47,749 nucleotides of DNA from a virus, in IMG/VR virus record IMGVR_UViG_3300049795_000013, positions 1 through 47,749 of that record. The stretch is one strand, 5' to 3'. The first letter of the stretch is position 1. The number at the start of each line of letters is the position of its first letter. Both the position numbers and the translations under genes were made by a program. The notes under the pieces are model-generated. The model ran no database searches, was not told the origin of the DNA, and saw nothing but the letters and a program-made list of their open reading frames with translations. This document shows positions 1-47,749 of this stretch, in pieces.

Positions 1-108
1 GTCGAACGCATCAAATTCGAAGTTGGGTTTGAGATGTGCGCGCCAGATGGACACGAGAACGAAGAGCGCGATTCCGGCCAACACCACCAGCATCCAATCG
101 ATTTTCAT
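1..108 (-). CDS. Lysis-cassette membrane protein, N-terminal part (runs off the left edge)
   Basis: This is the first 36 codons of a gene that begins with ATG at 108 and runs off the left edge. The N-terminus is a membrane segment (residues about 4-22, WMLVVLAGIALFVLVSIW). The frame continues exactly at the right edge of the window (47749 to 47540), giving a 105-aa protein with a second hydrophobic region. The start overlaps the endolysin-like stop as ATGA, so the two are translationally coupled. I recognise the general shape of small phage membrane proteins that carry a 'TWVI..L..KLT..MFG' stretch and sit near lysis genes; their exact role is not established. Homologues I recall have a somewhat longer middle section, so a small in-frame piece might be missing at the junction. 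Confidence 0.75.
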   Translation of the reverse strand, partial: MKIDWMLVVLAGIALFVLVSIWRAHLKPNFEFDAFD

Positions 109-593
109 ACGAACCCCCGTGTAAGCCGACCGGCTTCGTACCAATGAGCGTCCCATGTAGCCTTGTGCGGCTTACCAGGACGCCACGCGGCAACGTACTG
201 GTTCCATCCGTCCACCGATGCCAGGGGAAGCTTGTTAGGCAGTGTGTAGAGCAGCAGGCGGGCCGCAGCCGCGCCAAGCACATCGTTGGTCTTCATGGCT
301 TCCCACAGGGCCGCAGGTGCAGTCGTAATCCCGTGCCCGGCGCAGAATACTTTCATGCGTGTTGCGCATTTGGGATGAGTCAGCACACCAGTACACGCGC
401 CGCCCTTTTCGAATTGCCAGAACGACACAGCGGGGCCAGCTTCGCGGCCGTCCGCAGTGACTTGGCGGCGATGCATGACGCCCGTTTCTTGGAGCGCGAT
501 TGCCAGCAGCATGTGCCGGGCGGGCAAGCTATCCAAATCAAGTTCAGTAAGCGCCGGGATGATCGCGATAGCAAGCAGTTCTTTTGGGGTCAT
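105..593 (-). CDS. Endolysin-like peptidoglycan hydrolase (lysozyme/transglycosylase fold)
   Basis: This 162-aa protein has the layout of small phage muramidases or lytic transglycosylases. A helix ends in ALQETGV, with Glu36 as the likely catalytic acid. It is followed by GPAVSFWQFE (residues 53-62) and the GVLTHP segment. I see no signal peptide or SAR segment, so export would depend on a holin. The start at 593 is chosen over an upstream ATG at 629 because GGAG lies 8-13 nt before it and the holin-like gene stops at 595. The stop overlaps the next start as ATGA. It sits between holin-like membrane proteins and the spanins, as expected for the lysis enzyme. The specific bond cleaved cannot be told from sequence alone. 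Confidence 0.7.
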   Translation of the reverse strand: MTPKELLAIAIIPALTELDLDSLPARHMLLAIALQETGVMHRRQVTADGREAGPAVSFWQFEKGGACTGVLTHPKCATRMKVFCAGHGITTAPAALWEAMKTNDVLGAAAARLLLYTLPNKLPLASVDGWNQYVAAWRPGKPHKATWDAHWYEAGRLTRGFV

Positions 594-594
594 G

Positions 595-873
595 TCAGTC
601 GTCTCCGTCTGGATCGCCGCCCAATTCAATCAACTGCTTTCGCAGGATTTTATTGTGCAACACTTGGTTTTTGTGGGACTCCACATGCACGCGGGCGAGC
701 GCCCCTGTTGCGATGATGCCGACGATAATGGCCACGGAGGACAGAACGCCGCCGATTAACTCAGCAGCCGAAGCCATGCCCAGGCCAGCGGTAGCAGTTG
801 ACACTGCCGCCGATACCTTTGGATTACCGGCTATCTCGGCCACGGCGGCGTGCAATTCGTTCCGAAAGCTCAT
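595..873 (-). CDS. Holin-like membrane protein
   Basis: This 92-aa protein has a soluble N-terminal helix, one strong hydrophobic stretch (about residues 38-60, AELIGGVLSSVAIIVGIIAT) and a charged C-terminal tail that ends in acidic residues (DPDGDD). Size, topology and position directly upstream of the endolysin-like gene fit a holin or antiholin. Its start overlaps the end of the preceding 4-TM gene as ATGA. Several other small membrane proteins lie in the same cassette, so which one makes the lethal hole is not decidable here. Confidence 0.6.
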   Translation of the reverse strand: MSFRNELHAAVAEIAGNPKVSAAVSTATAGLGMASAAELIGGVLSSVAIIVGIIATGALARVHVESHKNQVLHNKILRKQLIELGGDPDGDD

Positions 874-1283
874 TGTTGCGCCTTTTCATAATGTAATTTC
901 GAGCAGATAGAATCATGACCACGAAAGAGATAGTCCCCAGCACGATCAGGCCCATAAATACCCGTTGTAATAAGTCGAATGTATTGTACATAACCTAGCG
1001 CCATGATCGCAGTGTTATACGAGAATGGCGGGGCGTAGGCCATGTAGAGAACCCATCCGATGAAATTAATAATCATCGAGAATAGGCAAAGGTTTTGCAT
1101 GTCTGTTGACAGTCTACCAGACAGGCTATATGCGGCGCATATTAACAACCAGTAATCCACCATTGCGGCGGACATGTGATACACGAAAAGCCCAACAGGA
1201 GTGTTTTCGATGCCGCCCACAACTAAACTGTGGGCGGCACCAGATGCCCACAGCGCTAGGCCATAGAGCAATCTAGATTTCAT
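870..1283 (-). CDS. Polytopic membrane protein of the lysis region, unknown function
   Basis: This 137-aa protein has about four hydrophobic segments (near residues 4-22, 29-53, 64-85 and 89-107) and a polar tail. I do not recognise the family. It lies between the 32-aa gene and the holin-like gene, and overlaps both as ATGA. It may be a second holin or antiholin, or a superinfection/membrane-modifying protein; the position is the only evidence for either. Confidence 0.55.
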   Translation of the reverse strand: MKSRLLYGLALWASGAAHSLVVGGIENTPVGLFVYHMSAAMVDYWLLICAAYSLSGRLSTDMQNLCLFSMIINFIGWVLYMAYAPPFSYNTAIMALGYVQYIRLITTGIYGPDRAGDYLFRGHDSICSKLHYEKAQQ

Positions 1284-1378
1284 TTTGCAGGTGCTGGGGT
1301 CGGTGCCTGCTTTGCCGGCGCTTCGTCTGGTGGGCGCTGTTGACCGCCGCCGCCTGTTGCTGTTTGAATATAATGCAT
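1280..1378 (-). CDS. Small Pro/Ala/Gln-rich ORF (32 aa)
   Basis: This short reading frame starts at ATG 1378, with AAGGA seven bases upstream, and ends in TGA overlapping the ATG of the next gene (ATGA). The peptide is low-complexity: a GGGG run, then Pro, Ala and Gln, with no membrane segment. The good ribosome site and the coupling on the downstream side support translation. It fills the whole space between the tail fibre and the 4-TM protein. The function is unknown. Confidence 0.5.
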   Translation of the reverse strand: MHYIQTATGGGGQQRPPDEAPAKQAPTPAPAK

Positions 1379-1394
1379 GGTGTTTTCCTTTGAG

Positions 1395-3287
1395 TTAATG
1401 AACGATTACAGCTACTTCACACGTACCGTCCTGGAGAATTTTATTCACCCGGCCGACAGCGAGTTTGTATTGGGCAAACGTCGGATCGCCGACATACTGC
1501 CCGACAATGACGCCCCCCGTACCCTGTGCTGCGACAATATATCCGCCCGCCTGTGCGCCAGTGACGTTCACGGGGACTTTCCCGCAATAGGCGATTCGGT
1601 CTACCCCTTTGCGGGCAATCTCCATCCTGGCATCAAACGCGGCCAGTTGGGTAGTGTAGCTGCTGACTTTCGCTGCCCATGCTGCATCAGTGTCACCAGG
1701 GGTAACAGTCACGGGTTCCTGCTCACCGTCGTATGCGACAACAGGCATCACGCGTACAGGTTCGGCTGGGCGCTTGCCGACTTTTTCTTCGCTTCCCCAG
1801 GTGTCGCCGTTGCACAGCGATGGGTTGGTTGATTTGATACCGAAGCGCTTCGCTTCAGCAAAGACGTTGGTCAGCGTGCCGTCAGCCTTGAAGCCGATGA
1901 CATCCCCTTTTTGCACAACCAAATTGTTGTTGTACTCGTATTCGGCAACGTCAGCGCCGGATGCGTTGATGGTGCCTGCGGCGTTGATCGATCGATTCGT
2001 GCCGGTGTTCTTCGATATGAACATGCACGATGCTGCGCCGTTAAACCCCGTCCCGCTTGCCGCTTGAATGGTAATCCCATCGACGCTGCCATAGACGCCC
2101 AATAGCGTGACACCTTCAGCGGCGACCTTACGGAAGGCTTGGTTGACACCAGTCAGCGTAATATCGCCTGCCGTGCTGAACGCACCTGCCGTAACCGTAC
2201 CCGTGAAGGTCGCCATGTCGGCGGCGCTGAGTGCGAATGGCGTGGTCCACACGGTGCCGTTGTAATGCCATGTGGTCAGGCCATTGCCTGCACTCAGTTG
2301 TTGATACCATCGCCGCGTGTCGGCCGCATTGGTGACGCCCAACACCGGGCCGCTGCCGACAGTATCGCTACCGTCTTTGATGACGGTCACTCGGTCGCCA
2401 AATTCAACCTTACCTTCAAATTTTGATTTCGTTGCACCCTGCGTGTAGATTGCCCAATTCTGTGCACTACCCTTGGTGAGTGCACGAATCAGAACACCAT
2501 ACAGACTGCTGATGGTTCCCGCGCCAGTCGGGTTTTCCGCAGTGAAGTACGCCATTTCGTTGACCGAACCTTGCAGGATTTCGAGCAGGCCCCAGAACGC
2601 CCGAATGCTGCCGCTCGTGGCTGGGCTGTTGTAGTGGTGGTAGAACTGATAGCCCGCGTGGTGGTCGAACGCGACCGAGCCAATGCTCGTGGTGTTGTCG
2701 TTGAACGCAGCACTGCCGATCAACGGCTCAACGTTGCCCGTAAAATCGTAAGTATCGTTTGACAGATAGTTGTATCGAGCGTGCACATCGATAAGTTGCG
2801 ACGTTGAAAATGCAGAACTGACGCCGGGGGCCAATTCACCCACTGCGAAATTTGGGGCCGTGATATCGAACGTAACTCCATCAGGCGATGACAACGCAAT
2901 CCAGCCAGCAGGGCTACCGCCTTCGGGGTCGGTCACATTGTTTTCGACGGTGTTAATCCACACATCACCGTTGGTTGTATGGGCGACGCGGGCACCCTTC
3001 GGATAACCACCGATCAGGGCCGAGTACGCGCCGTCGTATGGGAAGTTCCCGCCAGCGGAAAACCAACGTTCTAGCGCTGTGGTCGCATTGAGGATGCCAT
3101 TGAAGTCAGCACCCGCAGGCGGGACGCCGCTAGCAGAAATCGGGAGGAAGTTTTTAGGGGGGAACCCATCCGTGTACGACGCAGCCCCGTCAATGATTCC
3201 GATCTGTGACGCAACAGGAATTGTGCGCTTTGTCCCCGTGTCGGCGAATGGGAGCGAGATTTTCGACGGCTTGTCGCTGGATTGCAT
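1395..3287 (-). CDS. Tail fibre protein with Peptidase_G2-like C-terminus
   Basis: This 630-aa virion protein probably forms the host-binding fibre. The N-terminal 130 residues match the common tail-fibre base: KISLPFADTGTKRTIPVASQ, the DGAASYTDGFPP segment, and PPAGADFNGIL. Such domains attach the fibre to the baseplate. The central part is Ser/Thr/Gly-rich and probably beta-structured. The C-terminus starts near GADVAEY (444-450) and includes CGKVPVNVTG. This resembles the Peptidase_G2 / intramolecular-chaperone domains that trim themselves off phage fibres and spikes, but I cannot place the catalytic residues with certainty. AGGGG precedes the ATG. It lies after the DUF2612 baseplate gene and before lysis genes, as is usual. 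Confidence 0.85.
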   Translation of the reverse strand: MQSSDKPSKISLPFADTGTKRTIPVASQIGIIDGAASYTDGFPPKNFLPISASGVPPAGADFNGILNATTALERWFSAGGNFPYDGAYSALIGGYPKGARVAHTTNGDVWINTVENNVTDPEGGSPAGWIALSSPDGVTFDITAPNFAVGELAPGVSSAFSTSQLIDVHARYNYLSNDTYDFTGNVEPLIGSAAFNDNTTSIGSVAFDHHAGYQFYHHYNSPATSGSIRAFWGLLEILQGSVNEMAYFTAENPTGAGTISSLYGVLIRALTKGSAQNWAIYTQGATKSKFEGKVEFGDRVTVIKDGSDTVGSGPVLGVTNAADTRRWYQQLSAGNGLTTWHYNGTVWTTPFALSAADMATFTGTVTAGAFSTAGDITLTGVNQAFRKVAAEGVTLLGVYGSVDGITIQAASGTGFNGAASCMFISKNTGTNRSINAAGTINASGADVAEYEYNNNLVVQKGDVIGFKADGTLTNVFAEAKRFGIKSTNPSLCNGDTWGSEEKVGKRPAEPVRVMPVVAYDGEQEPVTVTPGDTDAAWAAKVSSYTTQLAAFDARMEIARKGVDRIAYCGKVPVNVTGAQAGGYIVAAQGTGGVIVGQYVGDPTFAQYKLAVGRVNKILQDGTCEVAVIVH

Positions 3288-3305
3288 TTTATGTACCCCT
3301 AATGT

Positions 3306-3938
3306 TTAAAAGAAAACGCCGAAGCCGAACGGTTGCCCACCTGCTTCCATGAACCCGAACGTAGAATCGACAGCAACCTGGAGTATATACGAGCGAACCC
3401 CGGCAGGCCGCTGCACCACACCCGACTGCGTAAGGATGGCGTATTCCAATTGGGTAAGTAAAAATTCAAATGTGTAACGCAGTGTCATTTCGCCCGAGTC
3501 GATAACGTACGAGCGCCCGCGATCCTCAAATAGGTTTTGCAGCAGCGCGTTAATGCTGCGTGCCGAACACGCGGAAATGTTCCCCAGCGCTTTGACCAAA
3601 ATTAATTTTCGATACGACGTATCGTCAAGCGTGTATGTGGTGGACCCGGAACCGCTGATAAAGAATGGCGCTTGACCAAACGGCTGATAATCAACACCCT
3701 CATCGAATCCGAAAGTAAATACCCCAACATTCGGGATAGACAGCGAGCGGGATACGTTGACAATGCGCCCCCAAATATCCAGACCGAAACCCTCAGCAGT
3801 ATCTACGTTCCAAACGAAATCATAGAACGTTTCAAAATCCGTGCTCGGGTCAAAATACTGATTCATGCTTTCGATAAGCTGCACCAACGTCAACGAATTG
3901 GCGTACTGAGCAATGATGGTTTGCTTTACGTCTTCCAT
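3306..3938 (-). CDS. DUF2612 baseplate/tail protein (gpI-like role)
   Basis: The 210-aa product starts with the typical DUF2612 sequence: QYANS near residues 11-15, LIESMNQYFDP, and a YDFVWNVDTAEGFGLDIWGRI stretch. Family members follow baseplate J genes in contractile-tail modules and occupy the place of P2 gpI, connecting baseplate wedge to fibre. A Phe/Gly-rich segment follows in the middle. The gene sits 2 bp after the baseplate J stop and 18 bp before the tail fibre start. The enzymatic role, if any, is none known. Confidence 0.88.
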   Translation of the reverse strand: MEDVKQTIIAQYANSLTLVQLIESMNQYFDPSTDFETFYDFVWNVDTAEGFGLDIWGRIVNVSRSLSIPNVGVFTFGFDEGVDYQPFGQAPFFISGSGSTTYTLDDTSYRKLILVKALGNISACSARSINALLQNLFEDRGRSYVIDSGEMTLRYTFEFLLTQLEYAILTQSGVVQRPAGVRSYILQVAVDSTFGFMEAGGQPFGFGVFF

Positions 3939-3940
3939 AA

Positions 3941-5161
3941 TTACACCAGGGTTACGGTGATATCGGACAGCGAAACAGTAGGTTGCTGATTAATGCCCAT
4001 CGTGACAGATGGTAGTGTTGCGGTCACGATACCCAACATCAGCGACAGAATCGAAATGTTCGGGTTGATATTGGAGATTGGTGCATAAAAACGACTTGCG
4101 AAAATGGTCGACCCGATGCGCGCACGCGGGCCACCGTCGCCGCCGTTAAACGCCGATACAATTGCAGCCTTGATCAAATCTTCAATGCCGCTTGGTAGGC
4201 CAGGAACCGCCGCGATTTGAATCGCGTACAGGATCGGGGTCGCTGCGGCGACATGGTATTTCACCGTGTACGTTGGATATGGGATGTTGTAGCCGCTGGT
4301 GTCCGTCACCGTGACAGCCGTGTTACCGTTGTAATCTGCACCAACGTCTTTCCGCAGCCAGATCGCCATCGCAATGTCTGCTTCAGCGCCACCAGCGACA
4401 GCAACAAAAATCGAATGTGGGACCAGCGGAAAGCTAGTCGCGCCGAAATTTTCAGTGGTGTCCTCAACGTTTTCAGCGACATAGACATCCGTCACATTCG
4501 GCACGTTGAACACGTTTGCGTAAATCGATGGCAGCGACCCTCGGGCGTTCAACGCCACCGATTGACGACGTCGGTATTCGAAATCGCTGCGGGATTCCAC
4601 AAGTTGGCCTATGCTACCCGCTGTCAAGTTGGTGGCCGAATCCCAGCCAAGCACCAGCTTATACGGCGGGCCGACGATTGCACCGGGTGGGCACGCGATG
4701 GGGCCGGGCACGAGTGCTGCGAACTGGATCGACACGGTGCCGCCAATCGGGATTACCCCGGCTGCGAGCGACACGTAGATGTTGCCCGATTGGTCTTGAA
4801 CTTGGGAACCCTGCGGGATCGTGACTCCCGTCAAACCGCTGCACGTCACAGCGACTACCGTTGAGACTGCGGGCAGACGGTCGAGGAAATAAATCTTTGC
4901 AATCGCATCTTGCATGAACCCGTCCGCCGTGGCGGGATCGATCTGATTGACGAAGCGGGCGAACTCGGCATTCTTTGCCGACAAGATGGCCGACTGACTT
5001 GATGCGAGTTGGCCCTGTGGTGTGGACAGGGCTTGATTCAAATTGCCGCCAAACGCGGCATTCATGTCAGCCTGCACGCCTGCGAGAATCGCAGAATCAG
5101 GCGGCAATACCAATCCCGTTTGGGTGAATTCGATTGGTGGGACGTTCGTTGTACCGGGCAT
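3941..5161 (-). CDS. Baseplate J family protein
   Basis: The 406-aa product matches baseplate J / gp6-like wedge proteins (PF04865). It has an N-terminal helical part with an ADMNAAFGG-type segment, the conserved beta stretch around GVTIPQGSQVQDQSGN with a V-SL strand after it, and VESRSDFEYRRRQ, the usual 'e.d..yR.R' helix. It forms the wedge ring that contacts the sheath and changes shape on adsorption. It lies between the gp25-like wedge gene and DUF2612, in the canonical order. Confidence 0.93.
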   Translation of the reverse strand: MPGTTNVPPIEFTQTGLVLPPDSAILAGVQADMNAAFGGNLNQALSTPQGQLASSQSAILSAKNAEFARFVNQIDPATADGFMQDAIAKIYFLDRLPAVSTVVAVTCSGLTGVTIPQGSQVQDQSGNIYVSLAAGVIPIGGTVSIQFAALVPGPIACPPGAIVGPPYKLVLGWDSATNLTAGSIGQLVESRSDFEYRRRQSVALNARGSLPSIYANVFNVPNVTDVYVAENVEDTTENFGATSFPLVPHSIFVAVAGGAEADIAMAIWLRKDVGADYNGNTAVTVTDTSGYNIPYPTYTVKYHVAAATPILYAIQIAAVPGLPSGIEDLIKAAIVSAFNGGDGGPRARIGSTIFASRFYAPISNINPNISILSLMLGIVTATLPSVTMGINQQPTVSLSDITVTLV

Positions 5162-5173
5162 TTTCTCGTTTCC

Positions 5174-5524
5174 TTAAAATAAAACAATCGTGTCTACGCC
5201 CGAAGTATCCGTAATCAGGACTTGCCCATCAAGCACCCTATCTTCGAACTTGACGAATGAGCATACAGCACGCGCAACGGTCGGCACCTTGAGCGCCTGC
5301 GCTTCGATTTTCGATTTGAGAAATTGCAGGCTCGGGCGCTCACCAAGCACGCGGCCCAGGTAATCGATACCGTCCGTCGTGTCATACCAAACCTCACCCA
5401 GGTAGACCATGATTGAACTTGAGACATCCTGCGTGACCGAATAAGGTGCTTCCGCAACAGCGATATTGCCGGATAGGTCAATGATCAAGTCCCAGGTGTC
5501 CAACGCTAAAATTAAAGTCTTCAT
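5174..5524 (-). CDS. gp25/GpW-like baseplate wedge protein
   Basis: The 116-aa protein has the gp25-like order: strand (LILALDTWDLIIDLSGNIAV), the helix QDVSSSIMVYLGEVWYDTTDGIDY, then LGRVLGERPSLQFLKSKIEAQALKVPTVA. The 'GE-W-D...G-dY' region is typical of gp25-like and DUF2634-type wedge proteins, which nucleate the first sheath ring. It overlaps the spike gene as ATGA and lies just before baseplate J, its usual partner. It is not a lysozyme despite older naming of gp25. Confidence 0.85.
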   Translation of the reverse strand: MKTLILALDTWDLIIDLSGNIAVAEAPYSVTQDVSSSIMVYLGEVWYDTTDGIDYLGRVLGERPSLQFLKSKIEAQALKVPTVARAVCSFVKFEDRVLDGQVLITDTSGVDTIVLF

Positions 5525-6288
5525 ACTGGAACCCCTGTCTGTCCGCCACCTGTGGCCACGCCACCGTGTTTGTGTCCAACGCCGGACTTGCCGCCGAACG
5601 TGACGTTGGCTGTGCCGACCACATTCGGTGCGGTAATGGTTCCTGTGGCGTCCAAGTTGCCATCCATGGTGGTGTTACCGACGATAGCTACGTCCCCATT
5701 GACGGTGAAAATCGGCGTCGTCATCGTCACGCTGGTGCTGCCGTCAATGGTCACTTCCTCAGCCTGCATTTCGATGGTCGGCGCTTCAAGATTGATTTTG
5801 GTTGGAGAGAACAACTTGATGCCGTCCTCAGTGAACATCATGTATTGGTTCGGTACGCCGTTCAGCACACCCCCCAAATACAGGCCGTCCGCCATATCCG
5901 AGCGCCGAAAGCTGCCGGGGTTTGCAGCAGCCTTATTGGCGCGCACGCTGGAGATGTCCCGATCAGCGAACACGCAGATGCCGATATCGCCAACTTGGGG
6001 GTCCATGATGACCGCATTTGCGCCGCCTTGCATGCGATAGTACGGGATGTCGTTGACCGTGCCGTGCGCCACCGCGTTACCATTTCCATCCAACTGATTG
6101 ACCAGGGGTAGCACGTCAACTGTGCCCGCAAGCGCCAAGCCCCCGGCACTGGTGACACCCATGATTTTTACCAGGGTTGCGATGTTGCGACCGTTGATGA
6201 TCTGCTGAACAAGAAACGACATGGCGTTATATTCGCTTGATGCCGAGTTCGGTTTTTGCACCCCTTGGTAGCCGTCATTGTCCGACAT
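5521..6288 (-). CDS. Baseplate central spike protein (Gp138/gpV-like)
   Basis: The protein (255 aa from ATG 6288, 258 from ATG 6297) has an OB-like N-terminal part carrying LPLVNQLDGNGNAV and the conserved MDPQVGDIGICVFADRDIS segment. A beta-helical part follows with regular short strands (PTIEMQAEEVTIDGSTSVTM and similar). The tip carries GHKHGG; in P2 gpV-type spikes an HxH motif binds the iron at the membrane-piercing apex, so this is a likely metal site. I prefer 6288 because GGA lies 8 nt upstream. The gene overlaps the hub gene by 14-23 nt. Confidence 0.88.
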   Translation of the reverse strand: MSDNDGYQGVQKPNSASSEYNAMSFLVQQIINGRNIATLVKIMGVTSAGGLALAGTVDVLPLVNQLDGNGNAVAHGTVNDIPYYRMQGGANAVIMDPQVGDIGICVFADRDISSVRANKAAANPGSFRRSDMADGLYLGGVLNGVPNQYMMFTEDGIKLFSPTKINLEAPTIEMQAEEVTIDGSTSVTMTTPIFTVNGDVAIVGNTTMDGNLDATGTITAPNVVGTANVTFGGKSGVGHKHGGVATGGGQTGVPV

Positions 6289-7132
6289 TGTAGACATCCG
6301 ATATTGTGAACCACGGGCCGCCGACCATCTGCGACGATAGGTTATGTGTCAGGCTGAACACCCGCCAGATGCCGCAGGCCATGGGGATTGCGCTTTGCAC
6401 TTCTACGTCCCCGCCAATCACTACAGCCGGGTTGTAGATCATTTTAACAGTCATGCCCTTGCTCGATAGGGCCGGGTATCCCACCATGCCCGTTTCCGGC
6501 GATATGAGCGGCAAGCCCCCCTGTCGTACCCCTGTGACGGGCCAGATAAACAGCTTGTTCCTATCGATGACCCAATTGATATTTGCAGCCTGCGCGACGG
6601 TGCGGATTTTGCTCAACGCGGTGCCGGGAAGATATGGGTTCAACAGCTTGACATCAACGCCATTGTTGATAAATTCAACGTCCATTTCCCCGGCGATGTC
6701 GGACATGATTTGCCCAACGTCGGTGACGCCTTTGTAGCTCGTTGCCGCTACGGGCTTTACGGCAGCGATGGCACCTGAGAACGCCACGATGTTAAACCCA
6801 ACATCCGGCGCGCCGCTGTAGTCGGCCCACGCGTCCAAGATGGTGCCGATGAACACTTCGCCCATCCCGCTATCTACGTCGCCCGCAGAGAGTGACACGG
6901 TGTTCTTAGCCTTGATGGCTGTGTTGACCGCGCCAATCGTTGTCAGCTTGTTCATGACATCTTCACGCAGACCATAAATGCGCAGCTGACAGCGGCCCAT
7001 TGAATCGCCACCGGGTAGCGTGCAGTCAGCCGTCATGCGGAAGCCCGATAGCGTGACCGTATCCCCCAGTTCTTCGCCGAATTCACCACTTCCAAGCGTG
7101 ATCGTGACATCTAAAATCTTCTCGCTGATCAT
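6275..7132 (-). CDS. Baseplate hub protein (gp27/gpD-like)
   Basis: The 285-aa protein resembles hub proteins of DUF3383-type contractile tails. The N-terminal beta domain (TLSGFRMTADCTLPGGDSMGRCQLRIYGL) is followed by a middle part with GQIMSDIAGEMDVEFINNGV and a C-terminal RVFSLTHNLSSQMVGGPW. The 'H.l....GgpW.t' ending is typical of proteins sitting between tube and spike. It overlaps the plug gene as ATGA and the spike gene at its end. The pairing hub-spike supports the call more than any single motif. Confidence 0.82.
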   Translation of the reverse strand: MISEKILDVTITLGSGEFGEELGDTVTLSGFRMTADCTLPGGDSMGRCQLRIYGLREDVMNKLTTIGAVNTAIKAKNTVSLSAGDVDSGMGEVFIGTILDAWADYSGAPDVGFNIVAFSGAIAAVKPVAATSYKGVTDVGQIMSDIAGEMDVEFINNGVDVKLLNPYLPGTALSKIRTVAQAANINWVIDRNKLFIWPVTGVRQGGLPLISPETGMVGYPALSSKGMTVKMIYNPAVVIGGDVEVQSAIPMACGIWRVFSLTHNLSSQMVGGPWFTISDVYNVGQ

Positions 7133-7419
7133 GGGATATAGGCCAGTTGATAGCGCGTGCCGAAGCCTGTGTAATCCGGGTCGCTGGCCCCCTGCGTGTC
7201 AATGAATGAAAGCGTGCCGACGAACGGCAAATATCCCTTGCGAGCAATGCTCACGCGATCCCGGCATATGGCAAAGTTCACAACCTGCACATCATTGGCC
7301 TTCAGCGACATGAACACGCCACCATGGTATTTTTGATCGATCTGAATCTCGCACTGCTGGCCACCCAAACTAACGCGCATGGACTGCGACGGCGTGGCGA
7401 CGATTGGTAATCTGAGCAT
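7129..7419 (-). CDS. Baseplate plug family protein
   Basis: The 96-aa protein matches the short phage baseplate plug family: PSQSMRVSLGGQQCEIQI at the start, then VNFAICRDRVSIARKGY, FVGTLSFIDTQG and SDPDYTGFGTRYQL at the end. These proteins lie beside the hub in contractile tails and are thought to close the tube. It overlaps its upstream neighbour as TAATG and the hub gene as ATGA, so three baseplate genes are translationally chained. Confidence 0.9.
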   Translation of the reverse strand: MLRLPIVATPSQSMRVSLGGQQCEIQIDQKYHGGVFMSLKANDVQVVNFAICRDRVSIARKGYLPFVGTLSFIDTQGASDPDYTGFGTRYQLAYIP

Positions 7420-8060
7420 TACGCTACCCCCGTTGCATCGAATGTTGGATCGCTGATGATCTGCACCTGCCCCTGTGCCCGCACTTCGTATGCAGCTGGG
7501 TCTTTCGGTTTCGAGTATGCAGCGCTCGCTTTTTCGCGGACTTCGCGACCGATGAGTTGGGCGATGATCATGTGGGCACCTTCGCGCACGGAGCGCTGAA
7601 TATTCAGGCTCGTGAAATTGACGTTCTCGTATGTGCGTTCCGGCGTCATGACGCTGTACAGGTTCAGTGATGAACGAGCGTCTTCAAGATCAGAGAGGAA
7701 CGTTGCGCGCTGCGTTTCGCTGCCGCCGCAGTTTAACGTCACCGTCACGTCGAACGGGATTTGGATTTTGTTGTACGACGCGAACGCGCCAAGCTCCAGC
7801 GGGTAATCTGAAATGTGTGATTCGCTTTGGTGGCCGATGGCGAACACGGAATCGTATTCCGCAATTTTGATCGTGCCACCATGGAACACCCCCCATTTGA
7901 CGGGTTCAGCGCCAATCAGATCATCCAGCATGTCACCGAAGCCGAATTTGCCCAGCGTGATCGTGTCGAGAATCTGCGCGCTTGAACGCAGCAACGCGGG
8001 CACGCCTGCCGAATTCGGCACCAGCGGGTAAAGTGATTTTGGGATAGTTGGAATTGGCAT
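7419..8060 (-). CDS. Dit-like baseplate/tail protein
   Basis: The 213-aa protein has the shape of Dit-like N-terminal domains of myophages: DTITLGKFGFGDMLDD near residues 32-47, HQSESHISDYPLELGAF around the middle, and a SLNIQRSVREGAHMIIAQL strand-helix-strand near the end. In related tails this protein joins the tape measure end of the tube to the hub. The ATG at 8060 overlaps the tape measure stop as TGATG; a TTG at 8063 is less likely. I am sure of the context, less of the exact family name. Confidence 0.72.
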   Translation of the reverse strand: MPIPTIPKSLYPLVPNSAGVPALLRSSAQILDTITLGKFGFGDMLDDLIGAEPVKWGVFHGGTIKIAEYDSVFAIGHQSESHISDYPLELGAFASYNKIQIPFDVTVTLNCGGSETQRATFLSDLEDARSSLNLYSVMTPERTYENVNFTSLNIQRSVREGAHMIIAQLIGREVREKASAAYSKPKDPAAYEVRAQGQVQIISDPTFDATGVA

Positions 8061-10012
8061 CAATGCATCCCTGAGTTAGCTTGCGCGGCAAACGTGTATT
8101 TCTCAACTGCCGGGCGCAAGGCTGCGGCGATACCCTGCGCGTCAGTTGCCTGCGTGTGGATTTCGATCTTTTCAATGTTCGTGCTGTTGGTGTTCGTGCT
8201 GCTCTTGCTGCCGATACCTGCCACGCTGGCGCCTGCGCCCGCTGGCATGGCCCCCGCTGCCTGTGCGTTGCCTACGCGCCCAGCAAGGGCGAATTGGCGC
8301 GCAAGGCGCTGCCTACGACCGACGTTGGCTTCGTCGTCGCCGGGACGCTCGTATGCTTCCGAATGGATGCGCGCAGCTTCCTCGGCCGTCGTTGCCGCGT
8401 GCAGCAAGCGACCCGCACGCGCCTCTTTGCCTTTAGGGCCGACCTCATGATTAAAGAACGCCAATTGGTCATCCATGGACGAGCCTTTCAAATCCTTGCC
8501 GCTGAACGACTTGAAGTCGCCTACGCGTGAACCGAGCCATTGACCGATACCATACGCACCCGATGTTGCGTTCTTGGACGCAGGGTCCATGCTGCTTTCT
8601 TGCATGAAGCTCGCAGCGATGCCAGCCGCCTGTTCCCGTGTCCATCCTGCCGCCATGAGCTTGGACATAATATCGCCGTTACCAGCAGCGCCCGCCATTG
8701 GCTTAATCGTGCCAGACCACGTTGTGCGACTTGTGCCCCCGGCGCGCTGTCGTGCAGCTTCGGCTTTCATTTCTTCTTTCGTCAAGTCACTACCCACGCC
8801 CATCCCTGTGCCGCCGCGCATGACATCCGCATGCATGCGTCGGTCCCGGTTGGTTCCGTTGCCAATAGCCTTGTCTAGTGCTTTCATTCCTTTGTATCCG
8901 CCGTACGTCGCCAAAACACCAAGTCCTGCCACCAGCGCCGGGATACCTGCACCAGCAGTCACAATGCCAGCGATGGCCGATGCAATCGACCCCAGGGCCA
9001 TTACGATAGGTGCCGCGACGATACCAGCAAGCACGGTTCCCCAGCCACCGACTGCATTGGCGAATTTATCGGCCAGCACCAGGAATTTTTCGACAGCCAC
9101 GATGGATCGCGCCACCCACACAGCGATGTCGTCCTTGTGATCTGCCACCCATTTAGCACCCTGCTCCAGCTTGGCAAACAGCACAGTCAAGGTGGGGGCG
9201 AGGTCGAGAATGATCCGCGTGGCCGTCATTTGCAGGCTGTCACGCAGATCAAGCATTTTGATTTTAAGTTTCTCCGCTGCCTTCGCGTCTGCCTCAGTGA
9301 CGGCGGCGTACTTCATCTGTTCTTTGATCAGCGCCTGCATTGCCACAGGACCTTGCTTGATCAAGTTGAATTGATCGTCAGAGATGCCCATCGACTTGGC
9401 AATCAGCGCCGCCTTCGAGGGGTCCACTTTGAACATATCGTGCACGATGCGTGCGCGGTCCATCAGGTAGCTGTTGCCGTCCTTCAGTTCGGCCGCGTTG
9501 CCGCCCCAACGGAAGAAACTTTGAAGTCCTTCGTTCGCACCCATGCCGCTCTTAAACTGGGCGAGCGTTTCCTGCGATTCCTTGAGTTGGGCAATCATAC
9601 CGCCAGCAGTGCCCCCGGCGCGCTCGCTGGCACGCTGATACGCGGTAATTTCACGCGTGGTCATCTTCAGGTTGGCTGCAAGGTATCCTGTATTCACGGC
9701 ACCGTTGATTGTCTCGCTGATGAAATCCTTGATGCCGACGCCGGCAGTGAATACGGCTGCCAGCGTCAGCAATTCGTTGCGAATCTTGCGAAAACCTTCG
9801 ATGGTGGATTTGGTGCCAGCTTCGTGCTGCCGCTGGCGGCGCAACTGATTGTTAGCGAGCGTGCGCTCTTGCGTCTCACGGTCACGATTGCTGCGCGTGG
9901 ACGCGTCAGCCAAGCGCTTGCGCTCTTTCTCTGCGTCCGACATGCCGCGCTTGAACTGCGTGCCGTCAAGGCCCAGTGTGACAAGGAATGCATCGATTAC
10001 GGTTGCCGACAT
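8060..10012 (-). CDS. Tape measure protein with C-terminal tail lysozyme domain
   Basis: The 650-aa protein has the organisation of a tape measure. It has a long charged coiled-coil start (residues 20-80), Ala-rich helices, a hydrophobic Gly/Ala/Ile segment (about 325-375) and a soluble C-terminal domain. That domain (about 448-590) matches phage tail lysozymes: MAAGWTREQAAGIAASF, with Glu472 in MQESS as likely catalytic residue, then SGAYGIGQW (485-493). It would cut peptidoglycan during DNA entry. The protein is short for a tape measure, suggesting a tail of roughly 90-100 nm. It directly follows the frameshifted chaperone, as is usual. Confidence 0.92.
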   Translation of the reverse strand: MSATVIDAFLVTLGLDGTQFKRGMSDAEKERKRLADASTRSNRDRETQERTLANNQLRRQRQHEAGTKSTIEGFRKIRNELLTLAAVFTAGVGIKDFISETINGAVNTGYLAANLKMTTREITAYQRASERAGGTAGGMIAQLKESQETLAQFKSGMGANEGLQSFFRWGGNAAELKDGNSYLMDRARIVHDMFKVDPSKAALIAKSMGISDDQFNLIKQGPVAMQALIKEQMKYAAVTEADAKAAEKLKIKMLDLRDSLQMTATRIILDLAPTLTVLFAKLEQGAKWVADHKDDIAVWVARSIVAVEKFLVLADKFANAVGGWGTVLAGIVAAPIVMALGSIASAIAGIVTAGAGIPALVAGLGVLATYGGYKGMKALDKAIGNGTNRDRRMHADVMRGGTGMGVGSDLTKEEMKAEAARQRAGGTSRTTWSGTIKPMAGAAGNGDIMSKLMAAGWTREQAAGIAASFMQESSMDPASKNATSGAYGIGQWLGSRVGDFKSFSGKDLKGSSMDDQLAFFNHEVGPKGKEARAGRLLHAATTAEEAARIHSEAYERPGDDEANVGRRQRLARQFALAGRVGNAQAAGAMPAGAGASVAGIGSKSSTNTNSTNIEKIEIHTQATDAQGIAAALRPAVEKYTFAAQANSGMH

Positions 10013-10014
10013 GT

Positions 10015-10242
10015 CTACACCCCAGGTTTATTTATGATGCGCTGATTGTGGTTATCAACGGCGATAATTTCGAGCATATCGTAAAGGTCTTGCGTCCCAT
10101 ACACGGTATCAATTTCGTGCAGAGTCGCAAGACCTTTCGATATAACCGTGCCGACTATTCCCGGCACGTTGGCGTATGCAATCAGGCGACCCGTGTTCCC
10201 GCTCCCGGCACTGACGCCGAAGTCAACAGCTCGCCTGAAATA
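10015..10242 (-). CDS. Tail assembly chaperone, -1 frameshift extension (GT-type)
   Basis: A 75-codon reading frame ends in TAG two bases before the tape measure ATG. It lies -1 relative to the upstream chaperone gene and is open only from about 10314. Between there and 10173 it contains no ATG, GTG or TTG, so it cannot easily start on its own. It encodes a compact, convincing protein: FRRAVDFG, then GIVGTVISKGLATLHEID, YGTQDLYDMLEIIAVDN. At 10247-10241 the sequence CCTTTTA allows a Phe tRNA on TTT to slip back to TTT. This would give a 199-aa fusion (124 + 75). Lambda G-GT and many tail modules use the same arrangement at this place. Confidence 0.75.
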   Translation of the reverse strand, partial: YFRRAVDFGVSAGSGNTGRLIAYANVPGIVGTVISKGLATLHEIDTVYGTQDLYDMLEIIAVDNHNQRIINKPGV

Positions 10243-10613
10243 AAAGGTTGTACGTGCAGCATCAGCGCAGCCTTCTGCAATTGAAAGATGGTTGCCGCCT
10301 CTTCGATGTCGGATTCAACGAGCGTACGCGTTGCCTTGTCTTGCACCGACTGAACGCAGGAAAGCAATTCATCCATCAGCGGTTCCGCGACCTCAACTGG
10401 GATTTTGCCGATAGCGGACGTAGCCATCGCGGCCACGCCTGCCAATCCGCGTTCCATGGTCTGCTCATCGATTTCGATGCCGGAATTGAGCATCGCGAAC
10501 AGAACACGGGTTGCCCACTTATGCGCTTTTCGTGGCGACATTTCAGTGATCAGAAATGTCTTCCCAACGTCACGACCAAAGGTCGCCTTGAACGTCTCTT
10601 CGATAAGGGCCAT
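10182..10613 (-). CDS. Tail assembly chaperone (short, zero-frame product)
   Basis: The 143-aa product lies between the tail tube gene and the tape measure, the standard place for tail assembly chaperones. It is mostly helical, with KAHKWATRVLFAMLNSG (29-45) and a Gly/Ala segment (57-72). The last 19 residues, after the putative slip site at Phe124, overlap the -1 extension. A small helical protein that controls tape measure folding and tube polymerisation is the inferred role. The family resembles phage proteins annotated simply as tail assembly chaperone. Confidence 0.75.
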   Translation of the reverse strand: MALIEETFKATFGRDVGKTFLITEMSPRKAHKWATRVLFAMLNSGIEIDEQTMERGLAGVAAMATSAIGKIPVEVAEPLMDELLSCVQSVQDKATRTLVESDIEEAATIFQLQKAALMLHVQPFISGELLTSASVPGAGTRVA

Positions 10614-10615
10614 GG

Positions 10616-11053
10616 TTACACCGGCGCTTTCGTCATCGATTCCCAGGTGATTTCAAACGTCCGGGGCTGCAACGTTTTCTTCGCGGTCGAAGTCGGCGTA
10701 ACGTCGGTAAGAAAACCTTTCGTCATCGCGTTTTTTTCGTTGGTGCCCTGAACAAACAGGGTGCCGTCGAAAATCAGCGCTTCGTTGTTTGCCTTCTGAT
10801 GTGCCAGGACGGTATCGAACATACCGACTGAATCGCTGTCGGCTTGCAGCGTGATTGTCATGATCGTGGGGAAGGGTACGTAACCACCCGACAGTTTGCC
10901 GTCAACACCCATGTAAGTTTCGACAGGCTTGACGTTGTCGACGGCGAACGAATCGTCGGTGGCGTAACCTTGGATTGCCTGCGGAACCGGGAACAATCCG
11001 CGAACCATCAGCAGCAATGCACTGTTCGCGGTGGTAAGAGTTTTATTTGCCAT
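10616..11053 (-). CDS. Tail tube protein (DUF3277-like)
   Basis: The 145-aa protein follows the sheath gene and fits DUF3277-type tube proteins: beta-rich, with AIQGYATDDSFAVDNV near residues 24-39, a TITLQADSDS strand and a C-terminal PRTFEITWESM. Members assemble the inner tube of DUF3383-sheath tails. The gene is 15 bp downstream of the sheath and 2 bp upstream of the chaperone. I expect high expression. Confidence 0.85.
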   Translation of the reverse strand: MANKTLTTANSALLLMVRGLFPVPQAIQGYATDDSFAVDNVKPVETYMGVDGKLSGGYVPFPTIMTITLQADSDSVGMFDTVLAHQKANNEALIFDGTLFVQGTNEKNAMTKGFLTDVTPTSTAKKTLQPRTFEITWESMTKAPV

Positions 11054-11068
11054 TTTCAGTTGCTCCGA

Positions 11069-12592
11069 TTATTGAACCAGCAGGGATGCCAGCTTCATTT
11101 TTTGAATCGATCCGCCGTCGCAGTACCAGAACGTCATGACGGGAGTCTCACGGGCCGCACGCGCTGCACCACCGGGGTCTTTGATTTGCAGATACCAGCC
11201 ACGAGTGGACAAGACGCCGTCGATTGGCGTACCTGCCGCCGAATTCACAGCGACCACTTGTGCGCCTGTCAGCGATACGCCTGCACGGATCGAACCGAAG
11301 TTCAACGCGCTGTTGATCGGCGTTTGCAGCACGGTCTCGATGGACGCGTATCCCTGGCTGTTGTAGGGAACGGAACCCGACGCGGCCAAGAAATCCATCA
11401 GTGTTTGCTGGAAGTCGGCGTTGAGCTTGATTTCGTTGGCGAACGAATCCAGCCATTCGAACCGGCCGGAAATCTGGCCGTTCTGGATAAAGCGGAAAGC
11501 CTGCTGCGAGGTCGCGTAATCGCCGTAGAAGTTGTAGCCGTTCTCAATCAGCGTGTCCGCGATGGTGCTGTCTGCCACGCCTGCGACCAGACCACCTTGC
11601 GATCGATACGCGAACGTCGTACGGCCGTTGGTGCGGGCGAAGTCGATACTTGCCATGTAACCCAGCGCGAACGCCGCCAGCGGGCGCACAAGGCTTGCCA
11701 TGGTGACGCCCAGCGCCGCCGCTTGTGCGGGGTCGGCATTGAATGCGATACTGCCCGACAGCTGGAGCGCGGCGACTTGCGGGCCGAAAGCCGTGGTGTT
11801 GTCCTGCTGCGAGCCTGTGACATCGGTGTCCCAGCATGCGTAGCCGAAGCGGTCCTGCTGCTGACTGGTCCATGTGGCGAACAGCAGCTTGTCGGCGGTG
11901 AGCGGTTCAAACACGGTCATAAACGCCGCCCAATTCAGCGCCTTGCCAATCAGAGCGTTCATGAAGCCGCTAGGCACCGCTGCGATTGCGCCTTGCGACA
12001 GCACCGCGCCGGTTGCAGCGGTCAAGCTCAACGCGATGGCGATAGCGCCAGCGCCGTATGTGATGGTCGATGCCGCGCCAGTCGTGCCAGATACTGCCTT
12101 GAATGCGTGCAATTGGGCGTCAAACGTGAACACGGGGCCAGCAGTGAACGCCGTTGTGATGATCGTTGCCGCGTTGCTGAAACTGGTTGCACCTGACAGA
12201 TTGATGGAGGCCGAAGTTTTTAGCGCACCGTCAACCGTGACTGTCATGACGCCGGGGGTGATCGCTTGCAACTGGGCGAGCGTCATCGAAGCCAGCGACG
12301 CGCTACGCAGGTACGCGGCCACGGGGGCAGTTGGGTACTGCGCAAACAGCAGGTTGGCAGGCTTCTGCGTGCTGTTATCGAAGCCTGCGAAATAGACGGC
12401 CGCAAGGCTCGCTTCATCCGAAGTGGGACCGTAGAAATCCGAGACGGCAATAGCGTCGGAAAATTGTGCGATCGTTCCGATTGGATTGGCGGTCGCAGCG
12501 GTGAGAATCAGGCCGCTGAGGGCAAGCGCTGCGCCACCCGCACCGATAACGCCGGGGATAATTTCAACAAGTTTTTTTGCTGGGATAGACAT
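11069..12592 (-). CDS. Tail sheath protein (DUF3383)
   Basis: The 507-aa protein begins with the DUF3383 pattern: VEIIPGVIGAGGAALALSGLIL, then FSDAIAVSDFYGPTSDEASL and YFAGFDNSTQKP. The C-terminal half has VNTYGNY-like equivalents (IENGYNFYGDYATSQQ) and SFANEIKLNADFQQ, followed by a strand-rich end. DUF3383 proteins are the contractile sheath of this tail class and carry the subtilisin-like sheath fold of other myophages. AAGGCC lies before ATG 12592. It identifies the virion as contractile. Confidence 0.92.
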   Translation of the reverse strand: MSIPAKKLVEIIPGVIGAGGAALALSGLILTAATANPIGTIAQFSDAIAVSDFYGPTSDEASLAAVYFAGFDNSTQKPANLLFAQYPTAPVAAYLRSASLASMTLAQLQAITPGVMTVTVDGALKTSASINLSGATSFSNAATIITTAFTAGPVFTFDAQLHAFKAVSGTTGAASTITYGAGAIAIALSLTAATGAVLSQGAIAAVPSGFMNALIGKALNWAAFMTVFEPLTADKLLFATWTSQQQDRFGYACWDTDVTGSQQDNTTAFGPQVAALQLSGSIAFNADPAQAAALGVTMASLVRPLAAFALGYMASIDFARTNGRTTFAYRSQGGLVAGVADSTIADTLIENGYNFYGDYATSQQAFRFIQNGQISGRFEWLDSFANEIKLNADFQQTLMDFLAASGSVPYNSQGYASIETVLQTPINSALNFGSIRAGVSLTGAQVVAVNSAAGTPIDGVLSTRGWYLQIKDPGGAARAARETPVMTFWYCDGGSIQKMKLASLLVQ

Positions 12593-12603
12593 TTTAATTG
12601 GCC

Positions 12604-13116
12604 TTAAAGGGGTGGGTAAGTGGCGTCAACGCTCACGATGTCAACTTCAAGGACATCCGCAAACTCTTGGGCAACCGTTGTTACAGGGTTGAATTGTAGC
12701 ACTGCGGTAAGCATCCATCGTTGGGCGTAGTTCTCTTCCCCCGTGACCAGGGCCGACTGAGTGGCATCGGTACAGAAAAGAGGCTGGCAACCATACGACA
12801 AAAGGAAGTCGCACGCATAGCCGTCACGCCAAAGCATTTCGATTTCGGTCGCATGGTCGCTTGACAGTGGCCCGTAGCAATCTACTTGGATTGAATACTC
12901 GGTCGACTTTTTAATGGTGCGTTCGTCACCGTCTGCATCATAGGTGGTTTCGTTGGTGGCAAGGCGGCGCTGGCCCACCGCGGTGATTGCAATGAAGGCG
13001 TTTTCTGGCATCGGCACCCCGTTGCCCAGGCCCTGTACGACCTCAACGCCGCTGATAAATGACAGGATGAACGCACGCAGCGCGATGAACAATGGATCGT
13101 GTGTCGGGCTGATCAT
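12604..13116 (-). CDS. Neck/tail terminator-type protein
   Basis: The 170-aa protein (ATG 13116, overlapping the previous stop as ATGA) lies directly upstream of the sheath. It has an N-terminal helix (DPLFIALRAFILSFI), a segment with GVPMPENAFIAITAVG and a later EYSIQVDCYGPLSSDHATEIEMLW. This layout resembles the phage neck terminator / LIC_12616-type proteins that cap the tail tube. The last part has two Cys (YGCQPLFC). The role is inferred mostly from context. Confidence 0.68.
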   Translation of the reverse strand: MISPTHDPLFIALRAFILSFISGVEVVQGLGNGVPMPENAFIAITAVGQRRLATNETTYDADGDERTIKKSTEYSIQVDCYGPLSSDHATEIEMLWRDGYACDFLLSYGCQPLFCTDATQSALVTGEENYAQRWMLTAVLQFNPVTTVAQEFADVLEVDIVSVDATYPPL

Positions 13117-13493
13117 TGCAGCACCACCCCGACCGCGCACCACGTGTCCCAAGTCTCAAACACGGAGACGACATTCCAGTCCTGATCAGCGCCGCCCGGC
13201 ACTTGCGGGAAGGTCAGGACATCGCCGCCGGTCTTGTCGGTGCGAATGATGCCCATCCAATTCCCGTAGAGATAGACCTTGCGCATGATGCCCGTGATAT
13301 TCAGGTTGTTCATGTGCCGCAGGTCGCCGCCGCTCAACGCTTGAATCTGCGCCACGCCGCTAACCGTGGCCGCATACGTCGGCACCTGCTTGCCGTTGGC
13401 GCTCGTGGTGTAGCCATTGCTGCGCTTAAGTGAAATGGTTCGATCCGGGTTGATTGCGGTAATCGTGCCCCGCACTAGCGCGTGTAGATTCAT
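13113..13493 (-). CDS. Head-tail joining region protein, unknown family
   Basis: The 126-aa protein starts with ATG at 13493, overlapping the previous stop as TGATG (a GTG lies one codon upstream). It is beta-rich with a basic N-terminus (ITAINPDRTISLKRSNGYTT), a central RKVYLYGNWMGIIRTDKTGGD, and two Trp near the end (ETWDTWCAV). It lies in the set of four small genes between DUF4054 and the sheath. These usually encode head completion, neck and tail terminator proteins. I do not assign it to one of these. Confidence 0.65.
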   Translation of the reverse strand: MNLHALVRGTITAINPDRTISLKRSNGYTTSANGKQVPTYAATVSGVAQIQALSGGDLRHMNNLNITGIMRKVYLYGNWMGIIRTDKTGGDVLTFPQVPGGADQDWNVVSVFETWDTWCAVGVVLQ

Positions 13494-14035
13494 CACTTGA
13501 CCTCATAAGAAATGCTGTTCAACAGGTGGCCAGTGTACACGCCAATTTTCGTTGACGCGCCGCTGTAGTCGTCACCAGCAGCCACGCGGGCAGCAGCTTG
13601 TCCCACAGTCGCGCCGGTAACGTTCAGGTGCGGGTTGTCGATTCGCATTTGGCGGATCATCAAAGTAATCGGGGATAGCTGCGGGCCGGGGATGGTTTCA
13701 AGGGACACGCGCAACTGATTGCTGATACCCTCGCCCATTTTATTTAGGGCGTCGGTCACATCGAACCCGTTGCCTGCCAGGATGCGCGCCAGCGAATCGC
13801 CCCATCCGGAGGACTTCGCAGCAACCATGCCGCTGAAGAATGGGCGGGGCGGCGCTGACTTGGTGCCGTAGTTAAGCCACCATGCGACCTGCCCGACTGA
13901 GGTTCCCGCTTCATCCGGATATGTCGCGCCTTCAAGGAAGCCAACGCGTAGCACGTGCTTGCCTTCGATTTGTTTAGCGATTTCGGCTAGCTTAGCTCGG
14001 AGCGCTTCGCCGCCAGTTAGGCCCGCTGCGGCCAC
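13493..14035 (-). CDS. HK97 gp10-like tail completion / virion morphogenesis protein
   Basis: The 180-aa protein has a helical start, then GKHVLRVGFLEGATYP and VGQVAWWLNYGTKSAPPRPFF. The 'vG.la..l.yGt...PpRPFf' run is the hallmark of gp10-like and phage virion-morphogenesis proteins that complete the neck or tail end. It begins with GTG at 14035, overlapping the DUF4054 stop as TGATGTG; no ATG follows in the conserved part. The C-terminus has TGHLLNSISYEV, also seen in the family. Confidence 0.82.
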   Translation of the reverse strand: MAAAGLTGGEALRAKLAEIAKQIEGKHVLRVGFLEGATYPDEAGTSVGQVAWWLNYGTKSAPPRPFFSGMVAAKSSGWGDSLARILAGNGFDVTDALNKMGEGISNQLRVSLETIPGPQLSPITLMIRQMRIDNPHLNVTGATVGQAAARVAAGDDYSGASTKIGVYTGHLLNSISYEVK

Positions 14036-14036
14036 A

Positions 14037-14465
14037 TCAGCACCGACAGGCGCGGGGATACGCTACACGCATCGTGCGGTATTTGGCAGTCATCTGCCAG
14101 TAGGTCGCGCCGTATTGACTTTGCAGCCACCATGCCTCTTTGCCGTACACCGCACCCATATCGAGCGTTGCCGACACGGTGCCCTCGGTGGCGCTGCTGA
14201 CGCGGCCGACCTGCCCTGCTGTCGATCCTGCGCCACCAGGGGCAAGGACGCCTGCGAGCAGTGCGAGGTGCGCGGTGATCATGTTAAGCAGCATGGCGCG
14301 TTCAGTGAGGTCGCGCACCAAGCTAGTTGGTGTGTTCTTGAGCAGCAGCGTAGCTTCATTGAAAAACAGTTGGAGCATGCCGGGGTTCGCGGTATTGTAC
14401 GCAGCAAACTGCGGATACCGCGCGACGAATGCTGCAACATCAAATGTGACTACGCCGCTAGTCAT
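14037..14465 (-). CDS. DUF4054 head-tail connector protein
   Basis: The 142-aa protein follows the DUF4054 pattern: F--RYPQF near residues 13-20, a helix with MLLNMITAHLALL (59-71), VGRVSSATEGTVSATLDMG (86-104) and an ending with WWLQSQYGATYWQ, where substrate-like aromatic residues cluster. These proteins act as adaptor or head completion proteins attached to the portal. It overlaps the upstream gene as TAATG. Confidence 0.88.
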   Translation of the reverse strand: MTSGVVTFDVAAFVARYPQFAAYNTANPGMLQLFFNEATLLLKNTPTSLVRDLTERAMLLNMITAHLALLAGVLAPGGAGSTAGQVGRVSSATEGTVSATLDMGAVYGKEAWWLQSQYGATYWQMTAKYRTMRVAYPRACRC

Positions 14466-14911
14466 TACGAATTACCTGCGATGGCTTTTGCTTCTTTGGC
14501 GGCAGCCTTGTCGGCGGCGCTTGCTGGTGCGCGCACAGGGACTGGGTTACGTTCCGCTTGTTCTTTGGCTTGGTCGAGTTGTTTCTCGTCGGCCGGCAGC
14601 AGCTTTTTGTCTGCTGCCGGTACGTCCGGGTTGATTGCCTCAAAACCAGTTTTCTCGCCCTTCAGGTCGTCAGCCATGGCCACCAGATCGGCCACCTTGT
14701 CCGTTTCGTAGCTGAAAATGGCTTTGGATACGAATGGGCTGAATTCGCGATATTGCGCGAACAGAAACGCCGCTTCGTTCTCATCAACGTAGGTCAGGCC
14801 GAAGCCGCCAGCGACGAGCGATTTGTTAACGCCGTTCAGTTCGATACCTTGACCTTGCGTGCCGTTGAGGGTGATACCGTTTGGAAGTTTGCAGCCAATG
14901 AGAGTGTTCAT
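14465..14911 (-). CDS. Head-region protein with disordered acidic/basic tail
   Basis: The 148-aa protein starts at ATG 14911 with AAGGAAC just upstream; an in-frame ATG 39 nt earlier has no such site and overlaps the terminator. The first 60 residues are beta-like (CKLPNGITLNGTQGQGIELNG). The rest is charged and Ala/Lys/Pro-rich (KKLLPADEKQLDQAKEQAE, PASAADKAAAKEAKA), probably unstructured. It lies between the major capsid terminator and DUF4054, so a head accessory or connector role is likely. I do not recognise a named family. Confidence 0.68.
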   Translation of the reverse strand: MNTLIGCKLPNGITLNGTQGQGIELNGVNKSLVAGGFGLTYVDENEAAFLFAQYREFSPFVSKAIFSYETDKVADLVAMADDLKGEKTGFEAINPDVPAADKKLLPADEKQLDQAKEQAERNPVPVRAPASAADKAAAKEAKAIAGNS

Positions 14912-14935
14912 GATGTTCCTTTGAAGGATTGAAAA

Positions 14936-14959
14936 CGCCCCGCTGTACAAGCCGGGGCG
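14936..14959 (-). terminator. Terminator after the major capsid gene
   Basis: On the minus strand a perfect 7-bp stem (CGCCCCG / CGGGGCG) with a 10-nt loop is followed by TTTTC. It lies about 10 nt past the major capsid stop. It probably lowers readthrough so that capsid protein is made in excess over downstream tail genes, or protects the 3' end of a processed mRNA. Confidence 0.7.
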
Positions 14960-14968
14960 GTGTTCGCT

Positions 14969-16024
14969 TTAGATGCCCAGCTCTTGGGCAATCGCGAATG
15001 GTTGCAGGATGATCGCGCCCCAGGTGCCGCCCGACTTCTTCTGCTTGAATGCCGACGTTTCGACCACGATAGCGTGTGCGCGCATCTTCTCGGTGAAAGC
15101 ACAGTAGCCGACATCCTGGCCGTCGATGCTTTCCGCGATCAGTTGCATCAGCTCGCCCGACGCCGTCGTGTACTCAACCGCGACTTCAACGGTCATGTTC
15201 GGGTAGTTCTTTTTCAGCATGTCGAGCACGCTGACGTTGAACGCCGTAACCTTGTTCAGTTCGGTGGAGCGCAGCGGCGACATGCACAACTTGAGCTTGT
15301 CCGTCATTTCGATAACACCGTTCGACTGCAACACCAATTGGGTGTACAGGCGTTTGATGTCTTCGTAGACTTCATTCGCGGTCGCCAGCGGCCATGTGAA
15401 ACCACCGGCCGCTTTGGTAATTGGCGCGATTGGCGTGACCAGGGACGGATCATTGAGCAGGCCGTAACATTGCAGACCAGCGACGCCATAGAAATAGGTT
15501 TTGTTCTGGAACTTGTTCATGATCATCGCCGAAGAGATGTTCAGGCGCGACGCATAGTCGATCTTACCTGCGCCCATTTGAGCGAGTTGCTTTTCGCCCC
15601 ATTGGGTATTGGCTTGATAGTGGTACGACTGGCGTTGAGGCCAGTTGATGTTTGCCGTGATCTGGCCGTTGCTGCTGTAGTCGCCGTAGCTCGATACTTC
15701 ACCAGCCGATTCCGCAACAGGGAAGAAGGCAGTCGGGGTAATCCAGTCGCCTTTCTTGTTCTCGCCCAGGATTTCAGCCCCCTTGTTTTTGGTCACGAGA
15801 ACTTCGATCAACTTTGGGTCAACGTAGTTCGTCAGGAACGCCGGGATACCCGAGTTCGAAACGGTGATCAGGGCTGGCATGGCGTCCATTGCCAAATCCG
15901 CGTCCTGTGCCAGTTCAGGTGGGATGAAGCCCGACATCTGGCCACCGACTGCTGCCATGTTCAGGTGGATACCGTAGACGCGGGCCGCGTGCGCAATTGC
16001 GCTGAGTTCTTGAATGCGTTCCAT
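14969..16024 (-). CDS. Major capsid protein (DUF2184-like)
   Basis: The 351-aa protein starts at ATG 16024 (GGAG upstream). It matches the DUF2184 major capsid group found with DUF1073/DUF2213/DUF4054 genes. Features are FIPPELAQDADLAMDAMPALIT near residues 34-55, GIPAFLTNYVDPKLIEVL, and the HYQANTQWGEKQLAQMG and NKTYFYGVAGLQCYGLLNDP stretches, typical of HK97-fold E-loop and A-domain boundaries. The C-terminus (CAFTEKMRAHAIVVE) fits the conserved P-domain strand. A terminator follows. It is flanked by cement and head-connector genes, as expected. Confidence 0.9.
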   Translation of the reverse strand: MERIQELSAIAHAARVYGIHLNMAAVGGQMSGFIPPELAQDADLAMDAMPALITVSNSGIPAFLTNYVDPKLIEVLVTKNKGAEILGENKKGDWITPTAFFPVAESAGEVSSYGDYSSNGQITANINWPQRQSYHYQANTQWGEKQLAQMGAGKIDYASRLNISSAMIMNKFQNKTYFYGVAGLQCYGLLNDPSLVTPIAPITKAAGGFTWPLATANEVYEDIKRLYTQLVLQSNGVIEMTDKLKLCMSPLRSTELNKVTAFNVSVLDMLKKNYPNMTVEVAVEYTTASGELMQLIAESIDGQDVGYCAFTEKMRAHAIVVETSAFKQKKSGGTWGAIILQPFAIAQELGI

Positions 16025-16028
16025 GGTC

Positions 16029-16757
16029 TTAGTCTCCGTAGCCGATTTTTGCGATTTCGTTGATGAGGGCGACAGACAAAACCTTGAAGTTGGTTTCAAT
16101 CCAGTCGGTGCCGCTCGCTGCTTGCGCAGTGATGGTGCCCGGCGAAGTGCTCAGGGTGTACGTCCCCGTACCACCAGTGCCAGTGCCCAGGGCAGTGATG
16201 TAGGTGCCCGCAGCAACTCCCGCACTCGTGATCGCTTGGCCGACCTTCAGCGGCAGCGCTGGGGCGACGGTCACGGTCATCACGTTGGTGGCAAAGGACG
16301 CCGTGAACGTGTTAGCCGCGATGGTCGCGCCTGCTGCTGCTGCCGTTGCCGTACCATCCAGCAAGTTAGCGAATACCTTCTGACCACGGGTTGCACCGGC
16401 CAGCAACATCTTGCACCAGAAATCGCCACGGGTGAACAGTTCCATTGCCTGGAATGGCAGGATGGTCATACCCGCTTCGGACAGATAGACCGTGTTCAGG
16501 CCCTGCTGTTCGTTCGCGACGAAGCCCGATGCGGAACGCACCAGACCGTTGGCCACCAGGGCGGCGTTGTTGTCGACACGCTCGCTGCCGTCCGTCTGGT
16601 ACGAAGCCCAGCCGAAGCGGGCCACGATGACGCCCAGTGCGCCCGAGATCAGGCCACCAGGGCCGGTTACGTACAGCGCGGGTGGGTTGGCGCTCGCGAA
16701 AGAGCCTTCAACCCCCGGCGCTGGTTGCAGATTTACCTGCTTTTGGAAGCCACTCAT
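16029..16757 (-). CDS. Structural cement / head decoration protein
   Basis: The 242-aa protein has the start of Gp24-like cement proteins (VEGSFASANPPALYV, then GPGGLISG..GVIVARFGWA). Later there are Ala/Thr/Gly-rich beta segments with GTGTGGTGTYTLSTSPG (near 193-209), an immunoglobulin-like surface insert. It ends with WIETNFKVLSVALINEIAKI. Members bind the capsid surface between protease and major capsid genes. It overlaps the protease gene as TAATG. Confidence 0.82.
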   Translation of the reverse strand: MSGFQKQVNLQPAPGVEGSFASANPPALYVTGPGGLISGALGVIVARFGWASYQTDGSERVDNNAALVANGLVRSASGFVANEQQGLNTVYLSEAGMTILPFQAMELFTRGDFWCKMLLAGATRGQKVFANLLDGTATAAAAGATIAANTFTASFATNVMTVTVAPALPLKVGQAITSAGVAAGTYITALGTGTGGTGTYTLSTSPGTITAQAASGTDWIETNFKVLSVALINEIAKIGYGD

Positions 16758-17518
16758 TACGCACCACCTTTCATTGCAGTTGCGTTAGGAAACATGGTCG
16801 CGAAAGCGTCTTTACCGCCCCGCGCATCTTGTGCAATCTTGACGACTGGCACGCTACCCTTTTTAGGCAACATGCTGACCATGGCTTTGTAGGCCGCTGG
16901 CGGTACGCCGCTCAGATCGACTTTGGCCGCGTCGAGCGCCAGCTTGTACACGTTTTCAGCGCTGTCCTGCGCGATGGCAAGCACGCCGATGTGTGGCTCA
17001 ACGTCGCGTTCAGCTTGTTGGATGGCGCGCATGTTGGCGATGGTGTCGGTGGTCGCTTTGGCAATTGCCGCGTCCATGGCGGGTTTGTCCACTTTGTCAT
17101 CCTTTTTGTCGTCGTCTTTCTTCACGAAAGCCGGGGGTTCGTCATCTTCGTCCATCGCGCCGCCGTTGATCAGCGCCATGATTTTCGCTTTGACTTCGGG
17201 AGTGCAACCGGCAATCGATGCCGCCAGACCTTCGTCATCGTCAACCGCCAAGTCAACGCCTTCTTCGCCGCCCAGCGCATCGAGCAGGTCAACGAGCCCG
17301 GATAGGTCCGCGTCTTGCGCCAGCTTGTCACCGAAGTGCTTTTTCACCAGGGTGACGACAGCATGTTTATCTTTCGCAGTTTTCAGGGAATCGACACTGC
17401 CAGCAATGGCCGTCAAATCCGCGATCTGTGCGTCCTGTGCCAGAACCGGCCCGACACATGCCAACAGGCACGCGCTGAGAATGGTCTTGGCTTTTGCCGA
17501 CAGCTTTCCTTTTTTCAT
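16757..17518 (-). CDS. Nested scaffold protein (in-frame internal start)
   Basis: Inside the DUF2213 gene, an ATG at 17518 has GGAG nine bases upstream and begins the scaffold-like half in the same frame. The product would be 253 aa: a basic start (MKKGKLSAKAK), a short hydrophobic stretch (ILSACLLACVGPVL), then alternating acidic and basic helices, with DEDDEPPAFVKKDDDKKDDK in the middle. Lambda C/Nu3 and several other phages make their scaffold in this way. The hydrophobic start could also mimic a signal peptide by chance. Translation from this site is inferred, not seen. Confidence 0.6.
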   Translation of the reverse strand: MKKGKLSAKAKTILSACLLACVGPVLAQDAQIADLTAIAGSVDSLKTAKDKHAVVTLVKKHFGDKLAQDADLSGLVDLLDALGGEEGVDLAVDDDEGLAASIAGCTPEVKAKIMALINGGAMDEDDEPPAFVKKDDDKKDDKVDKPAMDAAIAKATTDTIANMRAIQQAERDVEPHIGVLAIAQDSAENVYKLALDAAKVDLSGVPPAAYKAMVSMLPKKGSVPVVKIAQDARGGKDAFATMFPNATAMKGGA

Positions 17519-18187
17519 TTCGGGTTTCTCCAAAAGTTTCGAATCACCGACCACGATATCGTGGCCGGCCCTTCCTGCTTCAACGAGTGCAACATGGTTG
17601 CCCTTGATGTTTCGCATTATGCCATCATACGCGACGCCTTCATAAACACCCGGCGTCATGTCGGCATCATAGCTGTACGCGCTCGAAAGCTCGCACTGTT
17701 GTTTTGTCTCGATACCAGCAATTGAGTTGGCGCACCAGATGACCAGCGAGTTACGCAAGAATGGCTCATCAAACGTCGCATCGGTCCCTGTGCTACCCAC
17801 GATAAATTCTTTTGCAGGTGCAGCAGCAGACACGGGGATGTGTCGATCAAGCAGCGGCAGGTTGTTGAACGTGCTTGCGGCTTTCTTCAATTCGTCAGGA
17901 TGCCGCAGAAGCATATAAACTTTGTCCGCATCCAAACCAAGCCCATCAGCGTTGGGTATCTCGCTGCCGCGATATGGATTGACGATTGATTTCGAAATGT
18001 TGGATGCAGCAACGTGCATCTTGCCGAACTTATCGACACTGCGCATGCTTTTATCCATGGCGAAACCATTGGCATGTGCCGCCGCTGCTTGGGCTTCCGC
18101 ATCTTTTCGGTCTGCATAGCATTTGCCCGAATTGCCCCATTTGAAACCCGCACCACCTTCCGGTAACGTGCATTCCTTGATCGGCAT
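16757..18187 (-). CDS. Prohead protease with scaffold region (DUF2213)
   Basis: The 476-aa protein starts at ATG 18187 (AAAGGAG, strong). The first 220 residues fit DUF2213: GLGLDADKVYMLLRHPDEL, PLLDRHIPVSA with the conserved D-H, then QCELSSAYSYDADMTPGVYEG and NHVALVEAGRAG. The H and S of these segments are candidates for the catalytic pair of this viral protease group. The rest (from about 224) is acidic and Lys/Ala-rich, scaffold-like. Just after the protease domain an in-frame ATG with its own GGAG allows a separate scaffold product (see next entry). Confidence 0.88.
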   Translation of the reverse strand: MPIKECTLPEGGAGFKWGNSGKCYADRKDAEAQAAAAHANGFAMDKSMRSVDKFGKMHVAASNISKSIVNPYRGSEIPNADGLGLDADKVYMLLRHPDELKKAASTFNNLPLLDRHIPVSAAAPAKEFIVGSTGTDATFDEPFLRNSLVIWCANSIAGIETKQQCELSSAYSYDADMTPGVYEGVAYDGIMRNIKGNHVALVEAGRAGHDIVVGDSKLLEKPEMKKGKLSAKAKTILSACLLACVGPVLAQDAQIADLTAIAGSVDSLKTAKDKHAVVTLVKKHFGDKLAQDADLSGLVDLLDALGGEEGVDLAVDDDEGLAASIAGCTPEVKAKIMALINGGAMDEDDEPPAFVKKDDDKKDDKVDKPAMDAAIAKATTDTIANMRAIQQAERDVEPHIGVLAIAQDSAENVYKLALDAAKVDLSGVPPAAYKAMVSMLPKKGSVPVVKIAQDARGGKDAFATMFPNATAMKGGA

Positions 18188-18315
18188 TACCTGATCTCCT
18201 TTAAATATTTTCTGCGTGCGGTGACTTCGCGAAATTTCATGAGCGACGCCAGGAGCAGCACACCTGCAAGCACGGTGCTCATATAAACCAGAATGAACCA
18301 ATTTTCAACGCACAT
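18187..18315 (-). CDS. Small single-TM protein in head module (42 aa)
   Basis: This short frame starts at ATG 18315 with GAGG upstream, begins directly after the minor head stop (TAACATG) and overlaps the protease start as TAATG. It encodes one clear membrane helix (WFILVYMSTVLAGVLLLASLM) followed by a strongly basic tail (KFREVTARRKYLKEIR). Coupling on both sides and the good ribosome site support a real gene. A membrane peptide between two head genes is unusual; function unknown. Confidence 0.62.
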   Translation of the reverse strand: MCVENWFILVYMSTVLAGVLLLASLMKFREVTARRKYLKEIR

Positions 18316-18316
18316 G

Positions 18317-19114
18317 TTAATCCTCGAATCCCGGAATGATCGCTTGCGACTGGCAACGACAATTAATTTCCTCACCCGGCATAATATACTTGCCGTCGAT
18401 CAGACACCCTTTTTCAATCTCGAATACCCGACCATTGGCAGCAACGTGCAACGGGCGAGGGTGAACACCTGCACCAGTATGCCGCCATTTGGCTTGGGTC
18501 AAACCCAGCGACAACCGGCGAGCCTTCGACATCACAGCAGTCGCCTTGTTATTTTGGTCCCTTGCGATCAGCGCAGCCCTGTTCTTACTCTTTGCACCTA
18601 ATGCAAGCAATTCATCTTGCAGCGTCTTCAGGTCGCGCCCGGCCTGCACGCTGCGCATCACAGCACCCTCAATTGCGGTGAACTGCTGCGAGGGTATCGA
18701 CTTAATCAACGCGACGTTCTCACCCACCACCGACGACAGCGCATCACGCATAGCCGGGGTTTGCGTGAATGGCACCGTGAACCCTGCATCTTTCAACGCC
18801 TTTTTCATCGTGCGTTCGGCTGCGTCCTGCGATTCATTGGCGAATGCGTCAGCGATGACCGTAGCGGCTTCGTTGAACTGCTTGATCCAACGCCGGGCGA
18901 GCTTGGACATGACTACCCGCAGCGCGTTAGCTGGGGCCGCGTCTATCGCCATTGCGGGTGGGTTGGCGCGATACGCAGCGCTCAGCCAATAGACCACGGA
19001 CTTATTCATGGCTTCCACCAGCGTATCGAGACGCCGCCTGTACTTGGCTTCTACCCCAAGATTGGGCGGCACTGTGCGCAATGTGATGGCTTTGCCAGGG
19101 GCGCGCAGCTTCAT
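18317..19114 (-). CDS. Minor head protein (SPP1 gp7 / Mu gpF family)
   Basis: The 265-aa protein has a helical N-terminal half and the C-terminal Phage_Mu_F domain: RAALIARDQNNKAT (about 186-199), GLTQAKWRHTGAGVHPRPLHV and a Cys/His-containing end, GEEINCRCQSQAI. The 'W...gd...R..H...G....PgeeinCRC' pattern is characteristic. Members bind the portal and the first DNA, and may be ejected with it. It overlaps the portal gene as ATGA. Confidence 0.92.
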   Translation of the reverse strand: MKLRAPGKAITLRTVPPNLGVEAKYRRRLDTLVEAMNKSVVYWLSAAYRANPPAMAIDAAPANALRVVMSKLARRWIKQFNEAATVIADAFANESQDAAERTMKKALKDAGFTVPFTQTPAMRDALSSVVGENVALIKSIPSQQFTAIEGAVMRSVQAGRDLKTLQDELLALGAKSKNRAALIARDQNNKATAVMSKARRLSLGLTQAKWRHTGAGVHPRPLHVAANGRVFEIEKGCLIDGKYIMPGEEINCRCQSQAIIPGFED

Positions 19115-20544
19115 TCGTCGTCGTCCGGTAACGGGGTGTCGTCTTCGGGGGGTTCGATCTGAACGCTCATGTCCAAACCGTTGTACCCGCTGTCCTCATC
19201 GCTTGCCAGTTTCTGGCGCACTTCTTCTGCGCTGATGACCCCATCTGCCAAATAGATCGCAGCCGTCTCAGCGTCAGCTTTGCGATTGCCCGCGATCTCG
19301 GTTTCGTCAGCTTCCCACATCGAAACGAAGTCAAAATCAATTTCAGGGTCCACGTCGCCCCACTTGGAAAGCTGGATGATGTCGATGACCGTTTTCAGGT
19401 TCGCCCGGAAGGTGATCTCTTGCATGTCGTGCACGTGGTCATAGAACGTTCGCAGTTCGCCGTCTGTGGAAGCGTTCAGGCCCGTTGGTGTGACGCCCAG
19501 CAGGATCGACAGCGGCATGCTTGACACGCTTGCCATGTGCTCTTGCGCCTGCGCCTGCAACGCGTCCAACGTGGTCAGCGGTACATTGAATTGGAAGAAT
19601 TCCTCAGTCTCGTTATCCAGCATCATCAACGCTTGGTTATCGCGCATCTCCGTGTACAACTGGGCGCGTGCGAGCAAGTCTTCGCCTTCGCCGCCGGATA
19701 ACACTGAATCCATGTTGGTCTTGATGCCGCTGGTGCTGAAGTTGCTGATGATCTTGTTGACGCTGGTCCGCGTCTTGATCCAGTTATCAACGTACGGCTT
19801 GGCAAGCTGCGACATGGAGATGCCACCGAAGTTATACGACGGCTTGAGCATATCGGGCACGGGGCGACCAACGAACGTCAGCAGACGCGATGCGTGCACA
19901 CGCTGGCCCATGACGAACCATGTGCGCGGCGCGTAGTAGTCGTCCGCCATTGGATTCGTTGCGCTATATGCATTCGGGTAGGTGTACATCGGTTCGATAA
20001 TTTTGAACTTGCGCAGCTTACCCTTTAGCGTCGCACCCGACATGAACAGCGGGTTTTCCAACACCGGTCCCGCTTGGTCGCCCAGGTCAATGAATAGCTG
20101 GCCGCGACCAAAGAAGCCGTCGAGCTTGGCCGCTTCGCCGAACAGTTCGCGGACGTTCAAGCGCCGCAGTTCACTTTCGATTTCCGCCATGCGTTCGGAC
20201 TTATCGCCGTCGCCAGTGCTGCGTAGCTCAATCCATTTGCGTGTCATCGCCATGGCCGTTTTTTCAGACAGCATGCGGTATTCAGCAATCTGCGTCCATT
20301 GAGCAAGCACGGGGTAGCCGGGGAACGCTTCAATGCAACCCATGGATTGATTGGCGTAGCGATAGGCGTCGCTGATCGCGTCATCCATCGCCAGCTTGTC
20401 GGCTTCGGGGACGACGCCGGGCATCATGTCGGGCGGTCGGTAGCGTTCAACCTGCGCGGGCGCTGCGTCACCATCGTGCAGCATGCCACGCACCCATGTT
20501 CGCAGGCGCGCACCAATGCGCATGGGTTCTTTCTTTTTGATCAT
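19111..20544 (-). CDS. Portal protein (DUF1073)
   Basis: The 477-aa protein (ATG 20544 with AAGGC upstream; a GTG lies two codons earlier) matches DUF1073 portals: WTQIAEYRMLSEKTAMAMTRKW (near 58-79), LFGEAAKLDGFFGRGQLFIDLG, RTWFVMGQRVHASRLLTF, then GVTPTGLNASTDGELRTFYDHV near 345-366. The 'G.sptGlnsT.dgE.r.yyd' stretch is very typical. A short disordered acidic tail (EPPEDDTPLPDDDE) ends the protein. The family name has also been linked to anti-CBASS Acb1-like domains in databases, but length and context here are those of a portal. Confidence 0.92.
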   Translation of the reverse strand: MIKKKEPMRIGARLRTWVRGMLHDGDAAPAQVERYRPPDMMPGVVPEADKLAMDDAISDAYRYANQSMGCIEAFPGYPVLAQWTQIAEYRMLSEKTAMAMTRKWIELRSTGDGDKSERMAEIESELRRLNVRELFGEAAKLDGFFGRGQLFIDLGDQAGPVLENPLFMSGATLKGKLRKFKIIEPMYTYPNAYSATNPMADDYYAPRTWFVMGQRVHASRLLTFVGRPVPDMLKPSYNFGGISMSQLAKPYVDNWIKTRTSVNKIISNFSTSGIKTNMDSVLSGGEGEDLLARAQLYTEMRDNQALMMLDNETEEFFQFNVPLTTLDALQAQAQEHMASVSSMPLSILLGVTPTGLNASTDGELRTFYDHVHDMQEITFRANLKTVIDIIQLSKWGDVDPEIDFDFVSMWEADETEIAGNRKADAETAAIYLADGVISAEEVRQKLASDEDSGYNGLDMSVQIEPPEDDTPLPDDDE

Positions 20545-20574
20545 GTTCACGCCTTGTTATGGGATTGCGAGATT

Positions 20575-21678
20575 TTACGGGTTGATATTAAATTGCACCA
20601 CGCAATTTTTAGTAGGCGTGCTGCCGATGGCGTACATGAACTTACCGCTTGGGGCCATAGCTAGTTTCTGTGGGCCTTGACTACCTTGTGTCGTTGTGTA
20701 ATTTGGATCGGAGCACACATTGATGGGGGTTTTCAATGCAAGCCCACCATCCGAATTATTACGATCCCACTGGCGAATACGCTGCCCGTCGCTTTCTGGC
20801 GCGTACACGCTTAACTGATTCGGCGCTATCACAATATACCAAAGACCATTCCCACCGGGGTATGTGGTCGCGTTGCTCAGATTGCCGGTCGTTAGATTTC
20901 GATCCATGCGTGACACTGTGCTTGACGCGCTATCGTTCGCACTGTAGACGAATTTACCATCGGCAGGAATCATCAACCATGCGGGTTGCGTGCCACCACA
21001 ATTAAAGCTTGTCTGCCCAGTCATCGCTGTAATAACGCCCGTGGACACATTATGTTCATAACAGTAAATCAGTGCAGTTGAGAACGTCCCAACATACAAA
21101 TGATTGTCAAATCGAACAATGCCAATGGGGCGGCTACCAGATGCCCCCGTAGCGATATCACGAGTAGCAAGTGGCGCAGGTACTCCAGTGGAAGTATTAC
21201 GCGAGAAGCAGCTTACTTGGCCGACTGCGCCATAGTTTTTGCATGCAACGTACATGAAGTCTTCGTTGGCAGACATCACTAAAGAGACTGGTTCGCCCGA
21301 CGTATCGTAAGACCACACTGCAAGTTGCGTCAACGCACCGGATGTGGTGTTGCACGAGAAGCAGCGAAATTTATCTGCACCTGTGCACGGGACATAGAGG
21401 AATGTACCTGCTGCGTTAAACGTAAAGCTTGCTGGCCCGTAGTTGCATGCCACATACGGAATAGTCGAAGGTGTGGCTACACCCGTGGCTTGATCTATAT
21501 CGTAGCAATAGATCCGACCACCATTGCCAGTACAACCAACATACATGTGCTTACCATCTGGTGAGATGGCAATTGCCACTGGAGATTCACTCACAAGGTC
21601 CAACACTGGCGTTGAGGCCATTGCGAGCGTACCCGAGCCCGGCTGACGCGGCGAACCGCGACCACCAGCGCCGCGCAT
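20575..21678 (-). CDS. Seven-bladed beta-propeller virion-type protein
   Basis: The 367-aa protein contains about seven repeats of a blade motif, each ending in a variation of 'CYD-d-TG': YCYDIDQATG, CFSCNTTSG, CFSRNTSTG, CYEHNVSTG, RMDRNLTTG, QWDRNNSDG and VQFNINP. Blade starts resemble AIAISPDGKHMYVGC. This is a lactonase/YncE-type seven-bladed propeller; no known catalytic set is evident. A Gly/Arg/Pro-rich N-terminal arm (GAGGRGSPRQPGSG) precedes the first blade. The start at 21678 overlaps the fibre-like gene as TAATG; ATG 21702 and 21723 are alternatives. I infer a receptor- or glycan-binding role from the context. Confidence 0.75.
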   Translation of the reverse strand: MRGAGGRGSPRQPGSGTLAMASTPVLDLVSESPVAIAISPDGKHMYVGCTGNGGRIYCYDIDQATGVATPSTIPYVACNYGPASFTFNAAGTFLYVPCTGADKFRCFSCNTTSGALTQLAVWSYDTSGEPVSLVMSANEDFMYVACKNYGAVGQVSCFSRNTSTGVPAPLATRDIATGASGSRPIGIVRFDNHLYVGTFSTALIYCYEHNVSTGVITAMTGQTSFNCGGTQPAWLMIPADGKFVYSANDSASSTVSRMDRNLTTGNLSNATTYPGGNGLWYIVIAPNQLSVYAPESDGQRIRQWDRNNSDGGLALKTPINVCSDPNYTTTQGSQGPQKLAMAPSGKFMYAIGSTPTKNCVVQFNINP

Positions 21679-22487
21679 TATGCATACCCCGCAAGACGCC
21701 ATTTTGACGTAACCGAATTCCATTCAAACCAGACCGACAACTTAATGTTGGCACCGTAAGTAATGGTCGTTGGTTTGGTCAACGACGAATCTTCAAATTT
21801 CGTTCCCCAGCCGATTGTGCGATCAGCAGTCGCGGCGGTGAAGTGAAACGTTAGCGTGTCACCTTTATTTGGTGCACCAGTCAAGTTGGTGGAAAGATCG
21901 GTGATGTTAGCGCTGACATTCAGGCATTCGATTAGATCGTAGTTGTCGGAACTGTACGTCGGGGAACCAATCGCACCCGACAACGCATTAACACGTGCAA
22001 CATAGCGCTTGTTGGTCAGCGTGGTTGTCGATGTCGCACCCACGCCACCCAGGTTAGCAAGGGCCGTTGCCGCGTTCGCCACATCGGACAAGTTGGCAGA
22101 CTTCAGATTGTGCAGGGTCGCCGCTGCGCTTGCTGCCGCCGCTGCCGTGGTGCCCCCGAGTGCTGCCAGGGTGATCGCTGCTTGTGCAGCTGCAAGCGCA
22201 GCTCCTGCCGTGGTTCCACCCAGGCCCGCCAGCGTGATCGCCGCCACCGCCGAACTGATTTCCGTCTGCGCTGCTGCGAGCGCCGCCGCTGCCGTCGTGC
22301 CCCCTAAGCTGGCCAGGGTGATCGCTGCTTGCGCTGCACTGAGCGCCGCCGCTGCCGTTGTCACCCCCATATTGGTGCGCGCCGTTGCTGCGTTGGTCAG
22401 GTCCGACAGATTGGCTGATTTGACCAGCAAACCCGAGATATCCGTATCGCCGCCGCCCCCACCACTTCCGCGTGCAGGCCAGCTCAT
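21678..22487 (-). CDS. Fibre-like protein with Ala/Gly repeats
   Basis: The 269-aa protein starts at ATG 22487, overlapping the upstream stop as ATGA. A Gly run (GSGGGGGD) leads to LLVKSANLSDLTNAATARTN, a signature common in tail fibres. Then come tandem repeats of about 20-24 residues (TLASLGGTTAAAALAAAQ, TLAGLGGTTAGAALAAAQ, TLAALGGTTAAAAASAA), and LKSANLSDVANAATALANL. The C-terminal domain (YDLIECLNVSANITDL to SVTSKWRLAGY) is a beta structure often ending such fibres. It probably forms a trimeric fibre or whisker. The propeller gene is coupled to it, which suggests a two-part adhesin. Confidence 0.75.
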   Translation of the reverse strand: MSWPARGSGGGGGDTDISGLLVKSANLSDLTNAATARTNMGVTTAAAALSAAQAAITLASLGGTTAAAALAAAQTEISSAVAAITLAGLGGTTAGAALAAAQAAITLAALGGTTAAAAASAAATLHNLKSANLSDVANAATALANLGGVGATSTTTLTNKRYVARVNALSGAIGSPTYSSDNYDLIECLNVSANITDLSTNLTGAPNKGDTLTFHFTAATADRTIGWGTKFEDSSLTKPTTITYGANIKLSVWFEWNSVTSKWRLAGYA

Positions 22488-22750
22488 TGGACCCGCCATA
22501 CATCGGCAGCAGCGCCGGTAAAGCGTACGTGACTGACAGGGGACACCAAGCCGATATTGATCATCCCGGCTATGGTAACGTCGTAGGTCGGCGTGAACCA
22601 TCCGCCAGCAACACCGCCATTCGTGGACAGTTCGATCAATCGCCCACCATCGGCGCTGCTGAGAGTCACCGTGACGGGGAATTCCATATCGCCCACGGGG
22701 ACCACTAAGGGCGTGGCATTTACGAGCGCAGCGGTTTTAACGAGATTCAT
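22484..22750 (-). CDS. Small beta-rich protein of fibre locus
   Basis: The 88-aa product has alternating beta strands (TPLVVPVGDMEFPVTVTL, GWFTPTYDVTIAG) and a VWRV ending. I do not recognise the family. The stop overlaps the fibre-like gene start (ATGA), so it belongs to the same unit. The start ATG 22750 is preferred; a GTG at 22792 would lie within an inverted repeat. A virion head or fibre accessory function fits the place. Confidence 0.6.
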   Translation of the reverse strand: MNLVKTAALVNATPLVVPVGDMEFPVTVTLSSADGGRLIELSTNGGVAGGWFTPTYDVTIAGMINIGLVSPVSHVRFTGAAADVWRVQ

Positions 22751-22765
22751 TTTTGGTCGCTTTCG

Positions 22766-22799
22766 TTTAGCGGGAGCAGCAGTTAGCGCCACTCCCGCC
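22766..22799. repeat. Inverted repeat between 22805 gene and fibre locus
   Basis: A 7-bp perfect inverted repeat (GCGGGAG / CTCCCGC, minus strand reading) encloses a loop of about 15 nt, just after the 22805-23104 gene. No T-run follows, so it is a weak candidate for a terminator; it might instead be an mRNA 3'-end or processing structure. Confidence 0.4.
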
Positions 22800-22804
22800 A
22801 GGGG

Positions 22805-23104
22805 TTACAGTTTGCCGAAATTATCTTCAGGCGCGTTCACATCAGGTGCGGGAGGCTCAATCATATCGCGGTATTCTTGGAAAAACCCTTGCACGAGTTG
22901 CTTTCCCGCGTCCGAGTTGATGAACGACAGCATGCTGGTTGGTACGTGCTGCACCATGCCACCTAGCCATTTCGTCTGATCGTCGGTCAAGTTCTTCATC
23001 AGGTAACCCCTGATCGGAGCGGACAGCAGCAGCACTTTTACTGCTGCTGCCGGGTCGTTCCGCATGAGGGTGTTCAGCGTGTTCAAAATCATTTGGTTAG
23101 TCAT
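22805..23104 (-). CDS. Small helical protein, unknown
   Basis: The 99-aa protein starts at ATG 23104 with AGAGGA upstream. It is helical, with repeated LNTLN/LNTLM near the start and a Pro/Asp-rich end (PPAPDVNAPED). A Rho-independent terminator lies immediately upstream, separating it from the 305-aa gene. I do not recognise the family; position suggests a virion or head accessory gene. Confidence 0.6.
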   Translation of the reverse strand: MTNQMILNTLNTLMRNDPAAAVKVLLLSAPIRGYLMKNLTDDQTKWLGGMVQHVPTSMLSFINSDAGKQLVQGFFQEYRDMIEPPAPDVNAPEDNFGKL

Positions 23105-23126
23105 ATCATCCTCTTGAAAAAGAAAA

Positions 23127-23142
23127 TCCCGCCGTAGCGGGA
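23127..23142 (-). terminator. Rho-independent terminator after 23168-24085 gene
   Basis: On the minus strand a TCCCGC / GCGGGA stem with a 4-nt loop is followed by ATTTTCTTTTTC. It lies about 25 nt after the stop of the 305-aa gene. Confidence 0.75.
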
Positions 23143-23167
23143 CAGTGTAGCGCAAATTTCAGCGCTA

Positions 23168-24085
23168 TTAGTTGACGCGGGTATTTGCAGCGCTGGCGGT
23201 TTGCCCGGCAGTGCCCTGAACGCCAAAGTTGATGTTGCTTTGGGTCTGGCGCACTGCTTGGATGTCGCCGGCCAGATTGTTGACAAGCGCCGACAGGTTG
23301 GCCAGAACCTGGAACTGCTGCTGTTGCTGTTGCTGCGCTTGCAGGTTGTTCTGATTTTGCGTCACGGTTTGCGTTACGTTGACCTCGGTTTCACGTTGAC
23401 GGCGGTTGCCGTGCTCGTGATTGCGCAGTTCGATGATTTCGGCTTGCGCGGTCGCCAACTGACGATTGAGCATTGCGTCGTTATTGGCGATGATCATGCC
23501 CCGCGTCAGGTCGCCGTCAGCCTTGATCGCGGTTGACAGCGCGTACTGATTCGCTGCAACTTGGCGTTCGATGGCCGCGGCGTTCTGACCAGCCAGGATT
23601 GCGCTGTCCTTGAACGCCAGGGCGGTAGCGGTGCCGGTGCGTTCAACGGCAGTCGCCACTGCTGCGGTATTGAGCGCAACTTGCACGCTCAGATCGCCGA
23701 TACCCTTCGTGACCAGGGTCTGTGTTGCTGCGGCGTTCAATGCACCTTGGGTGTTCAGGTTGCCGGTGGTCAGCGCGACTTGCGTCGCAACTTCGCCGTT
23801 GCCTTTGGCAATCTCAACGCCCAGGGCAGCAGCTTGGGTCGCGCTTGCCAACTGGATAGCGGCAGCTTCGGTAGCACCCGCCAGTTGGGTAGCCGCTGCG
23901 GTGCGTTCGACAGCGGCCTGGATTTCCCTGGCGCTTTCGGCGTCGAAGCGGGCCATGTTCAGGCGCTCGGATGCGGCCACGCTTGCCGCGATGTTGTGGT
24001 TGACACTATCGAAACCGGAGGTCCAAAGTGCGGCCCGTACGGCTTCGGATTGATCGAGATAGATGCGTTCGTTGAGGTTATCCAT
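23168..24085 (-). CDS. Ala/Gln-rich helical repeat protein, probably virion-associated
   Basis: The 305-aa protein is almost wholly Ala, Gln, Thr, Asn and Glu, with imperfect repeats of about 22 residues ('AA-QLA-AT-AAAIQLASATQAAALGVEIA', 'NTAAVATAVERTGTATALA'). This suggests a long alpha-helical or helical-bundle fibre. The N-terminus (MDNLNERIYLDQSEAVRAA) is more ordinary. Near the C-terminus is a Q7 run in LQAQQQQQQQFQ. The last part (QAVRQTQSNINFGVQG) may be another coiled coil. It is followed by a terminator. I recognise similar Ala-rich proteins beside terminases of other phages but no function is known. Confidence 0.7.
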   Translation of the reverse strand: MDNLNERIYLDQSEAVRAALWTSGFDSVNHNIAASVAASERLNMARFDAESAREIQAAVERTAAATQLAGATEAAAIQLASATQAAALGVEIAKGNGEVATQVALTTGNLNTQGALNAAATQTLVTKGIGDLSVQVALNTAAVATAVERTGTATALAFKDSAILAGQNAAAIERQVAANQYALSTAIKADGDLTRGMIIANNDAMLNRQLATAQAEIIELRNHEHGNRRQRETEVNVTQTVTQNQNNLQAQQQQQQQFQVLANLSALVNNLAGDIQAVRQTQSNINFGVQGTAGQTASAANTRVN

Positions 24086-24104
24086 TTTTCACTTTCGGTT
24101 GGTT

Positions 24105-24133
24105 TTGCCGTATTGGCGGTAAAATAATATAGA
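24105..24133 (+). promoter_or_regulatory. Possible sigma70 promoter for the plus-strand gene at 24170
   Basis: TTGCCG at 24105-24110 and TATAGA at 24128-24133 with 17 bp between (4 of 6 consensus each) lie 37-65 nt upstream of the small plus-strand gene. The 85-bp divergent space also has to drive the 305-aa minus gene, for which I found no clear -35/-10. Confidence 0.4.
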
Positions 24134-24169
24134 CAATAAGTCATCATAATTCCGACCAATCAAAGATGG

Positions 24170-24466
24170 GTGCCCATGCAAAAGCGAATCGAAAGCGATA
24201 CGTGTGACCTCCTACGCGCACAATTCAAGCTGGGCAGAACCATAACGGCGCTGAACGCCGAAATCATCTGTGGGATTGACGTACGCAACGCACGGGAATA
24301 TCTGATCGCGCTGCATGCGGCAGGCGAAGTGCACATCAAGGCGTGGCTTCGTGATGCAAAGGTCGGCCCGTGGACCCCTATCTATATATGGGGGTGTGGG
24401 CGCGACGCACCGAAGCCACGCCGAAAAATCAGGATCTACGTATCCGATCTAGCAGAGTCTTGCTAA
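24170..24466 (+). CDS. Small winged-helix-like protein inserted against the late operon
   Basis: The 98-aa protein begins at GTG 24170 or ATG 24176. Residues 10-55 look like a winged-helix: LLRAQFKLGRTITALNAEI, then VRNAREYLIALHAAGEVHIKAWL. After this comes GPWTPIYIWGCGRDAPKPRR and a basic tail. This combination is found in small phage-borne or prophage-borne DNA-binding proteins. It is the only plus-strand gene inside the long minus late block. Its end overlaps the TerL end by 38 bp tail to tail. I infer an added gene (moron-like) with its own promoter, possibly a regulator. Confidence 0.7.
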   Translation: MPMQKRIESDTCDLLRAQFKLGRTITALNAEIICGIDVRNAREYLIALHAAGEVHIKAWLRDAKVGPWTPIYIWGCGRDAPKPRRKIRIYVSDLAESC

Positions 24467-26894
24467 TAGACATCTTGCCCGGAAGCGGCACAAGACGCGT
24501 GTAGGCCCGGCTGAACGCGTCCCCCTGATCTTTATATGTGCCGTTGGGGAAGCTGCGCAATTCATCCTTCAGCGCTTTATTCCAATCGCCGATGACCATA
24601 TCGCAGTTGCCAACGTTCACTTCAGCTGCCAGCGGCATCGCACGGGTTTCCTTGTCGCCCGATTCAGGCCCCCACACCACCGGGTAGCCTTTCAGCTTTT
24701 TGACGATGTACTCAGTCTGCGCGGTTCCGCCTGCACCAGGGTCATCAGGGATGTCCTGCGTGATCTTGCGGCCGTCCATAACAGCGGTGTCTTGAATTTG
24801 CTGGTCACGCTCACCCGGCCCCCATTGTCCGCGATGCACCCCGCCGAAGATGACGCGCCCCGATTCTTGGTGCACCCCGAGCAGGCCACCCACCGTGTAC
24901 GCGCCGCCGTTCGGGGTCGCTGCCAAGTCCCAGCCACGCACCCACTTGATACGGCCAGCGGGCAGCGCTTCAATCATCCTGATCTTGTCGGGCATGAACA
25001 TCAAGCCAGCGCGTGGCTTTGGTAACTGTTGGAACAGGCTGCCCCAGGTGCGTGCGTCGGCCCTGAACTGTGACCAGTGCTGTTCAGTGAACCACTCGGG
25101 CCAAAGCATCTCACCGTACGCACGCCCCAATGGGTCGCTGTCGGTTTCGCATTGCGCTTGAAGGCAAAGCACGGTCCATACGTTGCCGTCTTGGCAAACG
25201 ATGTCACCGGATTCACCGTCCCAATCAACGGGCAGGATGCGGCCCGACAAGTCATTCTCGTTCCATCTGGTTTGGATAATGAATAGCGATCCGCCCGGCA
25301 CCAAGCGCGTCTTGATGTCATCTTGGAACGCTGCCCAGGTCTTTTCTTGTATCACTTCGCTGTCTGCCTGCTCGCGACCTTTCACGGGGTCATCGATACC
25401 GAGGATTTCGAAGCGATTGCCGGTTGCGCCGCCCAGGATGCCCGTTGCCATGTATTCGCTACCGTTGGTCAGGACGAAGTTATTCGCTGCTGCCGATACA
25501 TTAGACAGCTCAACGTCCCACAGCTTGGCGTAGCGTGCCTGCGTGATGATGCTGCGCGTGCGGCGACCCATCTTGACTGCGAGCGCGTCCGCATAGCTGA
25601 ACAGGCCCACGCGTGTCTTTGGGTACTTGCCCATCAGGTACGACGGCATGACCACGGAAGCGTATGTACTGTTGTGAGTCGGTGTCATCGATTTGCCACA
25701 TAAGAACAGATGACTTGGTGAATCAACCTCAATGCAAACAGTATCTGCGTTTCCAGCGGGTTCAACATCAATGTAGGTGTTTGGCGTCCGATACTGGTCA
25801 CGCGTCAAAATGGCTTTACGTGGCATACGTGCTGAATTCGCCATGTAGAATGAAACTCGGTACACCGGGCCGCAGTCCTTGCCGTACAGCGTGGCGCGCC
25901 CCTCAATCAACGCAGCCTTTACCCCCAATGACCGCACCAACTCTTGCACCATCTCAGCAAGAAATTTATTGGTGTTGCAGAAGGTCGTACATCCGCGTTT
26001 CTTGCACACAGTTCCGTCTGTATCGATCAACCCTTGCAGCAGTGATAACCGTTGATCGATCGAACCTCGCATGTAGATTGCTGGGATGTGCTTGTACCCG
26101 TAGGTTTTGTGAGGAACATCGTTGATCAGCGCAAACTTTACAAACTCAGCGCGAACGCCAATAACACTGAACAACGTAGGTACTGATGTTGTTCGGGTCG
26201 CATAGCCCAGTCGCTCAAGTTCGGCGCGCAACCATGGTTGATCTTCAATAGACGACGTTATCCGCATACCAGCGCTGTTTCCATCGCCTAACCATACACC
26301 CAACAAATACGGGTCAATCGGCAAATTTGCATCGGGTAGCTGCAACGCACCACCTTTCAAAATCATTGGTTGTTTGCTGCGTGTACGACAAAGTTCTTTG
26401 GTTTCTTTGATCTTGAAAACCTGCCGCTTCCCGCAAAGTCGGACTTGCCATTCGTGATCTTCGTCAGCAACAACGGTGTCCCCACAATCGGTGCTGACAT
26501 TGTACACAGGGCGATTAATCCACACCGGACTTTTCCACGTGACATTGCACACTGCTCCGGTTTCAGAAAACACCTGATCGCCAACACGCAGCGCGCCCAT
26601 AGTCGTCCAACCCGTTGGAGTTGGGATAGGTGTGCCTAGCGTGAGTGCCTTCGCGCTGCCGGGCGGCATGAAGATCATCAAGCGACCTCCGTACGTCAAG
26701 TAGCATTTCTCTACCGCCTTCAAAATCAATTTGTGATGGGGTGCCAGCATCAATTCGGCCACGGTGAAGTGATCCGCGTCCTCATCTTCAACTGGGCGAC
26801 CGGGAACGTCTACGTACTCAGCGAACGATATGGGGTCATCCCTGGCACGCCTGCGCCGCAGTAACTCGGATGCGGCTTTGGCACTGGGGGTCAT
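24429..26894 (-). CDS. terL: Terminase large subunit interrupted by an intein
   Basis: This 821-aa precursor is the packaging ATPase and nuclease. The N-extein ends at FMPPGSAK (residues 75-82), the start of Walker A; a 326-aa intein follows (83-408), and the C-extein resumes with STYASV (409-414), completing the P-loop. Walker B is EILGIDDP (496-503). The nuclease part has RGWDLA (655-660, Asp657) and GDAFSRAY (791-798, Asp793). The spliced protein would be 495 aa, normal for this group. Splicing must occur to give a working P-loop. It overlaps TerS as ATGA. Its stop overlaps the small plus-strand gene by 38 bp. Confidence 0.95.
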   Translation of the reverse strand: MTPSAKAASELLRRRRARDDPISFAEYVDVPGRPVEDEDADHFTVAELMLAPHHKLILKAVEKCYLTYGGRLMIFMPPGSAKALTLGTPIPTPTGWTTMGALRVGDQVFSETGAVCNVTWKSPVWINRPVYNVSTDCGDTVVADEDHEWQVRLCGKRQVFKIKETKELCRTRSKQPMILKGGALQLPDANLPIDPYLLGVWLGDGNSAGMRITSSIEDQPWLRAELERLGYATRTTSVPTLFSVIGVRAEFVKFALINDVPHKTYGYKHIPAIYMRGSIDQRLSLLQGLIDTDGTVCKKRGCTTFCNTNKFLAEMVQELVRSLGVKAALIEGRATLYGKDCGPVYRVSFYMANSARMPRKAILTRDQYRTPNTYIDVEPAGNADTVCIEVDSPSHLFLCGKSMTPTHNSTYASVVMPSYLMGKYPKTRVGLFSYADALAVKMGRRTRSIITQARYAKLWDVELSNVSAAANNFVLTNGSEYMATGILGGATGNRFEILGIDDPVKGREQADSEVIQEKTWAAFQDDIKTRLVPGGSLFIIQTRWNENDLSGRILPVDWDGESGDIVCQDGNVWTVLCLQAQCETDSDPLGRAYGEMLWPEWFTEQHWSQFRADARTWGSLFQQLPKPRAGLMFMPDKIRMIEALPAGRIKWVRGWDLAATPNGGAYTVGGLLGVHQESGRVIFGGVHRGQWGPGERDQQIQDTAVMDGRKITQDIPDDPGAGGTAQTEYIVKKLKGYPVVWGPESGDKETRAMPLAAEVNVGNCDMVIGDWNKALKDELRSFPNGTYKDQGDAFSRAYTRLVPLPGKMSISKTLLDRIRRS
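25671..26648 (-). other. Intein with LAGLIDADG homing endonuclease (class 3-like)
   Basis: The 326-aa insertion begins with ALTLGTPIPTPTGW. The first residue is Ala instead of the usual Cys/Ser. Block B has VVADEDHEWQV with Trp67; block F has TVCIEVDSPSHLF with Cys305; the end is PTHN followed by Ser (+1). Ala1, Trp in block B and Cys in block F fit class 3 inteins (WCT triad), except +1 is Ser rather than Thr. The endonuclease motifs are LLGVWLGDG (115-123) and LLQGLIDTDG (203-212), both with their Asp, so the nuclease could be active. Ten Cys are present. The insertion splits the P-loop between Lys and Ser. Confidence 0.92.
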
Positions 26895-27568
26895 TTGCGC
26901 CCTCGCATGATTTCGGCCTCAAGCTCAGCGTCGGTCATCTCTGATTCGTTCTTGATGTTGTGGTTGACCGTCTCTTTGTTCATGCCCAGGTAACGGGCGG
27001 CAGCTTCCCTGGCCGCGTCCTTGGATCGCATCAGCAGCTTTGTACCGTGCTTCGTCCGCTCGACACCCAAATATAAGGCAGCAGCATCTTTGGACAGTTC
27101 GCGGGTGTCCTTGATGCGTTCGTATGGTTCGCCCTCGCCAAAGCATTCTGGGCAATCGTCGTTCGGTTCACGGCGTGGGTTGAACCCTGCGCCGCCCATC
27201 TGGTTGAAATCCTTTTTGCATTGAGCATCGCGGAATTCGTTCAACGTACGTTGATATCGATTTTCGTAGCCGTAGCAATATCGACACGCGCCCTGCCAAT
27301 GTGCGATGAGTTCTCTAGGGTCGGCACGCAGCACTCTGGCGATATCTTCAACAACATCGGTTACAGATAATTTAGGTTTCGATGAAGTTCCAATTTCGGT
27401 CAAAATTTGTTGCGTTTGAGCAACTACGCGATCCAACTTTGTCAGACGTTCGCCTTCCGCCCTCGCGTACACGCCATCATAGCCTGCCCGACGACAAGCT
27501 TTAGTAGCGTTTTTGTCTATGAGCCATTCGTAGATGAACGCGTATTCGTAGGCACTTAAGTTTTCCAT
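26891..27568 (-). CDS. terS: Terminase small subunit with zinc-binding insert
   Basis: The 225-aa protein begins with a helix-turn-helix-like part (EYAFIYEWLIDKNATKACRRAGY, 8-30), as in Terminase_2/XtmA small subunits. Then comes SVTDVVEDIARVLRADPREL and a Cys insert: C95-x2-C98 (CRYC) and C139-x2-C142 (CPEC), enough for one zinc site. The C-terminus is basic and ends before TerL as ATGA. It recognises the packaging start on DNA. RBS AGAGG precedes ATG 27568. Confidence 0.9.
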   Translation of the reverse strand: MENLSAYEYAFIYEWLIDKNATKACRRAGYDGVYARAEGERLTKLDRVVAQTQQILTEIGTSSKPKLSVTDVVEDIARVLRADPRELIAHWQGACRYCYGYENRYQRTLNEFRDAQCKKDFNQMGGAGFNPRREPNDDCPECFGEGEPYERIKDTRELSKDAAALYLGVERTKHGTKLLMRSKDAAREAAARYLGMNKETVNHNIKNESEMTDAELEAEIMRGRK

Positions 27569-27610
27569 CTGGTTTCCTCTTTTTGCAAAATAAGAACAGT
27601 ATATCAGGGA

Positions 27611-27713
27611 AATCCCTCCGTTTAATTACAGGTAGTTTTACTTTTACTTTCGCGCTTAAATTTAAAAAGATATATAATACTGTAACTTGTAGCTGTAATT
27701 AAACGGAAGGATT
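27611..27713. promoter_or_regulatory. Inverted 21-bp repeat between terS and 27721, with promoter-like AT-rich core
   Basis: Two copies of the same sequence lie head to head at 27611-27631 (minus) and 27693-27713 (plus), each reading toward its own gene. They share CTGTAATTAAACGGA exactly, then A or G, then GGATT. 61 bp lie between the arms and are AT-rich, with TATAAT at 27673-27678 (plus). A minus TATACT lies outside the arms at 27603-27598. Each copy lies in the leader of its gene. This looks like a shared operator (or shared RNA-leader element) controlling divergent late and early units. A nearby AGGGA-AA-TCCCT palindrome (27606-27617) adds to it. Confidence 0.65.
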
Positions 27714-27720
27714 CCACCAA

Positions 27721-28335
27721 ATGAGCGATCTCCCAAAGACGCGAGATGCCGCGTATGCATCAGGAAGTAAGTTCTACTTTACAGGAAGGGCCTGCAAGGC
27801 GGGCCATATCAACAAGCGTTACACGAGCGGTGGGAACTGCGTTGACTGCATCGTAGGCGCTAAGGAAATCCAGCGGGTTAAGAATCGCATCCGCGACCGC
27901 GTTCGTATCGCACACGCCAGCAAGGACACGTCTAGCTACACCCTGAGCATCCGTCCGGAGTGGTTCGAGGCCTTCGAGCATCTTAAGGACATCATGAATG
28001 GCGCCAATGTAGAGCAGACCGAGCGAACATGGAGCATGCTCGAAAGCATGAAAAAGGAATCCAAGAATCCGTTTATCAGCGCCACCGACCCTATCAGGGC
28101 CACACTTGCTGTAAATAAACATGTCATCCTAAAGACCGTCGTCTACAAAGATGGCCGGGTGACGAACCTGCCCATGCTCGATATCCGCGAACAGACGGAA
28201 ACGTCGCCCGCGCTGATCAAGTTGAACGGCCAGCTGTATGAGGGCACGCTGATCATGGATTGCCTGCGCGGCACCCGTGAGTTGGTGCACCCGTTCAACG
28301 CTTCCCAATGGCTCTACGACAACCCACCACACTAA
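27721..28335 (+). CDS. Zinc-motif protein, first gene of the plus-strand block
   Basis: The 204-aa protein starts with a short treble-clef-like motif: C25-x3-H29 and C40-x2-C43 (RACKAGHINKRY... NCVDC), seen in several phage proteins of unknown role and near HNH-type folds. The middle (YTLSIRPEWFEAFEHLKDIMNG, 72-93) may be a small helical DNA-binding part. The rest is mixed alpha/beta. It stands alone, with the 21-bp operator copy just before its ribosome site (AAGGA), and a terminator follows. A DNA-binding regulator of the divergent promoters would fit, but is inference. Confidence 0.72.
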   Translation: MSDLPKTRDAAYASGSKFYFTGRACKAGHINKRYTSGGNCVDCIVGAKEIQRVKNRIRDRVRIAHASKDTSSYTLSIRPEWFEAFEHLKDIMNGANVEQTERTWSMLESMKKESKNPFISATDPIRATLAVNKHVILKTVVYKDGRVTNLPMLDIREQTETSPALIKLNGQLYEGTLIMDCLRGTRELVHPFNASQWLYDNPPH

Positions 28336-28426
28336 GGACTGACATGACCTAACGACATCCGACCCACTGCGTATACACCAGAATACTAGAAGCAGGTCGC
28401 CGGGAACCTTTAGAACCTCCGGGGAG
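28336..28426. other. Non-coding leader/trailer, nothing recognised
   Basis: These 91 bases after the zinc-motif gene hold no convincing frame. A near-symmetric stretch with CCGGG and CCTCCGGGG at about 28400-28424 could fold in RNA but matches no riboswitch I know. Confidence 0.4.
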
Positions 28427-28450
28427 AAAACCACTTAACTGTGGTTTTTT
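28427..28450 (+). terminator. Rho-independent terminator before the early promoter
   Basis: AAAACCAC and GTGGTTTT form an 8-bp stem around TTAACT, followed by more T. It ends the 27721 transcript just before the promoter at 28461. Confidence 0.85.
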
Positions 28451-28460
28451 TACAGAAGTG

Positions 28461-28489
28461 TTGACACGGATACCGTGCCTTGCTATAGT
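28461..28489 (+). promoter_or_regulatory. Strong sigma70 promoter with palindromic operator (copy 1)
   Basis: TTGACA (28461-28466), 17 bp, TATAGT (28484-28489). The spacer holds CACGG-ATA-CCGTG (28465-28477), a perfect 5-bp palindrome overlapping the -35. A near-identical copy lies at 45989-46017, and the similarity continues through CTACACCAAC(T/C)GGAGAACA to the start codon. It drives the run of small genes 28517-30707. The palindrome suggests a repressor or sigma competitor site. Confidence 0.88.
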
Positions 28490-28516
28490 TCACCTACACC
28501 AACTGGAGAACACATC

Positions 28517-28726
28517 ATGTCGAAAACACTGACCCTTGCAGCAATCGCCCTGCGTGATATTGAGAACTACCGCCCTTCTAAAGCAATCGAGTCGCTGCAT
28601 GAATCGGGTGCAAAGTTTGCGTCAAAAGCCCACCACGATGAATGGATTTTTCCGGACGGGTCGGCTGTAGTTCGCAGCTACGATGGGGTGTTTTACGACC
28701 TCAAAGCAGCATTGGGGCTCGCATGA
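28517..28726 (+). CDS. Small early protein (69 aa), unknown
   Basis: The first gene after the strong promoter; start at ATG 28517 with TGGAGAA upstream. The product is mixed alpha/beta with SVVRSYDGVFYDL-like end (actual: SAVVRSYDGVFYDLKAALG). No known family. It overlaps the next gene as ATGA. A host-directed early function is likely from position only. Confidence 0.65.
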   Translation: MSKTLTLAAIALRDIENYRPSKAIESLHESGAKFASKAHHDEWIFPDGSAVVRSYDGVFYDLKAALGLA

Positions 28727-28947
28727 GCACCTACCGCGTGTACATGTCAGCACGTATGGCGGCAACAGGCGAGCAGGCCGCTGATGTCACCCTCTGTAAC
28801 CTTTCAAGTGAATTTGCGGAAGATTTCGTTGAGACACTTAATGCAAGTTCGACGGACGAAGCTGTCCTATCAATCCAGCGTAGCTTGCGCGCATTGTACG
28901 ACGGTCGCGCCCTGCTGTTCGTCTACATGAAAGAAGAAACCAAATGA
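28723..28947 (+). CDS. Small early protein (74 aa), unknown
   Basis: It starts at ATG 28723 (ATGA overlap with the previous gene) and ends overlapping the Ala-rich repeat gene. It has a helix with SEFAEDFVETLNASSTDEAV and an acidic character. No family is recognised. Confidence 0.62.
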   Translation: MSTYRVYMSARMAATGEQAADVTLCNLSSEFAEDFVETLNASSTDEAVLSIQRSLRALYDGRALLFVYMKEETK

Positions 28948-29594
28948 AACTGACCACAACATTCAACTTGCTGCGCACCAAGCACGCGTGTACAGAAGGC
29001 TATCGCAAGCTTGCCAAGCACTTGGGTGGCGTTGAGGCGTACGGTGAGGACAAGGAAATCAACCTGTTGACGATCCTTGATTCAAACGGCTTCGATGACG
29101 CTGTTTGGTGCTTGCGCGCCACTGTGCAAGATGCTGACAACATCAAACGTTTGATTGCCTGTGATTTCGCAGAAAGCGTTTTGCACATCTTCGAATCTAA
29201 GTGTCCCGGCGACGACCGTCCCCGCAAAGCCATCGAGACTGCACGTAAGTTTGCGCTCGGTGAGGCGACGATAGGCGAATTGCGTGCTGCCGCTGATGCT
29301 GCTTATGCTGCTGCTGCTGATGCTGCTTATGCTGCTGCTTATGCTGCTGCTGCTGCTGATGCTGATGCTGCTGCTGCTGATGCCGCTGATGCTGCTTATG
29401 CTGCTGCTGCTGATGCTGCTTATGCTGCTGATGCTTATGCTGCTGATGCTGCTTATGCTGCTGATGCTTATGCTGCTGCTGCTTATGCTGCTTATGCTGC
29501 TGCTGCTGATGCTGCTGCTGCTGATGCTGCTGCTGATGCGCGAAAAGCAAAGCGTGCCCAACTGACCGAAATCCTGCGAAAGCATCTGTCATGA
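28944..29594 (+). CDS. Imm-5-like protein with Ala/Asp/Tyr repeat tail
   Basis: The 216-aa protein has an N-terminal domain (1-110) similar to the Imm-5-like 'putative immunity protein' group: HLGGVEAYGEDKEINLLTIL, GFDDAVWCLRAT, FAESVLHIFE and RPRKAIETARKFALGE. Then residues about 114-198 are only Ala, Asp and Tyr in AADAAY / AAAY blocks, probably one long helix. A basic end follows (ARKAKRAQLTEILRKHLS). In this family the Ala-rich helix often varies in length. The DNA of the tail is a GCT-GAT-TAT short repeat. Nothing known of its target. Confidence 0.7.
   Translation: MKLTTTFNLLRTKHACTEGYRKLAKHLGGVEAYGEDKEINLLTILDSNGFDDAVWCLRATVQDADNIKRLIACDFAESVLHIFESKCPGDDRPRKAIETARKFALGEATIGELRAAADAAYAAAADAAYAAAYAAAAADADAAAADAADAAYAAAADAAYAADAYAADAAYAADAYAAAAYAAYAAAADAAAADAAADARKAKRAQLTEILRKHLS
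29284..29538 (+). repeat. GCT/GAT/TAT microsatellite-like coding repeat
   Basis: About 255 bases are built from GCTGCT, GATGCT and TATGCT, encoding the Ala/Asp/Tyr tail. All units are 3-nt multiples, so slippage would change helix length without frame loss. Confidence 0.9.
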
Positions 29595-29752
29595 TCAAAG
29601 CCCTCAACTTGTATCTACGTCGTCGGGCGCTGCACAAGCATCTTGAGCGGCTGTCAAAGCTTTTAGCTATGCCAGGAACGTCGCTGATTCAGCGAGAACA
29701 GGTTTCAGAAGAATGGCGTACAACCTATCAAGCATTAAGGGGACTCTCATGA
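29591..29752 (+). CDS. Small early protein (53 aa), unknown
   Basis: The frame starts at ATG 29591, overlapping the repeat-gene stop as ATGA, and ends overlapping the next start as ATGA. It encodes a basic, mostly helical peptide (LYLRRRALHKHLERLSKLL) with a second helix (REQVSEEWRTTYQAL). Its coupling on both sides supports translation. Confidence 0.6.
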   Translation: MIKALNLYLRRRALHKHLERLSKLLAMPGTSLIQREQVSEEWRTTYQALRGLS

Positions 29753-29946
29753 TCAATCCGAAAACCATCCTCAACAGCCCTAGCACGCTGCCAGTAGAGC
29801 GCGCAATCGTCGCAATGGATATCGAGATAGCCAACACGCAAACGCGCCTGGAGACAGCACGACACTTCAAGGGAACCGCCGTCAGCGGCTACGAATCCAA
29901 ACTGGCCCGCCTGCACACCGCACGCGAAGCCCTCACTAACATCTAG
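29749..29946 (+). CDS. Small early protein (65 aa), helical
   Basis: Start at ATG 29749 (ATGA overlap). The protein is two helices, with ERAIVAMDIEIANTQTRLETARHF then SKLARLHTAREAL, probably a coiled-coil hairpin. No known family. Confidence 0.6.
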   Translation: MINPKTILNSPSTLPVERAIVAMDIEIANTQTRLETARHFKGTAVSGYESKLARLHTAREALTNI

Positions 29947-29956
29947 GGGTGCGACC

Positions 29957-30139
29957 ATGAAACGACCCACGCCCGCACAGATCGCCAAGAAGCGACTCAG
30001 TGCCAACCTGACTCAACCAGCTGCGGCTACGCTGATCCACAGCACCAAGCGCACATGGCAGGACTGGGAAGCCGGTATCAGCCCCATGCACCTTGGTCTG
30101 TGGGAACTGTTCACACTCAAGGTAAAGGAACTGACATGA
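29957..30139 (+). CDS. Small XRE-like helix-turn-helix protein
   Basis: The 60-aa protein is just one HTH: AKKRLSANLTQPAAATLIHSTKRTWQDWEAG (10-40), followed by MHLGLWELFTLKV. The 'LTQ..AA.LI..s.rtWq.WE.G...M....wELF' pattern is typical of tiny phage regulators. It is too short for a dimerisation domain. A role on the CACGG palindrome promoters is possible but untested. Confidence 0.78.
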   Translation: MKRPTPAQIAKKRLSANLTQPAAATLIHSTKRTWQDWEAGISPMHLGLWELFTLKVKELT

Positions 30140-30609
30140 TCAAGCTATTACTCTGGATTGGCTTCGTCGCCAAGAACTACGACGCTGAAACAGTGTGGCC
30201 ATTCCACGTTGCCACTTATCGGCAAAATACCGTGCCGCGAGCTAAACCACAAAGGGCCACTTTGACAATAAGGAGTGGCACAATGCACATGCCATATGAA
30301 GATAATCCCCTCGGTCTACCGTGGGCCCTCGATGAGGAAGCCGCAAGCGGGGAAGTAATCGGATGCCGCACTATTGAAGATTGTGCCGGGCTCGGCATCG
30401 CCAATACGCATGGTCTTGCTGACGATGAAGAGGATGCAGCTATCGCAGACCACATCATCAAGTCGGCCAACCTGCACGGGCAGCTTGTAGCCGCGCTGCT
30501 CGACGCCAACGTAGCGTTACATGATCTTAGCCCAGTCAATCCTGACAAGTACCACTACGCTCGTGAGAAGGTTCGCGAAGCACTGACCGCAGCCGGGGTG
30601 CCATCATGA
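30136..30609 (+). CDS. Early protein, unknown (157 aa, or 108 aa from 30283)
   Basis: From ATG 30136 (ATGA overlap with the HTH gene) the frame has a hydrophobic start (IKLLLWIGFVA) and continues to 30609. A second start at 30283 has a much stronger ribosome site (AAGGAG, 7 nt), giving 108 aa that begin with MHMPYEDNP. The last part is acidic and helical (GLADDEEDAAIADHIIKSANLHGQLVAALL). Two products from one frame are possible. No family recognised. Confidence 0.55.
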   Translation: MIKLLLWIGFVAKNYDAETVWPFHVATYRQNTVPRAKPQRATLTIRSGTMHMPYEDNPLGLPWALDEEAASGEVIGCRTIEDCAGLGIANTHGLADDEEDAAIADHIIKSANLHGQLVAALLDANVALHDLSPVNPDKYHYAREKVREALTAAGVPS

Positions 30610-30707
30610 TCCAACAAGCAATCATCGCCCACGCGAACGGCGTCATGCTGGGCCATTGCAGCCGCTTGCCATGCGCAACTACGAAACATGTTTCTCGTTA
30701 CGGTTGA
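30606..30707 (+). CDS. Possible 33-aa peptide ending the early cluster
   Basis: The frame starts at ATG 30606, overlapping the previous stop as ATGA, and ends at 30707 just before a terminator stem that serves the other strand. It has no known motif. Supported by coupling only. Confidence 0.35.
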   Translation: MIQQAIIAHANGVMLGHCSRLPCATTKHVSRYG

Positions 30708-30713
30708 AGAGAT

Positions 30714-30736
30714 AAAAAATCCCGCTCTAGGCGGGA
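30714..30736 (-). terminator. Terminator for the minus-strand block
   Basis: On the minus strand TCCCGC / GCGGGA form a stem with a 5-nt loop, followed by TTTTTT. It lies just past the stop of the 61-aa gene and ends the 40252-30742 block. Confidence 0.8.
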
Positions 30737-30741
30737 CTCGA

Positions 30742-30927
30742 TTACATCGGGGAAACACAAGCGGGGCGCACTCTGAAGTTTTGCAAGTCGCCCCGCACAC
30801 CGTCCGGCTTGATTTCCCACCACACTCCGCTAGGCCCGGTCACATGGGATTTGACGAACGTTCCCAGGCGCGCTGGCCCGCGATTCATTCGCACCCGCAC
30901 CACGTCACCCCGTTTCAATTTAGTCAT
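30742..30927 (-). CDS. Small SH3/KOW-like protein
   Basis: The 61-aa basic protein begins with KLKRGDVVRVRMNRGPARLGTFV, the layout of a KOW/SH3 barrel, and continues with VWWEIKPDGVRGDLQNFRV. It may bind nucleic acid or protein. Last gene of the minus block. Confidence 0.6.
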   Translation of the reverse strand: MTKLKRGDVVRVRMNRGPARLGTFVKSHVTGPSGVWWEIKPDGVRGDLQNFRVRPACVSPM

Positions 30928-30939
30928 GCTGATAACCCC

Positions 30940-31137
30940 TTAGTTAGTTGAGTCGCTAATATAACCGCGTCTAGCGAGATACGCAAGCCCCTGCTCGGTA
31001 ATAGCGCCTTGCCAATTGATCCATCCTCGGGACTTCAGGTTCCACCAGCGCTGGGTCTGCTGCGGCCCCAGGGGTAACACCTTCGCTGCTCGGAGGTCCG
31101 CCAACATTTGGGCGGTACAGTATGGTTTCGGTTGCAT
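30940..31137 (-). CDS. Small winged-helix-like protein (65 aa)
   Basis: Start at ATG 31137 (a TTG is four codons upstream). TAQMLADLRAAKVLPLGPQQTQRWWNL leads to GWINWQGAITEQGLAYLARRGYI, which resembles the recognition helix and wing of small HTH proteins ('iTeqGlayL'). Function unknown. Confidence 0.58.
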   Translation of the reverse strand: MQPKPYCTAQMLADLRAAKVLPLGPQQTQRWWNLKSRGWINWQGAITEQGLAYLARRGYISDSTN

Positions 31138-31163
31138 ACGAGCTTTCAAATATCCATTGTCGG

Positions 31164-31364
31164 TTAGTGTTCCACATCGGGCAACCTCGCTTTGCCAGCA
31201 CGCGGCGCAAGGTAGACACCGCAGTCATAGGGGCGCGTACGGCCATGCTCCAGCCACTTACCCCAATGCTGCTTGAAGCGCTTCCGGACAAACCAGATGC
31301 CATCCTGGCGCATTGCAAACTGTGTGTTCTCACCATTGCCGACCGTGTATATCTCGTTGCTCAT
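31164..31364 (-). CDS. Small protein (66 aa), unknown
   Basis: It overlaps the DUF1643 gene as ATGA. The sequence has DGIWFVRKRFKQHWGKWLEHGRTRP, basic and aromatic. Such short proteins often lie with phage metabolism genes; no family recognised. Confidence 0.58.
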   Translation of the reverse strand: MSNEIYTVGNGENTQFAMRQDGIWFVRKRFKQHWGKWLEHGRTRPYDCGVYLAPRAGKARLPDVEH

Positions 31365-31852
31365 GGCATCACCCAGGGATCAATAGGTTGATCGGATTTG
31401 ACATACAGCGGGTGGCGTGGGTGGCCGTCCTTGGTGGTGCCCAAGCAGTACAAGCAATTGGGGGTGAGGTCATCGGAAGTCCAACGCAGTATTTGCACAG
31501 CGTCAAACACGTAGGGTTCAATCACCTTGTGCTGTGCACCCCACGCAACAATGATCTTGTAGTCACCTTGCGCCACATGAAGTAAATAGTTGTAATTGTC
31601 TCGCCCTTGCGCCACACCCAGGCCGACAGCAAACATATCTGCGGGCTTGGTAGCGCGATAGGCAAACAGATTGACCACAACGAACCCAGCACCACGCGCA
31701 AAGGTTCGGCAGCGCCTGATAGTCGCGTCATCAATGTCGGCGTCTGCGGTGCTTGGATTGAGCATCACGAACGCAACCCGGCGCATGCTCGCGTCACCCT
31801 CACGCGACAGCCAATAGCGATACTTGCCGCAAGGACTGATAGTGGCGCTCAT
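31361..31852 (-). CDS. DUF1643 family protein
   Basis: The 163-aa protein matches DUF1643: CGKYRYWLSR, RRVAFVMLNPSTADADIDDATIRRC (the 'mlNPStAd...D.Ti.r' block), VVNLFAYRAT and then VAWGAQHKV. The pattern resembles a uracil-DNA-glycosylase-like or nucleotide-binding fold, but no activity is established. Start ATG 31852 overlaps the upstream stop (ATGA). Confidence 0.88.
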   Translation of the reverse strand: MSATISPCGKYRYWLSREGDASMRRVAFVMLNPSTADADIDDATIRRCRTFARGAGFVVVNLFAYRATKPADMFAVGLGVAQGRDNYNYLLHVAQGDYKIIVAWGAQHKVIEPYVFDAVQILRWTSDDLTPNCLYCLGTTKDGHPRHPLYVKSDQPIDPWVMP

Positions 31853-32064
31853 GCGAACACCCGCGCCCGGAATGCCACCCATCGACCCATCACGACATCA
31901 ACGCGGTCTTGCTTCTGCGCGGTCCTGATAATGATATCGGCCCGGTGCATGTGATCAATCCACACGGTGCACGTACGGCCCCACTTGTTGATGCGCACAC
32001 AGTGCATATACGCCTTGTGGCAAAGCACCAGCTTCCGTTTCCAACGTCGTTGTTTGCTGCTCAT
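31849..32064 (-). CDS. Small basic protein (71 aa), unknown
   Basis: The protein is strongly basic (KQRRWKRKLVLCHKAYMHCVR) and then beta-like (TCTVWIDHMHRADIIIR). It lies 1 bp after the PrimPol-helicase stop and overlaps DUF1643 as ATGA. May bind nucleic acid; not recognised. Confidence 0.55.
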   Translation of the reverse strand: MSSKQRRWKRKLVLCHKAYMHCVRINKWGRTCTVWIDHMHRADIIIRTAQKQDRVDVVMGRWVAFRARVFA

Positions 32065-32065
32065 A

Positions 32066-34471
32066 TCAAACCCCCTGTGGCATCATTATGCGCATGTTGC
32101 GCTCGGTTACTGCGGCCTGCTGCGCGCTGACGTACAGCGCCGTTACGCTTGCAGGGTCCATGATTTCGGCTGGTGTGCTGTCGCGCTTGACGTACAGCAC
32201 AGGTTTGTAATTATCAGGCTGCACATAAATTGGCACGCGGCCATCTGGTAACGCCCGGTGCACTTCGTATCCAAGTCGATTCATGACCTCCTTAGCTTTC
32301 AACGGCGACAAGGCCCGCTGATTGGTATCCTTCAGTTTCGCCTTGAGCATGTGGTGCGATACGAAATCGCCGCAGAACCCAGGTTCACCCATCACGATCC
32401 ACTCTTCAATCTCGTGCTCAACGCCGGTACGGCCGTCTACCACCGCCTCACGCGTGACGCTTGTCTCTGGCGCTTCCTGGCATTCACCGGCAGGATTGTA
32501 ACGCTCGTCAATCTGCATCGTGTGCAGCATCTCGGCAATGTAAGCGTAACCGCCGCCCTCAAGCCACGGGTAAAAGAAATTGCTGAAAAATTGTTTGGTC
32601 AGACCGTCGCGCATACGGTCGGCGCGGCTTTGCTGCGCGCAATACAACGAGCAGATGTCCCGCGTGTCATCCTGCTTGCGCATCGCGTCCTTGTGGTTGT
32701 CGGTGAACACGAAGTTTCCGACGATGCGCTTTTGAATCGAATCAATACCCTTGAGCGTAATTGATTGATCGCGGCCAGTAATCAAACTCTTCAATGCTTC
32801 CATCATGTCGGTGCGGTCGCGCACGCTGTAAATATCATCTGCGATGTACAGCACGTTGTTTTCGAGCCATGCGTTAAAACCATTTTCAATCATGCCGGTC
32901 TTAAGCGTGAAAATATACTTATGGCCCAACGCATGCTTCAGACATTCAATCAAAGTCGATTTGCCGTTGCCCCGCGTGCCCTGCACGAACGGTGCCCACC
33001 TGAATTTAACGCCAGGGTTTTGCACGATAGCGGCCATGTACGACAACAGGATAAGCGCGTCGTCGCCGTTCGGTAACAGTTTATTCAGCAAGTCCATAAA
33101 CGGCTTCGTGTCGCCCGGCCTGCGGTCAATCACGGGGGGCTTGTAGGTGTTGACCCACTGCCTGCCGCCGCGCTCGATTACGTCTTGGAACTCAAGGCGT
33201 GGGTTGAACTCCGTACCTTCGACACGCGGGAAGTACACCAGTTGATTACCGAGGAAGCCATCCCAGGCTGATTTACTCGTCTTCTGCCCTTCGTTGTCCA
33301 TCACGAAGCTGTACCCGGCAAACTTGGCGTTGAATCGCGCCTGATCCACGATGTCGCCGTTTGGCAGCAAAATCGAATTGTGGTCTTGAATGTACACGCA
33401 GCCTGCGAAGATGACAGCGAAGTCGGCGCGGGCGATGAACGTGTTGTGGTCAATCGCTTTCGGCCCCAGCTTCAAGCCAACAGGGGTTGCAGACGGCATT
33501 ACCAGCGGCTTGACGTAGTAGGCAGCCTTGCAGTACGCAACGCCCTTCAGGATCGACTGGCGCAAGTACGTGGTGTCACGGCGGCGCGTTTCCCACTTGT
33601 CGCGCTTGAGCGCTGATTGATTCATCAGGTGTTCTATGCGCTCGCAGTTCTTGCCCGTCCAATACGCCAGCTCTTTCGCCAGGGCGGCGTCAGCATTCGA
33701 TGCGCCGAACTCTTTACCTTCATCGGGTGGGTACACGTGTTGCAGCACCTGCACATTGCGTGTCCACAGGTCAGCGAACGCGGCCATAGTCGGTTTGCTG
33801 GCGAAGATGTCCCCGGCGTCACCCTTGCGTGTCTGCGACATGGCGCGGCGCAGTAGCTCGTCGTCATCGATGTGGGTGTACCCCTCACACGGTGCTGTGG
33901 TCCACCCTTCGCCGCCGTCACCAACTTCAACGTACGGAAAGTAATCTCGGATGAATTCGGGCAGCAGTGCACTTACGTCGTACATCGTTCCGCTGGCCGC
34001 GTGACCCAGGCAGATGAAGCGAACTTCGGTATAAAGCTCAATGTTGAGACGTTCGTTGCGGCAACCGTGGTCCGGGGGATTCGGTGCGAACGCCCACCCA
34101 TGCGCGCCACGGTTCGATATGGACACCTCATATGCGGCAGGAAAGCGGCGCATCAATTCGAGCGCTTCGGGTGTCCATTGACCGTCGGGCGTAACGCAGC
34201 CGTCAATGTCAAGGCAGATGATAGGATCGGCTTTGGTGATGACGAAACCAACGCACCAGCCGATAGCGCCCGCAGGAACGGGGGTGCTTGCCGCGATGTG
34301 CGCAGCTTCGGTGCAACTGAGCCAGATTGACGGATCATGTGCACCGTGGCGCTTCAGGTTGCGCCAATTGTAGGGATGCTTAATAGTCTTTCCGACGCCC
34401 GGAAGCAACAGCACCAATATGAATTGACGGTAGTTGTCCAAGGGCGCAAGGGCACCCGGCAGAATGTACAT
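32066..34471 (-). CDS. Primase-polymerase / SF3 helicase fusion (NrS-1-like, DUF5906)
   Basis: The 801-aa protein combines a PrimPol and helicase. In the N-terminal archaeo-eukaryotic primase domain, CLDIDG (87-92) gives the DxD metal site, and VSISNRGAHGW (116-126) the S-x-S/G-H nucleotide motif. A linker helical domain includes SNADAALAKELAYWTGKNCERIEHLM (258-283). The SF3 helicase has Walker A GTRGNGKST (498-506) and Walker B LYIADD (541-546), with a sensor region after it. Such proteins prime and unwind without a separate primase. It is the first large gene after the TetR-type HTH gene in its unit. Probably the main replication initiator/helicase here. Confidence 0.92.
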   Translation of the reverse strand: MYILPGALAPLDNYRQFILVLLLPGVGKTIKHPYNWRNLKRHGAHDPSIWLSCTEAAHIAASTPVPAGAIGWCVGFVITKADPIICLDIDGCVTPDGQWTPEALELMRRFPAAYEVSISNRGAHGWAFAPNPPDHGCRNERLNIELYTEVRFICLGHAASGTMYDVSALLPEFIRDYFPYVEVGDGGEGWTTAPCEGYTHIDDDELLRRAMSQTRKGDAGDIFASKPTMAAFADLWTRNVQVLQHVYPPDEGKEFGASNADAALAKELAYWTGKNCERIEHLMNQSALKRDKWETRRRDTTYLRQSILKGVAYCKAAYYVKPLVMPSATPVGLKLGPKAIDHNTFIARADFAVIFAGCVYIQDHNSILLPNGDIVDQARFNAKFAGYSFVMDNEGQKTSKSAWDGFLGNQLVYFPRVEGTEFNPRLEFQDVIERGGRQWVNTYKPPVIDRRPGDTKPFMDLLNKLLPNGDDALILLSYMAAIVQNPGVKFRWAPFVQGTRGNGKSTLIECLKHALGHKYIFTLKTGMIENGFNAWLENNVLYIADDIYSVRDRTDMMEALKSLITGRDQSITLKGIDSIQKRIVGNFVFTDNHKDAMRKQDDTRDICSLYCAQQSRADRMRDGLTKQFFSNFFYPWLEGGGYAYIAEMLHTMQIDERYNPAGECQEAPETSVTREAVVDGRTGVEHEIEEWIVMGEPGFCGDFVSHHMLKAKLKDTNQRALSPLKAKEVMNRLGYEVHRALPDGRVPIYVQPDNYKPVLYVKRDSTPAEIMDPASVTALYVSAQQAAVTERNMRIMMPQGV

Positions 34472-34484
34472 GTGATTCCCGGCG

Positions 34485-34790
34485 TTATGGGTTCAGTGTG
34501 GCGAGTGCTTGCTTTTGCAGTTCCGGCGAAGCCTTCAATGCATCCCTGTCACGCGTGGCGATGCCGTTGGCGATGATGGGGAGGATGGTTCGGGCGATGG
34601 CAGCGCGCATCACGGCGCGGCGCATCTTGTTCATGGTGCCGAAGTACGCCACCACGGAGGCGTTGCTACAGTCCGCCTCCGTGGCGATGTGGTGCAAACG
34701 CAGGCCCGAAAACGACTGCTTATTTGCCGCTACAATGGCCGCTTCCAAGATGCTCGCCTTGCGGTCGGCTGGGGTCATGCGTTTCGACAT
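34485..34790 (-). CDS. TetR-type HTH protein lacking ligand domain
   Basis: The 101-aa protein has a TetR N-terminal domain: DRKASILEAAIVAANKQSFSGLRLHHIATEADCSNASVVAYFGTM, with the usual 'vayyF.s' turn as VVAYFGTM. The remaining 45 residues are too short for a TetR ligand-binding domain. Similar short forms are found in many phages. The leader contains TGAC-N5-AGTTA, similar to the promoter motif at 38572. It could be a regulator of the replication genes. Confidence 0.8.
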   Translation of the reverse strand: MSKRMTPADRKASILEAAIVAANKQSFSGLRLHHIATEADCSNASVVAYFGTMNKMRRAVMRAAIARTILPIIANGIATRDRDALKASPELQKQALATLNP

Positions 34791-34824
34791 TGGGAAGTCT
34801 CCTATTAACTATTTGGTCAGTCTA

Positions 34825-35148
34825 TCACGTGGTTGGCTTCGGCAGCAAAGGTAAGTACGACCAATGGGTAACATATGAATTATCCCATGCTTGCCCGTCG
34901 TCGTACGGGTTGTCCCAATAGAAATACGCATCGTAGGTTTCTTCCCACCCAGGCGTGGAGATGCGACGTTCGCCGATGCGTATTTCACCATCAATAATAA
35001 TCAGAACAGGCGTCTCTGGTGGTGGCATCATTTCATCAACACTGATCCAACCTGTTGGGTGGTAATACGGCGGGGACCATAGCTGCCAATAGATGAACCA
35101 GACCCCTAACAACAGGGTCGCGGCCAACGCGATGTATTGCGCAATCAT
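34825..35148 (-). CDS. Membrane-anchored DUF551 protein
   Basis: The 107-aa protein has an N-terminal membrane helix (IALAATLLLGVWFIYWQLW) and then a DUF551 domain: GWISVDEMMPPPETPVLIII at the start and SYVTHWSYLPLLPKP at the end, which are the two conserved ends of the family. Usually DUF551 proteins are soluble; the TM anchor is unusual. It overlaps the ParB-like gene as ATGA. Function of DUF551 is unknown. Confidence 0.82.
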   Translation of the reverse strand: MIAQYIALAATLLLGVWFIYWQLWSPPYYHPTGWISVDEMMPPPETPVLIIIDGEIRIGERRISTPGWEETYDAYFYWDNPYDDGQAWDNSYVTHWSYLPLLPKPTT

Positions 35149-36368
35149 GCCCGCCCCCGTGCCCAGGCGATCAGCGCGGCTTGTTCAGGGCACAGGTGTT
35201 CGGCCAGGGTCGCGCCACCGCTTTGCATCTCAGCACGCAAGGCATCTTCGAACGACAGCACCTGCGGGGCCGGGGCCAGCTCTACGCCGCTACGCTTGGC
35301 ATTGAGCACCGCCATGAACCAATGCGACGCGGCGCGGAAGTTGGGTTCCTTGCTGTTCGCTGCCATGTCCTGCAACCACACCATGAAGCTGTAAAACTGC
35401 GCGCCGCCGCTGGTGTCCTCCGGTGGCTTTGCACCGCCCGCGATATCAAAGAGCAGGTACGCGGCGCGCTGCACATCGCTATGCCCGCTTTCCTTCTGTT
35501 GTCCCAGCCATTCACGCAGGATCGGCAGCGAGTCAACGCGGGCAGCGGGCGCAATACGCTGCACCTTACCGCTGATGATGGACAGGGCGTCATTTAAGAC
35601 GCTCTTGGTGGGGCCATCAAACGCTGGGGAGTCGAGCATTGCTTCGACATGCTCGCGGGCCGCGGTGGTGCGTTTGACGGCCTCAGGAACGACGTTCTTT
35701 GCGAGGTTGTCGATGACCTTCTGCGTGATCGGACCTTTCTTGCCGGTTTGGATGCCCTCTTTGATGGTGGCCGTTGCCGCCTTTGCGCCTTCTTTCTTGA
35801 CCAGCTTGAGCGCTGTTGCTGCCGACACGGTGCCGTCTGCAATCATCGCCTTCAGTTCAACAGGCTGCTCACACAGGCGAATCATGTCCTTGACGTGCTG
35901 CGTGCTCATGCCGCGTGCTTTGGCAATCTCTGCGTATGAATCGCCAAAGGTGTTCATCAGGATTTTGTATTGATCGCCCAGTTGCGCCGGGGTGTACTTC
36001 AGGCCCGACTGCGTGCCCAGCATCATGTAGCGCGCCGCTTTCTCGTCGCCTTTGAATTCGATTGCCTTGATACGCTTGATGTCGTTGCCTTCGGCAATCA
36101 GTTCCATGAAAGCGGCAAGACGGTGGTGTCCGTCACGCATGGTCGGCACACCGTCAACCATTTGCAGCTTAACGTGATCGACATCGACCCCGGCGACGAT
36201 CAGTCCTTTGAGATAGGCGACATGCTCAGGGTAGATCGGGCGGGCGTTGAACCCAGCTTCGACCACGATGACGCGGGGGTCAACGCCGAACGTCGGCACG
36301 CTCTTGCCGATGGCGTCGTTTTCTTTGTCTTCAGATGCGGATTTCAGGGATGCGTGAATTTTGGACAT
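35145..36368 (-). CDS. ParB-like nuclease/CTPase-fold protein
   Basis: The 407-aa protein starts with a ParB N-terminal fold: VIVVEAGFNARP (33-44), then VDGVPTMRDGHHRLAAF (71-87; RDGHHR in place of the ParB GERR box) and an HTH-like part, GDSYAEIAKARGMSTQHVKDMIRLCEQP. The C-terminal half (about 240-407) is unknown. No ParA lies near, so a plasmid-style partition system is unlikely. Phage ParB-likes may act in transcription control or as a nuclease. Confidence 0.85.
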   Translation of the reverse strand: MSKIHASLKSASEDKENDAIGKSVPTFGVDPRVIVVEAGFNARPIYPEHVAYLKGLIVAGVDVDHVKLQMVDGVPTMRDGHHRLAAFMELIAEGNDIKRIKAIEFKGDEKAARYMMLGTQSGLKYTPAQLGDQYKILMNTFGDSYAEIAKARGMSTQHVKDMIRLCEQPVELKAMIADGTVSAATALKLVKKEGAKAATATIKEGIQTGKKGPITQKVIDNLAKNVVPEAVKRTTAAREHVEAMLDSPAFDGPTKSVLNDALSIISGKVQRIAPAARVDSLPILREWLGQQKESGHSDVQRAAYLLFDIAGGAKPPEDTSGGAQFYSFMVWLQDMAANSKEPNFRAASHWFMAVLNAKRSGVELAPAPQVLSFEDALRAEMQSGGATLAEHLCPEQAALIAWARGRA

Positions 36369-36377
36369 GGTGTTTCC

Positions 36378-36887
36378 TTAGATAGCTGGGTGAATTTCGT
36401 TAGCAGGGTGTGCGATGGCAAACGCCAGTTCGCGGGCGGTGTGGTGCTCAAGGCGAGCGCCCTTTGATTTGGTCCAACCGGGCAACATGACGATCATTTC
36501 ACATGTCATCAGCAGCGGCAGCAGCACGCGCATGCATTCAACCCAGCCGGGCGCGGTGCCAGGGGCGAACACTTCAGCCGGGTTGATGACGAAACAGCCC
36601 CGGCTGCGATAGTCGGCCGCAGCAGCATGAAATGCCGGGTGGTTATCGTTCGGCATCCCCGTGATAGGACCCGCGATGTACACGCGGGTGGCGCGCTCGG
36701 TCAAGTTCTGCACTTCAGCGCCACCGCGAATAAAGCGGCCCGTCTGGTACACGGTGAATTCGCAATGACGATTGTTCGCCATGCACACGAGCCATTGATT
36801 CTTGGTCCTGCGCTCACCGATGATGGTGACGATGCGCCCGGCATCCGTGTGCCACGTTTGGCCCGGCGCTAAGTCAAGCTTGGTCAT
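36378..36887 (-). CDS. DUF4406 protein with N-terminal SH3-like part
   Basis: The 169-aa protein (ATG 36887, ATGA overlap) has a short beta domain first (GQTWHTDAGRIVTIIGERRTKNQWLV) and then DUF4406: RVYIAGPITGMPNDNHPAFHAA, NPAEVF, LPLLMTCEMIVMLPGW and KGARLEHHTARELAF. DUF4406 belongs to the nucleoside 2-deoxyribosyltransferase superfamily; E in 'S.Ga..E...A' is the usual catalytic position (here GARLEHHTA). A role in nucleotide salvage or modification is possible. Confidence 0.87.
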   Translation of the reverse strand: MTKLDLAPGQTWHTDAGRIVTIIGERRTKNQWLVCMANNRHCEFTVYQTGRFIRGGAEVQNLTERATRVYIAGPITGMPNDNHPAFHAAAADYRSRGCFVINPAEVFAPGTAPGWVECMRVLLPLLMTCEMIVMLPGWTKSKGARLEHHTARELAFAIAHPANEIHPAI

Positions 36888-37366
36888 ACTTCCCCCGTTG
36901 TGAATTTGAATGCGCCACCGCGTGCGATGACGATCTGTCCGAACTTCAATTGCGCTTCCTCGCGTAGCGTGCCGGTGTACTTCCAACCGTATTCCTTGAC
37001 TTCCTTCGCCACAAACTGCCCACGCGGCAGGCCGACCATTGCAAGCGTGATCGGCGAATTGTCAATGCCGATAAGGTCGCTTGATTTGATTTTATTGTTC
37101 AGTTCTTTGCTGTCATTGCACAAGCCGTACCGAACGAAGCTCTTGGTATCCGGGTCCATCCACGCGCCGACGTTGTTACGCCACAGTAGTTGCCCGGCGT
37201 CCGCAGCGTCAAGACGCACCTTGTTGGAGATGGCTGTCTCTGACCAACCCTCGCACTCTGCGAACTGGCGCGGTTCAAAGCCGACACCCAAGCGCTGCAA
37301 CAGGTCGAGGATGCTATGCGGGGAAAACTGCCAGTCCCGCGCCCACTGGTGCATGATGTCATGCAT
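36884..37366 (-). CDS. VRR-NUC-like endonuclease
   Basis: The 160-aa protein (ATG 37366, 8-nt overlap upstream) has an HTH-like start (FSPHSILDLLQRLGVGFE) and a nuclease part: LLWRNNVGAW, RYGLCNDSKELN, SSDLIGIDNSPITLAMVG, FVAKEVKEYGWKYTG, EEAQLKFGQIVIARGG. SDLIG, then E-K in AKEVKEYGW fits the D...ExK core of VRR-NUC enzymes, which often resolve branched DNA. It likely works with replication/recombination. Confidence 0.85.
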   Translation of the reverse strand: MHDIMHQWARDWQFSPHSILDLLQRLGVGFEPRQFAECEGWSETAISNKVRLDAADAGQLLWRNNVGAWMDPDTKSFVRYGLCNDSKELNNKIKSSDLIGIDNSPITLAMVGLPRGQFVAKEVKEYGWKYTGTLREEAQLKFGQIVIARGGAFKFTTGEV

Positions 37367-37853
37367 TTGCGCGCACCCGGCAGGCAAGGCAATCGCACTT
37401 GCATGGTGCCGCAAGATTCTTCCACCCGCCACGCGTGCAAGTACCCTCAGCGTTCAGTTCTGCAATTGTCTGCGCGTAGAGTTTGGCCTTACCGTAGGGT
37501 TGTTCTGGAGTGATCATCGCCTTGAGCGAGTCAAGTTGCACCTGTATGGCTGCTGATGGGCCCAGCTTACCAAAGACGCTATTCAAGCGCACCTTACGCG
37601 CCATGGGGGGTTCAGGTGGGACGACAGGTGTATTCAACCGAGCAGCCATCATGACAGACTGGTCACGGATCGTCGCAACGAAGCCTTCAGCAACAGCAAG
37701 GCGTTCCAGCAACTTGTCGTTCTCAACATTGAGAGGTACTTGCGCGTCGAGGAAAGTTGAAAGTACGTGCAGGTGGCGATTGAATTCGATGTTGCCGTGC
37801 ATCTCGGTCAATCGGAGGATTGCCTTACGCGCTTCGGTGAGAGTGGGTGTCAT
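37359..37853 (-). CDS. Cys-tail protein, unknown
   Basis: The 164-aa protein has helical sections (RKAILRLTEMHGN, LNVENDKLLERLAVAEGF) and a Cys-rich end (GTCTRGGW... CKCDCLAC), enough to bind a zinc. Its own promoter (37911-37883) and palindrome precede it. Not recognised; probably DNA metabolism. Confidence 0.65.
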   Translation of the reverse strand: MTPTLTEARKAILRLTEMHGNIEFNRHLHVLSTFLDAQVPLNVENDKLLERLAVAEGFVATIRDQSVMMAARLNTPVVPPEPPMARKVRLNSVFGKLGPSAAIQVQLDSLKAMITPEQPYGKAKLYAQTIAELNAEGTCTRGGWKNLAAPCKCDCLACRVRANA

Positions 37854-37859
37854 AGAACT

Positions 37860-37885
37860 CCTACGGGTGGGTTAGTTCCCGTAGG
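37860..37885. promoter_or_regulatory. 8-bp palindrome overlapping -10 of the 37853 promoter
   Basis: CCTACGGG (37860-37867) and CCCGTAGG (37878-37885) form a perfect inverted repeat with 10 bp between. One arm covers the -10, the other the TAGGAG ribosome site of the next gene. Could be an operator. Confidence 0.5.
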
Positions 37886-37911
37886 ATATTCCCTACTAAC
37901 TACGTTGTCAA
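37883..37911 (-). promoter_or_regulatory. Sigma70 promoter with GTTAGTA spacer motif (copy A)
   Basis: TTGACA (37911-37906), 17 bp, TATCCT (37888-37883), minus strand. Spacer includes AGTTAGTAGGGA. The -35 lies in the last codons of the upstream gene. Confidence 0.8.
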
Positions 37912-38517
37912 TAATTCTTTGTTGTTTTCTTTTGCTAACGCCAGCAGTTGTGACGCCATGTCGATAATTTCTTCCCGTGGTGTGCCACTCGGTATCGCCA
38001 GGGTCAGATGCTCAGTCGATACAGTACGAACTGGGGTGTCAGCAGCGCGCCGGAACTGTTCAATTACTTTCTCGTGCCCGGATGGCCCCGCCAAGATATC
38101 AACGTGCGGACGGGCTTCTACGCGGGCGCGTGGGGCACGACGTTTCGCCGGGTTGCAGTAACCTTGCACATCGCTGATGGTGAACAGTTCGTATGGCTCA
38201 AGACCGATGCAAATTGATTTGATCGCGTCGGCATCGTTGAGCTTTCCCACCCACGCGGCAACGGGCAACTTTTCGAACAGGGCCGCTGTTGCGTTCACGC
38301 GACGATTGATCGTCTTGTAATCCATTTCGTTGATGTGGGTGCAGCGATAGCCAGCAGCGGAATACGCACCCATGAGCATGGTTCGCGCATCCTTGCCGCT
38401 GTTCCCGTGCAACTGGAAGACAGCCAGACCAACAGCCAGTTCAAGCTGTATGGCCTGTTTGCGGTTCATTGCTGCGGCGTTGAGGACGCGTGCGCAGGTG
38501 TCAGCAGTCAGATTCAT
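37900..38517 (-). CDS. Unknown phage protein (205 aa)
   Basis: The protein has a helical first half (RKQAIQLELAVGLAVFQLHG, then INEMDYKTINRRVNATAALFEKLP) and a later Pro/Arg segment (AKRRAPRARVEARP). The 'd..ti.rRi.a...lf.klp' pattern is known in phage proteins next to helicases but without assigned role. Own promoter with GTTAGTA spacer. RBS GGGAGG upstream of ATG 38517. Confidence 0.68.
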   Translation of the reverse strand: MNLTADTCARVLNAAAMNRKQAIQLELAVGLAVFQLHGNSGKDARTMLMGAYSAAGYRCTHINEMDYKTINRRVNATAALFEKLPVAAWVGKLNDADAIKSICIGLEPYELFTISDVQGYCNPAKRRAPRARVEARPHVDILAGPSGHEKVIEQFRRAADTPVRTVSTEHLTLAIPSGTPREEIIDMASQLLALAKENNKELLTT

Positions 38518-38543
38518 GATGGACCTCCCTTGTGTGAATCTTC

Positions 38544-38572
38544 AAGATAGTCCTTACTAACTGCATTGTCAA
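38544..38572 (-). promoter_or_regulatory. Sigma70 promoter with GTTAGTA spacer motif (copy B)
   Basis: TTGACA (38572-38567), 17 bp, TATCTT (38549-38544), minus strand. Spacer includes AGTTAGTAAGGA, almost as in copy A. Confidence 0.82.
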
Positions 38573-38590
38573 TACGAGAGGCAACAACAT

Positions 38591-40252
38591 TTACGCCAAC
38601 GCAACTACTCCATGTGAATCGAGTTGCTTTTGGAGCTTCATCCGTAGCGCGTCAGCATCAACAGCGTTTAATACTTGTGCGCTCAACATGTCCATCCCGT
38701 AGGTAATGTAGTGCAAACGATAAATCTCGCTGTCGGTGTATCCCTTATGATCGCGCTGCCATCCTGCCCACAGCGCCAGCGTGTCACGCAACCTCGCTTG
38801 CGAAGATGCACGTTCGATGTGCCGCGCTTCTATCGCCCGTTCGGCGTACGCAGGTAGTCCCTGCGGCATTGGGATACTACTTGTGCTGATTACCGCGTCA
38901 GCTTCCCCGCGCATCCGTGCCATCGTCTCTTGGCTCAATTCGAACAGATCGCCGTCAACGTACGCGGGTGCTGTGCGGGCGGCAGGTTCGCGCTTGTACT
39001 TGCAAGCCGGACATGCCGCGTGTATGCGTTCGTATGGATGGCTGCATTCGGTGCATACGGTCATCGGAATCACATCTTCGTCGCCGTCACGCTGGGCACG
39101 AGGTACGGGGCGACCCAGGGTGAAGTCGCGCTTCTGATCTGGCAGTCCGTGGCGTATGACGTTGCCCACATGGTCGATGATGATTGCCCATAGCTTGCCC
39201 GCCATCAATCGCAGTGCCCGCCCGAACTGCTGTTTGTACAGGTTGAATGATTGCGTGGCACGGGCCATGCTGACAACTTCGATTGCGGGCAAGTCAAACC
39301 CTTCGCCGAATAGATCAACGTTGACCAGCTGGAGAATTTTACGGTTCCTGAAGTCCTTTAGAATCTTGCGGCGCACCGTGGATTTCGTCTTACTGGTGAC
39401 GACTTCCGCAGGCACCCCCGCTTCACGGAAAGACTTCGCAATCTCGGTAGCCGCTTCGATATCCACCGCGAACGTGATGCCCAGCTTGCCCGGTGCGAGC
39501 TTCAGGTAGTGCTTGACCACGTCCCCCGTGATATGGGAATTCTTGGTCGCCTTCGCCAACTTCTTTGGACTGAAGTCACCACCGGGCGACACGTCAACCG
39601 TAGACAGATCAAGGTCGGACGGCGGCACATAGACTTTGTAGTCTGTCAGGTTCCCCATGTTGATTACGTCACGCATGGTCGGCGCTAACACGATGTCTTG
39701 AAAAATACCGTCGTTCATCTCACCCAGGCCGTACCCGTCGGCGCGCTCCGTCTCAGCGGTGACACCCAGGCCGCGTGCATTGCGGAACAGCGCGACAGCC
39801 TTGCCCCATTTGTTGTGTCGCAGCAGGTGGTGCGCCTCATCCATTACCCACAATTTGATACTGTCGAACCACGCTTGCCAATCATTGCCGTCCTTAAGGA
39901 TCAGCGTGTCCACACTCGCCACGCCGACGCGACTGTTTGGATCGACGTAGTTTACGCCAAGTTCATCAATGTGGGCAGCGGTGCAATCCTTCGCAAGCTC
40001 GGATGAACCCACCACACGATGCCGCACACCGTTGCGAGCGAGCGCCATACTGATCTGTCCAACAAGCTCGTGACGGTGCGCGATGACGACCGATGCGCCG
40101 GGTTCCTCCGCGATGATCTTGGAGAACAAAACCGTTTTGCCCCAGCCGGTTGCCGCAACGGCTAGGATGAACGACAGGCCACCAAGCCATTTAACGGTAA
40201 TGCCGCCTTTGACTTGGTTCTGATCGGGGCGAAGCGTAACGATGGCGCTCAT
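38591..40252 (-). CDS. SF2 DEAH-box helicase with zinc ribbon
   Basis: The 553-aa protein is a RecG/Rad25-like SF2 helicase. Motif I is ATGWGKT (34-40), motif Ia VVIAHRHELVGQ, motif II DEAH (138-141). In place of the usual TATP-R motif III it has VTAETERADG. Motif V is VDLFGEGFDLP and motif VI QQFGRALR. A zinc ribbon follows (CTEC... CPAC). The C-terminal region (about 430-553) is helical. It could remodel forks together with the PrimPol-helicase. Leader shared with the divergent plus-strand replication genes. Confidence 0.92.
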   Translation of the reverse strand: MSAIVTLRPDQNQVKGGITVKWLGGLSFILAVAATGWGKTVLFSKIIAEEPGASVVIAHRHELVGQISMALARNGVRHRVVGSSELAKDCTAAHIDELGVNYVDPNSRVGVASVDTLILKDGNDWQAWFDSIKLWVMDEAHHLLRHNKWGKAVALFRNARGLGVTAETERADGYGLGEMNDGIFQDIVLAPTMRDVINMGNLTDYKVYVPPSDLDLSTVDVSPGGDFSPKKLAKATKNSHITGDVVKHYLKLAPGKLGITFAVDIEAATEIAKSFREAGVPAEVVTSKTKSTVRRKILKDFRNRKILQLVNVDLFGEGFDLPAIEVVSMARATQSFNLYKQQFGRALRLMAGKLWAIIIDHVGNVIRHGLPDQKRDFTLGRPVPRAQRDGDEDVIPMTVCTECSHPYERIHAACPACKYKREPAARTAPAYVDGDLFELSQETMARMRGEADAVISTSSIPMPQGLPAYAERAIEARHIERASSQARLRDTLALWAGWQRDHKGYTDSEIYRLHYITYGMDMLSAQVLNAVDADALRMKLQKQLDSHGVVALA

Positions 40253-40274
40253 TTGTAGCCTTGTAAAATAGTTG

Positions 40275-40304
40275 TTGACAGTGTGGTTAGTATGCCGCTA
40301 TTGT
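40275..40304 (+). promoter_or_regulatory. Sigma70 promoter with GTTAGTA spacer motif (copy C)
   Basis: TTGACA (40275-40280), 18 bp, TATTGT (40299-40304). Spacer contains GGTTAGTATG, like copies A and B. Drives the plus-strand replication block. On the other strand TTGCGG (40317-40312) and CATACT (40294-40289), 17 bp apart, may serve the helicase gene; the two promoters overlap. Confidence 0.75.
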
Positions 40305-40340
40305 GCAGTCTCCGCAACCAAATAATTTAAGGAACCTCAA

Positions 40341-41369
40341 ATGTTCAGTCTCCAAGTTAAAACGATCTTCCGGGTGTTGGGGGAAGCGTTCCTCTCGCTG
40401 GCCGCGATGCCTGCCGACACATCGAACAAAGTCGAGATGACTGGCACACAGTATATCGACAAGTTGGACTTGCCTGATGCCGGGCAGACTGCCGCTGTTG
40501 AAGTGTTCGCAGTTGCCGCGCCCGTCGTGCCGCCAACGCCAAAAGACGCGGTGTCGATCTTCGCCCCGACTGAAGTGCATTTCACCGCACATACGGAAGT
40601 GCCAACCGTCTACATGATGACGGCCAAAGCTGGCGGCGTCACCCGTGAAGCCTTCCACACCAGCGGGTGGACCGACGAGCAACTGATCGAATCCGAGCGC
40701 ATGACGGTGAGCGGCCCAAACGTTGTCCCCGCTTCTGCGGGTGCCGAAGTGTTCGCGACTGCCCCCGTGGTGACTCCGGTTATTTCGACGCCCCCCGCGC
40801 CACCGCCGGCAGTGTCGATTGGTGCGCCGCCACCGCCGCCCGCCGCGTCACCAGTTGTACAGCCGCCCGTCAACGTGGTGGCGACTGCTGCACCGGACGC
40901 GCCAACCCCTGCAATGCGCGATAGCAACAACCTGCCATGGGACGCCCGCATTCACGCCAGCAGCCGTACGCAAACCAAGGACGGCGTATGGACCAAGCGC
41001 AAGGGCGTCAGCGGCGTTGAATTCGCCCGCGTGTCCGGTGAACTGCTGTCGGCCGCCCCAGCGCCGGTGGTTGTCCCTTTTACCCCGCTTGCGCCGCAGC
41101 CGGGCGCGCCTGCATCGGGTGCACCACTTGTTGCGCCTGCGCCACCACCCCCTGCACCTGCCCCGCCTCCGCCCGTTGCTGGGAACACTGACGCGCCGAC
41201 CATCTTTCCTGAATTCTGCAAATGGTTGACAGCGAAGGGTCTGACGCCACCGCAAGCGGAAGTGCACATCAAGGCGTTCGGTCTAGCTAACTTCGGTGCG
41301 CTGGCCCTCCCTGCGAACGCCGCGTTTATCCCGCTGGTGCACGCTGAACTGGCGAAGCAATTAGCATGA
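40341..41369 (+). CDS. Pro-rich replication-block protein
   Basis: The 342-aa protein has RBS AAGGAAC. After a beta-like start it has the motif TREAFHTSGWTDEQLIES (near 101-118), the same as in the SSB-like protein downstream. Then Pro-rich linkers (APPPPPAAS, APAPPPPVAG), and between them LPWDARIHASSRTQTKDGVW (about 199-218), a segment found in several phage proteins near SSB or exonuclease genes. The end (EFCKWLTAKGLTPPQAEVHIKAFG) is helical. Probably a flexible partner of the replication proteins. Confidence 0.72.
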   Translation: MFSLQVKTIFRVLGEAFLSLAAMPADTSNKVEMTGTQYIDKLDLPDAGQTAAVEVFAVAAPVVPPTPKDAVSIFAPTEVHFTAHTEVPTVYMMTAKAGGVTREAFHTSGWTDEQLIESERMTVSGPNVVPASAGAEVFATAPVVTPVISTPPAPPPAVSIGAPPPPPAASPVVQPPVNVVATAAPDAPTPAMRDSNNLPWDARIHASSRTQTKDGVWTKRKGVSGVEFARVSGELLSAAPAPVVVPFTPLAPQPGAPASGAPLVAPAPPPPAPAPPPPVAGNTDAPTIFPEFCKWLTAKGLTPPQAEVHIKAFGLANFGALALPANAAFIPLVHAELAKQLA

Positions 41370-42511
41370 CCAGCCACGCGATATTAGCCCCGTCTGCTGC
41401 CGCCCGGCTGGTAGTCTGCGCCGGTTCGCGTGCAATGGCCGAAGCGTACCCGCAGGAAGAAACCATCGAATCGCGGGAAGGCGACGCGGTGCACTGGGCG
41501 GGTGCTGAACTGCTGCGGGGCCAGCAAGTGGCGCTCGGGCAGGTGGCAGCGAACGGCGTCACCTTAACCGATGAAATGATCGACACGGCTACGCAATACG
41601 CCAACTACCTGTTCAAGCGACATGGGCGAGTCGATGACGAATGGGGCGGTGGTCACATTGACGGGCAGATAGAGCAACTGTGCGGCAATGGTGCGCTTCA
41701 TAAAGACAACTGGGGGACGCCGGATTTCTGGCAGTACGATGCAGAATCACACACGCTCTATGTTGATGATCTTAAAAACGGGCACCGCTTCGTTGATGAG
41801 GTTCGCAACTGGCAGCTGATGAACTACGCGGCATTGATTGCGCACGAACGCGGCCTGTACGGCGATGATCGTTTGCGAATCACGATGACGATCCACCAGC
41901 CACGCGCATATCATCGTCGGGGCGCACATCGATCTGTCACGCTGACGCTCGGTGAACTGCGTAAAGATTTGTCGCTGCTGTCGCTGGCGTTTCGTAACGC
42001 CATGTTGCCGAATGCACCCGTTGTCGCTGCTGATCCCGAGCAATGCCTTGATTGCCCTGGTCGCGTGTACTGCGAAGCTGCCATTGCAGCAGGCTACATT
42101 GCTGTGGACATGGCATATGATTCGACCCCGCTTGTGATGTCGCATGCGGCGATGAGCAAGGAATATCGCATGCTGCTGCGCGCCGAAACGATGATCAAGG
42201 CGCGGCGCGAAGGCATCAAGCAGGCGATTGAATCGACAATCCGACGCGGGCAAGCTGTACCGTTCTTTGGCATGGTCCACAGCAAGGGTCGCCGCGTGTT
42301 CATGGACAACGCACGTGAACAGGGCTTCGTTGATATCGCCATGGTCTACGGTGTCACCGCAGTGAAAGAAAAACTCATCACGCCGACGCAAGCTATTGCG
42401 CAAGGTGTGCCCGAAGAAATAGTACAGATGTACAGTCACGCACCGGCCGGTGCTGCTGAATTGGTAGTAGACGACGGCACTGATGCCGCTCGTATTTTTG
42501 GAGATAATTAA
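41366..42511 (+). CDS. DUF2800 Cas4-like exonuclease
   Basis: The 381-aa protein fits DUF2800 of the PD-(D/E)XK group: APSAAARLVVCAGSRAMAE at the start, REGDAVHWAGAELL, then GTPDFWQYDAESHTLYVDDLKNGHRFVD (D...DLK nuclease core: Asp119, Asp134 and Lys136 approx.) and NWQLMNYAALI. Cys before the end (ECLDCPGRVYC in QCLDCPGRVYCEAA) may bind an iron-sulfur cluster, as in Cas4. Overlaps the previous gene as ATGA. Likely a recombination nuclease. Confidence 0.88.
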   Translation: MTSHAILAPSAAARLVVCAGSRAMAEAYPQEETIESREGDAVHWAGAELLRGQQVALGQVAANGVTLTDEMIDTATQYANYLFKRHGRVDDEWGGGHIDGQIEQLCGNGALHKDNWGTPDFWQYDAESHTLYVDDLKNGHRFVDEVRNWQLMNYAALIAHERGLYGDDRLRITMTIHQPRAYHRRGAHRSVTLTLGELRKDLSLLSLAFRNAMLPNAPVVAADPEQCLDCPGRVYCEAAIAAGYIAVDMAYDSTPLVMSHAAMSKEYRMLLRAETMIKARREGIKQAIESTIRRGQAVPFFGMVHSKGRRVFMDNAREQGFVDIAMVYGVTAVKEKLITPTQAIAQGVPEEIVQMYSHAPAGAAELVVDDGTDAARIFGDN

Positions 42512-42512
42512 A

Positions 42513-43556
42513 ATGGCTGTCGATATCAATAAAGGCGAATTCCTCACCCCCGTTCTGCGTCTGGTACAGGGCGACTGTTTCGAAGCGCAAACCAAAAAGA
42601 TGGACGGTTCCCCGCTCATCGGCGACGACGGCAAACCGTACGTCAAGTATTTCATCGCGGCTGCTGGCCGCAAGGGTGATCCTGCTGTTGAAGCATTCAA
42701 GGCGCAAATCGAAGCGCAAGCACGCAAGGACTTCGCCCACCTGTTCCCCGGCGGTGTCTGCTCGCACCCGCGTTTCTCGTACAAAATCAGCGACGGCGAC
42801 GGGCACGATGACAACGGCAAGAGCAACGCCGCCAAGGAAGGCTTCGCCGGGCACTGGGTGTTCCGCTTTTCGACTGGCTACCCACCGAAGTGCTACGCGG
42901 CAGGCAAGTACGATCCAATGACCGACCAACTGCACCCAGTCAACGGCCTGAACCCGATTCCACGTGGCTACTACATCCGTGTCAACGGCGTGATGAAGGG
43001 TAACGGAAACGCGCTGAAACCCGGCGTGTACGTGTTCCACAACCTGATCGAATTCGCTGCCCCCGGCAATCTCATCGTCAGCGGCCCGGACGCAAGCTCC
43101 GTGTTCGGTGGTGGCGCTGCTGCACCTGCACCACAAGCAGCGTACGCACCGCCGCCCCCGCAGGTCGCTGTGGCCCCGGCTGCGCCAGCGTTCACGATGA
43201 CGGCGCTTGCCAACGGTCTGACTCGCGAGCAGTACATCGCCAGCGGGTGGACCGACGCGGCGTTGCTGTCGGGCGGGTACATGTTCGCAGCGGCCCCTGT
43301 AGCGCCACCTGCGCCACCCGCTGCTGCAATGGCACCACCGCCACCCCAGCAGGTCGCTGTGGCCCCGCATCCGGGCATCCTGGCCCCTTTGCCGCCCGGT
43401 GGTTCTGCGCCACCGCCACCACCCCCTGCGCCGATTGCCGCTGCCGCGCCCGGCTTCAAGATGAGTAACCCGGTGGGCACCAGCTACGCCGCGTACATCG
43501 CTGCCGGTTGGAGCGACGCAACGCTGGTGCAAAACGGCCACATGGTGCCGGTATGA
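42513..43556 (+). CDS. Single-stranded DNA-binding protein (DUF2815-like) with Pro-rich tail
   Basis: The 347-aa protein (ATG 42513, GGAG upstream) begins with the OB-like SSB domain of DUF2815-type proteins: LRLVQGDCFEAQT, GKPYVKYFIAAAGRKG, RFSYKISDGDG, GHWVFRFSTGYPPKCY, PRGYYIRVNGVMKGNGNALKPGVYVFHN. From residue 200 on, Pro/Ala linkers separate two copies of a short motif, TREQYIASGWTDAALLSGGYM and SYAAYIAAGWSDATLVQNGHM. These may bind partner proteins, as in SSB tails. It sits between the exonuclease and polymerase. Confidence 0.85.
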   Translation: MAVDINKGEFLTPVLRLVQGDCFEAQTKKMDGSPLIGDDGKPYVKYFIAAAGRKGDPAVEAFKAQIEAQARKDFAHLFPGGVCSHPRFSYKISDGDGHDDNGKSNAAKEGFAGHWVFRFSTGYPPKCYAAGKYDPMTDQLHPVNGLNPIPRGYYIRVNGVMKGNGNALKPGVYVFHNLIEFAAPGNLIVSGPDASSVFGGGAAAPAPQAAYAPPPPQVAVAPAAPAFTMTALANGLTREQYIASGWTDAALLSGGYMFAAAPVAPPAPPAAAMAPPPPQQVAVAPHPGILAPLPPGGSAPPPPPPAPIAAAAPGFKMSNPVGTSYAAYIAAGWSDATLVQNGHMVPV

Positions 43557-43825
43557 CTGGCGACGGAGTTTTGAAGAAGGGCGACGATCTTGACGGGCAC
43601 GGATTTGCGTCCCCATCCAAGTCCACCACTACCAGCGTGTTGACTGTTGACATCAAGCCGGGCGACATTGTCGCTAAGTTGACAGAAGTTGTTGAACGCC
43701 TGCAAATGATCAAAAAGAAGAACGATCAGTTGCAGGCGCAATTTGCATCGGGTTCGGCGTCCTGGCATACTTGTGAAAGCATTGACGACGACTTACACGA
43801 AATCAGCACCCTGTTGGGCGAGTAA
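43553..43825 (+). CDS. Small coiled-coil protein
   Basis: The 90-aa protein (ATG 43553, ATGA overlap) has a single amphipathic helix, VAKLTEVVERLQMIKKKNDQLQAQF, with heptads, and an acidic end. A terminator follows. Unknown; probably part of the replication group. Confidence 0.65.
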   Translation: MTGDGVLKKGDDLDGHGFASPSKSTTTSVLTVDIKPGDIVAKLTEVVERLQMIKKKNDQLQAQFASGSASWHTCESIDDDLHEISTLLGE

Positions 43826-43832
43826 CATCCCT

Positions 43833-43852
43833 CCCCGCTTCGGCGGGGTTTT
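43833..43852 (+). terminator. Rho-independent terminator
   Basis: CCCCGC-TTCG-GCGGGG followed by TTTTC, immediately after the 43825 stop. It separates the SSB-like unit from the polymerase gene. Confidence 0.85.
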
Positions 43853-43901
43853 CATATCCGCACGCTGCCCGCGATAGGCGCAGCACACGAAAGGTTCTAT
43901 C

Positions 43902-45992
43902 ATGACCACAGTCACCATACACGCGCACCCTGATCAATTTCTACCAAGTTCACCGCGAAGCTTTAACCCTGCGCTGTACCAGCCAATCGCACCACCACCG
44001 GCTGCTGTCGGTAAAACAATCCGTATGTTCGACATCGAATGTTATCGCAATTATTTTTTAACTAAGCTGTACGACCGTAACACCAAACAATTCTTCAGCT
44101 TTGAATTCAGCATACGCAAGGCGTTCAATTGGCTAGCGCTGCGTGCAATGCTGATGGACGGAACTATCGTCGGCTTCAATTCAAATAAATACGATATGCT
44201 GATGCTCAGTGCTGCCGCTACTGGTCGCTTTACAAACGACATGTTGAAGAATCTTAGCGACTACATCATCCTTACAAAGCCATCGCCGCAACCGTGGCAG
44301 ATAGCGCGTGACTGGGGATTTGAAATCCTTACGCTTGACCACATCGACCTGTTCGAAATCATCCCAGGTCAAGGCAGTCTGAAGATTTACGCGGGCCGCG
44401 TGCACAGCCGCAAGATGCAGGACTTGCCGTATGCGCCAGATAAAATTCTCACCTACGATGAGATGGACTTCACTGACCTGTATTGCGGCAATGATCTGTT
44501 GAACACCAATGACCTGTACACAGCGGTGCTTACGAGCATTGAGACCCGCGAAGAATTGACCGCGATGTATTGCGTTGACATGAGGTCGAAATCAGATGCA
44601 CAGATTGCCGAAGCGGGTTTTAAGAAGCTGCTCACCACCAAGGTGTACCCACCACAGATTCCACCCGGCACACGCTTTCAATACACGCCTGCGCCGTTCC
44701 TGCGCTTCACCACACCTGTGATGCTAGACGCGTTCGCGATGATTCAGCGGACATCATTCGTGATCGCGAACAGCGGTCAGCCTGAAATGCCACCCGAACT
44801 GGATAAATTCGAAATCAAACTGGGTAGTAGTGTCTACCGGCTTGGTATCGGTGGACTGCATTCAAGTGAAAAAGGCGCGTGGCATCGGGCGGGCGATGGC
44901 GTCAGACTGGTAGATGTAGACGTTGTATCCTACTACCCGAAAATCATCTCAATATTGAGAATGTACCCACATCAAATCGGGCCATCGTTCTTGGCGATTT
45001 ACGAAGGGTGGATTGCAACCCGGATCAAATATAAGAATGAGGGCAACAAGAAAAAAGCGGCTACCTACAAAATTAAAATTAACGGAACGTTCGGCAAGAC
45101 AGGCAGCAAGTACAGCATTTTGTACGCGCCGGAAATGATGATCCGCACGACCATCACGGGGCAGCTTGCGCTGCTGATGCTAATCGAAATGCTGGTGACA
45201 GCCGGGATGGACTGCGTGTCTGCGAACACAGATGGCGTTGTCATCAAATGCACTGATGCTCAAGTAGCACAACGCGATCTTATCGTCCGACATTGGGAAG
45301 CGCTGACTGGATTTGAAACGGAAGCAAACGAATACATTGCATTGTTCTCGCGGGACATCAACAGTTATCTCGCGGCCAAGCCTGCATACACCGATAAGAA
45401 AGGCGTTGCGCATCCAATCGAGTTCAAGACGAAAGGCGCGTTTGCTGACGATCCAGATAGTCAACTGGCGAAGAATCCGACCAACATCGTGTGCCTGGAC
45501 GCGGTGAAAGCCTACCTGATTGGCGGCGTGCCGCTTGAGCAGACAATCCGGCGCTGCGATGACATCAGGAAGTTCGTAACGATTCGCGGCGTCAAGGGTG
45601 GGGGCGAGTGGGTGCATGACACCTTGAACGCGGTGACAGTCGGCCAGAAACGCGAGGTATTGAATCGTCACGGGTGGACTGAGGTCGCCAAAGGGCATTG
45701 GATGGGGTGGGAAGAGGGGTTTGATACCCACACGCCTGTTAAGACCGACGACGCGTTCAAGCGCGTGTGTATGCAGATACCCCGTACCTACCTAGGCAAG
45801 GCTGTCCGCTGGTACTACGGGGCCGGGCAGAAAGGACACATTGCATACGCCAGTAACGGCAATCTCGTTGCGAGGTCTGAGGGCGCCAAACCGTGCATGG
45901 AATTACCTGATGTGCTGCCGCCAGACATTGATTATGAGTTCTACATCAGGGAGGCGAAGTCATTGCTAAAAGATTTGGGAATAAACTGTTGA
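43902..45992 (+). CDS. Family B-like DNA polymerase
   Basis: The 696-aa protein has the exonuclease motifs FDIE (43-46; Exo I), GFNSNKYD (91-98; Exo II) and YCGND (194-198; Exo III YxxxD). The polymerase motifs are A: DVDVVSYYP (338-346), B: KIKINGTFGK (390-399) and C: ANTDGVV (441-447). Motif C has NTDG rather than the common DTDS, but the essential Asp444 remains. The C-terminus from about 560 is specific to this subgroup. I see no TPR insertions of protein-primed enzymes with certainty. With the PrimPol it would make the phage replisome. RBS AAAGG. Confidence 0.9.
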   Translation: MTTVTIHAHPDQFLPSSPRSFNPALYQPIAPPPAAVGKTIRMFDIECYRNYFLTKLYDRNTKQFFSFEFSIRKAFNWLALRAMLMDGTIVGFNSNKYDMLMLSAAATGRFTNDMLKNLSDYIILTKPSPQPWQIARDWGFEILTLDHIDLFEIIPGQGSLKIYAGRVHSRKMQDLPYAPDKILTYDEMDFTDLYCGNDLLNTNDLYTAVLTSIETREELTAMYCVDMRSKSDAQIAEAGFKKLLTTKVYPPQIPPGTRFQYTPAPFLRFTTPVMLDAFAMIQRTSFVIANSGQPEMPPELDKFEIKLGSSVYRLGIGGLHSSEKGAWHRAGDGVRLVDVDVVSYYPKIISILRMYPHQIGPSFLAIYEGWIATRIKYKNEGNKKKAATYKIKINGTFGKTGSKYSILYAPEMMIRTTITGQLALLMLIEMLVTAGMDCVSANTDGVVIKCTDAQVAQRDLIVRHWEALTGFETEANEYIALFSRDINSYLAAKPAYTDKKGVAHPIEFKTKGAFADDPDSQLAKNPTNIVCLDAVKAYLIGGVPLEQTIRRCDDIRKFVTIRGVKGGGEWVHDTLNAVTVGQKREVLNRHGWTEVAKGHWMGWEEGFDTHTPVKTDDAFKRVCMQIPRTYLGKAVRWYYGAGQKGHIAYASNGNLVARSEGAKPCMELPDVLPPDIDYEFYIREAKSLLKDLGINC

Positions 45993-46017
45993 CACGGATT
46001 CCGTGCTTTGTTATAGT
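45989..46017 (+). promoter_or_regulatory. Strong sigma70 promoter with palindromic operator (copy 2)
   Basis: TTGACA (45989-45994), 17 bp, TATAGT (46012-46017), with CACGG-ATT-CCGTG at 45993-46005. The -35 overlaps the polymerase stop. Almost identical to the promoter at 28461, including its leader. Confidence 0.88.
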
Positions 46018-46042
46018 CTCTCTACACCAACCGGAGAACATC

Positions 46043-46258
46043 ATGAAAAAAGCACCTAAGACACTTGCCGAAATGCGCGCAGCAGCTTACGCAGCATTTG
46101 CCGACCACGAAACTGATATTAAAACCAACCCCGAATACAACAGCAAGTCGGGTAAGCGACACCCACTCAGTCGCCCGATGACTCACCAGCAAGCGTGTAC
46201 GATGAAAAGCAAGTTCACTCAGCACGACGGGCGACACATTGAAATCGAGCAGGTTTAA
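46043..46258 (+). CDS. Small early-type protein (71 aa)
   Basis: Starts at ATG 46043 with CGGAGAA upstream. Residues include LAEMRAAAYAAFADHETDI and KRHPLSRPMTHQQA. It is basic and helical. No known family. First gene under promoter copy 2. Confidence 0.65.
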   Translation: MKKAPKTLAEMRAAAYAAFADHETDIKTNPEYNSKSGKRHPLSRPMTHQQACTMKSKFTQHDGRHIEIEQV

Positions 46259-46281
46259 CACCAACCACTAGGAGAATCAAC

Positions 46282-46884
46282 ATGCGTTACGAGTCACCAA
46301 AAACAGCACGCGGTAACATCGGCGTTTCTTACGTGTCGGCGGAAAAGGCAGTCGAGCAAGCCCAAGAAATGGACAATAACAACTGCACGGACTGCACGGA
46401 CTGCACGGGCTGCAAGTACTGCACGGGCTGCACGGGCTGCACGGGCTGCACGGGCTGCACGGGCTGCACGGGCTGCACGGGCTGCACGGGCTGCACGGGC
46501 TGCACGGACTGCACGGGCTGCACGGGCTGCACTTATTTCGTGAACGGGGTTTTGGGAATTACACCAGAACAGCAAGCTGCAAATCTCGATAAAGTGGCTG
46601 CGATCATCCTTGATAGCGGGGATCGTTTGCAGATGAACTTGTGGCACAAGGATGATTCGTGGAAAGGCAAAACGTGTGCAGAAGAAGCTGTGTGCGGTAC
46701 GACACATTGTCTTGCTGGGTGGTTGCAAGTGTGCGCAACGGACCCTGAAATTCGCAACAAGGAACCCGAAGTTGCTGGCGCAATGCAGGCACCCGTGGCC
46801 GCAAAGATGTTCTATCAAAGTTCAGACGAAGTAATTGCGTGGCTGAGGGGTCGTGAATACGCTAAAGAACTTGGTGTAGCGTAA
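46282..46884 (+). CDS. Cys-Thr-Gly tripeptide-repeat protein with C-terminal HCxAGW domain
   Basis: The 200-aa protein has, at residues 35-85, 17 consecutive tripeptides starting with Cys (mostly C-T-G, some C-T-D, one C-K-Y, and a last C-T-Y). C-terminal residues 90-200 resemble a domain found on phage pentapeptide-repeat proteins: [42 protein letters not shown]. In related proteins the N-terminus is a pentapeptide or other beta-solenoid. So the repeat may form a Cys-lined helix or bind metal. RBS AGGAGAA. A bidirectional terminator follows. Confidence 0.75.
46384..46536 (+). repeat. 9-bp tandem repeat (TGCACGGGC units)
   Basis: Seventeen 9-nt units, most of them identical TGCACGGGC, some with TGCACGGAC and one TGCAAGTAC. 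In frame throughout, encoding the Cys-Thr-Gly run. Confidence 0.95.
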
Positions 46885-46890
46885 GTAAAT

Positions 46891-46924
46891 AAAAAGCCAC
46901 CCAAGTTACCCGAGGTGGCTTTTT
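46891..46924. terminator. Bidirectional terminator between convergent blocks
   Basis: AAAAGCCACC and GGTGGCTTTT form a 10-bp stem around 12 nt, with A-run on one side and T-run on the other. It serves the plus 46884 gene and the minus Rz end. Confidence 0.9.
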
Positions 46925-46945
46925 GCTGCTTGCTGCTGTTGTTGC

Positions 46946-47419
46946 CTATTGCATGAACCCGTGAGCCTTGCCGAAGTCTTGGCACGCTTGGCCGGTAGCG
47001 AAGGCTTGCTCTACCTTGACAGTCAGCGCTCTAATATCCGCTTCAGTTCCTTCTGAAACCAACCTGGGGCTGGGATCGGGGCGGTCGCTACCGCTGGCAT
47101 CTGGGGCTTTGGTGGCTGAGGTAGGCCCACAGGTTCCGGGGCCGACGCGCACGCGGTCAACATAAATAGTGCGAATAACAGGAGCAAGTTTTTCATCGTT
47201 AGCTTTCGTGATTGTTGCGTTGATGGAGTCATTCTTAGCGGCCACCACGACGTTTTCGGCCACGCGGGTGACTACCGCCGCCAAGTCCCGCGCTTTGCGA
47301 TCTGAGACCGCCTGATCGTATCCAGCGCGCCATACGTGTGAGCGGTACGCCACACCACCGACGAGCAGCACGAGCAGCGCCAGGGAGACCGCCGCAATCT
47401 TGATTGACGTTGTGTTCAT
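46946..47419 (-). CDS. Rz: Inner-membrane spanin (Rz-like)
   Basis: The 157-aa protein starts at ATG 47419 (AAAGGAAA upstream). It has one N-terminal membrane helix (KIAAVSLALLVLLVGGVAY, 7-25) and then a periplasmic coiled coil (VSDRKARDLAAVVTRVAENVVVAAKNDS), as in i-spanins. A Cys near CGPTSAT and one at the end could form a dimer link. Together with the embedded Rz1 it joins the outer membrane for the last step of lysis. A terminator follows. Confidence 0.88.
   Translation of the reverse strand: MNTTSIKIAAVSLALLVLLVGGVAYRSHVWRAGYDQAVSDRKARDLAAVVTRVAENVVVAAKNDSINATITKANDEKLAPVIRTIYVDRVRVGPGTCGPTSATKAPDASGSDRPDPSPRLVSEGTEADIRALTVKVEQAFATGQACQDFGKAHGFMQ
47023..47196 (-). CDS. Rz1: Outer-membrane lipoprotein spanin (Rz1-like), nested in Rz
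   Basis: Within Rz in another frame, ATG 47196 starts a 57-aa lipoprotein: MKNLLLLFALFMLTAC with lipobox LTAC (Cys16), then Pro-rich (EPVGLPQPPKPQMP, IPAPGW). This is the standard o-spanin. Completely embedded, as in lambda-like Rz/Rz1 pairs. Confidence 0.9.
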   Translation of the reverse strand: MKNLLLLFALFMLTACASAPEPVGLPQPPKPQMPAVATAPIPAPGWFQKELKRILER

Positions 47420-47429
47420 GTGGTTTCCT

Positions 47430-47540
47430 TTACGGTCTACGGGGACCGAAGAATAACGACAGTTCATAAAGCAGCATGCCAACAATCGCAATGGCACCCA
47501 CACCCATCCCAGCCATAAAAATCAACACATCGCTGACCAT
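47430..47540 (-). CDS. Tiny single-TM protein of the lysis cassette (36 aa)
   Basis: ATG 47540 overlaps the preceding stop as TGATG; the end lies 10 nt before Rz. It has one membrane helix (VLIFMAGMGVGAIAIVGMLL) and a short basic tail (GPRRP). It may be a pinholin-like or antiholin peptide; no homology seen. Confidence 0.6.
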   Translation of the reverse strand: MVSDVLIFMAGMGVGAIAIVGMLLYELSLFFGPRRP

Positions 47541-47749
47541 CAGGGATTTTCCTTTACGGTGGATTCAGTCATCTTGGTCATGCTCGTTGTGGTGGTTCCG
47601 ATACTCGGCATATCCTTTTTATCGAAAACCAATTTGGCAATGATCGGCCCCACCCATGCTCCCAGCCATAAGCCGAACATCTCGAAGGTTAGCTTGTCTT
47701 TAGTTTCCAGATCGGCAATGACCCAGGTGGATACAGCACCCGCAATATT
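47540..47749 (-). CDS. Lysis-cassette membrane protein, C-terminal part (continues at 108-1)
   Basis: 69 codons, in frame with the gene at 1-108. It starts at the window edge with NIAGAVSTWV, continues through KLTFEMFGLWLGAWVGPIIAKLVF (a second membrane helix) and ends in a Thr/Met-rich tail. The stop overlaps the 36-aa gene start as TGATG. See the entry at 1-108. Confidence 0.75.
   Translation of the reverse strand, partial: NIAGAVSTWVIADLETKDKLTFEMFGLWLGAWVGPIIAKLVFDKKDMPSIGTTTTSMTKMTESTVKENP

What the first reader, a model, noticed from the sequence alone, without database searches (positions are those of the whole stretch)
25671..26648. Class-3-like intein with Ser +1 splitting the TerL Walker A motif
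The intein lies between Lys82 and Ser409 of the P-loop. It starts with Ala, has Trp67 (DHEW) and Cys305 (VCIEV), and ends THN. This fits the WCT class 3 mechanism, but +1 is Ser, so it would be a W-C-S variant. Both LAGLIDADG motifs keep their Asp. Ten Cys raise the option of redox-sensitive splicing. Packaging cannot work until it splices.
Basis: partly seen in the sequence, partly recalled or inferred. Interest (0 to 1): 0.75.

Follow-up and report, generated by a model that had tools for sequence, protein, structure and literature searches.

The report
Class 3 intein in phage terminase
A phage's DNA-packaging motor gene carries a self-splicing, probably mobile protein insert (an intein) in its ATP-binding loop; it is a standard member of a large known class, not a new splicing variant.

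Summary
The TerL gene of this myovirus contig (24429-26894, minus strand) carries a 326-residue in-frame insert at 25671-26648, between the Walker A Lys and Ser. It has Ala1, His65, Trp67, Cys305, Thr324-His325-Asn326 and Ser+1, with two intact LAGLIDADG motifs.

The class 3 assignment is right, but the 'W-C-S variant' claim rests on a misreading. The T of the WCT motif is the intein's own Thr at block G:5 (Thr324, present), not the +1 residue. Ser+1 or Thr+1 is normal for class 3. Among 150 related inteins, 148 have full WCT and +1 is Ser 95, Thr 53, Cys 2. A tree built without the class-defining columns puts it with class 3 (100/99).

The redox idea is not supported: the partner cysteine of the one proven class 3 switch (Cys48 of Msm DnaBi1) is Val48 here. 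Comparison shows a mobile element: a TerL 76% identical is uninterrupted at the same codon, while inteins 73-74% identical sit at the same site in TerLs only 34-42% identical.

Splicing and homing were not assayed. Verdict: new member of a known kind, low interest.

The parts
24429..26894 (-). terL gene, 821-aa precursor (intein-containing terminase large subunit)
   Evidence: phrog_38 1.7e-73, TIGR01630 above its cut-off, Terminase_6N/6C weak
26649..26894 (-). N-extein, residues 1-82, ends in Walker A ...MPPGSAK
25671..26648 (-). class 3 intein with LAGLIDADG endonuclease, 326 aa
24429..25670 (-). C-extein, from Ser409 (+1) to stop
26364..26648 (-). N-terminal splicing (Hint) part, intein residues about 1-95
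   Evidence: aligned to 6rix/6bs8 residues 1-69; boundary approximate
26448..26456 (-). His65-Glu66-Trp67 codons: His B:10 and Trp B:12 of the WCT motif
   Evidence: H in 150/150, W in 149/150 relatives
25782..26363 (-). LAGLIDADG homing endonuclease domain, intein residues about 96-289
   Evidence: PF14528 above its cut-off; fold matches PI-SceI and I-DmoI; boundary approximate
26280..26306 (-). first LAGLIDADG motif LLGVWLGDG (Asp122)
26013..26042 (-). second LAGLIDADG motif LLQGLIDTDG (Asp211)
25671..25781 (-). C-terminal splicing part (blocks F and G), intein residues about 290-326
   Evidence: boundary approximate
25734..25736 (-). Cys305, block F:4 nucleophile (C of WCT)
   Evidence: C in 150/150 relatives
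25671..25679 (-). Thr324-His325-Asn326: Thr G:5 (T of WCT), penultimate His, terminal Asn
   Evidence: T 149/150, H 143/150, N 150/150
25668..25670 (-). Ser+1 (Walker A serine of TerL): second nucleophile, and Mg-ATP ligand after splicing (inferred)
26891..27568 (-). terminase small subunit gene, directly upstream
   Evidence: phrog_51 3.2e-19

Best explanation
It is a full-length, mobile class 3 intein with a bifunctional layout (Hint splicing domain plus a LAGLIDADG homing endonuclease), inserted at the Walker A Lys|Ser junction of a tailed-phage large terminase. Expected splicing: Cys305, activated by His65 and Thr324 and positioned with Trp67, attacks the Lys82-Ala1 bond and forms a branched thioester. 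Ser+1 takes over the acyl group, Asn326 cyclises, and an acyl shift leaves an intact ...GSAK-STY... P-loop. Ser+1 is then the Walker A serine. The precursor has Lys and Ser of the P-loop 326 residues apart, so TerL should be inactive until splicing. At the DNA level the endonuclease would cut intein-free terL alleles at the conserved GSAKSTY sequence, and repair would copy the intein in. Shown here: sequence signature, class by phylogeny, predicted fold, empty and filled sites, intein/extein mismatch in identity, purifying selection. Inferred: splicing activity, order of steps, endonuclease cutting, dependence of packaging on splicing.
For: WCT plus His, Asn and Ser+1 at aligned positions; WCT invariant in 9 aligned relatives and complete in 148 of 150. 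Best solved relatives by sequence are the class 3 inteins MchDnaB1 and MsmDnaBi1. The tree, with the four class-defining columns removed, separates 29 class 3 from 11 class 1 inteins at 100/99 with the window on the class 3 side. AlphaFold2 model pLDDT 95.4, pTM 0.93; it matches PI-SceI (Hint + LAGLIDADG, TM 0.78 by query), class 3 mini-inteins (TM 0.85-0.89 by target) and I-DmoI. Mobility: intein identity 73/74% versus extein identity 42/34% with L002/L098; TerL of L003 72% identical and uninterrupted, L209 76% and uninterrupted; 79 of 80 nearest TerLs uninterrupted at the same K|S. Nonsynonymous change far below synonymous (pN 0.21, pS 0.82) in the intein, also in the endonuclease part alone (0.23, 0.79). 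Kin precedent: TerL inteins of mycobacteriophages splice, and two (BAKA, Bethlehem) cut intein-free alleles in vitro (PMC5050341).
Against: No assay of splicing or cutting. Synonymous sites are saturated, so selection is read only qualitatively. The survey of 150 was drawn by similarity, so it is not an unbiased sample of inteins. The nearest inteins are from metagenomes, so host range and direction of transfer are unknown.
Confidence: 0.95

Rival explanations
1. A W-C-S variant: a mechanistic subtype of class 3 in which Ser replaces the T of WCT.
For: +1 is Ser.
Against: The T of WCT is Thr G:5 inside the intein, present as Thr324; +1 is a separate position (G:8) that is Ser or Thr in nearly all class 3 inteins. 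Ser+1 in 95 of 150 relatives. Msm and Mle DnaB class 3 inteins with Ser+1 splice (PMC5222942).
Confidence: 0.01
2. A class 1 or class 2 intein that merely resembles class 3; Ser+1 attacks the N-terminal junction directly as in class 2.
For: Lack of a nucleophile at position 1 is also a feature of class 2 inteins; the block F Cys could be incidental.
Against: Full WCT signature, class 3 side of the tree at 100/99 without those columns, best solved sequence matches are class 3. PMC5222942 states that Ser+1 could not initiate splicing in the class 3 inteins tested. No class 2 sequence was in my tree, so class 2 is excluded by signature rather than by phylogeny.
Confidence: 0.02
3. A redox-gated intein: oxidation of the cysteines holds TerL unspliced until the right moment of infection.
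For: Ten Cys; the catalytic Cys of class 3 inteins can be oxidised (H2O2 inhibits MchDnaB1 N-cleavage; DnaBi1 forms Cys48-Cys118).
Against: The DnaBi1 partner Cys48 is Val48 here and in L002 and L098, although Cys is the commonest residue there among relatives (94 of 150). Only Cys305 is conserved throughout; Cys55, 72, 87, 215 and 220 are largely private to the closest relatives. Bacterial cytoplasm is reducing (general knowledge).
Confidence: 0.06
4. A decayed, splicing-dead or endonuclease-dead relic, so the TerL is non-functional and the contig a defective phage.
For: No functional test; dead inteins exist (Arthrobacter FB24 Arth_1007, PMC3196547, title and abstract start; details not read here).
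Against: All catalytic positions intact, frame open, both LAGLIDADG acids present (as in 126 of 150 relatives), low nonsynonymous change, model confidently folded.
Confidence: 0.04

Closest known systems
Class 3 inteins with LAGLIDADG endonuclease (1701 class 3 inteins counted in PMC7891396, 82.5% with LAGLIDADG motifs)
   Same: No Cys1, Trp B:12, Cys F:4, Thr G:5, His-Asn end, Ser/Thr+1, LAGLIDADG insert between blocks B and F.
   Different: Nothing mechanistically distinctive found; sequence only about 30-47% identical to inteins of the sequenced phages compared.
TerL1-a P-loop inteins of mycobacteriophages and the Kocuria prophage (PMC5050341)
   Same: Inserted between the Walker A Lys and the following Ser/Thr of a large terminase.
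   Different: Host protein here belongs with Terminase_6/phrog_38 terminases (PMC5050341 reports Terminase_6 inteins only at the C-motif site f); phage is a myovirus of unknown host. Same-site inteins in other terminases are already on record (Gordonia phages YungMoney and Delrey21, Porphyromonas phage 005b).
MchDnaB1 (PDB 6rix) and MsmDnaBi1 (PDB 6bs8) class 3 mini-inteins
   Same: Ala1, His65 and Trp67 at identical numbers, Cys F:4, Thr G:5; Ser+1 and a Lys|Ser junction in the mycobacterial DnaB inteins.
   Different: They lack the endonuclease domain; MsmDnaBi1 has the redox partner Cys48, here Val48.
Inteins of L098 (Burkholderiales MAG contig) and L002 (IMG/VR contig)
   Same: 71-74% identical, same site PPGSAK|STY, same signature.
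   Different: Sit in terminases only 34-42% identical to this one.

Membership tests
Class 3 intein | No Cys/Ser/Thr nucleophile required at position 1 | tested here: met
   Ala1; Ala is the commonest first residue, 102 of 150 relatives
Class 3 intein | Trp at B:12 | tested here: met
   Trp67, aligned with 149 of 150 and with Trp67 of 6rix/6bs8
Class 3 intein | Cys at F:4 | tested here: met
   Cys305, 150 of 150
Class 3 intein | Thr at G:5 | tested here: met
   Thr324, 149 of 150
Class 3 intein | Groups with class 3 in phylogeny | tested here: met
   100/99 against 11 class 1 inteins, class-defining columns removed
Class 3 intein | Splicing starts at Cys F:4 through a block F branched intermediate | not testable with these tools
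   needs expression and mutants
   Thr324 is present; Ser is at +1, outside the motif
LAGLIDADG (DOD) homing endonuclease | Two LAGLIDADG motifs with acidic residues | tested here: met
   Asp122, Asp211; PF14528 above cut-off
LAGLIDADG (DOD) homing endonuclease | Fold | tested here: met
   model matches PI-SceI and I-DmoI
LAGLIDADG (DOD) homing endonuclease | Cuts the intein-free allele | not testable with these tools
   intein-free alleles exist (L003, L209), cutting not assayed
P-loop TerL intein (TerL1-a type site) | Insertion between Walker A Lys and following Ser/Thr | tested here: met
   K82|S409; equivalent in uninterrupted L003 GSAKSTY
TerL1-a (mycobacteriophage) group itself | Host protein of the Terminase_1 family | tested here: not met
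   Terminase_6N/6C (weak), TIGR01630, phrog_38; no Terminase_1 hit
Redox-responsive class 3 intein (MsmDnaBi1 type) | Partner cysteine at position 48 | tested here: not met
   Val48

The most novel reading that the evidence does not exclude
Splicing of this intein is conditionally regulated (by oxidation of Cys305 or by pairing with Cys34 or Cys317, or by another cue), so that genome packaging is timed by intein removal. My data exclude only the known Cys48-type disulphide.
Probability: 0.05. Interest if true: 0.55.

Novelty: new member of a known kind. Interest (0 to 1): 0.15.

Why it matters
It adds one well-framed case of a class 3 intein moving between unrelated terminases at one conserved site, with filled and empty alleles in hand. 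It does not change what is known of the splicing mechanism. Correcting the 'W-C-S' reading prevents a false report of a new intein class.

Tried and rejected
(1) W-C-S variant: rejected by the definition of WCT and the survey. (2) Class 1/2: rejected by tree and signature; no class 2 sequence was available for the tree. (3) Redox switch of the DnaBi1 kind: Val48. (4) Idea that the +1 Ser codon marks co-conversion: the intein-bearing alleles closest to this one use AGY and L003/L016 use TCN, but 25 of 79 uninterrupted terminases also use AGY and the excess over codon usage in the survey is modest and not independent (40 observed, 27.4 expected); rejected. (5) PF14890 search of two genomes gave no reference inteins, and the SPbeta region fetched held no intein gene of use; class 1 references came instead. 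(6) Close-relative scan of genome contigs found nothing; the alignment-based scan did.

Full report
Observation. The window is a 47,749-base virus record. PHROG matches for small terminase, portal, head protease, tail sheath, baseplate and tape measure mark it as a contractile-tailed phage. The terL gene 24429-26894(-) reads through without a stop as 821 residues. Residues 83-408 (25671-26648) are an insert between Lys82 and Ser409 of the Walker A loop, MPPGSAK|STYASV. In intein numbering it has Ala1, Asp62-x-x-His65, Trp67, Cys305, Thr324-His325-Asn326 and +1 Ser, ten cysteines, and two LAGLIDADG motifs with Asp122 and Asp211.

What it is. By sequence the best solved relatives are the class 3 inteins of mycobacterial DnaB (6rix, 6riy, 6bs8; E 1e-20 to 3e-19). 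The class 1 gp41-1 intein scores 0.026, and its engineered WCT form 2.4e-4. An AlphaFold2 model from 36 aligned relatives is confident (pLDDT 95.4, pTM 0.93). It matches PI-SceI over the whole length, the class 3 mini-inteins over the splicing domain, and I-DmoI over the endonuclease domain.

Class. The WCT motif is Trp B:12, Cys F:4 and Thr G:5; the +1 residue is a different position, G:8, and is Ser or Thr in class 3 with one Cys exception known in 2016 (PMC5222942; PMC7891396). Thr324 is present, so WCT is complete. In 150 distinct relatives from phage records, IMG/VR and GTDB contigs, Trp is found in 149, Cys in 150, Thr in 149, and +1 is Ser 95, Thr 53, Cys 2. That sample was gathered by similarity, so its frequencies are not those of all inteins, but it was not selected on the +1 residue. 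A maximum-likelihood tree of the splicing blocks, with position 1, Trp, Cys and Thr removed, places the window with 28 other class 3 inteins and apart from 11 actinobacterial class 1 inteins at 100/99. No class 2 sequence was included.

How it works. By homology to inteins studied in PMC5222942, PMC7664689 and PMC6195587: Cys305 attacks the Lys82-Ala1 bond, Ser+1 receives the acyl group, Asn326 cyclises, and the extein ester rearranges. The residue that serves as Ser+1 is afterwards the Walker A serine. These steps are inferred; none was tested here. The claim that packaging needs splicing is likewise inferred, from the 326 residues that separate the P-loop Lys and Ser in the precursor. Terminase inteins of mycobacteriophages do splice in E. 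coli, and two of them cut intein-free alleles (PMC5050341).

Mobility. The TerL of L003 is 72% identical and uninterrupted, GSAKSTY. The best uninterrupted relative, L209, is 76% identical. Of the 80 nearest terminases in IMG/VR none has this intein: 79 read on as K|S at the same place, one has Thr. The two closest inteins, L002 (viral contig) and L098 (Burkholderiales MAG contig), are 73-74% identical to this one and at the same site, while their terminases are only 42% and 34% identical to this TerL. Vertical descent with the host gene would not give that pattern; horizontal movement of the intein would. The intein is poorer in G+C than its exteins (50.6% against 58.5%; third positions 52% against 70%), which fits recent arrival, though the neighbouring small terminase and protease genes have similar values, so it is weak evidence. 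Nonsynonymous change is low in both splicing and endonuclease parts, as expected for a functional element; synonymous sites are saturated.

Redox. In MsmDnaBi1 oxidation joins the catalytic Cys118 to Cys48 (PMC6195587). Position 48 is Val here and in L002 and L098, although Cys is the commonest residue among the relatives (94 of 150). Only Cys305 is universally conserved; Cys34, Cys224, Cys259 and Cys317 recur in parts of the family; the others are mostly private to the closest relatives. Ten cysteines are therefore no evidence of a switch. Direct oxidation of the catalytic Cys, seen in vitro for MchDnaB1, is possible for any class 3 intein.

Known or new. Class 3 inteins with LAGLIDADG domains number over a thousand (PMC7891396). 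P-loop terminase inteins at Lys|Ser/Thr are described (TerL1-a, PMC5050341), and same-site inteins occur in terminases of Gordonia and Porphyromonas phages. The present case is a new, fairly divergent member (about 30-47% identity to the sequenced-phage inteins compared; 71-74% to the two closest environmental ones). Interest is low.

Noticed in passing
L019:34-3804 (IMGVR_UViG_3300045773_000031): A terminase open frame with two inteins of different classes: a class 3 intein at the P-loop (GSGK|S) and a second, class 1-type intein (CLAGDTPI...LVSHN|T) just before TRWHEDD.
   Followed up: partly
L021, L022, L099, L103: Four class 3 inteins end in PTCN: Cys in place of the penultimate His. Three of them sit at PPRHGK|S P-loops. 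YungMoney (L004) ends PTRN.
   Followed up: no
L066, L067: Two class 3-like inteins with Cys at +1; [quoted passage not shown] L067 has a penultimate Gly.
   Followed up: no
L011 (Vibrio phage VCO139), L106: Two inteins with incomplete WCT: Asn in place of Trp (L011, in TerL) and Ser in place of Thr G:5 (L106, ends VPSHN). L106 is the nearest thing here to a true W-C-S intein.
   Followed up: no
window 27721-28335 (+): Gene next to terS, pointing away from it, with a GRxCxxGH...RYTSxGxCVxC pattern. A similar protein lies beside terS in the intein-free relative L003 (4283-4825, minus).
   Followed up: no
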